DNA from: Ruminococcus sp.
GTDB taxonomy: Bacteria > Bacillota > Clostridia > Oscillospirales > Ruminococcaceae
Reading direction: 5' to 3'
DNA: 51,258 nucleotides
NCBI GenBank assembly: GCA_012718885.1
Contig: JAAYBK010000018.1
Location: 1-51,258, forward strand
Shown: positions 1 through 51,258 of the stretch, piece by piece
How positions within the stretch are numbered: position 1 is the first letter of the stretch
Layout: each line of letters opens with the position of its first letter
Notes under the pieces: model-generated
What the model was told of the DNA's origin: nothing
What the model saw: only the letters and a program-made list of their open reading frames with translations
Databases searched by the model: none
Translations under genes and position numbers: made by a program

Positions 1-28
1 GAAGCTTTAAGTGTTACAATAAATCATA

Positions 29-349
29 ACGCCGGAGGCGGCAAATAATGGGAGTCCAGAGGGATGTTATTCCTCTGGCAGGGAGGTGTGCGAGGAGGGG
101 CAGAGCCCCTCCTGAAAAGTAGTACAGTGAGCGAAGCAATGCTGTACGGACGCTCTGCAAATGTAGATCCCGGCTTGACCGGCAAGATAATGTGTCGGTC
201 AAGCCGACGGAAAGATGTGAAGATAAGCCGTCCGGAAGGCGCTTCGCTGTCCGGACTACTTCTTAGGGGGGCGCTGTCCCCCTCGGTCTCACCCCCCGCC
301 AGAGGAATAACATCCCTCTGGACTCCCCTTTTTTGCCGCCTCCGGCGTT
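29..349. repeat. Large inverted repeat: two ~155-bp copies of a dispersed intergenic element in head-to-head orientation
   Basis: Left end aacgccggaggcggca (29-44) matches the reverse complement of tgccgcctccggcgtt (334-349); centre cggcttgaccggca (171-184) / tgtcggtcaagccg (193-206). The internal segment gagtccagagggatgttattcctctggc occurs in both arms. Confidence 0.93.
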
Positions 350-370
350 GTTTTTATTTTATTCCATATA

Positions 371-404
371 AAAAGGGTGTGATAAATCTTTTATCACACC
401 CTTT
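371..404. terminator. Bidirectional intrinsic terminator
   Basis: aaaagggtgtgataaatcttttatcacaccctttt hairpin with A/T tracts, just downstream of the minus-strand gene ending at 414. Confidence 0.85.
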
Positions 405-413
405 TACTATTTA

Positions 414-1604
414 TCAGAGTTTCTTCTTCTCATCTTCAATGAGCTTTATAAGATCGTCTACAGACATATCAGCAGTTGACTTCTTCTTCGCAGGAGATGA
501 GTTCTTCTTTATGATATCTGAGATATCAGGCGAACTGCTCTTCTTCGGAGTTGCTGCCGCAGGCTGTGCGGACTGGCTTCTGAGCGGAGTTGTCTTCGGA
601 ATGTCACTTCTGGACATCTCTGCAAGCTTTGCCTTGGAAAGTACGCCTGTGATGTCAGGTGTTGTCTCAGCAGGCTTCTGCGGAGTGCTTGTAGCCTTTA
701 TGTTGAGTGAACCTGTCCTCTCTGCCTCAGCTGTCTTTCTGAGCATTTCTTCTCTGAGAGCGTCTGCTGTAGGAGCTGTGGATGAGCTTCCGCCCATATT
801 TCTTGCAGCAAATGTTGACTCAGCACTGCGCTGTGCCTTGAACTGCATTGTGCGCTCCTTTTCCTTCTGATAAGGAGAATCGTGGTTGACCTTCTTCTGG
901 CTGAAGTTCTCGGCAATGGACATCTTCTTGCGCTCCAGCTCGTCGCTTGGAGGAAGTTCCTGGCTGGCCTCGAAGAGAGGATTGCCGGTCTTTGCATGAG
1001 ATCTTCGTGCTTCGCTGTTCTTTTCTGACTCGTCATACTCGTAGAAATCGAAATTCTCGTCATCATCGAAATCAGACTTAGTGGAAACTATCTTTGCGAT
1101 AAGGAATATTACAAGGATAACGCAGGGAAGGATGAGCTCCAGGAGGATGCCGGGGATGCTCTTTGTGAAAGTGATGAATTTTCCGAGCTCCTTGCTCTCA
1201 GGATATCCTGTAGCGATAGCCACGATCTTATCCTTTGTGATATTCTCGCTGTCAACAGCCTTTGCATTGGCTGTTGAGTATTTCTCAGTTCCGTCCTCAG
1301 CAGTGATAACGTCGTTTATGCTTCTTACTGAGAGCTTATCGGGCGAATCAGCAGGATAGCAGAGCACTATATCTCTCTTGAGTATGGTATCATTCTTTAC
1401 TTCCTTTGCGATAAGAGCTGAACCGGAGTTTACAATGCTTCCGAGATCATCGCTGTCGCTTACCACGTAGATATATCTTCCGAAGAGATGAGGAGTTTTT
1501 CCTCCGGAGAACGCAACGTTGACGGCTAATGATAAAACTATAAATATGATGCAGATTATTGCAATAAATACTTTAAGTAGTGAGATTCCCTTTTTCTTTT
1601 CCAT
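414..1604 (-). CDS. Membrane protein with a degenerate signal peptidase I / SipW-like ectodomain and a long Ser/Thr/Lys-rich C-terminal tail
   Basis: 396 aa; N-terminal TM, S26-like segment (YVVSDSDDLGSIVNSGSALIAKE...ILKRDIVLCY...KIVAIATGYPESKELGKF), second TM, then ~220 aa low-complexity tail. Confidence 0.7.
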   Translation of the reverse strand: MEKKKGISLLKVFIAIICIIFIVLSLAVNVAFSGGKTPHLFGRYIYVVSDSDDLGSIVNSGSALIAKEVKNDTILKRDIVLCYPADSPDKLSVRSINDVITAEDGTEKYSTANAKAVDSENITKDKIVAIATGYPESKELGKFITFTKSIPGILLELILPCVILVIFLIAKIVSTKSDFDDDENFDFYEYDESEKNSEARRSHAKTGNPLFEASQELPPSDELERKKMSIAENFSQKKVNHDSPYQKEKERTMQFKAQRSAESTFAARNMGGSSSTAPTADALREEMLRKTAEAERTGSLNIKATSTPQKPAETTPDITGVLSKAKLAEMSRSDIPKTTPLRSQSAQPAAATPKKSSSPDISDIIKKNSSPAKKKSTADMSVDDLIKLIEDEKKKL

Positions 1605-1947
1605 AAACGATCACTTTCCTTTTCTTCATTCTGATAGTCTTTTTTTCTTTCTACACTTTCTCTCCGGATAATACCGGATCTTTTGCCATAAAATACAGGC
1701 ATAAAGATATTATACCACATATCGTTCAAGATTTCAAATGTTTTTGTTGTTATATTTTTAAAATATGTCGCATAATGGTGGCTTTGTATAAAATATAGTG
1801 AATATGCACAAAGTTTGAGGATAATAAATTCCTGCCTTGTGATTACTCACAATAAGCATTGCCTGCTTTTTAGCAGTGTATACTAAGTTTTCGTTGAATC
1901 CTTGTAAAGTGTAGATTTAGTTGACAAATATTTGTTGAAATATACAG

Positions 1948-1976
1948 TTGAAAAAAATAAAAAAAAATAGTATAAT
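1948..1976 (+). promoter_or_regulatory. Sigma-A-like promoter for glycogen phosphorylase
   Basis: TTGAAA - 17 nt - TATAAT. Confidence 0.65.
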
Positions 1977-2092
1977 ATTTGTATACCTTTTGTAGAATTA
2001 TCTGCGGCATATGGCTAATAGCCGTCTGTCAACTCTAACGGATAATATACAAACTGTAATAACGCCGCCCTGCGGCAGAATGGAGATCAAAT

Positions 2093-4501
2093 ATGGCAGC
2101 AAAGAAAGCAAATCCTCTTATGGACATCATTAAAGATGAGTTTCCCAAAAAGCTTCAGCTCCTCTACAGCGTTTCTCCCGAGGAAGCATCTGATAAGCAG
2201 GTTTATCAGGTACTTTCATCTATAATCGTCGAGATACTCGGCTCCAAAAGACAGAGCTTCGTGAACCACACCTACTCTGTCGGCGGAAAACAGGTATATT
2301 ACCTTTCTATGGAGTTCCTTATGGGACGCTCCCTTAAAACAAGCCTGTACAATCTTGAACTGGCCGACGGCGTAAAGGCTATGCTCAAGCAGTATGATAT
2401 AAACCTTGATAAGATATACGACTACGAACCGGATGCCGGTCTCGGAAACGGCGGCCTCGGCCGTCTCGCAGCCTGCTATCTGGACGGTCTTGCTACAGAG
2501 GGATTCCCGGCTATGGGCTATTCTATCTGCTACGAATACGGTATCTTCCAGCAGAAGCTGGAGGACGGCTGGCAGACAGAGCTCCCTGATAACTGGCTCC
2601 CCGGCGGTTCGGTATGGCTGGTTCCAAAGCCTGAGCTGGCTATAGATATACACTTTGAGGGCGACCTTCAGGAATACTGGGACAACCAGTATCACTACAT
2701 CTCCCATGTGAACTACAATACCGTTGTGGCTACACCTTACGATATGTATGTATCAGGCTACGGCGGCGAGGGAGTTTCCGTGCTCAGACTCTGGTCTGCA
2801 AAGGCTCCTAATTTCAATATGGAGATGTTCAATAAGGGTAACTACGAGAAGGCTCTGGCTCAGAATTCTATCGCCAACGCTATCTCAAAGATACTCTACC
2901 CCAATGACAACCACCTGGAGGGCAAGAGCCTCCGTCTCCGTCAGCAGTATTTCCTCTGTGCAGCATCAATAGGTGATATCGTAAACACACATATGAACGT
3001 TTACGGCACTCTTGAGAACCTTGCTGACAAGGTGGCTATACACATAAACGATACTCATCCGACTCTCGCTATCCCTGAGCTTATGAGGATACTCCTCGAT
3101 GACTGCGGATATGGCTGGGAGCAGTCCTGGGATATCGTTACACGTACCTTCGCTTATACTAACCATACAGTTATGGCAGAGGCTCTCGAAAAGTGGGATG
3201 TGAACCTCGTTAAGACAGTCATCCCGAGAATCTTCTCTATCATCGTCGAGATCAACAACCGCTACTGCCAGTCTCTTATGGAGAGAAACGGCTACGACAG
3301 CGCAAAGACTACACGTATGTCCATTATCAAGGATAACCAGATCCACATGGCTACTCTCTGCGTTGCTGCTTCACACAGCGTAAACGGCGTTTCCAAGCTC
3401 CACTCCGAGATCATCAAGGAGTCTGTATTCCACGATGAGTATGAGAATACACCTGAGAAGTTCAAGAACGTTACCAATGGTATCGCATACAGAAGATGGC
3501 TTACACAGTCCAACCCGGGACTTACAAAGCTGCTCTCTGATACGATCGGAAAGAAGTTCATCAAGGATGCTTCCGAGCTCTCAAAGCTCAAGAAGTTCGA
3601 GAACGATGAAGAGGTGCTTGCAAAGCTCCTCGAAGTAAAGAAGCAGAGCAAGGAGAGCTTCGCAAAGTATGTCAAGAAGCAGTGCGATTTTGCTCTCAAT
3701 ACCGACAGCATCTTCGACGTTCAGGTAAAGCGTCTCCACGAGTACAAGAGACAGCACCTCAACGTTATGAATATCCTTACAGATTATGCTTACCTCCTCA
3801 ATAACCCGGATGCTCCGTTTACTCCAAAGACTTATATCTTTGCTGCAAAGGCTGCTCCCGGATACTATCTTGCAAAGCAGATCATCAAGATGATCTGGGC
3901 TATCTCCGAGGAGATAAGAAAGAACCCGAGGATCAATCAGAAGCTTCAGGTGGTGTTCCTTGAGAATTACTGCGTAACTCTCTCCGAGCACCTTATGCCT
4001 GCGGCTGATATCTCTGAGCAGATATCTCTTGCCGGTACAGAGGCTTCCGGTACAGGCTGTATGAAGCTCATGCTCAACGGCGCTATCACTCTCGGAACTC
4101 TTGACGGAGCAAATATCGAGATCAAGGATGCCTGCGGCGATGACAATATCGTTATCTTCGGCATGACTACACCTGAGGTAAATGCACTTAAGGCACAGGG
4201 CTACAATCCGTCTCAGTACTTCCACAACGACGGACGTATCCATGAGGCTATTGAGCGTATGTATCACGGTATAAACGGATGTACCTTCAACGATGTTGCA
4301 AACTCTCTCAAGGATAAAGATCCTTATATGGTGCTTGCCGACTTTGACAGCTACAGAAATGCTCAGCAGTATATTACAGAGTGCTACAATGATAAGATGA
4401 AGTGGGCAAGGATGTCCCTCAATAATATTGCCGGTGCAGGAATATTCTCTGCTGACCGTGCAGTTACAGAGTATGCAGATAATATCTGGTATCTCAGATA
4501 A
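2093..4501 (+). CDS. glgP: Glycogen/maltodextrin phosphorylase (GT35)
   Basis: 802 aa; YEPDAGLGNGGLGRLAACYLDGLAT, pyridoxal-P region EASGTGCMKLMLNGAITLGTLDGANIEI. Confidence 0.97.
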   Translation: MAAKKANPLMDIIKDEFPKKLQLLYSVSPEEASDKQVYQVLSSIIVEILGSKRQSFVNHTYSVGGKQVYYLSMEFLMGRSLKTSLYNLELADGVKAMLKQYDINLDKIYDYEPDAGLGNGGLGRLAACYLDGLATEGFPAMGYSICYEYGIFQQKLEDGWQTELPDNWLPGGSVWLVPKPELAIDIHFEGDLQEYWDNQYHYISHVNYNTVVATPYDMYVSGYGGEGVSVLRLWSAKAPNFNMEMFNKGNYEKALAQNSIANAISKILYPNDNHLEGKSLRLRQQYFLCAASIGDIVNTHMNVYGTLENLADKVAIHINDTHPTLAIPELMRILLDDCGYGWEQSWDIVTRTFAYTNHTVMAEALEKWDVNLVKTVIPRIFSIIVEINNRYCQSLMERNGYDSAKTTRMSIIKDNQIHMATLCVAASHSVNGVSKLHSEIIKESVFHDEYENTPEKFKNVTNGIAYRRWLTQSNPGLTKLLSDTIGKKFIKDASELSKLKKFENDEEVLAKLLEVKKQSKESFAKYVKKQCDFALNTDSIFDVQVKRLHEYKRQHLNVMNILTDYAYLLNNPDAPFTPKTYIFAAKAAPGYYLAKQIIKMIWAISEEIRKNPRINQKLQVVFLENYCVTLSEHLMPAADISEQISLAGTEASGTGCMKLMLNGAITLGTLDGANIEIKDACGDDNIVIFGMTTPEVNALKAQGYNPSQYFHNDGRIHEAIERMYHGINGCTFNDVANSLKDKDPYMVLADFDSYRNAQQYITECYNDKMKWARMSLNNIAGAGIFSADRAVTEYADNIWYLR

Positions 4502-4516
4502 AGAATAATATGACCG

Positions 4517-4630
4517 GGACGGAACTACGTCTCTTCAGAAACAGAGAAAACAGTTGTTATATAGAGTGGGATCTCAAAGGGATCAACAATATTTTCGATG
4601 ATCTGTGGAGAACGAAGTTCCGTCCTATTT
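4517..4630 (+). other. Long-range inverted repeat followed by a T tract between glgP and the GH13 gene
   Basis: ggacggaactacgtctc (4517-4533) pairs with gagaacgaagttccgtcc (4608-4625), then tattttt. Confidence 0.55.
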
Positions 4631-4676
4631 TTCATAAACCATATATACAGATTATCATTTTTATCGGGGTGATTTT

Positions 4677-6560
4677 ATGAGACCTGTTTATGATTCATGG
4701 GATCTTAGCTATAAATCTATATTCGGCGCAGTGAGACAATTCGAGACCGTGCGCTTCACTATCAGGCTTTCCAAGGATGTCTGTCCGGACTTTCCGCCTG
4801 TATTGGTGCTGTTCCGCACGGGTTTCAAGGAGAGGTTCATAAATATGAACATTGTCACAGAGGAGGAGGATTGTATCGCCTATTCCGCTGACTATGACGC
4901 CCGCTACAGCGATGTTCACTACTATTACTTCTCCTATTCTCAGGGCGGTATACGCCACTATATAAAAAAGGTTTCCCTTCATAAAGCAGGTATCGATCAT
5001 GGCGACCTCTTCCAGCTTACTGTATACAAGATAGCCTATAATACCCCGGATTTTCTCAAGGGCGGAGTGATGTACCAGATATTCCCGGACAGGTTCTGCA
5101 ACAGCGGCAAACCCAAGGAAAACGTTCCGGAGGACAGGATAATGCGTGAATGGGGAGAGACTCCCTATTACCGTCCCGATGAACACGGTCATGTCTGGAA
5201 CAACGACTACTTCGGCGGTGATCTTGCAGGGATACAGTCAAAGCTGGAATATCTTCACGATCTGGGCGTGACCTGCATATACCTGAACCCGATATTTGAA
5301 TCCCACGAGAACCACCGCTACAATACTGCTGATTATATGAAGGTAGATCCGCTTCTCGGCACCAACGAGGACTTTGCAGAGCTTTGCAGTGAGGCTGCAA
5401 AATACGGTATATCCGTGATCCTGGACGGGGTGTTCTCGCATACCGGAGCTGACAGCGTATACTTCAACAAATTCGGCAGATATCCTGAGACCGGCGCATA
5501 TCAGTCTGCTGAAAGCCGCTACTATGACTGGTACAGCTTTATCGACTACCCCAATATCTATGAGGCGTGGTGGGGTATCGATACTCTCCCTAATGTAAAC
5601 GAGAACAACGAGGACTATACCGATTTCATCTGCGGAGACGACGGTGTTCTCCGTTACTGGCTGGGACTTGGAGCGGCAGGCTTCCGTCTGGATGTGGCAG
5701 ACGAGCTCCCCGACCGTTTCCTTGATAATCTGAGAAGATCTGTGAAGGGCTTCGATAAGGATGATATCATAATCGGCGAGGTCTGGGAGGATGCCTCCAA
5801 CAAGGAGAGCTACGGTATAAAGCGCCGCTATCTCCTGGGCGACCAGTTGGATTCGGTAATGAATTATCCCTTCCGTGAGGCTATAATAAACTTTGCCGGC
5901 GGAGGAAGAGCTGAGGATCTTATCAATGCCGTTATGACTATCACCGAGAATTATCCTAAGCCCACCATTGATGTGCTGATGAATTTTGTCTCCACCCACG
6001 ATATCGAAAGGGCGATAAACCGTCTTGGCGGAGAGAGCTGCGACGGAAAGAGCAAGGACTGGATGGCAGAGCGCTTCCTCAGCGATGAGGAGTATGCTGC
6101 CGGAAAGAATAAGCTCCGGACAGCATTTGCTCTCATGTTCTTCCTGCCGGGAGTGCCCTGCATATACTACGGCGACGAGGCCGGACTTCAGGGCTATAAG
6201 GATCCCTTCAACCGCCGCTGCTATCCCTGGGGAGATGAGGATAAGGAGCTCATCTCCTATGTCAGCGAGCTCAGCCGCATAAGAAAAAGTATCCCTAACC
6301 TCAGGGACGGCAAGATCTACTTCGTTCAGAATGACGGCAGCTATATCGATGAGCGCATAACCGCTTTCACCCGTCAGGGAAAGGAAACGGACTGTATTTT
6401 CTTCATTAACCGCAGCCCGGAGACAGTTACTCTCAGCGGACTCAGCGGATATCTTGACAGATTCGGCTCTTTTGAAGCCTTCTGCGGTGATTACACCGAT
6501 GATGTACTGACCATACAGCCCTACAGCTACTCAATAGTAAAAGCCAGATTCAAGGGTTAA
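4677..6560 (+). CDS. GH13 alpha-amylase family enzyme (neopullulanase/cyclomaltodextrinase-like)
   Basis: 627 aa; GVMYQIFPDRFCN, DGVFSHTG, GFRLDVADE, IIGEVWED, FVSTHD motifs. Confidence 0.92.
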   Translation: MRPVYDSWDLSYKSIFGAVRQFETVRFTIRLSKDVCPDFPPVLVLFRTGFKERFINMNIVTEEEDCIAYSADYDARYSDVHYYYFSYSQGGIRHYIKKVSLHKAGIDHGDLFQLTVYKIAYNTPDFLKGGVMYQIFPDRFCNSGKPKENVPEDRIMREWGETPYYRPDEHGHVWNNDYFGGDLAGIQSKLEYLHDLGVTCIYLNPIFESHENHRYNTADYMKVDPLLGTNEDFAELCSEAAKYGISVILDGVFSHTGADSVYFNKFGRYPETGAYQSAESRYYDWYSFIDYPNIYEAWWGIDTLPNVNENNEDYTDFICGDDGVLRYWLGLGAAGFRLDVADELPDRFLDNLRRSVKGFDKDDIIIGEVWEDASNKESYGIKRRYLLGDQLDSVMNYPFREAIINFAGGGRAEDLINAVMTITENYPKPTIDVLMNFVSTHDIERAINRLGGESCDGKSKDWMAERFLSDEEYAAGKNKLRTAFALMFFLPGVPCIYYGDEAGLQGYKDPFNRRCYPWGDEDKELISYVSELSRIRKSIPNLRDGKIYFVQNDGSYIDERITAFTRQGKETDCIFFINRSPETVTLSGLSGYLDRFGSFEAFCGDYTDDVLTIQPYSYSIVKARFKG

Positions 6561-6564
6561 AAAA

Positions 6565-6596
6565 TCCCGGAAGCTTTCAGATAAGCTTCCGGGATA
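6565..6596. terminator. Bidirectional terminator between convergent genes
   Basis: atcccggaagctttcagataagcttccgggat hairpin flanked by A and T runs. Confidence 0.85.
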
Positions 6597-6606
6597 ATTA
6601 TTTATA

Positions 6607-7530
6607 TCAGTCTTTCTTGGACTTCTTTTTTGACTTTTTCTTAGGTTCTTCCTTTGCTTCAAGAGCAGCTTTGAGCTCCTTGCGGCAGCTTTCAAGCTGA
6701 GCCTTGTCCTCTTCCGGAAGCTCGGGATATTCCGGCTTGCAGTCCTTCATAGCGTCAAGCAGTATCTCTGTTATGAGATAGCGTGTGTACCAGCGCTGGT
6801 CGCCGGGAAGAACATACCATGGGCAGTTCTTTGTGGAGGTCTTGTTTATCACCTCGTTGAAGCAGTCAAGATATGCATCGAATTTGTCTCTTACCTTAAG
6901 ATCGTCCGCACGGAATTTCCAGTTCTTTTCAGGAATCTCTATACGCTCAAGAAGCTGCTCGGTCTGCTCCTCCTTTGAGATGTGGAGGAATATCTTAACG
7001 ATATGATAGCTGTTTTCGTAGAGATAATTCTCGAAGCTGTTGACCTGGGCATAGCGCTCCTCGAAGAATTTCTTGTCATCCTTGCCGATATTTCTGTCAG
7101 CCATATGGTAGTGGGGCTTGATATTCTCCACCTGAACAGTTACGAGATCCTCATAGTGGCTGCGGTTGAAGACTGCGATCTCGCCTCTTGCAGGAACATT
7201 TTTATGTATCCTCCAGAGGTAGTCGTGAGCAAGCTCGTCCGATGAGGGAGCCTTGTAGGAATACACCTTTACTCCTGCCGGATTTATGCCGCTGAACACG
7301 TTCTTTATAGATGAATCCTTACCTGAAGCGTCAAGTGCCTGTATAACAAGGATAAGACCCTCACGGCCGTCTGCGTAGAACTTATCCTGTAGCTGAGCCA
7401 GCTCAAGCTTGTTGGCCTCGTATTTAGCGATGATATCTTCCTTATCGACATTGTCTGCTTTGCTGTTGGTAGGGAGCTTGCGTATGTCAGTCTTTTTTCC
7501 TTCTTTTATGAGATACTTATCTGCTTTCAT
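6607..7530 (-). CDS. Polyphosphate kinase 2 family protein (polyphosphate:nucleotide phosphotransferase)
   Basis: Walker A-like LILVIQALDASGKDSSIKNVFSGINPAGVKV; NRSHYEDL; start chosen at MKADKYLIKEG. Confidence 0.93.
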   Translation of the reverse strand: MKADKYLIKEGKKTDIRKLPTNSKADNVDKEDIIAKYEANKLELAQLQDKFYADGREGLILVIQALDASGKDSSIKNVFSGINPAGVKVYSYKAPSSDELAHDYLWRIHKNVPARGEIAVFNRSHYEDLVTVQVENIKPHYHMADRNIGKDDKKFFEERYAQVNSFENYLYENSYHIVKIFLHISKEEQTEQLLERIEIPEKNWKFRADDLKVRDKFDAYLDCFNEVINKTSTKNCPWYVLPGDQRWYTRYLITEILLDAMKDCKPEYPELPEEDKAQLESCRKELKAALEAKEEPKKKSKKKSKKD

Positions 7531-7621
7531 GGGTTTATCCTCCGATCTGTTTAATTGATATACTGTTATTATATCACATATTTTATCAGGAGTAAAGAGG
7601 ATTTTTATTAAACTTACAGAT

Positions 7622-9505
7622 TCATTCCTCGGCCACAAGAAGAATACTTCTGCTCTTGCAGAAGGTCCTGCCGTCACATTCTCTCAGCGGTGTATCAGAG
7701 GCACTTTCGCCGTCGGCATAGATATATCCGGTAGCGATTATCTCCCTGTCCTGCCATGTGGGATTGACAGCAAGGATGACGCTCTTCATCCTTGCGATGA
7801 ATGCGCCGCCGCCGAGGTCGGTGAAGTTGATATATTTTCGTATATCATCGCCGCTTGACATTCTCAGCTCCGGGAATTTTTTCCGCACGGCGATAAGGCC
7901 TTTGTAGTATTCATAGACCTTGTGATATTCGGTGAGCTTGTTCCATTTCAGGCTGTTTACGCTGTCGGGGGAGGCATAGCTGTTATGATCGAAGCCGCAG
8001 TGCGGCACAGGCTTGCTGCGGAGGAATTCCTGTCCGGCCTGTATGAATGGGATGCCCTGTGAGAAGAATACCAATGCTGCTCCCAGCTTGTCTATGTGGA
8101 TGATATCCTCGATGGAGGCTGTCGGCATTGAGAGACGCAGCTTGTCATGGAAGGTCAGATTGTCGTGGGCTTCAACGTAGTTCACCACCTGACAGGGAGA
8201 ATCCGTCCAGTTATGGCCGTAGTGTATCTGAGGATGCCTTACGCCTGCACAGAGCACGGAACGCATCTTCCATTCAAGTTGCTGATCGGCACCGTTGATA
8301 TATCCCATTGACTGATCGCTGAAAACATTGCCCTTGACAGTATCACGGAAATCGTCTGAGAACATAGCGAACTGCGGAAGTCTCCAGGTGTTGTACTTGA
8401 CAGCACGGCGGCCTTCCTCGAGGGGAGAAGCTCCGCCAGTCCAGCCTTCGCCGTAAAGAATAATGGAGGGATTGATCTCCCTCAGCTTTTCGGCGGCCAT
8501 ATTAAGGGTATCGATGTCTATAAGTCCCATCAGATCAAAGCGGAAGCCGTCCAGCTTATATTCGCTGGCAAGGTAGCATAGACTGTCTATGATATATTTC
8601 CTTCCCATTTCCCTTTCGGAGGCAAATTCGTTTCCGCAGCCTGAGCCGTTGGAGAAATGGCCGTCATGGGTCTGGCGGTAATAGTAATCCGGGAAGGACT
8701 TGTTGAACGGTGAATCGGCAGTGAGATAGGTATGGTTGTACACAACATCCATGATTATGCCTATGCCTTTTTTATGGGCGGCAAGGATAAGCTCCTTGAA
8801 CTCCTTGACTCTCACAAGGCCGTCATAGGGATCGGTGGAATATGAGCCCTCGGGGATATTGTAATTGAGGGGGTCATAGCCCCAGTTGTACTGAGGGCGT
8901 GTATCGGATTCGTCAACGGTGAAATAGTCTGCCACAGGCAAAAGGTGGATGTGGGTCACACCGAGGGCAGCTATATGCTCCAGACCCACAGGCTCTCCGG
9001 CAGCATTCTTTACATTTTTTTCTGTGAAGGCCTTGAACTTTCCCCTGTGCTTGAAATTAGCGCTTTCATCAGAGGACAAGTCCCTGACATGGAGCTCGTA
9101 AATGATAGCGTCGGTGTACTTTTTCAGTTTTACCGGTGAACTTTTTTCCCAGCCCCTCGGGCAGGTCAGGGCGGGATCGAATATCATGCCTCTTACGCCG
9201 TTCACTCCGGCTGAGCGAGCATAGATATCGATAGTTTCTCTTTCGACGTATCCAATTCTCACGGTATAGGTATAATATTTTCCGTTGAGATCGCCTTCCG
9301 CCTCGGTCTCCCAGAGGCCGTGTCTGCACACCATGGGCAGGACAGCGATCCTTTCTCCGTCAGTGCCTTCGTTATAGATATTTACTCTGACTTCGTTAGC
9401 GGCCGGAGACCACATACGGAAGATAGTTTTTTCCGGTGACCAGATAGCTCCGAGCTGGCCGTCGTATGAGTAATTGGAGTCGTATTCGATAAAATTCGGC
9501 TGCAT
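7622..9505 (-). CDS. pulA: Type I pullulanase (GH13 with N-terminal CBM48-like domain)
   Basis: YNWGYDP motif, DVVYNHTY, GFRFDLMGLID, ILYGEGWTGG, VEAHDN; start chosen at MQPNFIEYD. Confidence 0.93.
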   Translation of the reverse strand: MQPNFIEYDSNYSYDGQLGAIWSPEKTIFRMWSPAANEVRVNIYNEGTDGERIAVLPMVCRHGLWETEAEGDLNGKYYTYTVRIGYVERETIDIYARSAGVNGVRGMIFDPALTCPRGWEKSSPVKLKKYTDAIIYELHVRDLSSDESANFKHRGKFKAFTEKNVKNAAGEPVGLEHIAALGVTHIHLLPVADYFTVDESDTRPQYNWGYDPLNYNIPEGSYSTDPYDGLVRVKEFKELILAAHKKGIGIIMDVVYNHTYLTADSPFNKSFPDYYYRQTHDGHFSNGSGCGNEFASEREMGRKYIIDSLCYLASEYKLDGFRFDLMGLIDIDTLNMAAEKLREINPSIILYGEGWTGGASPLEEGRRAVKYNTWRLPQFAMFSDDFRDTVKGNVFSDQSMGYINGADQQLEWKMRSVLCAGVRHPQIHYGHNWTDSPCQVVNYVEAHDNLTFHDKLRLSMPTASIEDIIHIDKLGAALVFFSQGIPFIQAGQEFLRSKPVPHCGFDHNSYASPDSVNSLKWNKLTEYHKVYEYYKGLIAVRKKFPELRMSSGDDIRKYINFTDLGGGAFIARMKSVILAVNPTWQDREIIATGYIYADGESASDTPLRECDGRTFCKSRSILLVAEE

Positions 9506-9539
9506 ATGAAACCTTTCCTGGATAAGAATTTTTAGGTAA

Positions 9540-9610
9540 TACCGCCGGAGGCGGCAAGATAATGTGCCGGGCAAGCCGGGAGAGAATATTGCAGGGCGGC
9601 CGTCCGGACT
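9540..9610. repeat. Internally deleted copy of the dispersed intergenic element
   Basis: accgccggaggcggcaagataatgtgccgggcaagccg...ggccgtccggact matches the end and centre segments of the 29-349 repeat. Confidence 0.7.
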
Positions 9611-9637
9611 TCCTTTTTATTATATACTGTATTTCCG

Positions 9638-9665
9638 CAAAAAAACTGCCGCATCGGTGCGGCAG
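9638..9665 (-). terminator. Terminator downstream of dnaJ
   Basis: Minus strand ctgccgcaccgatgcggcag followed by ttttttt. Confidence 0.9.
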
Positions 9666-9672
9666 TCTCTTA

Positions 9673-10818
9673 TCAGAGATCGAGCTTTGAACGCAGCTTC
9701 TCAAAGAAGCTCTGGCGCTTCGCATAATTTTTCTCGCTCAGAGAGCTTTCAAATTCCTTCAGCAGCTCTTTCTGCTTCTTGGAAAGATTCTTCGGAACTT
9801 CAACATATATCTTAACATACTGGTTTCCTCTCTCGGTGCGGTGGAGCTTCTTGACGCCCTTGCCCTTGAGACGGAATACTGTACCGGTCTGTGTGCCCTC
9901 GCTTATGTTGTATTTAACGTCGCCGTCAATGGTCGGAACAGTGATCTCTGCACCGAGAACGGCTTCCATATAAGTAACAGGGATATCGCAGTGTATGTCA
10001 TAGCCCTCACGCTTGAACAGCGGATGCGACTTTACGATTATGTTGATAAGGAGATCGCCGGAAGGTCCGCCGTTTATTCCGCAGTCGCCCTGGCCGCTGA
10101 GACGGATAGTCTGTCCGTCATCTATACCTGCCGGGATATCAACGGATACGGTCTTCTGCATACGAAGTCTTCCTATGCCACGGCATTTCGGACAGGGATT
10201 GGTGATGATCTTGCCCTTTCCGTTACAGTGAGGACATGGCTTTGTAGAGGATATAGCGCCGAATGGAGTACGCTGAGTGGTCTTGACGGTACCTCTTCCC
10301 TGACAGTCAGGACATATATCGGCAGAGGTGCCCTCGTTTGCACCTGTACCCTTGCAGGCTTCACAGACGCACATACGGTTTATTTTTAGCTCCTGCTTCT
10401 TGCCTGTGCAGGCATCCATGAAGTTGATTGTTGCAGTTTCCTGAAGGTCAGCGCCTCTTCTCGGAGCGTTGGCAGAGTTGCCTCTTGTAGCGCCGCCGCC
10501 GAAGCCGAAGCCGCCGAATATACTTCCGAGGATATCGTCCATATCGAAGCCGCCGAAGCCGCCCATACCGCCTTCTCCGCCGTAGTTCGGATCAACGCCT
10601 GCGTGACCGAACTGATCGTATCTTGCACGCTTTTCCGGATCGGAAAGGACTTCATTTGCCTCGTTTATCTCCTGGAACTTCTCCACATAAGAAGGGTCGT
10701 CCGGATGAAGGTCAGGGTGATTCTCTCTTGCCTTTTTACGGAAAGCCTTTTTTATCTCATCCTCAGAAGCACCCTTCTGGATGCCGAGGACTTCATAATA
10801 ATCTCTTTTTTCAGCCAT
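9673..10818 (-). CDS. dnaJ: Chaperone DnaJ
   Basis: J-domain MAEKRDYYEVLGIQKGASEDEIKKAFRKKA, G/F-rich region, four CxxCxGxG-type zinc motifs. Confidence 0.97.
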   Translation of the reverse strand: MAEKRDYYEVLGIQKGASEDEIKKAFRKKARENHPDLHPDDPSYVEKFQEINEANEVLSDPEKRARYDQFGHAGVDPNYGGEGGMGGFGGFDMDDILGSIFGGFGFGGGATRGNSANAPRRGADLQETATINFMDACTGKKQELKINRMCVCEACKGTGANEGTSADICPDCQGRGTVKTTQRTPFGAISSTKPCPHCNGKGKIITNPCPKCRGIGRLRMQKTVSVDIPAGIDDGQTIRLSGQGDCGINGGPSGDLLINIIVKSHPLFKREGYDIHCDIPVTYMEAVLGAEITVPTIDGDVKYNISEGTQTGTVFRLKGKGVKKLHRTERGNQYVKIYVEVPKNLSKKQKELLKEFESSLSEKNYAKRQSFFEKLRSKLDL

Positions 10819-10831
10819 ATACTATTCTCCT

Positions 10832-10926
10832 TATTAGTGAGTAGTGAGTAGAAAGTAGAGAGTAGTCAGCAGTATTTGCTGCCTTAAAGGAGCACTACTT
10901 TCTACTTCCTTATTTCTGCTTACTAA
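10832..10926. repeat. Imperfect intergenic palindrome (low-complexity gtag-rich)
   Basis: attagtgagtagtgagtagaaagtagagagtagt...actactttctacttccttatttctgcttactaat. Confidence 0.6.
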
Positions 10927-10933
10927 TATGCCA

Positions 10934-10959
10934 TTAGGGCGAAACGAATTTCGCCCTAA
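10934..10959. other. Perfect stem-loop between the small ORF and dnaJ
   Basis: ttagggcgaaa-cgaa-tttcgccctaa. Confidence 0.75.
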
Positions 10960-10967
10960 AAGTTTCA

Positions 10968-11129
10968 TCAATTTTGTACCTGTTCCTCGTATTTGCTTAC
11001 GCCGTCATAGGTCTTTCCGGCATTGTTATCTGCAACACCGCCGAACCATTTGAGGCCGCACCATATCAATAAGCCAAATCCGATTATCAGGGCTATGGTC
11101 AGGATCTTCTTTTTAAAGTCTTTTCCCAT
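10968..11129 (-). CDS. Small membrane protein (53 aa) between dnaK and dnaJ
   Basis: Minus-strand translation MGKDFKKKILTIALIIGFGLLIWCGLKWFGGVADNNAGKTYDGVSKYEEQVQN; one TM segment; starts about 5 nt after the dnaK stop. Below the ORF-track length cutoff. Confidence 0.65.
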   Translation of the reverse strand: MGKDFKKKILTIALIIGFGLLIWCGLKWFGGVADNNAGKTYDGVSKYEEQVQN

Positions 11130-11134
11130 AGTTA

Positions 11135-12997
11135 TCAGACTTCTGTAAAGTCTGCGTCAACTACTCCGTCATCGCTGCCGCCCTGAGCGCCTGCGTCAGC
11201 AGCTCCGCCCATGTTAGCGAACTGTGAAGGATCTATGCCGCCTGCACCGCCGTTAGGGTTAGCCTGCTGATAGATCTTTGCGGAGAGATCGTAGAATGCC
11301 TTCTGGAGGTCTTCCTTCAGAGTCTTTATCTCGTCAGCGTTGTCTGCTGCGATAGCGGACTTGAGGGCTGTGCACTTAGCCTCGATATTTGACTTCTCAT
11401 CAGCAGATACCTTATCGCCGAAGTCTGTGAGAGCCTTTTCGCACTGGAATACCAGGTTTTCAGCCTCGTTCTTGTTGTCAACAGCTTCACGGCGCTTCTT
11501 ATCCTCAGCAGCGTACTGCTCAGCTTCCTTTACAGCCTTATCGATATCGTCCTTGGACATATTTGTAGAAGAAGTGATAGTGATGTTCTGCTCCTTGCCT
11601 GTGCCCAGGTCCTTAGCGGAAACGTGAACGATACCGTTCTGGTCGATATCGAATGTTACCTCGATCTGAGGGATTCCTCTTGGTGCAGGAGCGATACCGT
11701 CGAGACGGAATGTACCGAGCTGCTTGTTGTCTCTTGCGAACTCACGCTCACCCTGGAGAACGTTGATATCAACGGCAGGCTGATTGTCTGCGTAAGTTGA
11801 GAATACCTGAGACTTCTTTGTAGGTATAGTTGTATTTCTCTCGATCATTCTTGTGCATACGCCGCCGGCAGTTTCGATACCAAGTGAAAGCGGAGTTACA
11901 TCGAGAAGGAGGAGACCGTTCTTAACGTCGCCGCCAAGAACACCGCCCTGGTATGCAGCACCGAGAGCTACGCACTCATCAGGGTTGATGCCCTTGAATG
12001 GCTCCTTGCCGATGAGCTTCTTTACAGCTTCCTGAACAGCAGGGATTCTTGAAGAACCGCCGACCATGAGAACCTTGTTGATCTCAGAGATGCTGAGACC
12101 GGAATCATCGAGAGCCTGTCTTACAGGTCCCATTGTAGCCTCAACGAGGTCAGCAGTGAGCTCGTTGAACTTAGCCTGTGTAAGAGTGAGGTCGAGGTGC
12201 TTAGGAGTACCTGTAGCGTCAACTGTTATGAACGGGATGTTGATGTTTGAAGTTGTTGTGGATGAGAGCTCGATCTTAGCCTTTTCAGCAGCATCCTTGA
12301 GTCTCTGTGCAGCCATCTTGTCAGCTGAGAGGTCGATGCCCTCTGTCTTCTTGAACTCGTCAACGATCCAGTTGATTATGCGCTGGTCGAAGTCATCACC
12401 GCCGAGACGGTTATTACCTGCTGTAGCAAGTACCTGCTGAACGTCCTCACCCATTTCGATGATAGATACATCGAAGGTACCGCCGCCCAGGTCGTATACC
12501 ATAACTGTCTGCTCTTCTTCCTTGTCGATACCGTAGGAGAGTGCGGCAGCTGTAGGCTCGTTGATGATACGTCTTACAGTAAGACCCGCGATCTGTCCGG
12601 CATCCTTAGTAGCCTGTCTCTGTGAGTCTGTGAAGTAAGCAGGAACTGTGATAACAGCCTCTGTAACTGTCTCGCCGAGGTAAGCCTCAGCGTCAGCCTT
12701 CAGCTTCTGGAGGATCATGGATGAGATCTCCTGAGGAGTATAGTTCTTGCCGTCGATAGCTACTTTATAATCAGAACCCATGTGTCTCTTGATAGAAGAA
12801 ACTGTTCTGTCGTGGTTTGTGATAGCCTGTCTCTTAGCCACCTGGCCTACGAGACGCTCGCCGTTGTTTGTGAAAGCAACGACTGAAGGGGTTGTTCTTG
12901 CACCCTCATTGTTAGGGATGACAACAGCGTTGCCGCCTTCCATAACGGCTACGCAAGAGTTAGTTGTACCAAGGTCGATACCAATAATTTTTCCCAT
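11135..12997 (-). CDS. dnaK: Chaperone DnaK (Hsp70)
   Basis: [50 protein letters not shown]. Confidence 0.99.
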
Positions 12998-13022
12998 AAT
13001 AATTACCTCCTGATCTATAAAC

Positions 13023-13142
13023 CATCAGCCGGGATATTTAGCCTTCAGCCAATGGGGTCCGCTCTGCGGACGGATTTGTTTGCTTAATGAATGATCTTTG
13101 TGCCTGAGCCATAAGCTAATGGCTGAAGGCTGACCGCTGATA
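13023..13142. repeat. Imperfect intergenic palindrome between grpE and dnaK
   Basis: catcagccgggatatttagccttcagccaat pairs with taatggctgaaggctgaccgctgat. Confidence 0.65.
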
Positions 13143-13143
13143 A

Positions 13144-13722
13144 CTAAACTGCAACAGCCACCATAGCGGGTCTTACCAGCTTATCGCCGACCATGTAGCC
13201 CTTCTGGAATACCTGGCATACGTGATTGCTGGCGTAGTCTGTACCGTCAAGCTGCTGGATAGCGTTGTGGATGTTGGGATCAAATTCAGCTCCGAGAGCT
13301 TCGACTTCCTTTACATTCATCTTGCTGAGGAAATCCTGGAGCTGTCCCCAGATCATCTGCATACCGTTCTTGAAGTTCTCGTCTGAGCAGTCGGCTTCGA
13401 GGGAACGTTCAAAGCTGTCTATAACAGGCAGCAGCTTATCTATGCACTGAACAGAAGCGTCCTGATAGATACCGGTCTTCTCCTTAGCTGTCCTTTTTCT
13501 GAAATTGTCGTACTCGGCGAAGAGCCTGATGTACTTATCGTTTGCCTCGTGAAGTGATTCCTCCAGCTCGGCGAACTGTGAAGCGGTATCGTTGTATTCG
13601 CTCACTGCATCGTCCTCGTCGGTATCCGCAGTCTCGATGTCTTCAGATACTTCCTCGGGAGTTTCAGCTGTTTCTTCTTCCAGCTCTTCAGCAGGATCAT
13701 TTATCTTGTCGCTGATATCCAT
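13144..13722 (-). CDS. grpE: Nucleotide exchange factor GrpE
   Basis: YDNFRKRTAKEK...VLPVIDSFERSL...EALGAEFDPNIHNAI; start at MDISDKIND behind an aaaggag SD. Confidence 0.95.
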   Translation of the reverse strand: MDISDKINDPAEELEEETAETPEEVSEDIETADTDEDDAVSEYNDTASQFAELEESLHEANDKYIRLFAEYDNFRKRTAKEKTGIYQDASVQCIDKLLPVIDSFERSLEADCSDENFKNGMQMIWGQLQDFLSKMNVKEVEALGAEFDPNIHNAIQQLDGTDYASNHVCQVFQKGYMVGDKLVRPAMVAVAV

Positions 13723-13738
13723 TTCACATTCTCCTTTC

Positions 13739-14809
13739 CTACGGCTTTCCGCTGGTGTCAGCGGCACCGCCGTTAATTATGTCATCGCTGTCTCCTGACA
13801 TGAGGTAAGATATCTTCTGTGTCAGGTAGTCAACATAGGGGATGATCTTTTTGTAATCGACTCTCATGGGGCCTATTACTCCGAGAGAGCCGGCCTCCTT
13901 GCCGCCCTTGCGGTACTTGGAGACTATAAGGCTGGAATTGCCTATTGCAAAGCTGTTGTTTTCCGAGCCGAACTTGACCTGTATTCCGCTGAAAGCATCT
14001 TCAAGCAGGTTACTGAGTCCGTCCTTATGCTCGATGAATCTTACGACCTCCATTTTATCCAGCTCATCACAGGAGAGGAGCTTTTCGCCGCCCTTGACAG
14101 TGAGCTCCTGCTGGCGCAGATCCTCCGAAAGCTCTGAGATACCCTTCACAAGCGGTGAAAGGGAGATCATATAAGCGCTTACGGCAGCTACCATCTTATC
14201 GAACATTTCCTCGGAAAGATCCTCTACGGAGATACCGTTGAGGTTTTCTTCTATATAATGTGTAAAGAATTCAAGCTGTTCGTGGCTGAGGTCGAATTCC
14301 AGGCGGCAGGCCTTGTTCTTTATGCTTCCGCTTGAGGTTATCAGCAGTATTACATACAGCCTCTTGCCGGTGGGGATGACTTCTACCTTTGATATTACCG
14401 AGAATCTTGGCGCTGGATTCGTGACTACTGCGGCGCAGTGGGTGAGCTCTGTGAGAGCGGCAGCTGCGTTCTGTATCAGCAGTTCCTCCGGCGTATCCTC
14501 AGTGCCGAGCATCTCGTCCAGTCTTTGTTTCTCCTCATCGGAGAGCTCCGGCGGTGTCATCAGCTCATCGATATAGAGCCTGTATCCCATGAAAGTAGGT
14601 ACTCTTCCGGCGGAGGTGTGGGGCTGTTCAAGGTAGCCCATTTGTTCCAGAGCCGCCATATCATTTCTTATAGTAGCAGCTGAAACGTTGATATGTTCAA
14701 GCTTTGAGATCGCTTTCGAGCCGACGGGTTCGCCTGTCCTGACATATTCGTCCACAATTGCAGCGAGTATTTTCAGCTTTCTGTCGTCCACGATCACACG
14801 CCCTTTCAT
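13739..14809 (-). CDS. hrcA: Heat-inducible transcription repressor HrcA
   Basis: LKILAAIVDEYVRTGEPVGSKAIS...SAATIRNDMAALEQMGYLEQPHTSAGRVPT. Confidence 0.97.
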   Translation of the reverse strand: MKGRVIVDDRKLKILAAIVDEYVRTGEPVGSKAISKLEHINVSAATIRNDMAALEQMGYLEQPHTSAGRVPTFMGYRLYIDELMTPPELSDEEKQRLDEMLGTEDTPEELLIQNAAAALTELTHCAAVVTNPAPRFSVISKVEVIPTGKRLYVILLITSSGSIKNKACRLEFDLSHEQLEFFTHYIEENLNGISVEDLSEEMFDKMVAAVSAYMISLSPLVKGISELSEDLRQQELTVKGGEKLLSCDELDKMEVVRFIEHKDGLSNLLEDAFSGIQVKFGSENNSFAIGNSSLIVSKYRKGGKEAGSLGVIGPMRVDYKKIIPYVDYLTQKISYLMSGDSDDIINGGAADTSGKP

Positions 14810-14815
14810 TATCGT

Positions 14816-14842
14816 TTAGCACTCTTCGTCTCCGAGTGCTAA
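14816..14842 (-). promoter_or_regulatory. CIRCE operator (HrcA binding site)
   Basis: Perfect TTAGCACTC-N9-GAGTGCTAA. Confidence 0.98.
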
Positions 14843-14846
14843 ATAT

Positions 14847-14875
14847 AATTTATCACTATTATTGCGCTTTGTCAA
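14847..14875 (-). promoter_or_regulatory. Sigma-A-like promoter of the hrcA operon
   Basis: Minus strand TTGACA - 17 nt - TAAATT directly upstream of CIRCE. Confidence 0.75.
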
Positions 14876-15111
14876 GGGATTTATTCATTTTCGGCATTTT
14901 GAATAAAAACCTGTGATGCTGCTGTGAAAATCTGACATTTTTCGTTGCTCTGCCGGACCGGCTCCCTTGGGTGTGTAAAAATATATCTGCGGATAAGGCA
15001 TCGGGGCAGAACTGCTGTATACAGGCAGTTAATCTTGTTCGACAGTACATAACAGCATTGTGCAAAATGCTGAAAAAACGAGACGAGTTTTGTAAAATAC
15101 GGCAAGTTCTA

Positions 15112-15140
15112 TTGACATAACATCTGCTATTTGTTATAAT
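15112..15140 (+). promoter_or_regulatory. Sigma-A-like promoter for the polysaccharide cluster
   Basis: TTGACA - 17 nt - TATAAT. Confidence 0.85.
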
Positions 15141-15234
15141 GATTTTGATACTGCTTTGGCAGAACCGCTTATATAGAGAAATTCCGGATAAAATATATTA
15201 AAAGGAGACACTGCGGTATTTCCGCAGGATCATT

Positions 15235-16623
15235 ATGAACAGTAAAAGAGACCGTTATAAAAGATTGATAACCTTCGGTGCCGCAATGGTGCTGATGGCA
15301 GTGCTTACGGGTTTTTTTGCGTATGTCTGGTATGAATACTACAGTGAAGCCATTATCCTGCCCTACTACAGGCGAGGCAACTGGACTCTCATAGGCATAT
15401 ACAGCCTGCTGATAGTCCTCTTCTTCAAGGCCTACGGCGGCTTCAAGCTGGGGTACCTGAAAAAGACGGATATGCTGTTCTCGCAGCTGATATCCATGGC
15501 CTGCGTCAACGGCGTGACATACTTCCTGATAAGCCTTATCGGCCGCCATTTCATGGATGGCCTTCCCCTGCTGCTGCTCACACTGGTTGATTTCGGCTTC
15601 ATAGCCGTATGGACAGTCTTCACAGCCAAGCTCTTCTTTATGATATACCCTCCGAGGAGGCTTATCATCCTCTACGGCAGTCATCAGGCCGCCGCTCTTG
15701 TAATGAAGATGAGCCAGCGTGTGGACAAGTATATGATATGCGAATCAGTCAGCATACATGAGGACAGCGAGACTATCAAGGAGCTGATACTCAAGTACGA
15801 GGGTGTGATAATCTGCGATATACCGGCAGAACAGCGCAATGACTACCTGAAGTTCTGCTTCGAGCGCTCTAAGAGAGCCTATATAGCTCCGAAAATATCG
15901 GACATTATAATAAGAGGTGCAGACGATATCCGCCTCTTCGATACACCGCTTCTGCTCTGCCGTAATTACGGACTTGATGTTGAGCAGCGCATACTCAAGA
16001 GGATATTTGATATAGTATTCTCACTTATAGCCCTTGTTCCGGCAGCTCCCTTCATGCTGATATCAGCTCTGGCGATAAAGCTGTACGACGGCGGCCCTGT
16101 ACTTTATAAGCAGAAGAGACTGACTATTGATGACAAGGAATTCTATGTGTATAAATTCCGCAGTATGATAGTCAACGCCGAAAAGGACGGCAAGCCAAGA
16201 CTTGCCTCGGAAGAGGATGACCGTATCACTCCTGTGGGAAAGATACTTAGGAAATTCCGTATTGACGAATTTCCTCAGCTCCTCAATATACTGAAGGGCG
16301 ATATGTCAGTGGTAGGTCCCAGACCGGAGAGACCTGAGCTGGCTCAGGAATACGAAAAGGAGATGCCGGAGTTCGAGTTCCGCCTCAAGGTGAAAGCCGG
16401 ACTTACAGGCTATGCACAGGTAACGGGAGTATATGATACCTCCCCGTATGATAAGTTGAAAATGGATCTTATGTATATCGAGAATTTCTCGATCAGACTT
16501 GATCTGCAAATAATACTGATGACTATAAAAACAATGCTGTTCCCGCCCAAGACAAATGCGGAAACGGAAGAAAGTGTGCTCGGAATACACCAGAGCACAG
16601 GAAAAGAGGAAAATAACAAATGA
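15235..16623 (+). CDS. Undecaprenyl-phosphate sugar phosphotransferase (WbaP/WcaJ type)
   Basis: 462 aa; N-terminal TMs, C-terminal KRIFDIVFSLIALVPAAP...YKQKRLTIDDKEFYVYKFRSM...DEFPQLLNILKGDMSVVGPRPERPE. Confidence 0.95.
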   Translation: MNSKRDRYKRLITFGAAMVLMAVLTGFFAYVWYEYYSEAIILPYYRRGNWTLIGIYSLLIVLFFKAYGGFKLGYLKKTDMLFSQLISMACVNGVTYFLISLIGRHFMDGLPLLLLTLVDFGFIAVWTVFTAKLFFMIYPPRRLIILYGSHQAAALVMKMSQRVDKYMICESVSIHEDSETIKELILKYEGVIICDIPAEQRNDYLKFCFERSKRAYIAPKISDIIIRGADDIRLFDTPLLLCRNYGLDVEQRILKRIFDIVFSLIALVPAAPFMLISALAIKLYDGGPVLYKQKRLTIDDKEFYVYKFRSMIVNAEKDGKPRLASEEDDRITPVGKILRKFRIDEFPQLLNILKGDMSVVGPRPERPELAQEYEKEMPEFEFRLKVKAGLTGYAQVTGVYDTSPYDKLKMDLMYIENFSIRLDLQIILMTIKTMLFPPKTNAETEESVLGIHQSTGKEENNK

Positions 16624-17684
16624 AGATCACAGCAGTGATAATGGCAGGCGGAAGAGGCGAGCGCTTCTGGCCTAAGAGCCGTAATTCTTGCCCGAAGCAG
16701 TTCCTTTCGCTCACTTCTGACAGAGAGACTATGATACAGAAAACCGTGAAGAGGCTCAGTCCGCTGGTGGCAGCCGAGGATATCTATATCGTTACAAATG
16801 CCGCATATAAGAGCCTCGTAAAGGATCAGCTTCCGGATGTGCCGGAGGAGAATATCCTGGCAGAGCCTTGTGCAAGGAATACAGCTCCCTGTATTGCCTT
16901 TGCAGCAGCGGTCATTGGCAGGAAGTATGATGACGCTATCATGCTGGTGCTCCCCTCAGATCACCTCATAGGCTATGAGAATATCTACATCAAAACGCTG
17001 AAGAAGGCTGTTTCTGTGGCAGAGAACGGAAAGAATCTGGTAACTATCGGAATCACTCCTACCTACCCCGAGACAGGCTACGGCTACATCAATTTCGGCG
17101 ATGAAGCCGGCGATGCATACAATGTTGAGCGCTTTGTTGAAAAGCCTGATCTTCCTACTGCCAAGCAGTACCTCGCTTCCGGAAAGTATCTCTGGAACAG
17201 CGGTATGTTCGTATGGAAGATCTCCTCTGTCATGGCGAATCTGAAGGAGTTCATGCCCGATATATATGATGGTGCTCTCCGTATCGGCGAGAGCTTCGGC
17301 ACAGACAGCTTTGAGGAAACACTTGTGAAGGAGTTCACAGCCTTTACCTCCGAGTCGATCGACTTCGGTATCATGGAAAAGGCTGAGGATATATATACTA
17401 TCCCAGGCAGCTTCGGCTGGGACGATGTGGGAAGCTGGCTGGCTGTTGAGCGTATAAACGAGACTGACGACGATAAGAACTACATCGACGGCGATGTTAT
17501 AACAGTTGATTCCAAGCGTACAACTGTATGCGGCGGAAAGCGACTGATCGCTGCCATCGGTACAAGGGATATCGTCATAGTTGATACAGACGATGTGCTG
17601 CTGGTATGCTCAAAGAACAGCACTCAGGACGTTAAAAAGGCTATCGCTCAGCTCAAGGAGCAGGGCAGAACAGAGCTTGTATAA
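16620..17684 (+). CDS. manC: Mannose-1-phosphate guanylyltransferase
   Basis: VIMAGGRGERFWPKSR; FVEKPDLPTAKQYLASGKYLWNSGMF; overlaps the upstream stop by ATGA. Confidence 0.95.
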   Translation: MKITAVIMAGGRGERFWPKSRNSCPKQFLSLTSDRETMIQKTVKRLSPLVAAEDIYIVTNAAYKSLVKDQLPDVPEENILAEPCARNTAPCIAFAAAVIGRKYDDAIMLVLPSDHLIGYENIYIKTLKKAVSVAENGKNLVTIGITPTYPETGYGYINFGDEAGDAYNVERFVEKPDLPTAKQYLASGKYLWNSGMFVWKISSVMANLKEFMPDIYDGALRIGESFGTDSFEETLVKEFTAFTSESIDFGIMEKAEDIYTIPGSFGWDDVGSWLAVERINETDDDKNYIDGDVITVDSKRTTVCGGKRLIAAIGTRDIVIVDTDDVLLVCSKNSTQDVKKAIAQLKEQGRTELV

Positions 17685-17698
17685 AATAAGGAATAAAA

Positions 17699-18939
<1,241 letters not shown>

Positions 18940-18959
18940 TAAACGAAAGGGATGATCTG

Positions 18960-19367
18960 ATGTTCCTGTTCATTATAATAATAGCACTGATCGCTGTTGG
19001 AATGTGGTATCTGAGAAAGCAGAGTATGTCAGGCGGAAGAGACTACGGTGACGACAGCGGAATAGATCTGCTGCCGTATGTCAGCAATAATAAAAAGGAT
19101 GATACTCCGACTGTGCTGAGAGAATCTTCAAGCGGCTACCTGAAAACTGCCGTACTGCTCAAACTGGATGCCTATAATGCTTTTATGGTATCCCTTGAGG
19201 ATGGCAATATGTCACGTTCTGACGCTTTGGAGAAGTATAATACAGTAAAAAATCTGCCTATGAGCAAGGCTCAGTTCGGACAAAAAGGTTTTGATGTCCA
19301 GGATGTCAATATCTATATCGCCGGACTTGAAGCTAAGATCGAAGAGAAGATCAATGAACTGCGTTAA
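18960..19367 (+). CDS. Hypothetical membrane-anchored protein
   Basis: 135 aa, N-terminal TM, in line with the gmd operon. Confidence 0.6.
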   Translation: MFLFIIIIALIAVGMWYLRKQSMSGGRDYGDDSGIDLLPYVSNNKKDDTPTVLRESSSGYLKTAVLLKLDAYNAFMVSLEDGNMSRSDALEKYNTVKNLPMSKAQFGQKGFDVQDVNIYIAGLEAKIEEKINELR

Positions 19368-19376
19368 AACTGCGCT

Positions 19377-19503
19377 GGTCACATAAAGTGGATATGCCGG
19401 TTACTCGGGGAAAACCTTTCTGAGGAAAGGTTTTTCCCCGAACCCCTTTCCAAAGACTTTTTATATTAGGGATGGCTCTCAATAACCGGTATCCGCTTTG
19501 TGT
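19377..19503. repeat. Nested inverted-repeat intergenic element
   Basis: Outer arms cacataaagtggatatgccggtta / taaccggtatccgctttgtgtg; inner hairpin cggggaaaacctttctgaggaaaggtttttccccg. Confidence 0.65.
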
Positions 19504-19532
19504 GAGCAGCAATAACAGGAAGGTGATGAAGT

Positions 19533-20681
19533 ATGAAGATAACGTTTGATGCGATACCGCTCATTGCGGACAAGATAACTGGAATAGGCTGGTGCGAGGC
19601 AGGTCAGACCATGGCTATGGCCAGGTCATACCCTGAGAACGATTATGAATACAGCTTCTTCACCGATAAGAGCGGAACTGCGCTTGAAAGGATAAGCCCC
19701 TTTGCCGGAGACAATATCGGACTCAACACCTCTAAGTTCCCGAAAAAGCTGTACAGAGGTATGTCCGCCATGCTGCCTGTACCGTATTCGCAGTTTTTCG
19801 GCGGTGATTCAGACGTCACCCACTTTTTCAATTACATCGTTCCTCCGGGAGTAAAGGGAAAGACCGTTGTGACGGTTCACGATATGGTTTACAAGGCTTT
19901 TCCGGAAACAGTCCGCGGCAGGACGAAGCTCATGTTGAACATGGGGCTGAAAAGCTCGATGAAGCGTGCAGATATGATAGTTACGGATTCGGAATTCTCA
20001 AAGTCCGAGATACTGAAATACTTTCCCGAGCACGAGGAAAAGCTGAGGGTAGTTCCCTGCGGAGTGGACAGGGAGCGGTTCTGTCCGTGTACTGACAGGG
20101 AGCGGATCGAAGCCGTTAAATCATCACTTGAAATAGAGGGAGATTATTTCCTCTATCTCGGAACTATCGAGCCGAGAAAGAATCTTGAAAGACTGATAAA
20201 GGCCTACGGACATTTTGTGGACGAGACCGGCGGCAATGCTCCATCACTGGTGCTTGCAGGAGGCAAGGGCTGGCTGTATGACGGCATATTTGCCCGTGTT
20301 AAGTCAATGGGACTTGAGAATAAGGTGCTGTTCACAAAATATGTTCCCTCCGAGGATATGACACCGCTTATGTGCGGGGCCCTGGCATTTGTTTTCCCCT
20401 CTGTATATGAGGGCTTTGGTATGCCGCCTCTTGAAGCGATGGCCTGCGGAGTGCCGGTACTGTGTTCGGGAGAGGCTTCTCTGCCGGAGGTAACAGGCGA
20501 CTGTGCTGTGATATGTGATGCATATTCCATAAAGAGCATTACAAAGGGATTGCTCAGTCTGTATGAGGACGAAGCACTCAGGAAAAGTCTCAGCGAAAGA
20601 GGGCTTGAAAGGGCAAAGCTTTTCACATGGGAGCGCTCGGCTGAGATGCTTATGGAGATATACAGAGAGCTGATGAAATAA
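19533..20681 (+). CDS. Glycosyltransferase family 4-like
   Basis: YLGTIEPRKNLERLIKAY; FVFPSVYEGFGMPPLEAMACGVPVLCS. Confidence 0.9.
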   Translation: MKITFDAIPLIADKITGIGWCEAGQTMAMARSYPENDYEYSFFTDKSGTALERISPFAGDNIGLNTSKFPKKLYRGMSAMLPVPYSQFFGGDSDVTHFFNYIVPPGVKGKTVVTVHDMVYKAFPETVRGRTKLMLNMGLKSSMKRADMIVTDSEFSKSEILKYFPEHEEKLRVVPCGVDRERFCPCTDRERIEAVKSSLEIEGDYFLYLGTIEPRKNLERLIKAYGHFVDETGGNAPSLVLAGGKGWLYDGIFARVKSMGLENKVLFTKYVPSEDMTPLMCGALAFVFPSVYEGFGMPPLEAMACGVPVLCSGEASLPEVTGDCAVICDAYSIKSITKGLLSLYEDEALRKSLSERGLERAKLFTWERSAEMLMEIYRELMK

Positions 20682-20762
20682 ATAGCATGAAAACGGTTCT
20701 GAAGACCGTTTCGGCTATAGCAGCCATGCCGGACAAAAGTACGGAATGCGGGGGGATTCGTT

Positions 20763-21308
20763 ATGGATGCTAAAACAAGCACTAAGGCCACGATAATTCT
20801 ATGTCTTTGTACAGCTTTGACGATTCTGGCGCAGGTAATACTGTATAAGGAACAGGAACACAGAAGACTTGTGATAATCGGCGGGATGACCGGATTAGAG
20901 CTGATAGCTGTTTCAGCATTGGGTACTTTGCTCTGTATCGGTGGGCTTCTGGCCGTATTCGCTGCTTCAAAAGCAAAAGACGGTAACCCCCGGAGATTTT
21001 ACAAGGCTGTAATAATTGCGCTTGGGGTAATAGTTCTTGAGCTTCCGGCGATATTATACTTTCTGATAACGCTGATCGATACTGCCAGAGGACCGAACGA
21101 CCCGAAAAAAATAAAAAGCCCCGACGGAAAGCACTTCATCGTCAGAACATCCGACACGGCAGAGGGGCATTCGATATATTGCTATTACGTCAGGGAGCGG
21201 GGAGTTGTTTACCGCCCTATATTCGATGACTACGATAAGAATTTTGAACACGGACTTGAATGGACTGACGAGGGCGTAATATATGAAGGGAAACTTTACG
21301 AATATTGA
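20763..21308 (+). CDS. Hypothetical membrane protein
   Basis: 181 aa with three hydrophobic segments. Confidence 0.55.
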   Translation: MDAKTSTKATIILCLCTALTILAQVILYKEQEHRRLVIIGGMTGLELIAVSALGTLLCIGGLLAVFAASKAKDGNPRRFYKAVIIALGVIVLELPAILYFLITLIDTARGPNDPKKIKSPDGKHFIVRTSDTAEGHSIYCYYVRERGVVYRPIFDDYDKNFEHGLEWTDEGVIYEGKLYEY

Positions 21309-21317
21309 GGTGAGAAG

Positions 21318-22460
21318 ATGAGCGGGAAAAGGCTCAGGATACTGGAAGTCAACAAAGCCTATTCTCCCCATATCGGAGGAATAGAGACGCTTGTTAAGTA
21401 GTACTCTGAGGAGCTGGGGAAAATATGCGGCGCAGGAGTTAAGGTACTGGTCTGCCGTGACGGAAGAGGCAGGACTGTACGTGAAAAGATAAACGGCGTC
21501 AGCGTTACAAGAGCCGGCAGCCTCGGAACATATTTCAAGTGTCCCCTCTCCTTCTCATTCATAAGACTGTTCAGGAAAATGGCAAAAAAAGCAGATGTGG
21601 TGCATATACATCTTCCTTTCCCCCTTGCTGACGTGGCTGCACTACTCTCCGGATACAAGGGACGTATCGTGGTGAGCTGGCACAGCGATGTGGTAAAGCA
21701 GAAGAAGCTCATGCTGGTATACAAGCCTTTTATGCGGTGGCTTCTGAAGCGGGCAGACGCAGTAATAGTTGCTACGGAGGGTCATGTAAAGGGCTCGGAG
21801 TATCTTCCTGAGTTCAGTAAGAAATGCCGTGTAGTACCATATGGGCTATGGCCTGAGGACTACACCTCAGTTGAAAGAAAGCCGGTACTCACCGACAGAG
21901 CAGCGGATAAATCGGCTGTAAAGGTGTTTTTCTCCGGCAGGCTTGTCTACTATAAAGGCATTGACGTTCTTCTGAGAGCCTTTTCAAAAACAAGCGGATG
22001 TGAGCTGTTCATATCCGGTGAAGGAGACCTTGAACAGGAGCTGAAAAGCTATGCTGCTGAAAACGGTCTTGCAGACCGTGTGCATTTTCTTGGCTTCCTC
22101 TCCGAGAAGGAGCTCCGCCAGGCGTATATGGACTGCGATATTTTTGTCCTGCCCTCAGTGGCAAGGAGCGAGGCATTCGGCATTGTACAGATAGAGGCTA
22201 TGGCCTGCGGAAAGCCGGTCATAAACACCGATCTTCCTTCGGGAGTGCCATATGTCAGCCTTGACGGAAAGACCGGTATCACCGTTCCGCCCTCGGACGA
22301 AAAAGCTCTTGCGGAGGCGATAAACACCCTTGTGTCCGACAAGGAGCTGCGTGAAAGCTGCGGAAGAGCCGCTGCGGAACGTGTGAGCAGCGAATTCCAC
22401 GAAAAAGAAGTTATAAAAAGACTTTACAGTGTTTTAAGCGAAAGGAGAGCCGGGAAGTGA
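21318..22460 (+). pseudogene. Glycosyltransferase family 4 interrupted by an in-frame TAG at codon 28 (21399-21401)
   Basis: MSGKRLRILEVNKAYSPHIGGIETLVK*YSEELGKICGAGVKVLVCRDG...; same frame continues as the 21579-22460 ORF (VLPSVARSEAFGIVQIEAMACGKPVINTD). Confidence 0.85.
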
Positions 22461-23392
22461 AAGCTCTTATTATAGGAGGAGCCGGATTTGTAGGCGGCTA
22501 CCTGATAAATGAACTGAGGACAGCCGGTGCGGAGATATGTGCTACCTGTCTCGCAAACGAGACCATATCCGGCGACTGCAATGTCAGAGTCCTGGATATA
22601 CTTGAGCCTGAGAGCGTTCAGGCGGTCATAGATGAAGAAGCTCCCGACGTTATCTTCCACCTTGCAGCACAGAGCTCTGTGGCACTGTCATGGAAGCGCC
22701 CGCAGCTCACTGCTGATATAAACGTGAGAGGAAGCATAAACGTCCTGGAGGCTGTGAAAAATGCGGCAAAGAAGGATATCCGCCTGCTGCTCATAGGCTC
22801 CGGAGAGGAGTACGGCTTTATCCGTGAGGGAGCCTGTCCCATAAGCGAGGACGAGATACTCCGCCCCGGCAATATCTATGCGGCAACAAAGGCCTGCCAG
22901 GGAATGCTGGGGGAGATATACGCAAGAGCGTATAAAATGGATATCATCATGGTGAGAGCCTTCAACCATTCCGGCCCGAAGCAGGCTCCTATGTTCGTTA
23001 TCTCCGACTTCTGCCGTCAGATAGCCGAGATAGAGAAAGGTCTCCGTGAGCCGGTGATGTCCGTGGGAAATCTCTCCGCAATGCGTGATTTCACCGATGT
23101 AAGGGATGTGGTAAGAGCTTACCGCCTCCTTGCAGAAAAGGGTGTCAGCGGACAGACCTATAACGTGGGAAGAGGAAAGGCAGTGCCGGTGCAGTACATT
23201 CTCGATACCGCCCTCAGTCTTTCTGAGACAAAAATAGAAGTAAAACAGGATCCGGCAAGGATGAGAGCATCGGATATACCGATAATCGAGCCGGATGTTT
23301 CACATATATTTGCAGATACCGGCTGGAAGGCTGAGATATCTATGGAACAGACTATCAAGGATACGCTGGATCACTGGCGTTCATCGCTCTGA
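22457..23392 (+). CDS. rmd: NAD-dependent epimerase/dehydratase, GDP-4-dehydro-6-deoxy-D-mannose reductase-like
   Basis: ALIIGGAGFVGGYL; NIYAATKACQG; FNHSGPKQAPMFVISDFCRQIAEIE; RDFTDVRDVVRAYRLL. Confidence 0.8.
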   Translation: MKALIIGGAGFVGGYLINELRTAGAEICATCLANETISGDCNVRVLDILEPESVQAVIDEEAPDVIFHLAAQSSVALSWKRPQLTADINVRGSINVLEAVKNAAKKDIRLLLIGSGEEYGFIREGACPISEDEILRPGNIYAATKACQGMLGEIYARAYKMDIIMVRAFNHSGPKQAPMFVISDFCRQIAEIEKGLREPVMSVGNLSAMRDFTDVRDVVRAYRLLAEKGVSGQTYNVGRGKAVPVQYILDTALSLSETKIEVKQDPARMRASDIPIIEPDVSHIFADTGWKAEISMEQTIKDTLDHWRSSL

Positions 23393-23419
23393 ACCGGACG
23401 ATGAGAAAGGAGAGCCGCA

Positions 23420-23755
23420 ATGTCTGATACAAAGCTTACAAAGGAAAAAATGCATACCTTTACAGGACATGAGAAGCTCAGTGCCCTGAAAGCTCCCGGA
23501 AAGCTGACTGAGTTCGGCGAGAAGCAGAACGAGGCCAATGAGGCGCTTGCCGCAAATATCAATGCTCTTGTAAAAAGAGTATGCGCCCTTGAGGATCAGC
23601 AGGAGAAAAATACAGCTGTTATGAAGAAGCTTGCAGAGGAGCTGGGAGCCTTCAAGAAGGAGCTGGATCGTGTGAGACTGACTGAAAAGCTCAATTCCGG
23701 AGCGATAGAACGTCTCGACCGTGCAGTTCGCCTTGCAGAGGGCGATGATGAATGA
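23420..23755 (+). CDS. Hypothetical coiled-coil protein
   Basis: 111 aa, Lys/Glu/Leu heptad-rich. Confidence 0.55.
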   Translation: MSDTKLTKEKMHTFTGHEKLSALKAPGKLTEFGEKQNEANEALAANINALVKRVCALEDQQEKNTAVMKKLAEELGAFKKELDRVRLTEKLNSGAIERLDRAVRLAEGDDE

Positions 23756-23831
23756 TCCGGCTATTAGATTTAGCTGATGACAGTGAATAGCAATATATCC
23801 ATATTTATATTGTGAAATTTTCAGCAAACTC

Positions 23832-23860
23832 TTGACTTTGGGTCAAATTTGTTATATCAT
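23832..23860 (+). promoter_or_regulatory. Putative promoter of the atp operon
   Basis: TTGACT - 17 nt - TATCAT. Confidence 0.6.
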
Positions 23861-23942
23861 AATAAAGTGGACAAGAGATGTTCCGAAGCTTGAAATATAG
23901 TCCTGCGGGACTGACAACTTTCCGCAAATTCTGACATGGATC

Positions 23943-23984
23943 AACGGAGATATGTGCCGGAAGGCAGAACGTCTCCGTTTTCTT
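23943..23984 (+). terminator. Terminator-like hairpin in the atp operon leader (putative attenuator)
   Basis: aacggaga...tctccgttttctt, between the putative promoter and atpB. Confidence 0.5.
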
Positions 23985-24010
23985 ATTCTATACTGAAAGA
24001 AGGTGTTATC

Positions 24011-24700
24011 ATGGGTGAACTTGCTGATAAGCTCATGGAAGAGCTTGAATGCCGGACCCCCTTTACTATACCTATATTCGGAGGTATACCAGTGCCTGAA
24101 TCCTGCATTATGACATGGATAATCATGGCAGTGCTGGTAATAGCCTCGATAATTTTCACAAAGACCATGAAGGTGGTGCCTAAGGGCGCACAGTGTATCA
24201 TAGAGGGCTTTGTATGCTGGATGGACAATTTCTTCCTGGAGATACTCGGCCCGAAGGGGAAGAAATACCTGCCGATACTGGAAACTCTTCTGCTCTACAT
24301 AGGAATCTCCAACGTTGTCGGACTTTTCGGCCTCAGACCTCCCACAAAGGATCTGGGCGTTACGGCAACACTGGCTATCTTTGCGATACTGCTCATACAG
24401 TACAGCGGTATCCGTGAAAAGGGAATAAAGGGCTGGCTGAAGGGCTTCAAGGAGCCTATGGCGCTCATGCTCCCGCTCAATATCCTTGAGCTGGTGATAA
24501 AGCCTCTTTCACTTTGTATGCGACTTTTCGGAAACGTCCTCGGCGCTTTCGTTATCATGGAATTCATAAAGCTGCTGGTGCCTGTCGGCATCCCGCTGGT
24601 GTTCAGCTTCTATTTCGATGTGTTCGACGGCTGTATCCAGGCTTATGTATTCGTGTTCCTGACATCACTGTTCATGTCTGAAGCAATGGAAGAAGAATAA
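24011..24700 (+). CDS. atpB: F1Fo ATP synthase subunit a
   Basis: MALMLPLNILELVIKPLSLCMRLFGNVLGAFVIMEFI; start chosen at MGELADKL. Confidence 0.95.
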   Translation: MGELADKLMEELECRTPFTIPIFGGIPVPESCIMTWIIMAVLVIASIIFTKTMKVVPKGAQCIIEGFVCWMDNFFLEILGPKGKKYLPILETLLLYIGISNVVGLFGLRPPTKDLGVTATLAIFAILLIQYSGIREKGIKGWLKGFKEPMALMLPLNILELVIKPLSLCMRLFGNVLGAFVIMEFIKLLVPVGIPLVFSFYFDVFDGCIQAYVFVFLTSLFMSEAMEEE

Positions 24701-24736
24701 ACTCTCTATTTACTGTTCAAACAGGAGGTATATAAT

Positions 24737-24958
24737 ATGGGATTGATCGCAATCGGCGCAGGCCTTGCAGTTCTTACAGGTGCAGGCGCAGGAATAGGTA
24801 TAGGCATAGCCACTTCAAAAGCTGCTGACGCTATCGCAAAGCAGCCGGAAGCCAAGGGCGATATAAACAAGGCACTCCTTCTCGGATGTGCGCTTGCAGA
24901 AGCAACAGCTATCTACGGCTTTGTTATCGCCATACTCATCATACTTTTCCTTAAGTAA
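24737..24958 (+). CDS. atpE: ATP synthase subunit c, copy 1
   Basis: 73 aa; GIGIGIATSKAADAIAKQPEAKGDINKALLLGCALAEATAIYGFVIAIL. Confidence 0.96.
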   Translation: MGLIAIGAGLAVLTGAGAGIGIGIATSKAADAIAKQPEAKGDINKALLLGCALAEATAIYGFVIAILIILFLK

Positions 24959-24981
24959 TAATTCATTGGAGGTATAAAACA

Positions 24982-25203
24982 ATGGGATTGATCGCAATCG
25001 GTGCAGGCCTTGCAGTTCTTACAGGTGCAGGCGCAGGTATAGGTATAGGTATAGCCACATCAAAGGCTGCTGACGCTATTGCTCGTCAGCCGGAGGCCAA
25101 GGGCGATATAAACAAGGCACTCCTTCTCGGATGTGCGCTGGCAGAGGCGACAGCTATCTACGGCTTCGTTATCGCCATACTCATCATACTTTTCCTTAAA
25201 TAA
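24982..25203 (+). CDS. atpE: ATP synthase subunit c, copy 2
   Basis: 73 aa, identical to copy 1 except K to R (AIARQPEAKG). Confidence 0.96.
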   Translation: MGLIAIGAGLAVLTGAGAGIGIGIATSKAADAIARQPEAKGDINKALLLGCALAEATAIYGFVIAILIILFLK

Positions 25204-25236
25204 TACTACTATTCCTAAGAAGGAGGGAAGGATATT

Positions 25237-25725
25237 ATGCTGGATATAAATATCTGGAACTTTATATGGGCAGCTATAAACCTTATCCTGCTGTTCATAC
25301 TTATGAAAATATTCCTTTTCAAGCCCCTCAGAAAAATGATGGACGAGCGTACACGCTCCATTCAGGAGGATATCGATAATGCAAAGCAGTCCCGGGAGGA
25401 GGCTGAGGCGCTCAAGCAGCAGTATGCCGACGATATCAGTGAGGCTAAGGCTGAGGCTCAGAAGATACTCATGAAGGCCCATGAGGACGCTGAAGCAGAA
25501 AAGGCAGCTATGATACGCAGATCTCAGGAGGAGGCAGACCAGATAGTTGCCGACGCCAACAAGGCTATCGAGACTGAGCGCAAGAGAGTTCTTGCTCAGG
25601 CTCAGACACAGATCGCAGATCTTGCTATAGAAGCAGCTTCAAAGATCATCGGCGAGAACGTGGACGACGAGAAGAACCGCCGCCTCGTTGACAGATTCCT
25701 CTCCGAAGAGGAGGGTATCAAGTAA
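25237..25725 (+). CDS. atpF: ATP synthase subunit b
   Basis: N-terminal TM then long charged coiled-coil; ATG overlap with the next gene. Confidence 0.93.
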
Positions 25726-27761
25726 TGAGCGAGATTAACAAGGACTTGCTTAAAGAGCTCATCCGCCTTGATGTGCCCCAGGAGGATGCTGACGAGACAA
25801 GGAACATACTCACTACCTGCGAGGATGTTGAGTCTACTCTCGGAAATCCGCTTGTAACACTTGATGAGAAGCGTGGGATAATAAAGAAGCTCTTCCCCGA
25901 AAGCATACATAAATTCATGATCGATGCCGTCAGAGGCGGACAGGCCGGGATAATTGCCGGTGTCCTTGAGGAGTATTCCGACTACCTCATAGAAAAGGAC
26001 GGCAGTATACGTGCGGTAGTACGCTATGTGACTCCTCTTACAGAGCCGCAGCAGGCTGACCTCCGCAAGTTCATAATGGAAAAATTCGTCAAGGATGACG
26101 TTATCATAGAATATGTCCATGATCCCGATATAATCGGCGGCTTCATCCTCAATGCAGGGGATGTGGAGTACGATAAGAGCTACCGTACAAGCCTCCGTCT
26201 CATGAGGGAGAATCTTCACGGCAAGGCTGCCGAATTTGCCGGCCATGCTGATGAAAAGACCATATCCTCCGGAAAGACCGGCGATATCATCTCTGTCCTC
26301 AAAACTGAGGTCAAGGATTTTGACGTAAAGTCCGGAGCGACTGAGACCGGCTTCGTTACCCGTCTGGGCGACGGTATCGCAACAGTACGCGGCATGAATG
26401 CTGTAATGTACGGTGAGCTGGTTGAGTTTGAGACAGGCATCAGAGGTATCGTTCAGAACCTTGAAGATAAGTCAGTGGGCGTTGTTCTCCTTGGAGACGA
26501 TCACGGCCTTACAGAAGGCTCTTCTGTTGTAAGAACAGGCAAGAGAGCCGGTATCGGCGTAAGCGATGAGCTCCTCGGAAGAGTTGTGGATGCTCTCGGC
26601 GCTCCTATAGACGGTCTTGGCGCTATCAAGGCTGAGGATTACTTCCCTATCGAGCGTGAAGCTCCCGGCGTTATCGAGCGTAAGCCGGTAAGTGTTCCGC
26701 TTCAGACAGGTATACTTGCCATTGACTCAATGTTCCCCATCGGACGCGGACAGCGTGAGCTTATCATCGGCGACCGCCAGACAGGTAAGACCTCTATCGC
26801 TATAGATACTATCATAAACCAGAAGGGAAAGGACGTTATCTGCGTATACGTGGCTATAGGACAGAAGTCCTCCACTGTTGCACAGGTAGTTGGCACCCTG
26901 AAAAAATACGGCGCTATGGACTATTCCGTAGTCGTATGCGCTTCCGCCAGTGATCCTGCACCTTTCCAGTATATATCACCGTATTCAGGTACGGCTATCG
27001 CAGAGTATTTCATGTCCAAGGGCAAGGATGTACTCATAGTATATGATGATCTTTCAAAGCACGCTGTGGCATACAGAGCCATGTCGCTGCTTCTCCACAG
27101 ACCTCCGGGACGAGAGGCTTACCCCGGAGACGTATTCTACCTGCATTCAAGACTTCTTGAGCGTTCGAGCCGTCTTGATGACGAGCACGGCGGCGGTTCA
27201 CTTACAGCTCTGCCGATAATCGAGACTCTTGCAGGAGATATCTCCGCATATATCCCGACAAACGTAATATCCATCACCGATGGACAGATATTCCTTGAGA
27301 GTGAGCTCTTCAATTCCGGACTGCGTCCTGCGGTGAACTACGGACTTTCAGTATCCCGTGTAGGCGGTGCAGCACAGACAAAGGCCATGAAGAAGGCTGC
27401 CGGAAATCTCCGAATAGACCTTGCTCAGTTCAAGGAAATGGAGATATTCACACAGTTCTCCTCAGAGCTGGATCAGGCTACTACCGAGCTGCTGGATCAC
27501 GGCCATATGCTTACAGAGCTGCTGAAGCAGCCGCTCTATAATCCGCTTCCCCACCATGAGCAGGTAATACTCCTTTATGCAGCACAGCATGATCTTTTCA
27601 AGGGTATACCGCTGAAGGAGCTCAGGGAGTACCGCACAGAGCTTATGAGCTATATCCGCACCTACGGACAGGATATAATCTCAGAGATAGATGAGAATAA
27701 GGTGCTTACAGACGACCTTATGGAGCGCATTGAGCGGATAGTTACCGCATTTGAGGAATAA
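25725..27761 (+). CDS. ATP synthase delta-alpha fusion protein
   Basis: 678 aa; residues ~1-172 delta/OSCP-like, then alpha ([25 protein letters not shown]...[29 protein letters not shown]) with no intervening stop or in-frame start near the junction. Confidence 0.93.
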
Positions 27762-27772
27762 GGGGTGATATC

Positions 27773-28681
27773 ATGCCCAACATGAGAGAGATCAGAGAGC
27801 GTATCGACAGTATCAAGCAGATACTCAAGATAACCAACGCCATGTACCTTATGTCCTCATCAAAGCTGAAAAAGGCAAGGAAATCCCTTGAAGCCACAGA
27901 GCCTTACTTCTATAAGCTTCAGGAGACTATAGAGAGTGTGCTGGAGCATACTCCCCATACCCGGCAGATGTACTTCGACCGCAGAAGCTCCATACCTCCG
28001 GAAAAGAGGAAGAAGGGTTACATAGTTATCACTGCGGATAAGGGCCTTTGCGGAAGCTATAATCACAATATCCTGAAATATACCGAGCAGGAACTGGCGA
28101 AATCTGCGGATATAAGCAACTGCTACCTATTTGTTGTAGGACAGGTGGGCAGACAGTATTTCGCAAACCGTAACAGGAACAGCACTAAGCCGTCAGTTGA
28201 CGGAGAGTTCCTTTATACAACGCAGAATCCTACTATCTACAGAGCAATGGAGATCGCACAGCTCGTCCTCGAAAAGTTCGAGAACAAGGAACTGGACGAG
28301 GTATATGTGCTCTACACAGATATGGTAACATCGAACCTTCAGGAGCCTCGTGCTGTACAGCTGCTCCCCTTTGAGCGCCGTCATTTCGGCAAGGCTCAGG
28401 ACGGAACGATGAAGAAGCTGCCAAAGGCTTCGTTCCTTCCGTCACCGGAGGAGGTAATGTCCCACCTGATACCGAACTATGCCAAGGGCATAATCTACGG
28501 AGCAATGGTGGAGGCTTTCTGCTGCGAGCAGCAGTCGAGAATGACTGCGATGGATGCTGCTACTACCAGTGCAAAGGATATGATAAAGGAACTGTCACTG
28601 CTCTATAACCGTGCAAGACAGGCTGCAATAACTCAGGAGATAACTGAGGTTTGCGGAGGCGCCGCCTCACTCAATGAGTAG
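27773..28681 (+). CDS. atpG: ATP synthase subunit gamma
   Basis: MREIRERIDSIKQILKITNAMYLMSSSKLKKA; ITADKGLCGSYN; C-term RARQAAITQEITEVCGGAASL. Confidence 0.95.
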   Translation: MPNMREIRERIDSIKQILKITNAMYLMSSSKLKKARKSLEATEPYFYKLQETIESVLEHTPHTRQMYFDRRSSIPPEKRKKGYIVITADKGLCGSYNHNILKYTEQELAKSADISNCYLFVVGQVGRQYFANRNRNSTKPSVDGEFLYTTQNPTIYRAMEIAQLVLEKFENKELDEVYVLYTDMVTSNLQEPRAVQLLPFERRHFGKAQDGTMKKLPKASFLPSPEEVMSHLIPNYAKGIIYGAMVEAFCCEQQSRMTAMDAATTSAKDMIKELSLLYNRARQAAITQEITEVCGGAASLNE

Positions 28682-28738
28682 TGTCTGGAGTTAAGAGTTG
28701 TCAGAAAGTAGAAAGCAGTGGTTGAAAAGATCTGGAAA

Positions 28739-28893
28739 ACGCCGAAGGCGGCAAGCAATGGGTTTCCAAAGGGGTGAGCAATCCTTTGGCAGGGGGTGAA
28801 TGAGGGGGACAGCGTTTCCCTGATAAGCAGTCCGGACAGCGAAGCGCTTCCGGATGACCGATCTGTATTGCTTTGCCCTGGCTTGACCGGCAG
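28739..28893 (+). repeat. Full-length copy of the dispersed structured element within the atp operon
   Basis: aacgccgaaggcggcaagcaatgggtttccaaaggggtgagcaatcctttggca...gtccggacagcgaagcgcttccgga...ctggcttgaccggca. Confidence 0.88.
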
Positions 28894-28953
28894 AATAGTT
28901 ATCCCTGATCGGATAAATATTACAGTCACTGATATAGATCAGCCAATAACTGA

Positions 28954-30387
<1,434 letters not shown>

Positions 30388-30402
30388 GAGAGGAGGAGCA
30401 TT

Positions 30403-30813
30403 ATGGCTAAGACGTTCAGTCTCGAAATAGTTACCACCGACCGTATCTTCTATAAGGGCGAGTGCGAGCACCTCGTCATTACGGCCATAGACGGCCTTCT
30501 TGGAATACTTGCCGGACATGAACCGCTGGTAACAGCCCTCCCGGCAGGCGAACTGAAATATATGGTGGACGGCAAATGGCGTTATGCCGCTATATCTGAC
30601 GGATTCATACAGGTGATGCCGGACAAGTCGGTGATACTTGCGGATTCCTGTGAGCTTCCGGAGGAGATCGACATAAAGCGTGCCGAAGAGGCAAGGGAAA
30701 GAGCTCAGGAGAAAATGCGCCAGAAGCAGAGCATACAGGAGTATTACCAGACGCAGGCTGCCCTGAACCGTGCTATGAACCGCCTTAAGGTATCACAGAA
30801 GCATTTCAAATAA
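30403..30813 (+). CDS. atpC: ATP synthase subunit epsilon
   Basis: FSLEIVTTDRIFYKGECEHLVITAIDGLLGILAGHEPLVTAL. Confidence 0.93.
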   Translation: MAKTFSLEIVTTDRIFYKGECEHLVITAIDGLLGILAGHEPLVTALPAGELKYMVDGKWRYAAISDGFIQVMPDKSVILADSCELPEEIDIKRAEEARERAQEKMRQKQSIQEYYQTQAALNRAMNRLKVSQKHFK

Positions 30814-30841
30814 ATGCCTCGGCAAGACCGATGAAAAAACT

Positions 30842-30867
30842 ATCCCCCATTTGGATAAATGGGGGAT
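30842..30867 (+). terminator. Hairpin at the end of the atp operon
   Basis: atcccccatttggataaatgggggat with flanking A/T. Confidence 0.7.
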
Positions 30868-30942
30868 TTATGCATATTGCAATATGAGAGGCCGGACGAA
30901 TTGTGCAGTTTTTTGAAATATTACCTTTTGTTCCGGATATGC

Positions 30943-30971
30943 TTGACTTTTTGCTAAAAATATAGTACAAT
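30943..30971 (+). promoter_or_regulatory. Putative promoter for secDF
   Basis: TTGACT - 17 nt - TACAAT. Confidence 0.7.
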
Positions 30972-31058
30972 AAATGTAATTGTCACAGAGACAGAAATCA
31001 AAGGGCCTTATCACATAGCACTGTAGTATGCGCCCGTAAAAATTAGGAGGCATTGACC

Positions 31059-32471
31059 GTGAAAAAGATCGGCAAATCAACTTTCTTCATTGTCGTTGCT
31101 ATCATCGCTCTGTTCTCAGTCTCGGCTATCTTAGGTGTCGATTACAGATACGGAGATATCTCGAAGACTTACATCAAGGGTGTTGACGACATCCGCCTTG
31201 GTATCGATATCAAGGGCGGTGTTGACGCTACCTTTGAGCCCGCTGATGACTTCGACGCTTCTAAGGATCAGCTTAATGCTGCAACAGAAGTATTCAAGAC
31301 AAGACTTTCAGCACTGGGTATTACAGACAGCGAGATTTACAGCGACCCCAAAAGCGACAGAATCATAGTTCGTTTTCCATGGCAGGCAGGCGAAACAGAT
31401 TTCGACCCTGAGTCTGCAGTTAAGGAGCTCGGCGAAATGGCAGAACTGACATTCCGCATGGGCAGCGATACAACTACTGATGCCACAGGAAAGACTGCAT
31501 ATACAGGCGAAGTTGTCCTGACAGGTGCTGATGTTGAGCAGGCTGATGTTAAGACTCATCAGAATGATACAACAAAGGAGCCTGAGTACGTAGTAGGTCT
31601 TAAGCTCAAGTCTACAGGCAAGGAAAAGTTTGCCGATGCAACAAACGAAGCCTACAGCGCAGGTCAGCCGATCGCTATCTGGATGGACGATACACAGATC
31701 TCTGCTCCGAGAGTAAATGCTGTCATCACCGATGGAGAAGCTATCATCGAAGGCGACTTTACTTTTGAATCTGCAAAGAAGCTTGCCGACCAGATCAACG
31801 GCGGTGCTCTTCCTTTCAAGATGGAGACAAAGAGCACAAATACTATTTCACCAACAATGGGCGAAGGCTCACTTGACGCCATTCTCCTTGCAGCAGCTAT
31901 CGCATTTGCATTCATAGCTGTATACATGATCTTCCTCTACAGACTCCCCGGCTTTGTTGCCGTTATAGCTCTTACAGGACAGATCACAGGCTCTATCGCA
32001 TTCGTTACCGGATGGTTCGGCTTCATGCCCGGTTCAACACTTACTATCCCCGGTATTGCAGGTATCATACTTGCTGTTGGTATGGGCGTTGACGCAAATA
32101 TCATCACCGGCGAGCGTATCAAGGAAGAGCTCCGTTCAGGAAAGACTCTCGACGGCGCTATCAAGGTCGCTTACAAGAGAGCATTCTCTGCTATCCTTGA
32201 CGGTAACGTAACAAACGTCCTTATTGCTATCATTCTCATGGGCGCATTTGGTGTTCCGACCAGCTTCTTCTCAAAGATACTCAACAAGACTATCTTCTTC
32301 ATGTTCGGCGCAACAGCTGAGGGCTTCGTATACTCCTTCGGCTTTACACTCCTTGCCGGCGTTATCCTTAACTTCGTAATGGGTGTATTTGCTTCAAGAC
32401 TTATGGTAACTTCACTTTCCAAGTTCAACTGCTTCAAGAACAGAAAGCTTTATGGAGGTGATGAGAAATGA
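31059..32471 (+). CDS. secD: Protein translocase subunit SecD
   Basis: LGIDIKGGVDATFEP; GMGVDANIITGERIKEELRSG; GTG start 8 nt after aggagg. Confidence 0.95.
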   Translation: MKKIGKSTFFIVVAIIALFSVSAILGVDYRYGDISKTYIKGVDDIRLGIDIKGGVDATFEPADDFDASKDQLNAATEVFKTRLSALGITDSEIYSDPKSDRIIVRFPWQAGETDFDPESAVKELGEMAELTFRMGSDTTTDATGKTAYTGEVVLTGADVEQADVKTHQNDTTKEPEYVVGLKLKSTGKEKFADATNEAYSAGQPIAIWMDDTQISAPRVNAVITDGEAIIEGDFTFESAKKLADQINGGALPFKMETKSTNTISPTMGEGSLDAILLAAAIAFAFIAVYMIFLYRLPGFVAVIALTGQITGSIAFVTGWFGFMPGSTLTIPGIAGIILAVGMGVDANIITGERIKEELRSGKTLDGAIKVAYKRAFSAILDGNVTNVLIAIILMGAFGVPTSFFSKILNKTIFFMFGATAEGFVYSFGFTLLAGVILNFVMGVFASRLMVTSLSKFNCFKNRKLYGGDEK

Positions 32472-33574
32472 GTACAAAGAAGAGCAAAAAGGAAATAACA
32501 GCTCTTATGCCTAAAAAGGTGTACAACATCACCGGCACAAAGAAGATCATCCTTGGAATTGTTATTGCCGTTGCAGTAGCATTTCTCGCAGGACTTGTCG
32601 TTAGAGGAGTAAACTTCGCTATCGAGTTCAAGGGCGGTACTATGATGACCTATAACTATGAGGGCAGCGTAAGTACCAGCGCCATTGAAAAGACCGTAAA
32701 GGAAATGGTCGATACATCAGTCAATGTCCGTACAGGTGAGAGCATCAGCTCAGGTGACAAGCAGATCACTATTTCATTCACCACTGACGACGGATTCACA
32801 GGAGATCAGCAGTCAGAGCTTACATCCAAGCTCCAGAAGCAGTTCCCTGACAATAAGATCGAGCTCTTCGATTCAAATGACGTAAACCCGTCAACAGGAC
32901 GTGAGTTCCTTATCAAGTGTCTCGTAGCTATCATATTTGCAGCTCTTGTAGTTATCATCTATATAGCTATCAGATTCAGAAGGATCGGCGGCTGGTCAGC
33001 AGGTCTCTGCTCCATCTTCGCTCTCTGTCATGACCTTCTCGTTGCAATTACAGTAAATGTACTCTTCGGCTTTGAGTTCAACTCAAATACCGTTGCAGTC
33101 CTTCTTACAATACTCGGTTACTCTATCAACAATACTATCGTTATCTACGACAGAATCAGAGAAAACCGCAAGCTCATGCCAAAGGCTTCACTTAATGAGC
33201 TTATCAATGTAAGCTGCACACAGTCACTTACACGTTCTATCAGAACTTCAATAACTACTATCAGCACAATGCTCATTATCACTATCGTTGTACTGGTAAC
33301 AGGTTATCATTCACTCCTCAGCTTCTCTGTACCGCTTATGGCAGGTCTTATCTCCGGTACTTATTCATCACTCTTCGTTGCTCCTGCAACATGGTCATGG
33401 ATGAAGGCAAGAGAGGCAAGAAAGAATGCCCAGGGTTCTGAGAAGAAGGAGACCGCTCCTGCAAAGGCAGAGGCTCCTGCTGAAGATGAGGAAGCACCTG
33501 CTGAGAAGAAGGCTCCTGCAAAGAAGTCTGCAAACAGCAATAACAAATCCTCTTCAAAGAAAAAGAAAAAGTGA
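32468..33574 (+). CDS. secF: Protein translocase subunit SecF
   Basis: FAIEFKGGTMMTY; LTILGYSINNTIVIYDRIREN; Ala/Lys/Glu-rich C-tail. Confidence 0.95.
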   Translation: MSTKKSKKEITALMPKKVYNITGTKKIILGIVIAVAVAFLAGLVVRGVNFAIEFKGGTMMTYNYEGSVSTSAIEKTVKEMVDTSVNVRTGESISSGDKQITISFTTDDGFTGDQQSELTSKLQKQFPDNKIELFDSNDVNPSTGREFLIKCLVAIIFAALVVIIYIAIRFRRIGGWSAGLCSIFALCHDLLVAITVNVLFGFEFNSNTVAVLLTILGYSINNTIVIYDRIRENRKLMPKASLNELINVSCTQSLTRSIRTSITTISTMLIITIVVLVTGYHSLLSFSVPLMAGLISGTYSSLFVAPATWSWMKAREARKNAQGSEKKETAPAKAEAPAEDEEAPAEKKAPAKKSANSNNKSSSKKKKK

Positions 33575-33578
33575 TCCT

Positions 33579-33607
33579 AAAGCCGCACAGTAATGTGCGG
33601 CTTTTTT
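33579..33607 (+). terminator. Intrinsic terminator after secF
   Basis: aaagccgcacagtaatgtgcggctttttt. Confidence 0.92.
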
Positions 33608-33714
33608 GTACATATGCTATTATGCATAATGCGTTATGAACTCTGCAAAATATGAACAAACTTTTATCACTTTCCCAAAAATGCAGTGCAGAGCGGCCAG
33701 CGGTTTGCAATAAT

Positions 33715-33743
33715 CTGAAAATAGTGATATAATATATAAGTAT
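33715..33743 (+). promoter_or_regulatory. Putative promoter for the GH95 gene
   Basis: TTGCAA - 17 nt - TATAAT. Confidence 0.65.
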
Positions 33744-33788
33744 AAATACAGCAAAAGATACTACAGCTTTCCTTAAAGGAGAAAACAT

Positions 33789-36107
33789 ATGAGCAAAGAA
33801 ACATTACTGAGATACAACAGTCCTGCTGAGGATTTCAACTGGGCGCTTCCGGTAGGAAACGGCAGGATAGGCGGAATGATATTCGGCGATCCCTCAGAAG
33901 AGATCATAAAGCTCAATGAGGATTCAATATGGTCCGGCGGACCGAGACACAGAGTAAATCCTGACGCACAAGAGGGCCTTGCTGAGGTAAGAGCTCTGCT
34001 GAGTGCGGGAGATGTAAAGGCTGCCGAGAAGGTGGCATTTGAGAAGCTTCAGGGAGTTACCCCCAACAGCCGCCACTATATGCCTCTGGGCGAGCTTAAA
34101 ATAAATATGGAGCTTGACGGCAGAGCCCGTGATTATTCACGTACTCTTGATATAGCAGAAGCTGTCAGCAGAGTTGAATTCACTGTAAACGATATAAAAT
34201 ATACCCGTGAGGTATTTGTGTCTGCACCGGATGAGGTAATGGTGATACATATTACCTGTGAAAAGCCTGGTATGATAAATATGAGCTGTTCCATTGACGG
34301 CCGTGATGATTATTATGACGACAACCGTCCCTCCGGAAAGGATATGCTGATGTATACCGGAGGTACAGGCAGCCGTGACGGTATATTCTTTGCCACCGCA
34401 GTAGGAGCAAGGACTGTGGGAGGAAGTCTCCGTACCGTGGGAGGCAGGCTCTGCGCTGAAAATGCAGACGAGGTGATGATCGTACTTGCAGTCCGCACCA
34501 GCTTCTACGGCGAATACTATGAAGCCTCTGCGGAGGTCGACACAGAAATGGCCTTGTGCTGCACCTATGACGAGCTGCTCTGCCGCCATGTAAATGACTA
34601 CAGGGAGCTTTTTGACCGTGTGGACTTCTCTCTGGATGATAACAGTGAGACTGATATAAATGCGCTGACCACTGACCAGAGGATAACCCGTCTCAAGGGC
34701 GACGAGCTGGACAATAAGGAGTGCATACGCCTTATCCACGACAACAAGCTGATAGAGCTCTATTTCAACTACGGACGCTATCTTATGATATCTGCCAGCC
34801 GTGCAGGCACCCAGGCGATGAACCTTCAGGGCATATGGAACGACCAGATGTGGCCGGCATGGGGCAGCAGATACACTGTGAATATAAATACCGAGATGAA
34901 CTACTGGCCGGCAGAGAGCTGCAATCTCTCGGAGTGTCATCTGCCGCTGTTTGACCTGCTGGAGAGAGTCTGTGAGAACGGACGAACCACTGCCCGGGAG
35001 ATGTACGGCATAGACAAGGGATATGTATGTCATCACAATACGGATATCTGGGGCGATACGGCTCCCCAGGATCTCTGGATGCCATCAACGCTCTGGCCAA
35101 TGGGCGGAGCATGGCTGGCGCTCCACGTATTTGAGCACTATGAATATACCATGGATGTGGACTTCCTTGCGGAGAAATATCACCTTATGAAGGAAGCTGC
35201 GGAGTTCTTTGTAAGCTTCCTTATAGACGACGGTAAGGGACACCTTGTGACCTGCCCCTCCCTCTCACCGGAGAACTCCTACCTGACGGAAAACGGAGTA
35301 AAGGGCAGCCTTTGTGCCGGTCCGTCAATGGATTCCCAGATAATAACGGTGCTGTTCACCGACGTTATAAAAGCTTCAGCAATACTGGGCAGGGACAGCG
35401 CATTTGCAGAAAAGCTTGTGGAGCTTCTGCCGAAGATTCCTCAGCCTGAGATCGGTAAATACGGTCAGATAAAGGAATGGGCGGAGGACTATGACGAGGC
35501 TGAAATGGGACACCGCCACATATCTCAGCTCTTTGCACTTCATCCGGCAGACCTTATATCCCCGGAGAAGACTCCGAAGCTGGCAGATGCTGCCAGAGCC
35601 ACACTTGTCCGCAGACTTATCCACGGCGGAGATCATATCGGCTGGAGCTGCGCCTGGACGACGAATATGTGGGCAAGACTTTATGACAGCCGCATGGTGT
35701 ATGAGAACCTGAAGCTGCTGCTGGCCTTCTCCACCAATCCCAATCTGCTGGACTCACATCCACCATTCCAGATAGACGGCAATTTCGGCGGTACAGCTGC
35801 CGTAGCGGAGGCTTTGTTACAGAGCTGCTGCGGAGATATCATACTCCTGCCTGCTCTGCCTCACGAGTGGGAGAACGGCCATATCACAGGCTTGAGAGCC
35901 AAGGGCGCCTTTGGAGTTGATATCGAATGGGCAGATGGAAAACTGAGCTCAGCCGTGATAACCTCAGATAACGGCTGCGAATGTCGTCTCCGTACAAACT
36001 GTGTTGTAAGCGTTACCTGTGACGGAGAAAATGTGGGCTCCCGCATGGAGGACGGTGCAGTGATATTCAGCACCAAGCCCGGCGGACGATATATAGTAAG
36101 GCCCTGA
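33789..36107 (+). CDS. GH95 family glycoside hydrolase (alpha-L-fucosidase-like)
   Basis: 772 aa; [88 protein letters not shown]. Confidence 0.93.
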
Positions 36108-36117
36108 AGGAGATACA

Positions 36118-37818
36118 ATGAACATTAAAAAGATGATATCGCTTGCCGCAGCCGCAGCGCTCAGCACAACAGCTGTGTGCTCGTGCAGCAAGTCAAAAAA
36201 ATCGGATAAGACAGAGGCTCCTGTGCCGATAATCGAGGAGGAAACTGAAACGACCACTGCCCCTGCAGTGACCACCTCAGTGGAGACCTATCCGGATTAC
36301 CCTGTGACCATACCGGAGATAAACAAGAAGGCTACAGGTGATTTCTACGAGGCAGAGGACTGCGAGCTTTCGGGAGGCCTTAAAGTGGCTGCTGAAAAGG
36401 AAAATTTCAGCGGTGAGGGCTATGTCACAGGATTTCCTGCCGACGGCAAGACCGGGCTGACTTTCAAGGCGGACGTTCCCACCAATCAGCACTACGACCT
36501 GTCGTTCAATATCGCAGCCAGCAGGATAACCACCTGCCGGCTCATTCTGAACGGAGTGCAGCTCACTGACTTCACCACCACAGGCGGCGGCAAATTCACG
36601 CAGATAACAATACACGGCGTATTCCTGACAAAGGGAGGCTCAGAAATAACTCTCATTCCCGATGGTGGAGACATATGCCTTGATTACCTCAAGCTCACGG
36701 ATAATAATACTCTCAGCGAAATAAAATATGATGCCGAGGGCAAGCCGGTAAACGAAAATGCTGCGGAAGCGGCAAAAGAGCTGCTCAGCTTCCTTACGGA
36801 CAGCTACGGAAAGTATATGATAACCGGACAGTATGCTGCCGACAGCGATAACTCAGAGCTTGATCTTATATACCGTACCACCGGAAAATATCCTGTGATA
36901 CGTTTCTGCAATCTGACGGTACCAAGGGGCTCCTATGATGAGAGCTTCAAGGATATCGATGCCTGTGCGGACTGGTATAAGAACGGCGGAATAGTTTCCG
37001 CAAGCTGGTACTGGAGCGCACCCTCGGAGAAAAGCTCGATCCGCACTGACGAGACGGATTTCGACCTGTCAAAGGCTGTGACAGACAAGGATATTGCAAA
37101 TCTTACTCAGGAGGAGATAAGAGGACTTTACGGCGAGGGAGATATTTCCGAGCAGTGCTACAGCCTCATACTTGACATAGATACTATCGCCGGTCAGCTC
37201 ACATCCCTGAAGAATAAGGGCGTGCCGGTGCTGTGGAGACCTCTCCCGGAGGGCGGAGGAAACTGGTACTGGTGGGGAGCAGCCGGAAAGGACGCTTATA
37301 AGTGCCTCTGGCAGCTGATATACACCCGTATGACCGAATATTTCCAGCTTGATAATCTGATCTGGGTATGGAACGGACAGAGCTCGTCTGTGCTTGTGGA
37401 CAAGAACACATATGATATAGCTTCTGTTGATATATATATGACGGACGAGAAGGATTACGGCGGAAGATTCTACGAGAGCTTTGCGGCTATACAGAAGTTT
37501 GCCGGCAATGGCAAGCTGGTGGCGATAAGCGAATGCGGAAGCCTTCCGGATATAGACAGCGCCTTCCGTGACAATGCTATCTGGTCATTCTTCGGGCTCT
37601 GGTTCGGGGAATACCTTGAGGATGACAAGGGAGAATACTCCGAAAAATTCACCAGCAAGGATACGCTTGTCCGGACATATAATTCCGAGGGCGCACTGAC
37701 CCTTGACGAATATCAGAAGATAAAGAGCGGCGAAAAGCTGGATGTGAATACAGAGACAGTGACCGAGCCTGCTGAGACTACAACATCCGCCGAGACTACT
37801 ACTACAGCCGCACAGTGA
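36118..37818 (+). CDS. GH26 family beta-mannanase-like protein with N-terminal CBM35-like domain, probable lipoprotein
   Basis: 566 aa; signal region with CSC; YEAEDCELSG...; GVPVLWRPLPEGGGNWYWWGAAG; ISECGSLPD; Thr-rich tail. Confidence 0.85.
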   Translation: MNIKKMISLAAAAALSTTAVCSCSKSKKSDKTEAPVPIIEEETETTTAPAVTTSVETYPDYPVTIPEINKKATGDFYEAEDCELSGGLKVAAEKENFSGEGYVTGFPADGKTGLTFKADVPTNQHYDLSFNIAASRITTCRLILNGVQLTDFTTTGGGKFTQITIHGVFLTKGGSEITLIPDGGDICLDYLKLTDNNTLSEIKYDAEGKPVNENAAEAAKELLSFLTDSYGKYMITGQYAADSDNSELDLIYRTTGKYPVIRFCNLTVPRGSYDESFKDIDACADWYKNGGIVSASWYWSAPSEKSSIRTDETDFDLSKAVTDKDIANLTQEEIRGLYGEGDISEQCYSLILDIDTIAGQLTSLKNKGVPVLWRPLPEGGGNWYWWGAAGKDAYKCLWQLIYTRMTEYFQLDNLIWVWNGQSSSVLVDKNTYDIASVDIYMTDEKDYGGRFYESFAAIQKFAGNGKLVAISECGSLPDIDSAFRDNAIWSFFGLWFGEYLEDDKGEYSEKFTSKDTLVRTYNSEGALTLDEYQKIKSGEKLDVNTETVTEPAETTTSAETTTTAAQ

Positions 37819-37842
37819 CCTTTACGGCAGAAGGAGGAAACC

Positions 37843-39159
37843 ATGTTCACCGAAAAACAACTCAGACGGCAGCCCTCAGAGACACAGACCGAACTGATGA
37901 ACAGGATGCTCGGAGAGGCCGGCAGCAATAAATACCGTGCAGTCAGCTTCCGCATGGAGGATGTTCTTGTAATGACGCCGTTTCTCGATGAATGTGCCCT
38001 TTTCATGTTCATGGAGGAGGACTTTGCCCTGTTCGATACAAAGGGAAAGAAGACCTTTACAGAGCTGCGTATAGCAGCCGGCGAGGCTGCGGAGAAGAAG
38101 TACGGTGTTCGCACAAGGGTAACACTTGCAAAGATATACGATATCTTCGCAAAGCTCAGCGGCGTCAGTCCGGACGGAAGAGATAAGCTGATGCAGCGTG
38201 AGTGTGAGCTGGTGGAGCATTTCACCTTTCCCCGTGAGTGCGGAAAGGCTCTTTACCGTGAGGCAAAGAACAGCCGCAAGCGTGTCATCATATTCTCCGA
38301 GAGCATATACCCTCGTGAGGTGGTGACCGAGGTGCTTGAACGCTGCGGATACAGCTCCTATGATGGGCTCATCGTGGTTTCGGAGATAGCTGACAATGAC
38401 GCAAGGAGCTGGTACGCTCCTGTGCTGAAAAAGGCCGGCGTAGGAGCAGCAAAGCTCTTTCACTGCGGCCATGATGTGGCATATGATATAGAGCTGGCCA
38501 TAATGAACGGCTCAAAGGCAATGATGACTGCCCCGGCAGTTCAGCTTATGGAGCGCTCAGGCAGGCTGTCCGGCTATATCAGGGATAAGCTGGTATACGA
38601 TCTCGATTCTCCGGAGCATCTTGCCTTGCAGTGCGTACTTGGGCTTTATGCCGCATACGGCTTTGACATTCCCCAGACGAAGGTACCTCTCAGCGATATA
38701 TGCAGCGACGGACGGCTGCTGGGCTTCATAGTGCTTGGCGCATACAGTCTCTGCGGAGAGGACTACAAGCCCTCTGCCAGACAGGCGCTGATACTGAACG
38801 CCCTTAACTCCGACAAGGCAGCACTTGAGGGCAAGGAGGATTTCGACACCCTCTTTTCAAGACATTTCGGAAGCTTCCTCGACAAATTCGGTACGAAGGA
38901 CTGCGAACTGCCGCTGCAGTTTGTTGAAGAGTGCTGCAGCGCTGCTGACCGTGAGCTTTTCAGGCCGTATATGTCACCGGATGCACTGAAAAAGTGGGGA
39001 TCTTCGGTAAAAGAGCCGAAGCTTGTTGAGTATTCGGCCAGATCCAACGAAAAAAGAGCCCTTGACCGGCTTGCCGACAAGATGTTCCCTCCGGGAACAA
39101 AGGTACGCAATATCACCGAGAGCTTCCTTTCAAAAGGCTTGAAAAAGAACAAAAAATAA
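37843..39159 (+). CDS. HAD-like protein with degenerate catalytic motifs
   Basis: 438 aa; AVSFRMEDVLVMTPF; RVIIFSESIYPREVVTEVLERCGYSSYDGLIVVSE; FHCGHDVAYDIELAIMNGSKAM. Confidence 0.6.
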   Translation: MFTEKQLRRQPSETQTELMNRMLGEAGSNKYRAVSFRMEDVLVMTPFLDECALFMFMEEDFALFDTKGKKTFTELRIAAGEAAEKKYGVRTRVTLAKIYDIFAKLSGVSPDGRDKLMQRECELVEHFTFPRECGKALYREAKNSRKRVIIFSESIYPREVVTEVLERCGYSSYDGLIVVSEIADNDARSWYAPVLKKAGVGAAKLFHCGHDVAYDIELAIMNGSKAMMTAPAVQLMERSGRLSGYIRDKLVYDLDSPEHLALQCVLGLYAAYGFDIPQTKVPLSDICSDGRLLGFIVLGAYSLCGEDYKPSARQALILNALNSDKAALEGKEDFDTLFSRHFGSFLDKFGTKDCELPLQFVEECCSAADRELFRPYMSPDALKKWGSSVKEPKLVEYSARSNEKRALDRLADKMFPPGTKVRNITESFLSKGLKKNKK

Positions 39160-39230
39160 CAGTATATTCCGCACTGACATTTATTTTACATTTTCCCCTA
39201 TGAACCTACATTATAACCTAAAATAAACCG

Positions 39231-39259
39231 TTGCCGCCCTATGTAATATGTGGTATCAT
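39231..39259 (+). promoter_or_regulatory. Putative promoter for the Spo0A-like gene
   Basis: TTGCCG - 17 nt - TATCAT. Confidence 0.5.
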
Positions 39260-39324
39260 ATTTAAGTACCAGCAGAAAAGACGTTTTCTGACGGCTGCTG
39301 CAAGTATAAAGGGAGGTATAAATA

Positions 39325-40080
39325 ATGAACGGAAAAGTAAAGGTACTTATCGGCGATGATTCTGCCGGAACAGGAGTAAGCATCGCAAACAAGCTCAGAG
39401 AAAGGGGAATGTATGCATACACCAGGCGCAAGGACTGTTCGGTGATACTCGAATCCATAAAGAACGATCCGCCGGATGTTGCCGTGCTGGATATCACTGC
39501 ACAGAACGGAGACGCTGTGACTATAATGAAAGGGGTCAGGGAGCTGGGAGTGAAATTCCCTGTATTCATCGTGACCTCAGCATACGACAATGAGTTCATA
39601 GAGCGCCAGGTAATGGACAACGGAGCATCCAAGTTCCTGCTTCGTCCATATGATGCCGATGACCTCTGTGCAGCCATAAGCTCCGCACTTGGAGACAGGG
39701 CGAACAGCCTCAGCGATGATATGGAGGTAGTCGTTACCGATATCATCCATCAGCTTGGAGTGCCGGCGCATATCAAGGGATATCATTATCTCAGAACTGC
39801 CATACTCTGCTCTATAGAGGACAAGGAGCTTCTTGACAGCGTTACAAAGCAGCTCTATCCTACCGTTGCAGGAGCCTATGACACTACATCATCAAGGGTA
39901 GAAAGAGCCATACGCCATGCTATAGAGATAGCCTGGGACAGGGGCAATGTAGATACCCTGAATTCATTTTTCGGCTACACGGTCGATACCGGAAAGGGAA
40001 AGCCGACAAATTCGGAATTCATCGCACTTATAACGGATAAGCTCCGTCTGCGCTACAAATCAGCGCTGAGGAAGGTCTGA
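39325..40080 (+). CDS. spo0A: Spo0A family response regulator with divergent receiver domain
   Basis: C-terminal [18 protein letters not shown]...[66 protein letters not shown] matches the Spo0A effector domain as recalled. Confidence 0.9.
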
Positions 40081-40161
40081 GCCTGTAAGCTGTGGTGATA
40101 CCTGGAAAAAATCATCTTTATCCGACAAATATTAAAATAATCATATCAAGGAGGAATCACT

Positions 40162-40671
40162 ATGGCATTTAAGAAGATCAGGCGCAGGGAGCTATGCTTC
40201 AATCCGTTTGACAAGATCGGCAAGGAGTGGATGCTGCTTACCGGAGGAACACCTGACAATTTCAACACAATGACCGCTTCATGGGGACAGCTTGGCGTGC
40301 TCTGGAGCAGGAAGGTAATGACCTGCTATATCCGTCCCAACAGGTATACATTTGAGTATATCGACAAGGGCGAATACTTTACAGCATCATTCTTCGGAGA
40401 GCAGTACCGCAGCGCTCTGACTTTCTGCGGCTCACATTCCGGCAGGGACTTTGACAAGGTTAAGGAGACAGGGCTTACTCCTGTTGAGATCGATGGAAAT
40501 GTAGCCTTTGAGGAGGCAGATCTGGTGCTTGTATGCCGCAAGCTTTATCAGTATGATATGGAGGCAAAGGGCTTCCTTACTGATGACGGTATCGTGGAGC
40601 AGGTGTATGGCAAGGAGCCTTATCACAGGGCGTATATCTCTGAGATAGTTGCTGCATACGTAAAAGAATAA
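40162..40671 (+). CDS. Flavin reductase-like FMN-binding domain protein
   Basis: 169 aa; GTPDNFNTMTASWGQLGVLWSRKVMTCYIRPNRYTFEYI; FCGSHSGRDFDK. Confidence 0.85.
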   Translation: MAFKKIRRRELCFNPFDKIGKEWMLLTGGTPDNFNTMTASWGQLGVLWSRKVMTCYIRPNRYTFEYIDKGEYFTASFFGEQYRSALTFCGSHSGRDFDKVKETGLTPVEIDGNVAFEEADLVLVCRKLYQYDMEAKGFLTDDGIVEQVYGKEPYHRAYISEIVAAYVKE

Positions 40672-40719
40672 AAACGCCGGAGGCTGCTGCGTATTTTTAC
40701 GCCTCGGCCTGACCGGCAA
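40672..40719 (+). repeat. Internally deleted remnant of the dispersed element
   Basis: aaacgccggaggctgctg...gcctcggcctgaccggcaa retains both termini. Confidence 0.65.
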
Positions 40720-40730
40720 TAATAACAGAA

Positions 40731-40766
40731 ACAGCCATAAAGAAGTATCAACTCCTTTATGGCTGT
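40731..40766. terminator. Hairpin terminator between convergent genes
   Basis: acagccataaagaagtatcaactcctttatggctgt then T-rich. Confidence 0.75.
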
Positions 40767-40831
40767 TCTGTGTTTTTAGCAATCAATATATAATCATATC
40801 ATGGGAGGGGGTAAATCTTAAATTATGAAAC

Positions 40832-42390
40832 TCACTTCTCGAGGAGTCTGTACTGGATGCCGAGAGCGTCCATAGGAGTGATGCCGTTGCCGGTGTTAGC
40901 TACGTCTGCGTTGAACTCGCCCCATTCTGTAAGCTCATACGTGTCAGGGTTGGATATGGACTGCATGATGAGAACAGCGTCGTTCATTTTCATCTGATTG
41001 TCGCCGTCTGCATCGCCGGAGCGCTTGATAGGCTTGCCGTTGAGAGCTTCAAGGTATTTGATATGGCTGATCTCTGCAACTGCTTCGATATTGCTGTTAT
41101 CTGTGCTGTGTGCATCATTATATGCCTTGAGGAGTGCATTTACATCAACATCTTCATTTTCATAATACTTCGTAATTACGAATTCAACTATCTGGAGATC
41201 AAGCATATCACCGCTTACACCATCACTGTTAAGATCGAGCTCATTATCAATGTGATTCCATACTTCCGGAGTCAGAACGCTACCGGAGCTGTCTCTTTGA
41301 GCTACGAGATCGTTGCAATAGATCATTATATCTTTATAGTCTTCCATATCTATAACACCGTCAAAGTTGATATCCGGGGGAGCAACTTCTCCGTTGAGCA
41401 TTCTCTTATCAAAAATCTTGCAGGCTGCTTCGAGATCTTCCATATAATTAGGCTCAAGCATACGATTAATCTTGTCCATCTTATCTACAACTTTAAGAAA
41501 TCCGGCATCGATAGAGATCTTGCTCACATTTGCAACAAATACATCTAAATGGCTGGCGCGTGACATAGCATATTTGATTGATTCAACATCGGCTCCTTCC
41601 GGTAAATTATTTTCGAGATCCTCTAAATAGTCATATATACTCCATGAGTCAACATAGCTTGGATCAAAACCGTTTTTGTAAATAAAATACTTGATAAGTG
41701 TCTCGTTGCTTTCATTGTCAAAGAAGCACTTCTGATAGTATTCATCGCAATTATCCCAGGTTGAGGCTGATATTGAAACAACTGCTTTGGCTGCATTGCT
41801 GTCGAATGGTGATGAGATCTTACTGTAGAAGTAGATCTGATATTCAAGCAGATCATAAATATCAGCTGAACCATTTCTGTTGAAGTCAAGATCAATATTT
41901 TCTGTATCGATAAGATTTGCTGTGTACTGATAGATAAGATCCTGCTCAATAGCTACTTCCTTCAGGTCATTTACAAATTTGTAGCTGTCCATTGTTATCT
42001 CGCCGTTATTATCCGGATAGTTATACATATTGAAATCCTCCGGATCCAGGCCGTTTTTATATAAGTAATAACGTTCAAGAATAACAAGATCGTTGCTCTT
42101 GTCCTGAGATCAAGGTCTATATCGCTTCTTGTGCTGATAACTTCTTTCTCTGCCTCGGTTATCATAGAATCATTATGCATGATATAAGCCCAGAGATCGC
42201 ATACATCATAGCGGTCAAATATACCGTCATTGTTTACGTCCGGGGATGCAGTTCCGTCTTCGATCAATGGGAAAACGTATTCCAGTAAGACAGGGTCTGC
42301 TGTCGGAGGCTCATATGAGGCCTGAACTAATCCTGTAGGGATAACGTTCATAAATGCAATTGTGACTGCTGAAGCTAAAAACTTTTTCAT
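40832..42390 (-). CDS. Secreted protein built of dockerin-like/EF-hand-type repeats with C-terminal dockerin; contains an apparent frameshift near 42105-42112
   Basis: Signal peptide MKKFLASAVTIAFMNVIPTGLVQA behind aaaggag-7nt-ATG; repeats DVNNDGIFDRYDVCDLWAYI, DLDFNRNGSADIYDLLEYQIYF, DINFDGVIDMEDYKDIMIYC, DLNSDGVSGDMLDLQIVEFVI; terminal GDADGDNQMKMNDAVLIMQSISNP...NADVANTGNGITPMDALGIQYRLLE. Two ORF-track pieces join by a 1-nt shift. Confidence 0.8.
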
Positions 42391-43059
42391 AACAATACTC
42401 CTTTCAACGTGAGCGACCTCTTCGTCAAACTCACTGTGAGGTTTAGTGGTTACGATCGTGACCACCGGCTGTTTAGTTGCTGATGTTACAGTAGTGACTG
42501 CTGCCGGATCGGATGAGCGTGCAGTGGTCACTGTGACTTTCGGTGTCTGAGCAGGCTTTCCTGACGGGCGGGTATAGACGACGCCACCGTTGCCGCTGTT
42601 ATTTGCATTATTGTTACCATTGTTTCCGTTACCGTTGATAACTGCCGTAGACGTTATCGGTGTTCCGAAGCCTGCTGTAGTAGTCACGGTATATTTTGTA
42701 TCTGTACCCGGGGCAGTTGTCCGGACAATGCCGCCTGGTACGTCAGGCACCTCTGTAGGGAGTTCTGTATCTGTTATGATGTTGTCGGTATCGCTGTTGA
42801 ACTTTTTAAGCTCAGGAGTTTTCTGAACGCCGTTCCATATGCAGACCGCCGCTGCTACAGCAGTCAATGCTGAAATGGCTATCCAGCCTATCTTTCTGCG
42901 CTTTTTCTCAGCCTTTTCTTCCGGGACTCCGGTCAGTGCTTCCATTTTCTCCTTGAAGTTGTCGGAAAAATCGTAATCGGGGATATCCAGACCGGTCATT
43001 TCATCATAGCTCTCGCTGAGAACTTCTTCGAGAGCATCTTTAAGAATATCCTTGCTCAT
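42391..43059 (-). CDS. Membrane anti-sigma-like protein (cytosolic N-term, one TM, Thr/Pro/Asn-rich extracytoplasmic linker); open frame continues into the dockerin protein
   Basis: MSKDILKDALEEVLSESYDEMTGLDIPDYDFSDNFKEKMEAL...KKRRKIGWIAISALTAVAAAVCIW; ATGA overlap with the sigma factor; no stop before the downstream ATG at 42390. Confidence 0.75.
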
Positions 43060-43580
43060 TTTTTTCCGCCTCCTTCATCAAGAATTTTTGCAAGAGCCTT
43101 TCGTGCTCTCTGGATGCGCTTGTACACGTTTTCGCTCCCAATCTTCAGCAGCATAGATATCTCGTTGATATTGTAGCCGTATACATATCGCAGCATCAAA
43201 ACATCCCGATACTCGTCCTTGAGGTGTTTGATAGCGCTTATCACTGAATCGAAGGAATAACTGTCAAGACTTACCGCTCCCACATCTTCATCCGGTGTTT
43301 CCGAGAGGCAGATCTTCTGGTTTTCTCTGTACTTATCCAGTGCTGCGTTTCTGACAATTATAACGAGCAGCGATGTCATTTTTGGACAGTCAAGTTGTGA
43401 ATATTTTGAAAAATTCTTTGAGAATCTTAGAAACGCTTCTGAAACGCAGTCCTCTGTATCTGCAAAGTTGTTCAGTATATTCATTGCAGTGTACATCATT
43501 AGTCTGCGGTTTTTTATGTATATCTCTTCAAAGGAGAGCTTGCTTTCGGTTTCGGCAGAAGAGTCAAGACATAGCTCCAT
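43056..43580 (-). CDS. ECF-type RNA polymerase sigma factor
   Basis: 174 aa; MNILNNFADTEDCVSEAFLRFSKNFSKY (sigma2-like), DEYRDVLMLRYVYGYNINEISMLLKIGSENVYKRIQRARKAL (sigma4-like). Confidence 0.9.
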   Translation of the reverse strand: MELCLDSSAETESKLSFEEIYIKNRRLMMYTAMNILNNFADTEDCVSEAFLRFSKNFSKYSQLDCPKMTSLLVIIVRNAALDKYRENQKICLSETPDEDVGAVSLDSYSFDSVISAIKHLKDEYRDVLMLRYVYGYNINEISMLLKIGSENVYKRIQRARKALAKILDEGGGKK

Positions 43581-43843
43581 GCGTTTCAGCTCCTTTCCTT
43601 CTATGATAGGTATTCATTATATTAACGTATAATGATACCATTTCTGGACAGCGGAATTGTGAACTTTTTGTAAACAATTTGTTTTGGATGTGATAACAAT
43701 CGTCAATATGGCATAGCAAAGCCGATATCTTGCCCAATGAAGGGAAGAATTGATTGTTTATTATGCAGAAATCTGTGCAAGTGCCTTTATTATGTTGAAA
43801 AAATATGGTATAATTGTATAAAATATCTGGGGAGGTTTTTCGT

Positions 43844-46800
43844 ATGACATTTCTGAAAAGAACACTGGCTTCTGCGGCAGCTCTGAGCATAGCATTTCTT
43901 CCTGTATGCGGGCTTCCGTATTCTTCACCGGAAAAAGTTTTTGCCGCAGATTATACTGAGGGCTCTACTGACGAGCTGAAATATTATCAGTATTCAGACC
44001 ATGTGACCATAGTCGGAGTAGTCAGCAACAGCATAAGATCCGTGGAGGTGCCGGACAGCATAGCCGGACTTCCGGTAACAGAGCTTGGAACAAGGGCATT
44101 TGCGTCCTGCTATTATCTTGAATCAGTCAGGCTTCCGGAAAAGCTGGAAAAGATCGGAGCATATGCCTTCCTTAACTGCCGGAATATCAAGGAGATAAGC
44201 ATACCTGATACTGTATCGTCGATAGGCAGCGAGGCGTTCAGACAGTGCTCCGGGCTGGAATCCTTCACCCTGCCTGCCTCACTGACAGAACTGGGAACAG
44301 CAGTATTTACCGGCTGCAAGAAGATATCCTCATTCAGTGCCGCAAAGGGCAGCAAGATTTTTTCCGTATCTGACGGCATAGTATTCAGCGACAGCGGAAA
44401 AACTCTTGCGGTATTCCCGGCGGCAAAGAATGTTACGGAATATACTGTTCCCGGAACAGTTACAAAGATAGCTCCTACAGCATTTTCCGGCTGTACGGAA
44501 CTTGTGGCGGTAGACATACCGGATACTGTAAAGGAATGCGGAGGAGGCCTGTTCTATGGCTGTTCCTCTCTTGAAACGGTAAGGCTGCCGGAAAGCCTGA
44601 CCGAACTGGACTATACGCCTTCATATAACTACTATTCCGATCCGCTGGGCTTCTTTGAGAACTGCGTAAAGCTAAAAAACATAACGTTCCCTTCCGGACT
44701 GACCGTGCTGGATTACGATGCGTTTTACGGATGCCGGGCATTTACCGAGTTCATAGTCCCTGACAGTGTAGAGAAGATATACAGCGGAGCTTTTGAGAAC
44801 AACAGCGCCCTGACTTCCATAACACTGGGCAGCTCCGTCAGCGAGGTCAGCACCTCGGCATTTGACGGCTGTTCTGTACTGGAGGCGATAAATGTCTCTC
44901 CGGAAAACAAGTATTATTCCTCTGTGGACGGTGTTATGTTCGATAAGGAAGGCAGCACCATCGTCATGTATCCATTCGGCAGGAAGGCAAGCTCGTATAC
45001 AGTTCCTTCCAGAGTCAGAACTATAGGCTATGCCTCGTTCTATGAAAATCCCAACATAGAAAAGATAGTGATACCAGCCTCAGTGACCAGGCTGGAAGCC
45101 TATTCGCTGAACAGGTGCAGCAAGCTGACCGATATCGTATTTGAGGATCCTGATGCTGTTGATAAGCTGAGTATTGGCAGATACGCCCTTTACGGCTCGG
45201 CGTATCAGAATAACTGCACCGATGAACAGGGGTTCGCAGTCACTGACAGCGGAATACTGCTGGCAGTTCCGGAAGCGGCCACGGGAGAGCTTGTTATACC
45301 TGAAAACGTCAGACTTGCAGCCGGGGCTTCGATAGTAAACAAGAACATAACAAAGCTTATATTCCAGGGGGATGTACGGCTTGACGAAACAGCAGTATAC
45401 TGGTGCGAAAGCCTGACTGCCATTGAGGTGGACGGCGATCTTGTCTATGGAAATAATGCGGTGTACAGCGGCACCAGTACCCTTACTGACCTGAAGGTCA
45501 CCGGCGATATCCGGCTAAAAGGAACGCTTCCCAGAACAGTGGTCAACGTGTCACGGGGACGAAAGGCACTGGAATACGATATATCTGACAGTACCGGCGA
45601 AAAGGAATATACGGCAGCCAGCGAGCAGATAAAGTCCGGATTGGACATAAAAGCCAGCAGCGGCTGGTACATAGACAGCGTGTTCGAGATGAAGCTCAGT
45701 GACGGCTCAGCCTGTGCGGCGATAGCGGTCAGCGGCGGTGCGGCTGTATATACTCAGGACGGCCGCCTGATGTTCTCCGTTATGAAGGAGGGAATGACCC
45801 TCGGAGCAGCCTGTGCAGACAATGAGGATAATATATACATCATGTGGGGCTTCAGCATCAAGGACGATGTTATCGCAGATAATATGGATACCTGCAATGT
45901 TGTTGTTGAAAAATACGACAGCAGCGGCAGGCTGCTGAAAACTCTGGGCTTGTCTCCGTCACAGACCCAAGCGCAGTTCCCTTTTGATGCCGGAAATGCA
46001 AATATGAGCATAAGCGGAGGTGTTATGGGACTGCTTTTCGATACGGAATGGCTCAGGTCCTCTGACGGATATCATCATCAGGGTTCAGTCTTCGTTGCAG
46101 CAAACTCCTCTGACCTTTCAGTGATAAGCATAGATACCCTCAATGCCTCCCACTCCTTCGGCGTAAGCATGATACCTACGGAGAGCGGATTTGCGGATAT
46201 TCAGAACGGCGATGCCAATTACAGAGGCATCAATTTCTGCTTCTATGACAGGGCTTCTGATACCCACAGCAGGATAGTGGGATTCCATTCTCCGGGCAAA
46301 TACGGATCCAATTCTGCTCAGCTTGACGGCAACGCAACCTATATCAGGCTTGGCGGACTTGCAAAGAGCCGTACAACCTATGCCATAACAGGCAGCGGCG
46401 AAAAGAACTATACCTCAGATGTGTTCTACAATTCTGAGTACAGACAGAGAAAGTACAATGTGTTTGTGCGTATCTGGGACGATACTCTTATCTCTTCAGC
46501 AGCCTCCGGATGTGCAGGTGTTGACAGGATCGATCTTGCCACCGGAAAAGTAGCCGATACAAATGTGATATGGCTGACGGACTGTGCCGAGAACGAGGCT
46601 GTAGGGGCAGTTAAGGCTGTTGCTCTTGAACAGGGCGCATATGTAGTGATGTGGGAGAAGTATACCGACACAGAGTTTGACAGTGTCAGGTATGTAGTTC
46701 TTGACGAGTGCGGAAATGTGCTCCGCAAGGAGACTGAGCTGAAAGGCTCCAGGCTTTCAGATTCGTCCATACAGCCGGTGGTAGACGGCAATACCCTTAC

Positions 46801-47116
46801 ATGGGCTTATACCAACGACAACGACGACACACTGACCTGGTACAGCTTTGAGATAAATGGAAAAACGCCTGTAGCCGGTGATGCTGACTGTGACAGTCAG
46901 GTAAAGATGAACGACGCAGTGCTGGTAATGCAGGCATTGTCGAATCCGGATATATTCGGCCTTAACGGGTCAAACAGCCGCCATATAACGGAACAGGGCG
47001 AGAGAAACGCAGATGTGTATGAGCGTGGCAGCAAGCTGACACCTATGGACGCATTATCGATACAGAGATATCTTATCGAGCTGATCCCGTCGCTGCCGGA
47101 AAGCTATATGAAATAA
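43844..47116 (+). CDS. Secreted BspA-type leucine-rich-repeat (LRR_5) protein with C-terminal dockerin
   Basis: Signal peptide MTFLKRTLASAAALSIAFLPVCG; repeats of the form IPDTVSSIGSEAFRQCSGLESFTLPASLTELG; C-term GDADCDSQVKMNDAVLVMQALSNPDIFG...NADVYERGSKLTPMDALSIQRYLIEL; ggggagg SD. Confidence 0.9.
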   Translation: MTFLKRTLASAAALSIAFLPVCGLPYSSPEKVFAADYTEGSTDELKYYQYSDHVTIVGVVSNSIRSVEVPDSIAGLPVTELGTRAFASCYYLESVRLPEKLEKIGAYAFLNCRNIKEISIPDTVSSIGSEAFRQCSGLESFTLPASLTELGTAVFTGCKKISSFSAAKGSKIFSVSDGIVFSDSGKTLAVFPAAKNVTEYTVPGTVTKIAPTAFSGCTELVAVDIPDTVKECGGGLFYGCSSLETVRLPESLTELDYTPSYNYYSDPLGFFENCVKLKNITFPSGLTVLDYDAFYGCRAFTEFIVPDSVEKIYSGAFENNSALTSITLGSSVSEVSTSAFDGCSVLEAINVSPENKYYSSVDGVMFDKEGSTIVMYPFGRKASSYTVPSRVRTIGYASFYENPNIEKIVIPASVTRLEAYSLNRCSKLTDIVFEDPDAVDKLSIGRYALYGSAYQNNCTDEQGFAVTDSGILLAVPEAATGELVIPENVRLAAGASIVNKNITKLIFQGDVRLDETAVYWCESLTAIEVDGDLVYGNNAVYSGTSTLTDLKVTGDIRLKGTLPRTVVNVSRGRKALEYDISDSTGEKEYTAASEQIKSGLDIKASSGWYIDSVFEMKLSDGSACAAIAVSGGAAVYTQDGRLMFSVMKEGMTLGAACADNEDNIYIMWGFSIKDDVIADNMDTCNVVVEKYDSSGRLLKTLGLSPSQTQAQFPFDAGNANMSISGGVMGLLFDTEWLRSSDGYHHQGSVFVAANSSDLSVISIDTLNASHSFGVSMIPTESGFADIQNGDANYRGINFCFYDRASDTHSRIVGFHSPGKYGSNSAQLDGNATYIRLGGLAKSRTTYAITGSGEKNYTSDVFYNSEYRQRKYNVFVRIWDDTLISSAASGCAGVDRIDLATGKVADTNVIWLTDCAENEAVGAVKAVALEQGAYVVMWEKYTDTEFDSVRYVVLDECGNVLRKETELKGSRLSDSSIQPVVDGNTLTWAYTNDNDDTLTWYSFEINGKTPVAGDADCDSQVKMNDAVLVMQALSNPDIFGLNGSNSRHITEQGERNADVYERGSKLTPMDALSIQRYLIELIPSLPESYMK

Positions 47117-47157
47117 CGCAGGTCCGGAGCGGACAGCTTGACAGACCAGGCAAAAAA

Positions 47158-47191
47158 CGGCCATAAGGAGGCAGTAACCTCTTTATGGCCG
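47158..47191. terminator. Hairpin terminator between convergent genes
   Basis: cggccataaggaggcagtaacctctttatggccg. Confidence 0.75.
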
Positions 47192-47196
47192 TTAAT

Positions 47197-47505
47197 TCAT
47201 ATATTTTCTCTTTTGTAAACCTCAGCAGCTTCTGCGCCGAAAAAGCTGACAAAAAGGCTGTTGTCGCTGATAAGAGCGAGTTTTTGCTGTCTGGTCAGCT
47301 GTTTTATCCTCCATTCCAGCTTTGAAGCATTGCTGCGGTCGGAAGTGCTCCACAGAGCCTCTATTGCCTCCACCTTATGGGAGCGTGTGAACTTAGCTCC
47401 CCTGCCGCCTGCGCCGGAATGTTCCTCAAGGCGGCGGTCAATATCAGTGGTAATGCCGGTATACAGGCTTCTGTCCTCACATCTCAGGATATATACATAA
47501 TACAT
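47197..47505 (-). CDS. GIY-YIG nuclease-like protein (UPF0213/YhbQ type)
   Basis: MYYVYILRCEDRSLYTGITTDIDRRLEEHSGAGGRGAKFTR. Confidence 0.95.
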   Translation of the reverse strand: MYYVYILRCEDRSLYTGITTDIDRRLEEHSGAGGRGAKFTRSHKVEAIEALWSTSDRSNASKLEWRIKQLTRQQKLALISDNSLFVSFFGAEAAEVYKRENI

Positions 47506-49778
47506 TATTTCTGCTTGATCCTGAAGCTGCTGTTGCGGAGCTGACTTGCGTCGAAGCCCTTGGGACGCTTATCCTCACGCTTCTTCTTAGGTCTGCGCTC
47601 GGAAGTCTGCTGCTTCTTTTCCTCTTCATCGTTGAGGCGCATTGTAAGGGAGATACGGCTGCGCTTAACGTCTACATCAAGCACACGTACCTTTACCACC
47701 TCGCCTACCTTTACGGCTTCGAGAGGATGCTTTATGTACTTGCTGCATATCTGTGATATATGCACGAGTCCGTCCTCATGCACGCCGATATCCACGAATA
47801 CGCCGAAGTCGATGATATTGCGGACAGTTCCCACAAGCTCCATACCGGGCTTGAGATCCTTTATCTCCATGATATCGCCGCTTCTCATAAGCGGAGGCGG
47901 GAGCTCGTCACGGAGGTCACGGCCGGGCTTTTTCAGTTCTCCGATGATATCTGTCAGGGTCGGCACACCGATTCCCAGGGTCGAGCTTATATTCTCAACG
48001 CCAAGGCCGTCAGCCTTCTCGGAGATACCCTCTGCACCGCCGTTTGATATATCGGCAAGGGTGAATCCGCACTCGCTGAGGAGTGATGCTGCGGCAGCAT
48101 AGCTCTCAGGATGAACGGCTGTATTGTCAAGAGGGTTCTTACCGTCACGTACTCTCAGGAAGCCTGCACACTGCTCAAAGGCCTTTTTGCCCAGCTTCGG
48201 CACTTTAAGGAGCTCCTTGCGGTCGGTGAACTTTCCGTTTTCCTCACGGTAGGAAACGATATTCTTAGCAACTGCGGAATTGATACCCGCAATATATGAA
48301 AGCAGTGAATATGAAGCTGTGTTAAGGTCTACGCCGACGGAGTTAACGCAGTCCTCAACAACGCCGCCGAGAGCCTCGCTCATTCTTGCCTGCGGCATAT
48401 CATGCTGATACTGTCCGACGCCTATAGCCTTAGGTTCGATCTTTACCAGCTCTGCAAGGGGATCCTGCAAGCGGCGTGCGATAGAGATAGCACCTCTTAT
48501 GGAAACATCGTACTCCGGGAATTCCTCTGCGGCCAGCTTTGAAGCGGAGTATACTGACGCACCTGCTTCATTTACGATCATGTAGCTTACCTTGCCGGCG
48601 TATCCCTTTATGATGTCAGCGGTAAAGGATTCAGTCTCACGGGAGGCAGTGCCGTTTCCTATGGAGATAGCGCTTACGTTGTACTTGTCGATGAACTGCT
48701 TTACCTTCTTCTTTGCAGCTTCAACAGCTCCTGCTGAGCCTGTGGGGTAGATTATAGCTGTATCCAGCACCTTGCCTGTGCCGTCGATGACAGCGCTCTT
48801 GCAGCCGTGAGCATATCCCGGATCAAGACCCAGGATGACGCTGTTCTTGAGCGGCGGCTGAAGGAGCATCTGGCGGAGATTTGCTGCGAATACCTTTATG
48901 GATTCTTCAGCGGCCTTTGTACTCATCTCTGAACGTATCTCACGCTCGATAGACGGGAAGATAAGGCGCTTGTAGCCGTCTTCTGCGGCAGCTCTGACAA
49001 GCTCTCCGCAGGCATTGTTTGCCTTGACATATTTGCCGAGGATAATATCAGTTGCAAGAGTCTCATCAAGAGTAACAGCGACCTTGAGGAAGCCCTCTTT
49101 CTCACCTCTGTCAAGAGCGAGAACACGGTGGTTTGCCACCTTCGGGATAGGCTCTGTGTACTCATAGTAATTCATGTATACGCTCTCTGCTTCGGGATCG
49201 GCAGCCTTTGATACCAGCTCGCCTTTTTCTCCTGCAAGAGCACGGAGCTTCTTTCTTATATCAGCATCATCGGAGATATCCTCTGCGATGATATCCATAG
49301 CGCCCTGGAGAGCGGTCTGTGCATCAGGGATCTTCTTCTCCTCATTTATGAATGCCTCAGCCTCCCTTTCGGGATCAGTGGCATTTTCCTGAGCGATGAG
49401 AATTTCTGCAAGTGGCTCAAGACCGTTTTCTCTTGCGATGCCTGCACGGGTCCTTCTCTTAGGCTTGAAGGGACGGTATATATCCTCTACCTCCACGAGA
49501 GTGAGGGCGGCACTGATAGCAGCCTCGATCTCGGGAGTCATTTTTTCCTGTTCGGTTATAGCGTTTGTTACCTCTTCCTTACGCTTTTCAAGGTTACGGA
49601 GATACATGAGCCTGTCGTAGAGCTCACGGAGCACCTGGTCATCAAGGGATCCTGTAAGCTCCTTACGGTAACGGGCAATGAAAGGAATGGTCTTGTCATC
49701 GTCGATGAGCTCAACGGTATTATCAACCTGTTCCTGTCTGAGACCGAATTCTTTTGCGAGTGTTTTGTTAATGTCCAT
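47505..49778 (-). CDS. tex: Tex-family S1 RNA-binding transcription accessory protein
   Basis: IPFIARYRKELTGSLDDQVLRELYDRL; GLDPGYAHGCKSAVID; VGQYQHDMPQARMSEALGGVVEDCVNSVGVDLNTAS; S1 domain GMELVGTVRNIIDFGVFVDIGVHEDGLVHISQI. Confidence 0.96.
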   Translation of the reverse strand: MDINKTLAKEFGLRQEQVDNTVELIDDDKTIPFIARYRKELTGSLDDQVLRELYDRLMYLRNLEKRKEEVTNAITEQEKMTPEIEAAISAALTLVEVEDIYRPFKPKRRTRAGIARENGLEPLAEILIAQENATDPEREAEAFINEEKKIPDAQTALQGAMDIIAEDISDDADIRKKLRALAGEKGELVSKAADPEAESVYMNYYEYTEPIPKVANHRVLALDRGEKEGFLKVAVTLDETLATDIILGKYVKANNACGELVRAAAEDGYKRLIFPSIEREIRSEMSTKAAEESIKVFAANLRQMLLQPPLKNSVILGLDPGYAHGCKSAVIDGTGKVLDTAIIYPTGSAGAVEAAKKKVKQFIDKYNVSAISIGNGTASRETESFTADIIKGYAGKVSYMIVNEAGASVYSASKLAAEEFPEYDVSIRGAISIARRLQDPLAELVKIEPKAIGVGQYQHDMPQARMSEALGGVVEDCVNSVGVDLNTASYSLLSYIAGINSAVAKNIVSYREENGKFTDRKELLKVPKLGKKAFEQCAGFLRVRDGKNPLDNTAVHPESYAAAASLLSECGFTLADISNGGAEGISEKADGLGVENISSTLGIGVPTLTDIIGELKKPGRDLRDELPPPLMRSGDIMEIKDLKPGMELVGTVRNIIDFGVFVDIGVHEDGLVHISQICSKYIKHPLEAVKVGEVVKVRVLDVDVKRSRISLTMRLNDEEEKKQQTSERRPKKKREDKRPKGFDASQLRNSSFRIKQK

Positions 49779-49800
49779 ATTTTATCCTTTCTTTGCCGGA

Positions 49801-50823
49801 TCATTCCTGTATTTCAGCGGCTGTGTCCGTACCCGCCGGCATTTCCGGCAGGCTTTCTCCGGGCTGCTGGCTGAGCTCAGCCTGAGCCTCGTTGAAGCGG
49901 TCTATCCATGAGAACAGGGATTTTGCTATATCCTTCCAAACATTTATATTATTCTTCTCGTTCAGCACCTCATGGCGCATCCCGTCGAACAATCTGTGTG
50001 AAATGCTCTCGAAGCCGTTTTTCTCCAGTCTTGACATAAGCTTGAAGAGTTTTTTCTCCGAGATCATGCAGGGGTCGTCTTTACCGGATACGAAGCGTAT
50101 TGGGAGGGACGGATCTGCATCGCCGTCAGCTTTTCCTGCCCATGCAGCCCTTACCAGCATGAGGGCTTCTTCATAGCCGTTCATAGTTGTTCTGAAGCTG
50201 CAAAGCGGATCGTTGTTGAAATTTTCAACGACCTCGGGGTCGCTGCATCGCCATGAATTATCGGGCTGTTCAAAGAAGCGGCCGAAATTATCATCTATTA
50301 TATCGTATACCTTTTCGCTTCTGAAGCGGCTTCCCGGCTTCTTTGCCGACTCGGAGTTTATTCCTCTTACCACAGGCGAGAACGGGCTGTAGCAGGGGAT
50401 GCCTGTAAGGGCGAGGCCGTTTATGGCTCTGCTGTGGTCACGTATGAAGCAAAGAGCGCCTGAAGCGCCGATGCCGTGGCCAAGCATGAATATGGGGAGC
50501 TGTGGAAAGCGGGCATGGATAAGGCTGTTGAGCTGAGCGATATCGCTGACGAATCCCTCACTGCCGTTACGGAACATAAATCCCAGATCATCCTCTGAGC
50601 ATATGCTCTTTCCGTGTCCTCTGTTGTCGTGTATCACTGTCATGAATCCCTCTTCTGCAAGGTAGTCCATAAAGGGATAATAGCGCTCCTTGTGCTCGTT
50701 CATTCCGTGGATTATCTGCACTATACCGCAGGGAGTACCTGACGGAACGGCTAAAGCGGCGGAAATGACAAGCTCGTCAAATCCGGAGGTAAATTCAAAT
50801 TCCTTCAGATCGGCATTAAGCAT
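49801..50823 (-). CDS. Alpha/beta hydrolase (monoacylglycerol lipase-like)
   Basis: QIIHGMNEHKERYYPFMDYLAEEGFMTVIHDNRGHGKS; GHGIGASGA; start at MLNADLKEF after an aaaggag SD. Confidence 0.88.
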   Translation of the reverse strand: MLNADLKEFEFTSGFDELVISAALAVPSGTPCGIVQIIHGMNEHKERYYPFMDYLAEEGFMTVIHDNRGHGKSICSEDDLGFMFRNGSEGFVSDIAQLNSLIHARFPQLPIFMLGHGIGASGALCFIRDHSRAINGLALTGIPCYSPFSPVVRGINSESAKKPGSRFRSEKVYDIIDDNFGRFFEQPDNSWRCSDPEVVENFNNDPLCSFRTTMNGYEEALMLVRAAWAGKADGDADPSLPIRFVSGKDDPCMISEKKLFKLMSRLEKNGFESISHRLFDGMRHEVLNEKNNINVWKDIAKSLFSWIDRFNEAQAELSQQPGESLPEMPAGTDTAAEIQE

Positions 50824-51031
50824 AGCGATCCTCCTTTTTGTTCTGCGGCGCTGAGTTATTTTCTCTGCTTTCATGCGCCGGTTGTGCCTGAAATAAGCAC
50901 TGTTCTATTATTATAACATATTTCACGCATCAAATCAAGCTTTTGATAACGAAATAAGCGCAGGCCGGATAAGCTGCTGTCCGCATAGTCCGCAGCGCCC
51001 TCGTGTACTTCTGCCAGTTTTATGTCAACAC

Positions 51032-51060
51032 TTGACAAATTCTGCTGATTCTGATAGAAT
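51032..51060 (+). promoter_or_regulatory. Putative promoter
   Basis: TTGACA - 17 nt - TAGAAT. Confidence 0.7.
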
Positions 51061-51082
51061 TACTCTAAAGGAGGATGATTAT

Positions 51083-51258
51083 ATGAAATGTACATTCTGC
51101 GGAGCGGATATGCTCCCTTCAGATAAGTTCTGCAATAACTGCGGCGCATCAAATCCCAATGCTGCAAACACCGGCGCTCCTGCAAGGATCCCCGGACCTG
51201 CCGAGAATAACGGCTATAATCAGAATAATAACCAGTACGGCCAGAACTACGGCGGCTA
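51083..51258 (+). CDS. Zinc-ribbon protein with N/Q/Y/G-rich segment, truncated by the window edge
   Basis: MKCTFCGADMLPSDKFCNNCGASNPNAANTGAPARIPGPAENNGYNQNNNQYGQNYGG; aaaggagg SD. Confidence 0.8.
   Translation, partial: MKCTFCGADMLPSDKFCNNCGASNPNAANTGAPARIPGPAENNGYNQNNNQYGQNYGG

Follow-up and report, generated by a model that had tools for sequence, protein, structure and literature searches.

The window analysed here is the whole stretch of 51,258 nucleotides from a draft assembly of Ruminococcus sp. (contig JAAYBK010000018.1). The locus under study lies on its reverse strand, where a predicted ECF sigma factor gene overlaps a putative anti-sigma gene whose frame runs on into a signal peptide with a candidate translation start of its own. 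In the direction of transcription we located the following features:

43623..43650 (-): putative autoregulatory ECF-type promoter, TGTCCAGAAATGGTATCATTATACGTTA, from an alignment with the upstream regions of four orthologous sigma genes
43056..43580 (-): ECF sigma factor of 174 aa, from Pfam regions 2 and 4
41995..43059 (-): anti-sigma/ectodomain ORF as sequenced, 354 aa, the last residues of which lie outside the family frame
42892..43059 (-): cytosolic head, aa 1-56, presumed to bind sigma, from the sequence and from its adjoining the sigma gene
42832..42891 (-): transmembrane segment TM1, ~aa 57-76, with KKRRK just before it, from hydropathy
42409..42825 (-): Thr/Pro/Asn-rich stalk, from the sequence
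42398..42404 (-): internal Shine-Dalgarno (SD) sequence AAAGGAG, within GAA AGG AGT = E-R-S, from its 7-nt spacer and nucleotide conservation in the family
42388..42390 (-): internal in-frame start codon ATG (ATG in 97 of 99 family members, GTG in one, GTC in one)
42319..42390 (-): Sec signal peptide MKKFLASAVTIAFMNVIPTGLVQA with a predicted type I site VQA-SYE, from n-region and A-x-A statistics in the family
42090..42106 (-): frameshift, with one base apparently missing compared with all intact relatives
40832..42028 (-): rest of the ectodomain with dockerin-like Ca-loop repeats, in the shifted frame, 61% identical to L021:3243-5411, residues 323-718
40835..41023 (-): C-terminal dockerin of the R. 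flavefaciens group-1 type, from phmmer matches to 5m2o_B (2.3e-11) and 5m2s_B (1.5e-10)

The sigma ORF matched the Pfam profiles Sigma70_r2 (4.7e-9), r4_2 (4.3e-11) and Sigma70_r4, and it scored 67.1 bits against TIGR02937 (sigma70-ECF), for which the cut-off is 42.9 bits. Judging from these profiles it is of the ECF type with sigma-70 regions 2 and 4 only, and it shows 86.7% identity to an ortholog in a R. flavefaciens MAG (UBA3730 copy a). The head of the anti-sigma gene begins with an ATG that overlaps the TGA stop of the sigma gene, as ATGA (AAATGA). It is 76% identical to a head in genome G081, and Pfam detected no anti-sigma head domain in the window ORF or in 7 full-length relatives; that the head binds sigma is presumed from the position of the gene. 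TM1 is followed by an open frame: from 43059 no stop was found through the membrane segment and the stalk into MKKFLASAVTIAFMNVIPTGLVQA-SYE, and the ATG at 42390 is preceded by its own AAAGGAG at 42404-42398 with a spacer of 7 nt. The ECF-like sigma, the overlap, the stop-free frame into MKKFLAS and the strong SD before the internal ATG had all been reported in the initial annotation, and each was recovered here. On the other strand, at 43838-47116 (+), lies a divergent gene for a BspA-type leucine-rich-repeat protein (LRR_5 1.1e-73) that ends in a dockerin; it is 74% identical to, and syntenic with, the R. flavefaciens UBA3730 locus and is possibly co-regulated with the sigma operon.

Upstream of the orthologous sigma genes we observed a shared promoter motif, here called type a, which reads TGTC(C/G)A.A, 14-16 nt, CGTTA. 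Of the 4 genomes searched for the motif of a second sigma type, TGCACATCA-N-ACGTCAA, 3 contained it at a single site, which lies ahead of the operon of that type. When strict promoter patterns were used to look for a wider regulon, the matches were confined to the operons themselves, sites inside the sigma coding sequence and two others, and we propose no wider regulon. With such motifs the sigma factor may autoregulate its operon.

According to the initial annotation the anti-sigma frame runs into a dockerin-repeat protein without a stop. In the window this was true as far as the signal peptide, but the copy as sequenced does not carry the dockerin in the same frame: a 1-nt shift occurs at ~42,100. 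After ...SDIDLDLRTRA the homologous protein resumes as NDLVILERYYLYKNG in the frame of the ORF 42028-40832, and anti-sigma and terminal dockerin (41023-40835) thus lie in different frames. The true ectodomain of the window would have ~500 aa and end at 40832. The frameshift is either a real mutation or an assembly error of the draft, and both readings stand. A comparable natural frameshift appears to be present in L029 (genome G035, ~5530-8411), where the frame of the head differs from that of the ectodomain in a near-complete genome. A dockerin and an anti-sigma in one frame are thus missing from the window copy and present in its intact relatives. These relatives are single stop-free ORFs that encode 536-1291 aa and have their parts arranged as in the window; some of them come from records of Ruminococcus flavefaciens and of Ruminococcus sp. 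rumen MAGs.

The extent of the family was determined with a search of 125 Ruminococcus species genomes, from which 120 loci were fetched and the junction between stalk and signal peptide was located in each member. The search for the architecture of ECF sigma, membrane segment and dockerin, which had been proposed along with the initial annotation, was successful: we found at least 99 fused anti-sigma/ectodomain ORFs in at least 48 of the 125 genomes, nearly all of them drafts. An ECF sigma ORF lies directly upstream in 92 of the 99, and some of the remaining loci end at a contig edge. The richest genome has at least five paralogs, as has the genome of the window itself. Outside the genus no member was detected among 295 genomes of the order at E 1e-40. 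The longest member, L023:6500-10375 (-), encodes 1291 aa with a far longer ectodomain and extra repeats, and at L021:3243-8789 two tandem sigma/anti-sigma-dockerin operons are present in R. flavefaciens UBA3730. In addition to the fused genes there are 18 standalone secreted homologs (including L132, L139, L147, L164 and L175-L181), each beginning exactly at the junction and with no sigma gene in the fetched flanks. We excluded the 640-aa L152 from the fused members: a stop is present in its near relative L158, and the open reading upstream in L152 is a chance one.

A trivial explanation of the fusion would be that two ordinary adjacent genes lost the stop between them by chance or through an assembly error. 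The assembly is indeed a draft with one frameshift close by. However, across the 110 codons preceding the junction both alternative frames contain stops in 99/99 loci, and in none of the orthologs did we find the stop between stalk and MKKFLAS that such a history would leave; the head is out of frame with the ectodomain in one locus in ~100, L029. Moreover no standalone member adjoins a sigma gene, save this frameshifted one. At least 99 open frames in at least 48 genomes, with both other frames blocked, rule this explanation out. A Thr/Pro stalk makes sense only with an attached ectodomain, and the genus-wide conservation of the fused frame supports a single-chain product.

We then considered the nucleotide sequence at the junction. 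The residues preceding the Met vary between members (ERS, EGS, EGR, EGK, ERN, EEG, EEGGN), whereas the DNA in most of them reads as an SD, mainly AAGGAG or AAGGGAG at 7 nt, a spacing kept in the great majority. A strong internal SD was present in 88 of the 99 members. The median energy of the anti-SD duplex was -11.0 kcal/mol at the junction compared to -1.9 for 1477 Met codons elsewhere within the ORFs, and the 18 standalone starts showed a very similar median to the fused junctions (-10.8 kcal/mol). Codon choice follows the same pattern: Arg at -4 is AGG in 55/57 cases (15% elsewhere in those ORFs), Gly at the junction is GGG in 25/28 (4% background) and Ser at -3 uses AGT or AGC in 68/68 (37% background). 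Synonymous resampling of the same peptides gave a Fisher p of 3e-32 over 52 clusters at 50% identity, an indicative value as the clusters are still related to one another. For moderately diverged pairs the synonymous codon identity was 0.88-0.93 at codons -5, -4, -1 and +1 against a background of 0.625, and in 74 of 88 members the local mRNA structure was weaker than in synonymous resamples. In L130 the Met is replaced by Val, with the codon GTG (still a start) and an intact SD; L124 has GTC at this position together with a degraded SD. From these patterns the internal start appears to be under selection as a nucleotide sequence, beyond any constraint on the protein.

The same data bear on two explanations without internal initiation. 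If the gene encoded a single-chain anti-sigma only, ERSxxMKK would be a peptide motif, for example a protease site or a second membrane segment, and the SD would be incidental. The frame stays open even in members with a decayed SD, which implies that the full-length chain is useful alone. Yet it is the codons that are conserved and not the residues, GTG substitutes for ATG in one member and the hydrophobic segment falls short of a membrane span in 87% of members. Codon choice rules out the peptide motif, and we regard the single-chain explanation as a whole as very unlikely. SD-like sequences within ORFs can slow elongation, and the internal SD could accordingly act as a pausing signal that aids membrane insertion of the anti-sigma with no initiation taking place. 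This would not account for the fixed 7-nt spacing to the ATG, the AAA as next codon and the complete signal peptide directly after it, nor for the identical start being used by the standalone homologs, and it is in our view very unlikely. Around 11 of the 99 members are without a good internal SD, which suggests that some lineages can do without the short product.

The signal peptide changes together with the SD. Where the SD is strong (88 members), an n-region with at least two K/R (KK/KR) was found in 94% and an A-x-A site in 91%. For the 11 members with a weak SD the respective values were 27% and 55% (n-region: Fisher p 1e-6, although these members fall into ~six lineages and the independent support is smaller than this value implies). 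The hydrophobic stretch of the signal peptide is below the usual strength of a membrane segment in 87% of members, unlike TM1, for which the family mean hydropathy across 19 residues is 1.93. As SD and n-region decay together and the stretch is weaker than a membrane span, the internally started product is most likely the one that uses the signal peptide, and the full-length chain can probably carry the stretch across the membrane. The initial annotation had allowed for signal-peptidase cleavage of the full-length chain; this becomes less likely, given that the signal-peptide features decay alongside the SD. The frame is kept where the internal start is lost, which argues that the full-length chain is probably functional in its own right.

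In order to follow the history of the fusion we placed the head types on a tree of the ectodomains. There are at least four head types, unrelated-looking and interspersed across the tree with 28 label changes, a count taken from a FastTree topology with several long branches and coarse head labels. The standalone genes form two groups nested among the fused ones (2 changes), and for this reason the fusion looks older; the standalone secreted genes may have arisen from fused ones by way of the internal start. The window copy is itself a chimera. Its sigma and head match copy a of the two tandem operons of R. flavefaciens UBA3730, while the ectodomain most resembles copy b (68% and 61% identity, compared to 33% and 38% for copy a), and the switch in likeness occurs near the internal start. 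The scattered head types and the chimera suggest that the sigma and head on one side and the cassette of SD, signal peptide and ectodomain on the other act as modules that can be exchanged, with the joint close to the internal start. One could argue that SD and signal peptide are then no more than relics of repeated recent fusions behind various heads, with no selection afterwards. The interspersed heads and the different closest relatives of the window's head and ectodomain would fit, but the SD is kept in same-head lineages despite divergence of the protein, the synonymous sites are constrained and the nesting of the standalone genes points to an older fusion. We consider such relics very unlikely. 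The frameshift of the window, the multi-paralog family, the standalone secreted homologs and the swapping of heads are four features that the initial annotation did not contain.

The C-terminal module of the family was compared to solved structures. A profile of the family dockerin matched PDB 5m2o/5m2s with E 1.7e-25; these structures show R. flavefaciens group-1 dockerins together with ScaB and ScaA cohesins (PMC5429695). Dockerin_1 was recognised in 15 of 17 members and is the only domain that Pfam reported in the ectodomain, where no carbohydrate-binding module or glycoside hydrolase was detected. Cohesin domains were present in 12/12 genomes tested, with 5 matches in the genome of the window. 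By homology the module is thus a R. flavefaciens group-1 dockerin, and cohesin binding is predicted. The structure model of an intact relative was confident for residues 231-630, which are helical with Ca-loop repeats, and of low confidence in head, stalk and dockerin. A fold search with the ectodomain model returned no match below E 0.001.

The fused frame, the conserved internal initiation site, the signal peptide, the dockerin homology and the cohesin genes, all of them read from sequence, suggest that both products are made. A dual-product gene, encoding a membrane-anchored dockerin-bearing anti-sigma and a secreted isoform of its ectodomain, is in our judgement quite probable. Both readings put forward initially, the single-chain dockerin anti-sigma and the nested products favoured at the time, are supported, by the conserved fusion and the codon-selected SD/ATG, respectively. 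The first product would start at the 5' ATG and consist of a cytosolic head holding the ECF sigma, one membrane segment and, outside, a wall-spanning Thr/Pro stalk, an ectodomain rich in Ca-loops and a terminal cellulosomal group-1 dockerin. The second would start from the SD/ATG at the end of the stalk and comprise the same ectodomain behind a cleavable Sec signal peptide, so that it would be secreted free of the membrane. The anchored form would restrain the sigma until an event outside the cell leads to regulated proteolysis, and the released sigma would drive its own operon.

As for the signal, in the working model that we prefer the anchored and secreted isoforms would compete for the same cohesins. 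Free cohesins would capture the anchored form, sigma would be released and more of the secreted isoform would be produced, which would in turn fill the cohesins and switch the system off. Such a self-titrating sensor of cellulosome occupancy, turned on by vacant scaffoldin cohesins and turned off by the secreted isoform, is a tentative and rather doubtful proposal; a signal from polysaccharide, Ca2+ or the wall has at least the same probability. The same two products could be made with an ectodomain that senses plant polysaccharide, Ca2+ or cell-wall fragments, the dockerin merely anchoring the secreted form in the cellulosome. We consider this a serious possibility and judge it close to evenly balanced: ~400 confidently folded residues of helices and Ca-loops with no solved fold relative precede the dockerin, and the RsgI anti-sigmas of Acetivibrio sense polysaccharides (PMC11557425, PMC12484212). 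Nevertheless Pfam found no carbohydrate-binding module, and the dockerin is the only recognisable ligand-binding module.

In the open-access literature we found no description of dockerin-bearing ECF anti-sigmas or of internally started anti-sigmas. Surveys of ruminococcal dockerins describe secreted proteins with signal peptides and leave sigma or transmembrane forms unmentioned (PMC2930009, PMC4081043). In a 2024 cellulosome survey, RsgI-type control is assigned to Acetivibrio and the text on Ruminococcus cellulosomes names no regulator (PMC11557425). The dockerin-bearing ECF anti-sigmas, genus-wide and with at least five in the richest genome, are direct candidate regulators of ruminococcal cellulosomes and suggest a new route by which rumen Ruminococcus could sense and control fibre digestion. 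In the nested start we see a clear case, open to experiment, in which a single bacterial gene would yield both a regulator held in the membrane and a secreted isoform. Annotation of genomes would pick the fused protein or the short one and overlook its counterpart.

The closest parallel is SigI/RsgI of Acetivibrio (Clostridium) thermocellum, in which a membrane anti-sigma with a large extracellular module forms an operon with its sigma, with many paralogs per genome in cellulosome producers. The initial annotation had already pointed to this system, and the logic is alike, but the defining features differ: the Ruminococcus sigma is an ECF sigma with region 4 and without the SigI C-terminal domain, the head is not RsgI_N (no Pfam match in the window ORF and the 7 full-length relatives) and the ectodomain ends in a dockerin instead of a CBM or GH. 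Pfam thus rules out membership in SigI/RsgI by sigma type, head and ectodomain, and the Ruminococcus gene would moreover encode a second, secreted product in frame. With pairs of ECF sigma and single-pass anti-sigma the locus shares the overlapping genes and the one membrane segment, and its putative autoregulated promoter may be a further likeness; it differs in the ~500-aa cellulosomal ectodomain and the internal translation start. The C-terminal dockerin is of the same type as in the R. flavefaciens group-1 dockerin proteins, the ligands of ScaA/ScaB (PMC5429695), although here it is fused to an anti-sigma. One frame with two products and an internal SD/ATG is likewise found for Cas11 inside cas8 (PMC11899642) and for the lysin embedded in lysA of Ms6 (PMC3111421). 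In contrast to both, the short product at this locus would be a secreted isoform of a membrane regulator, and its signal peptide sits mid-way in the long product.
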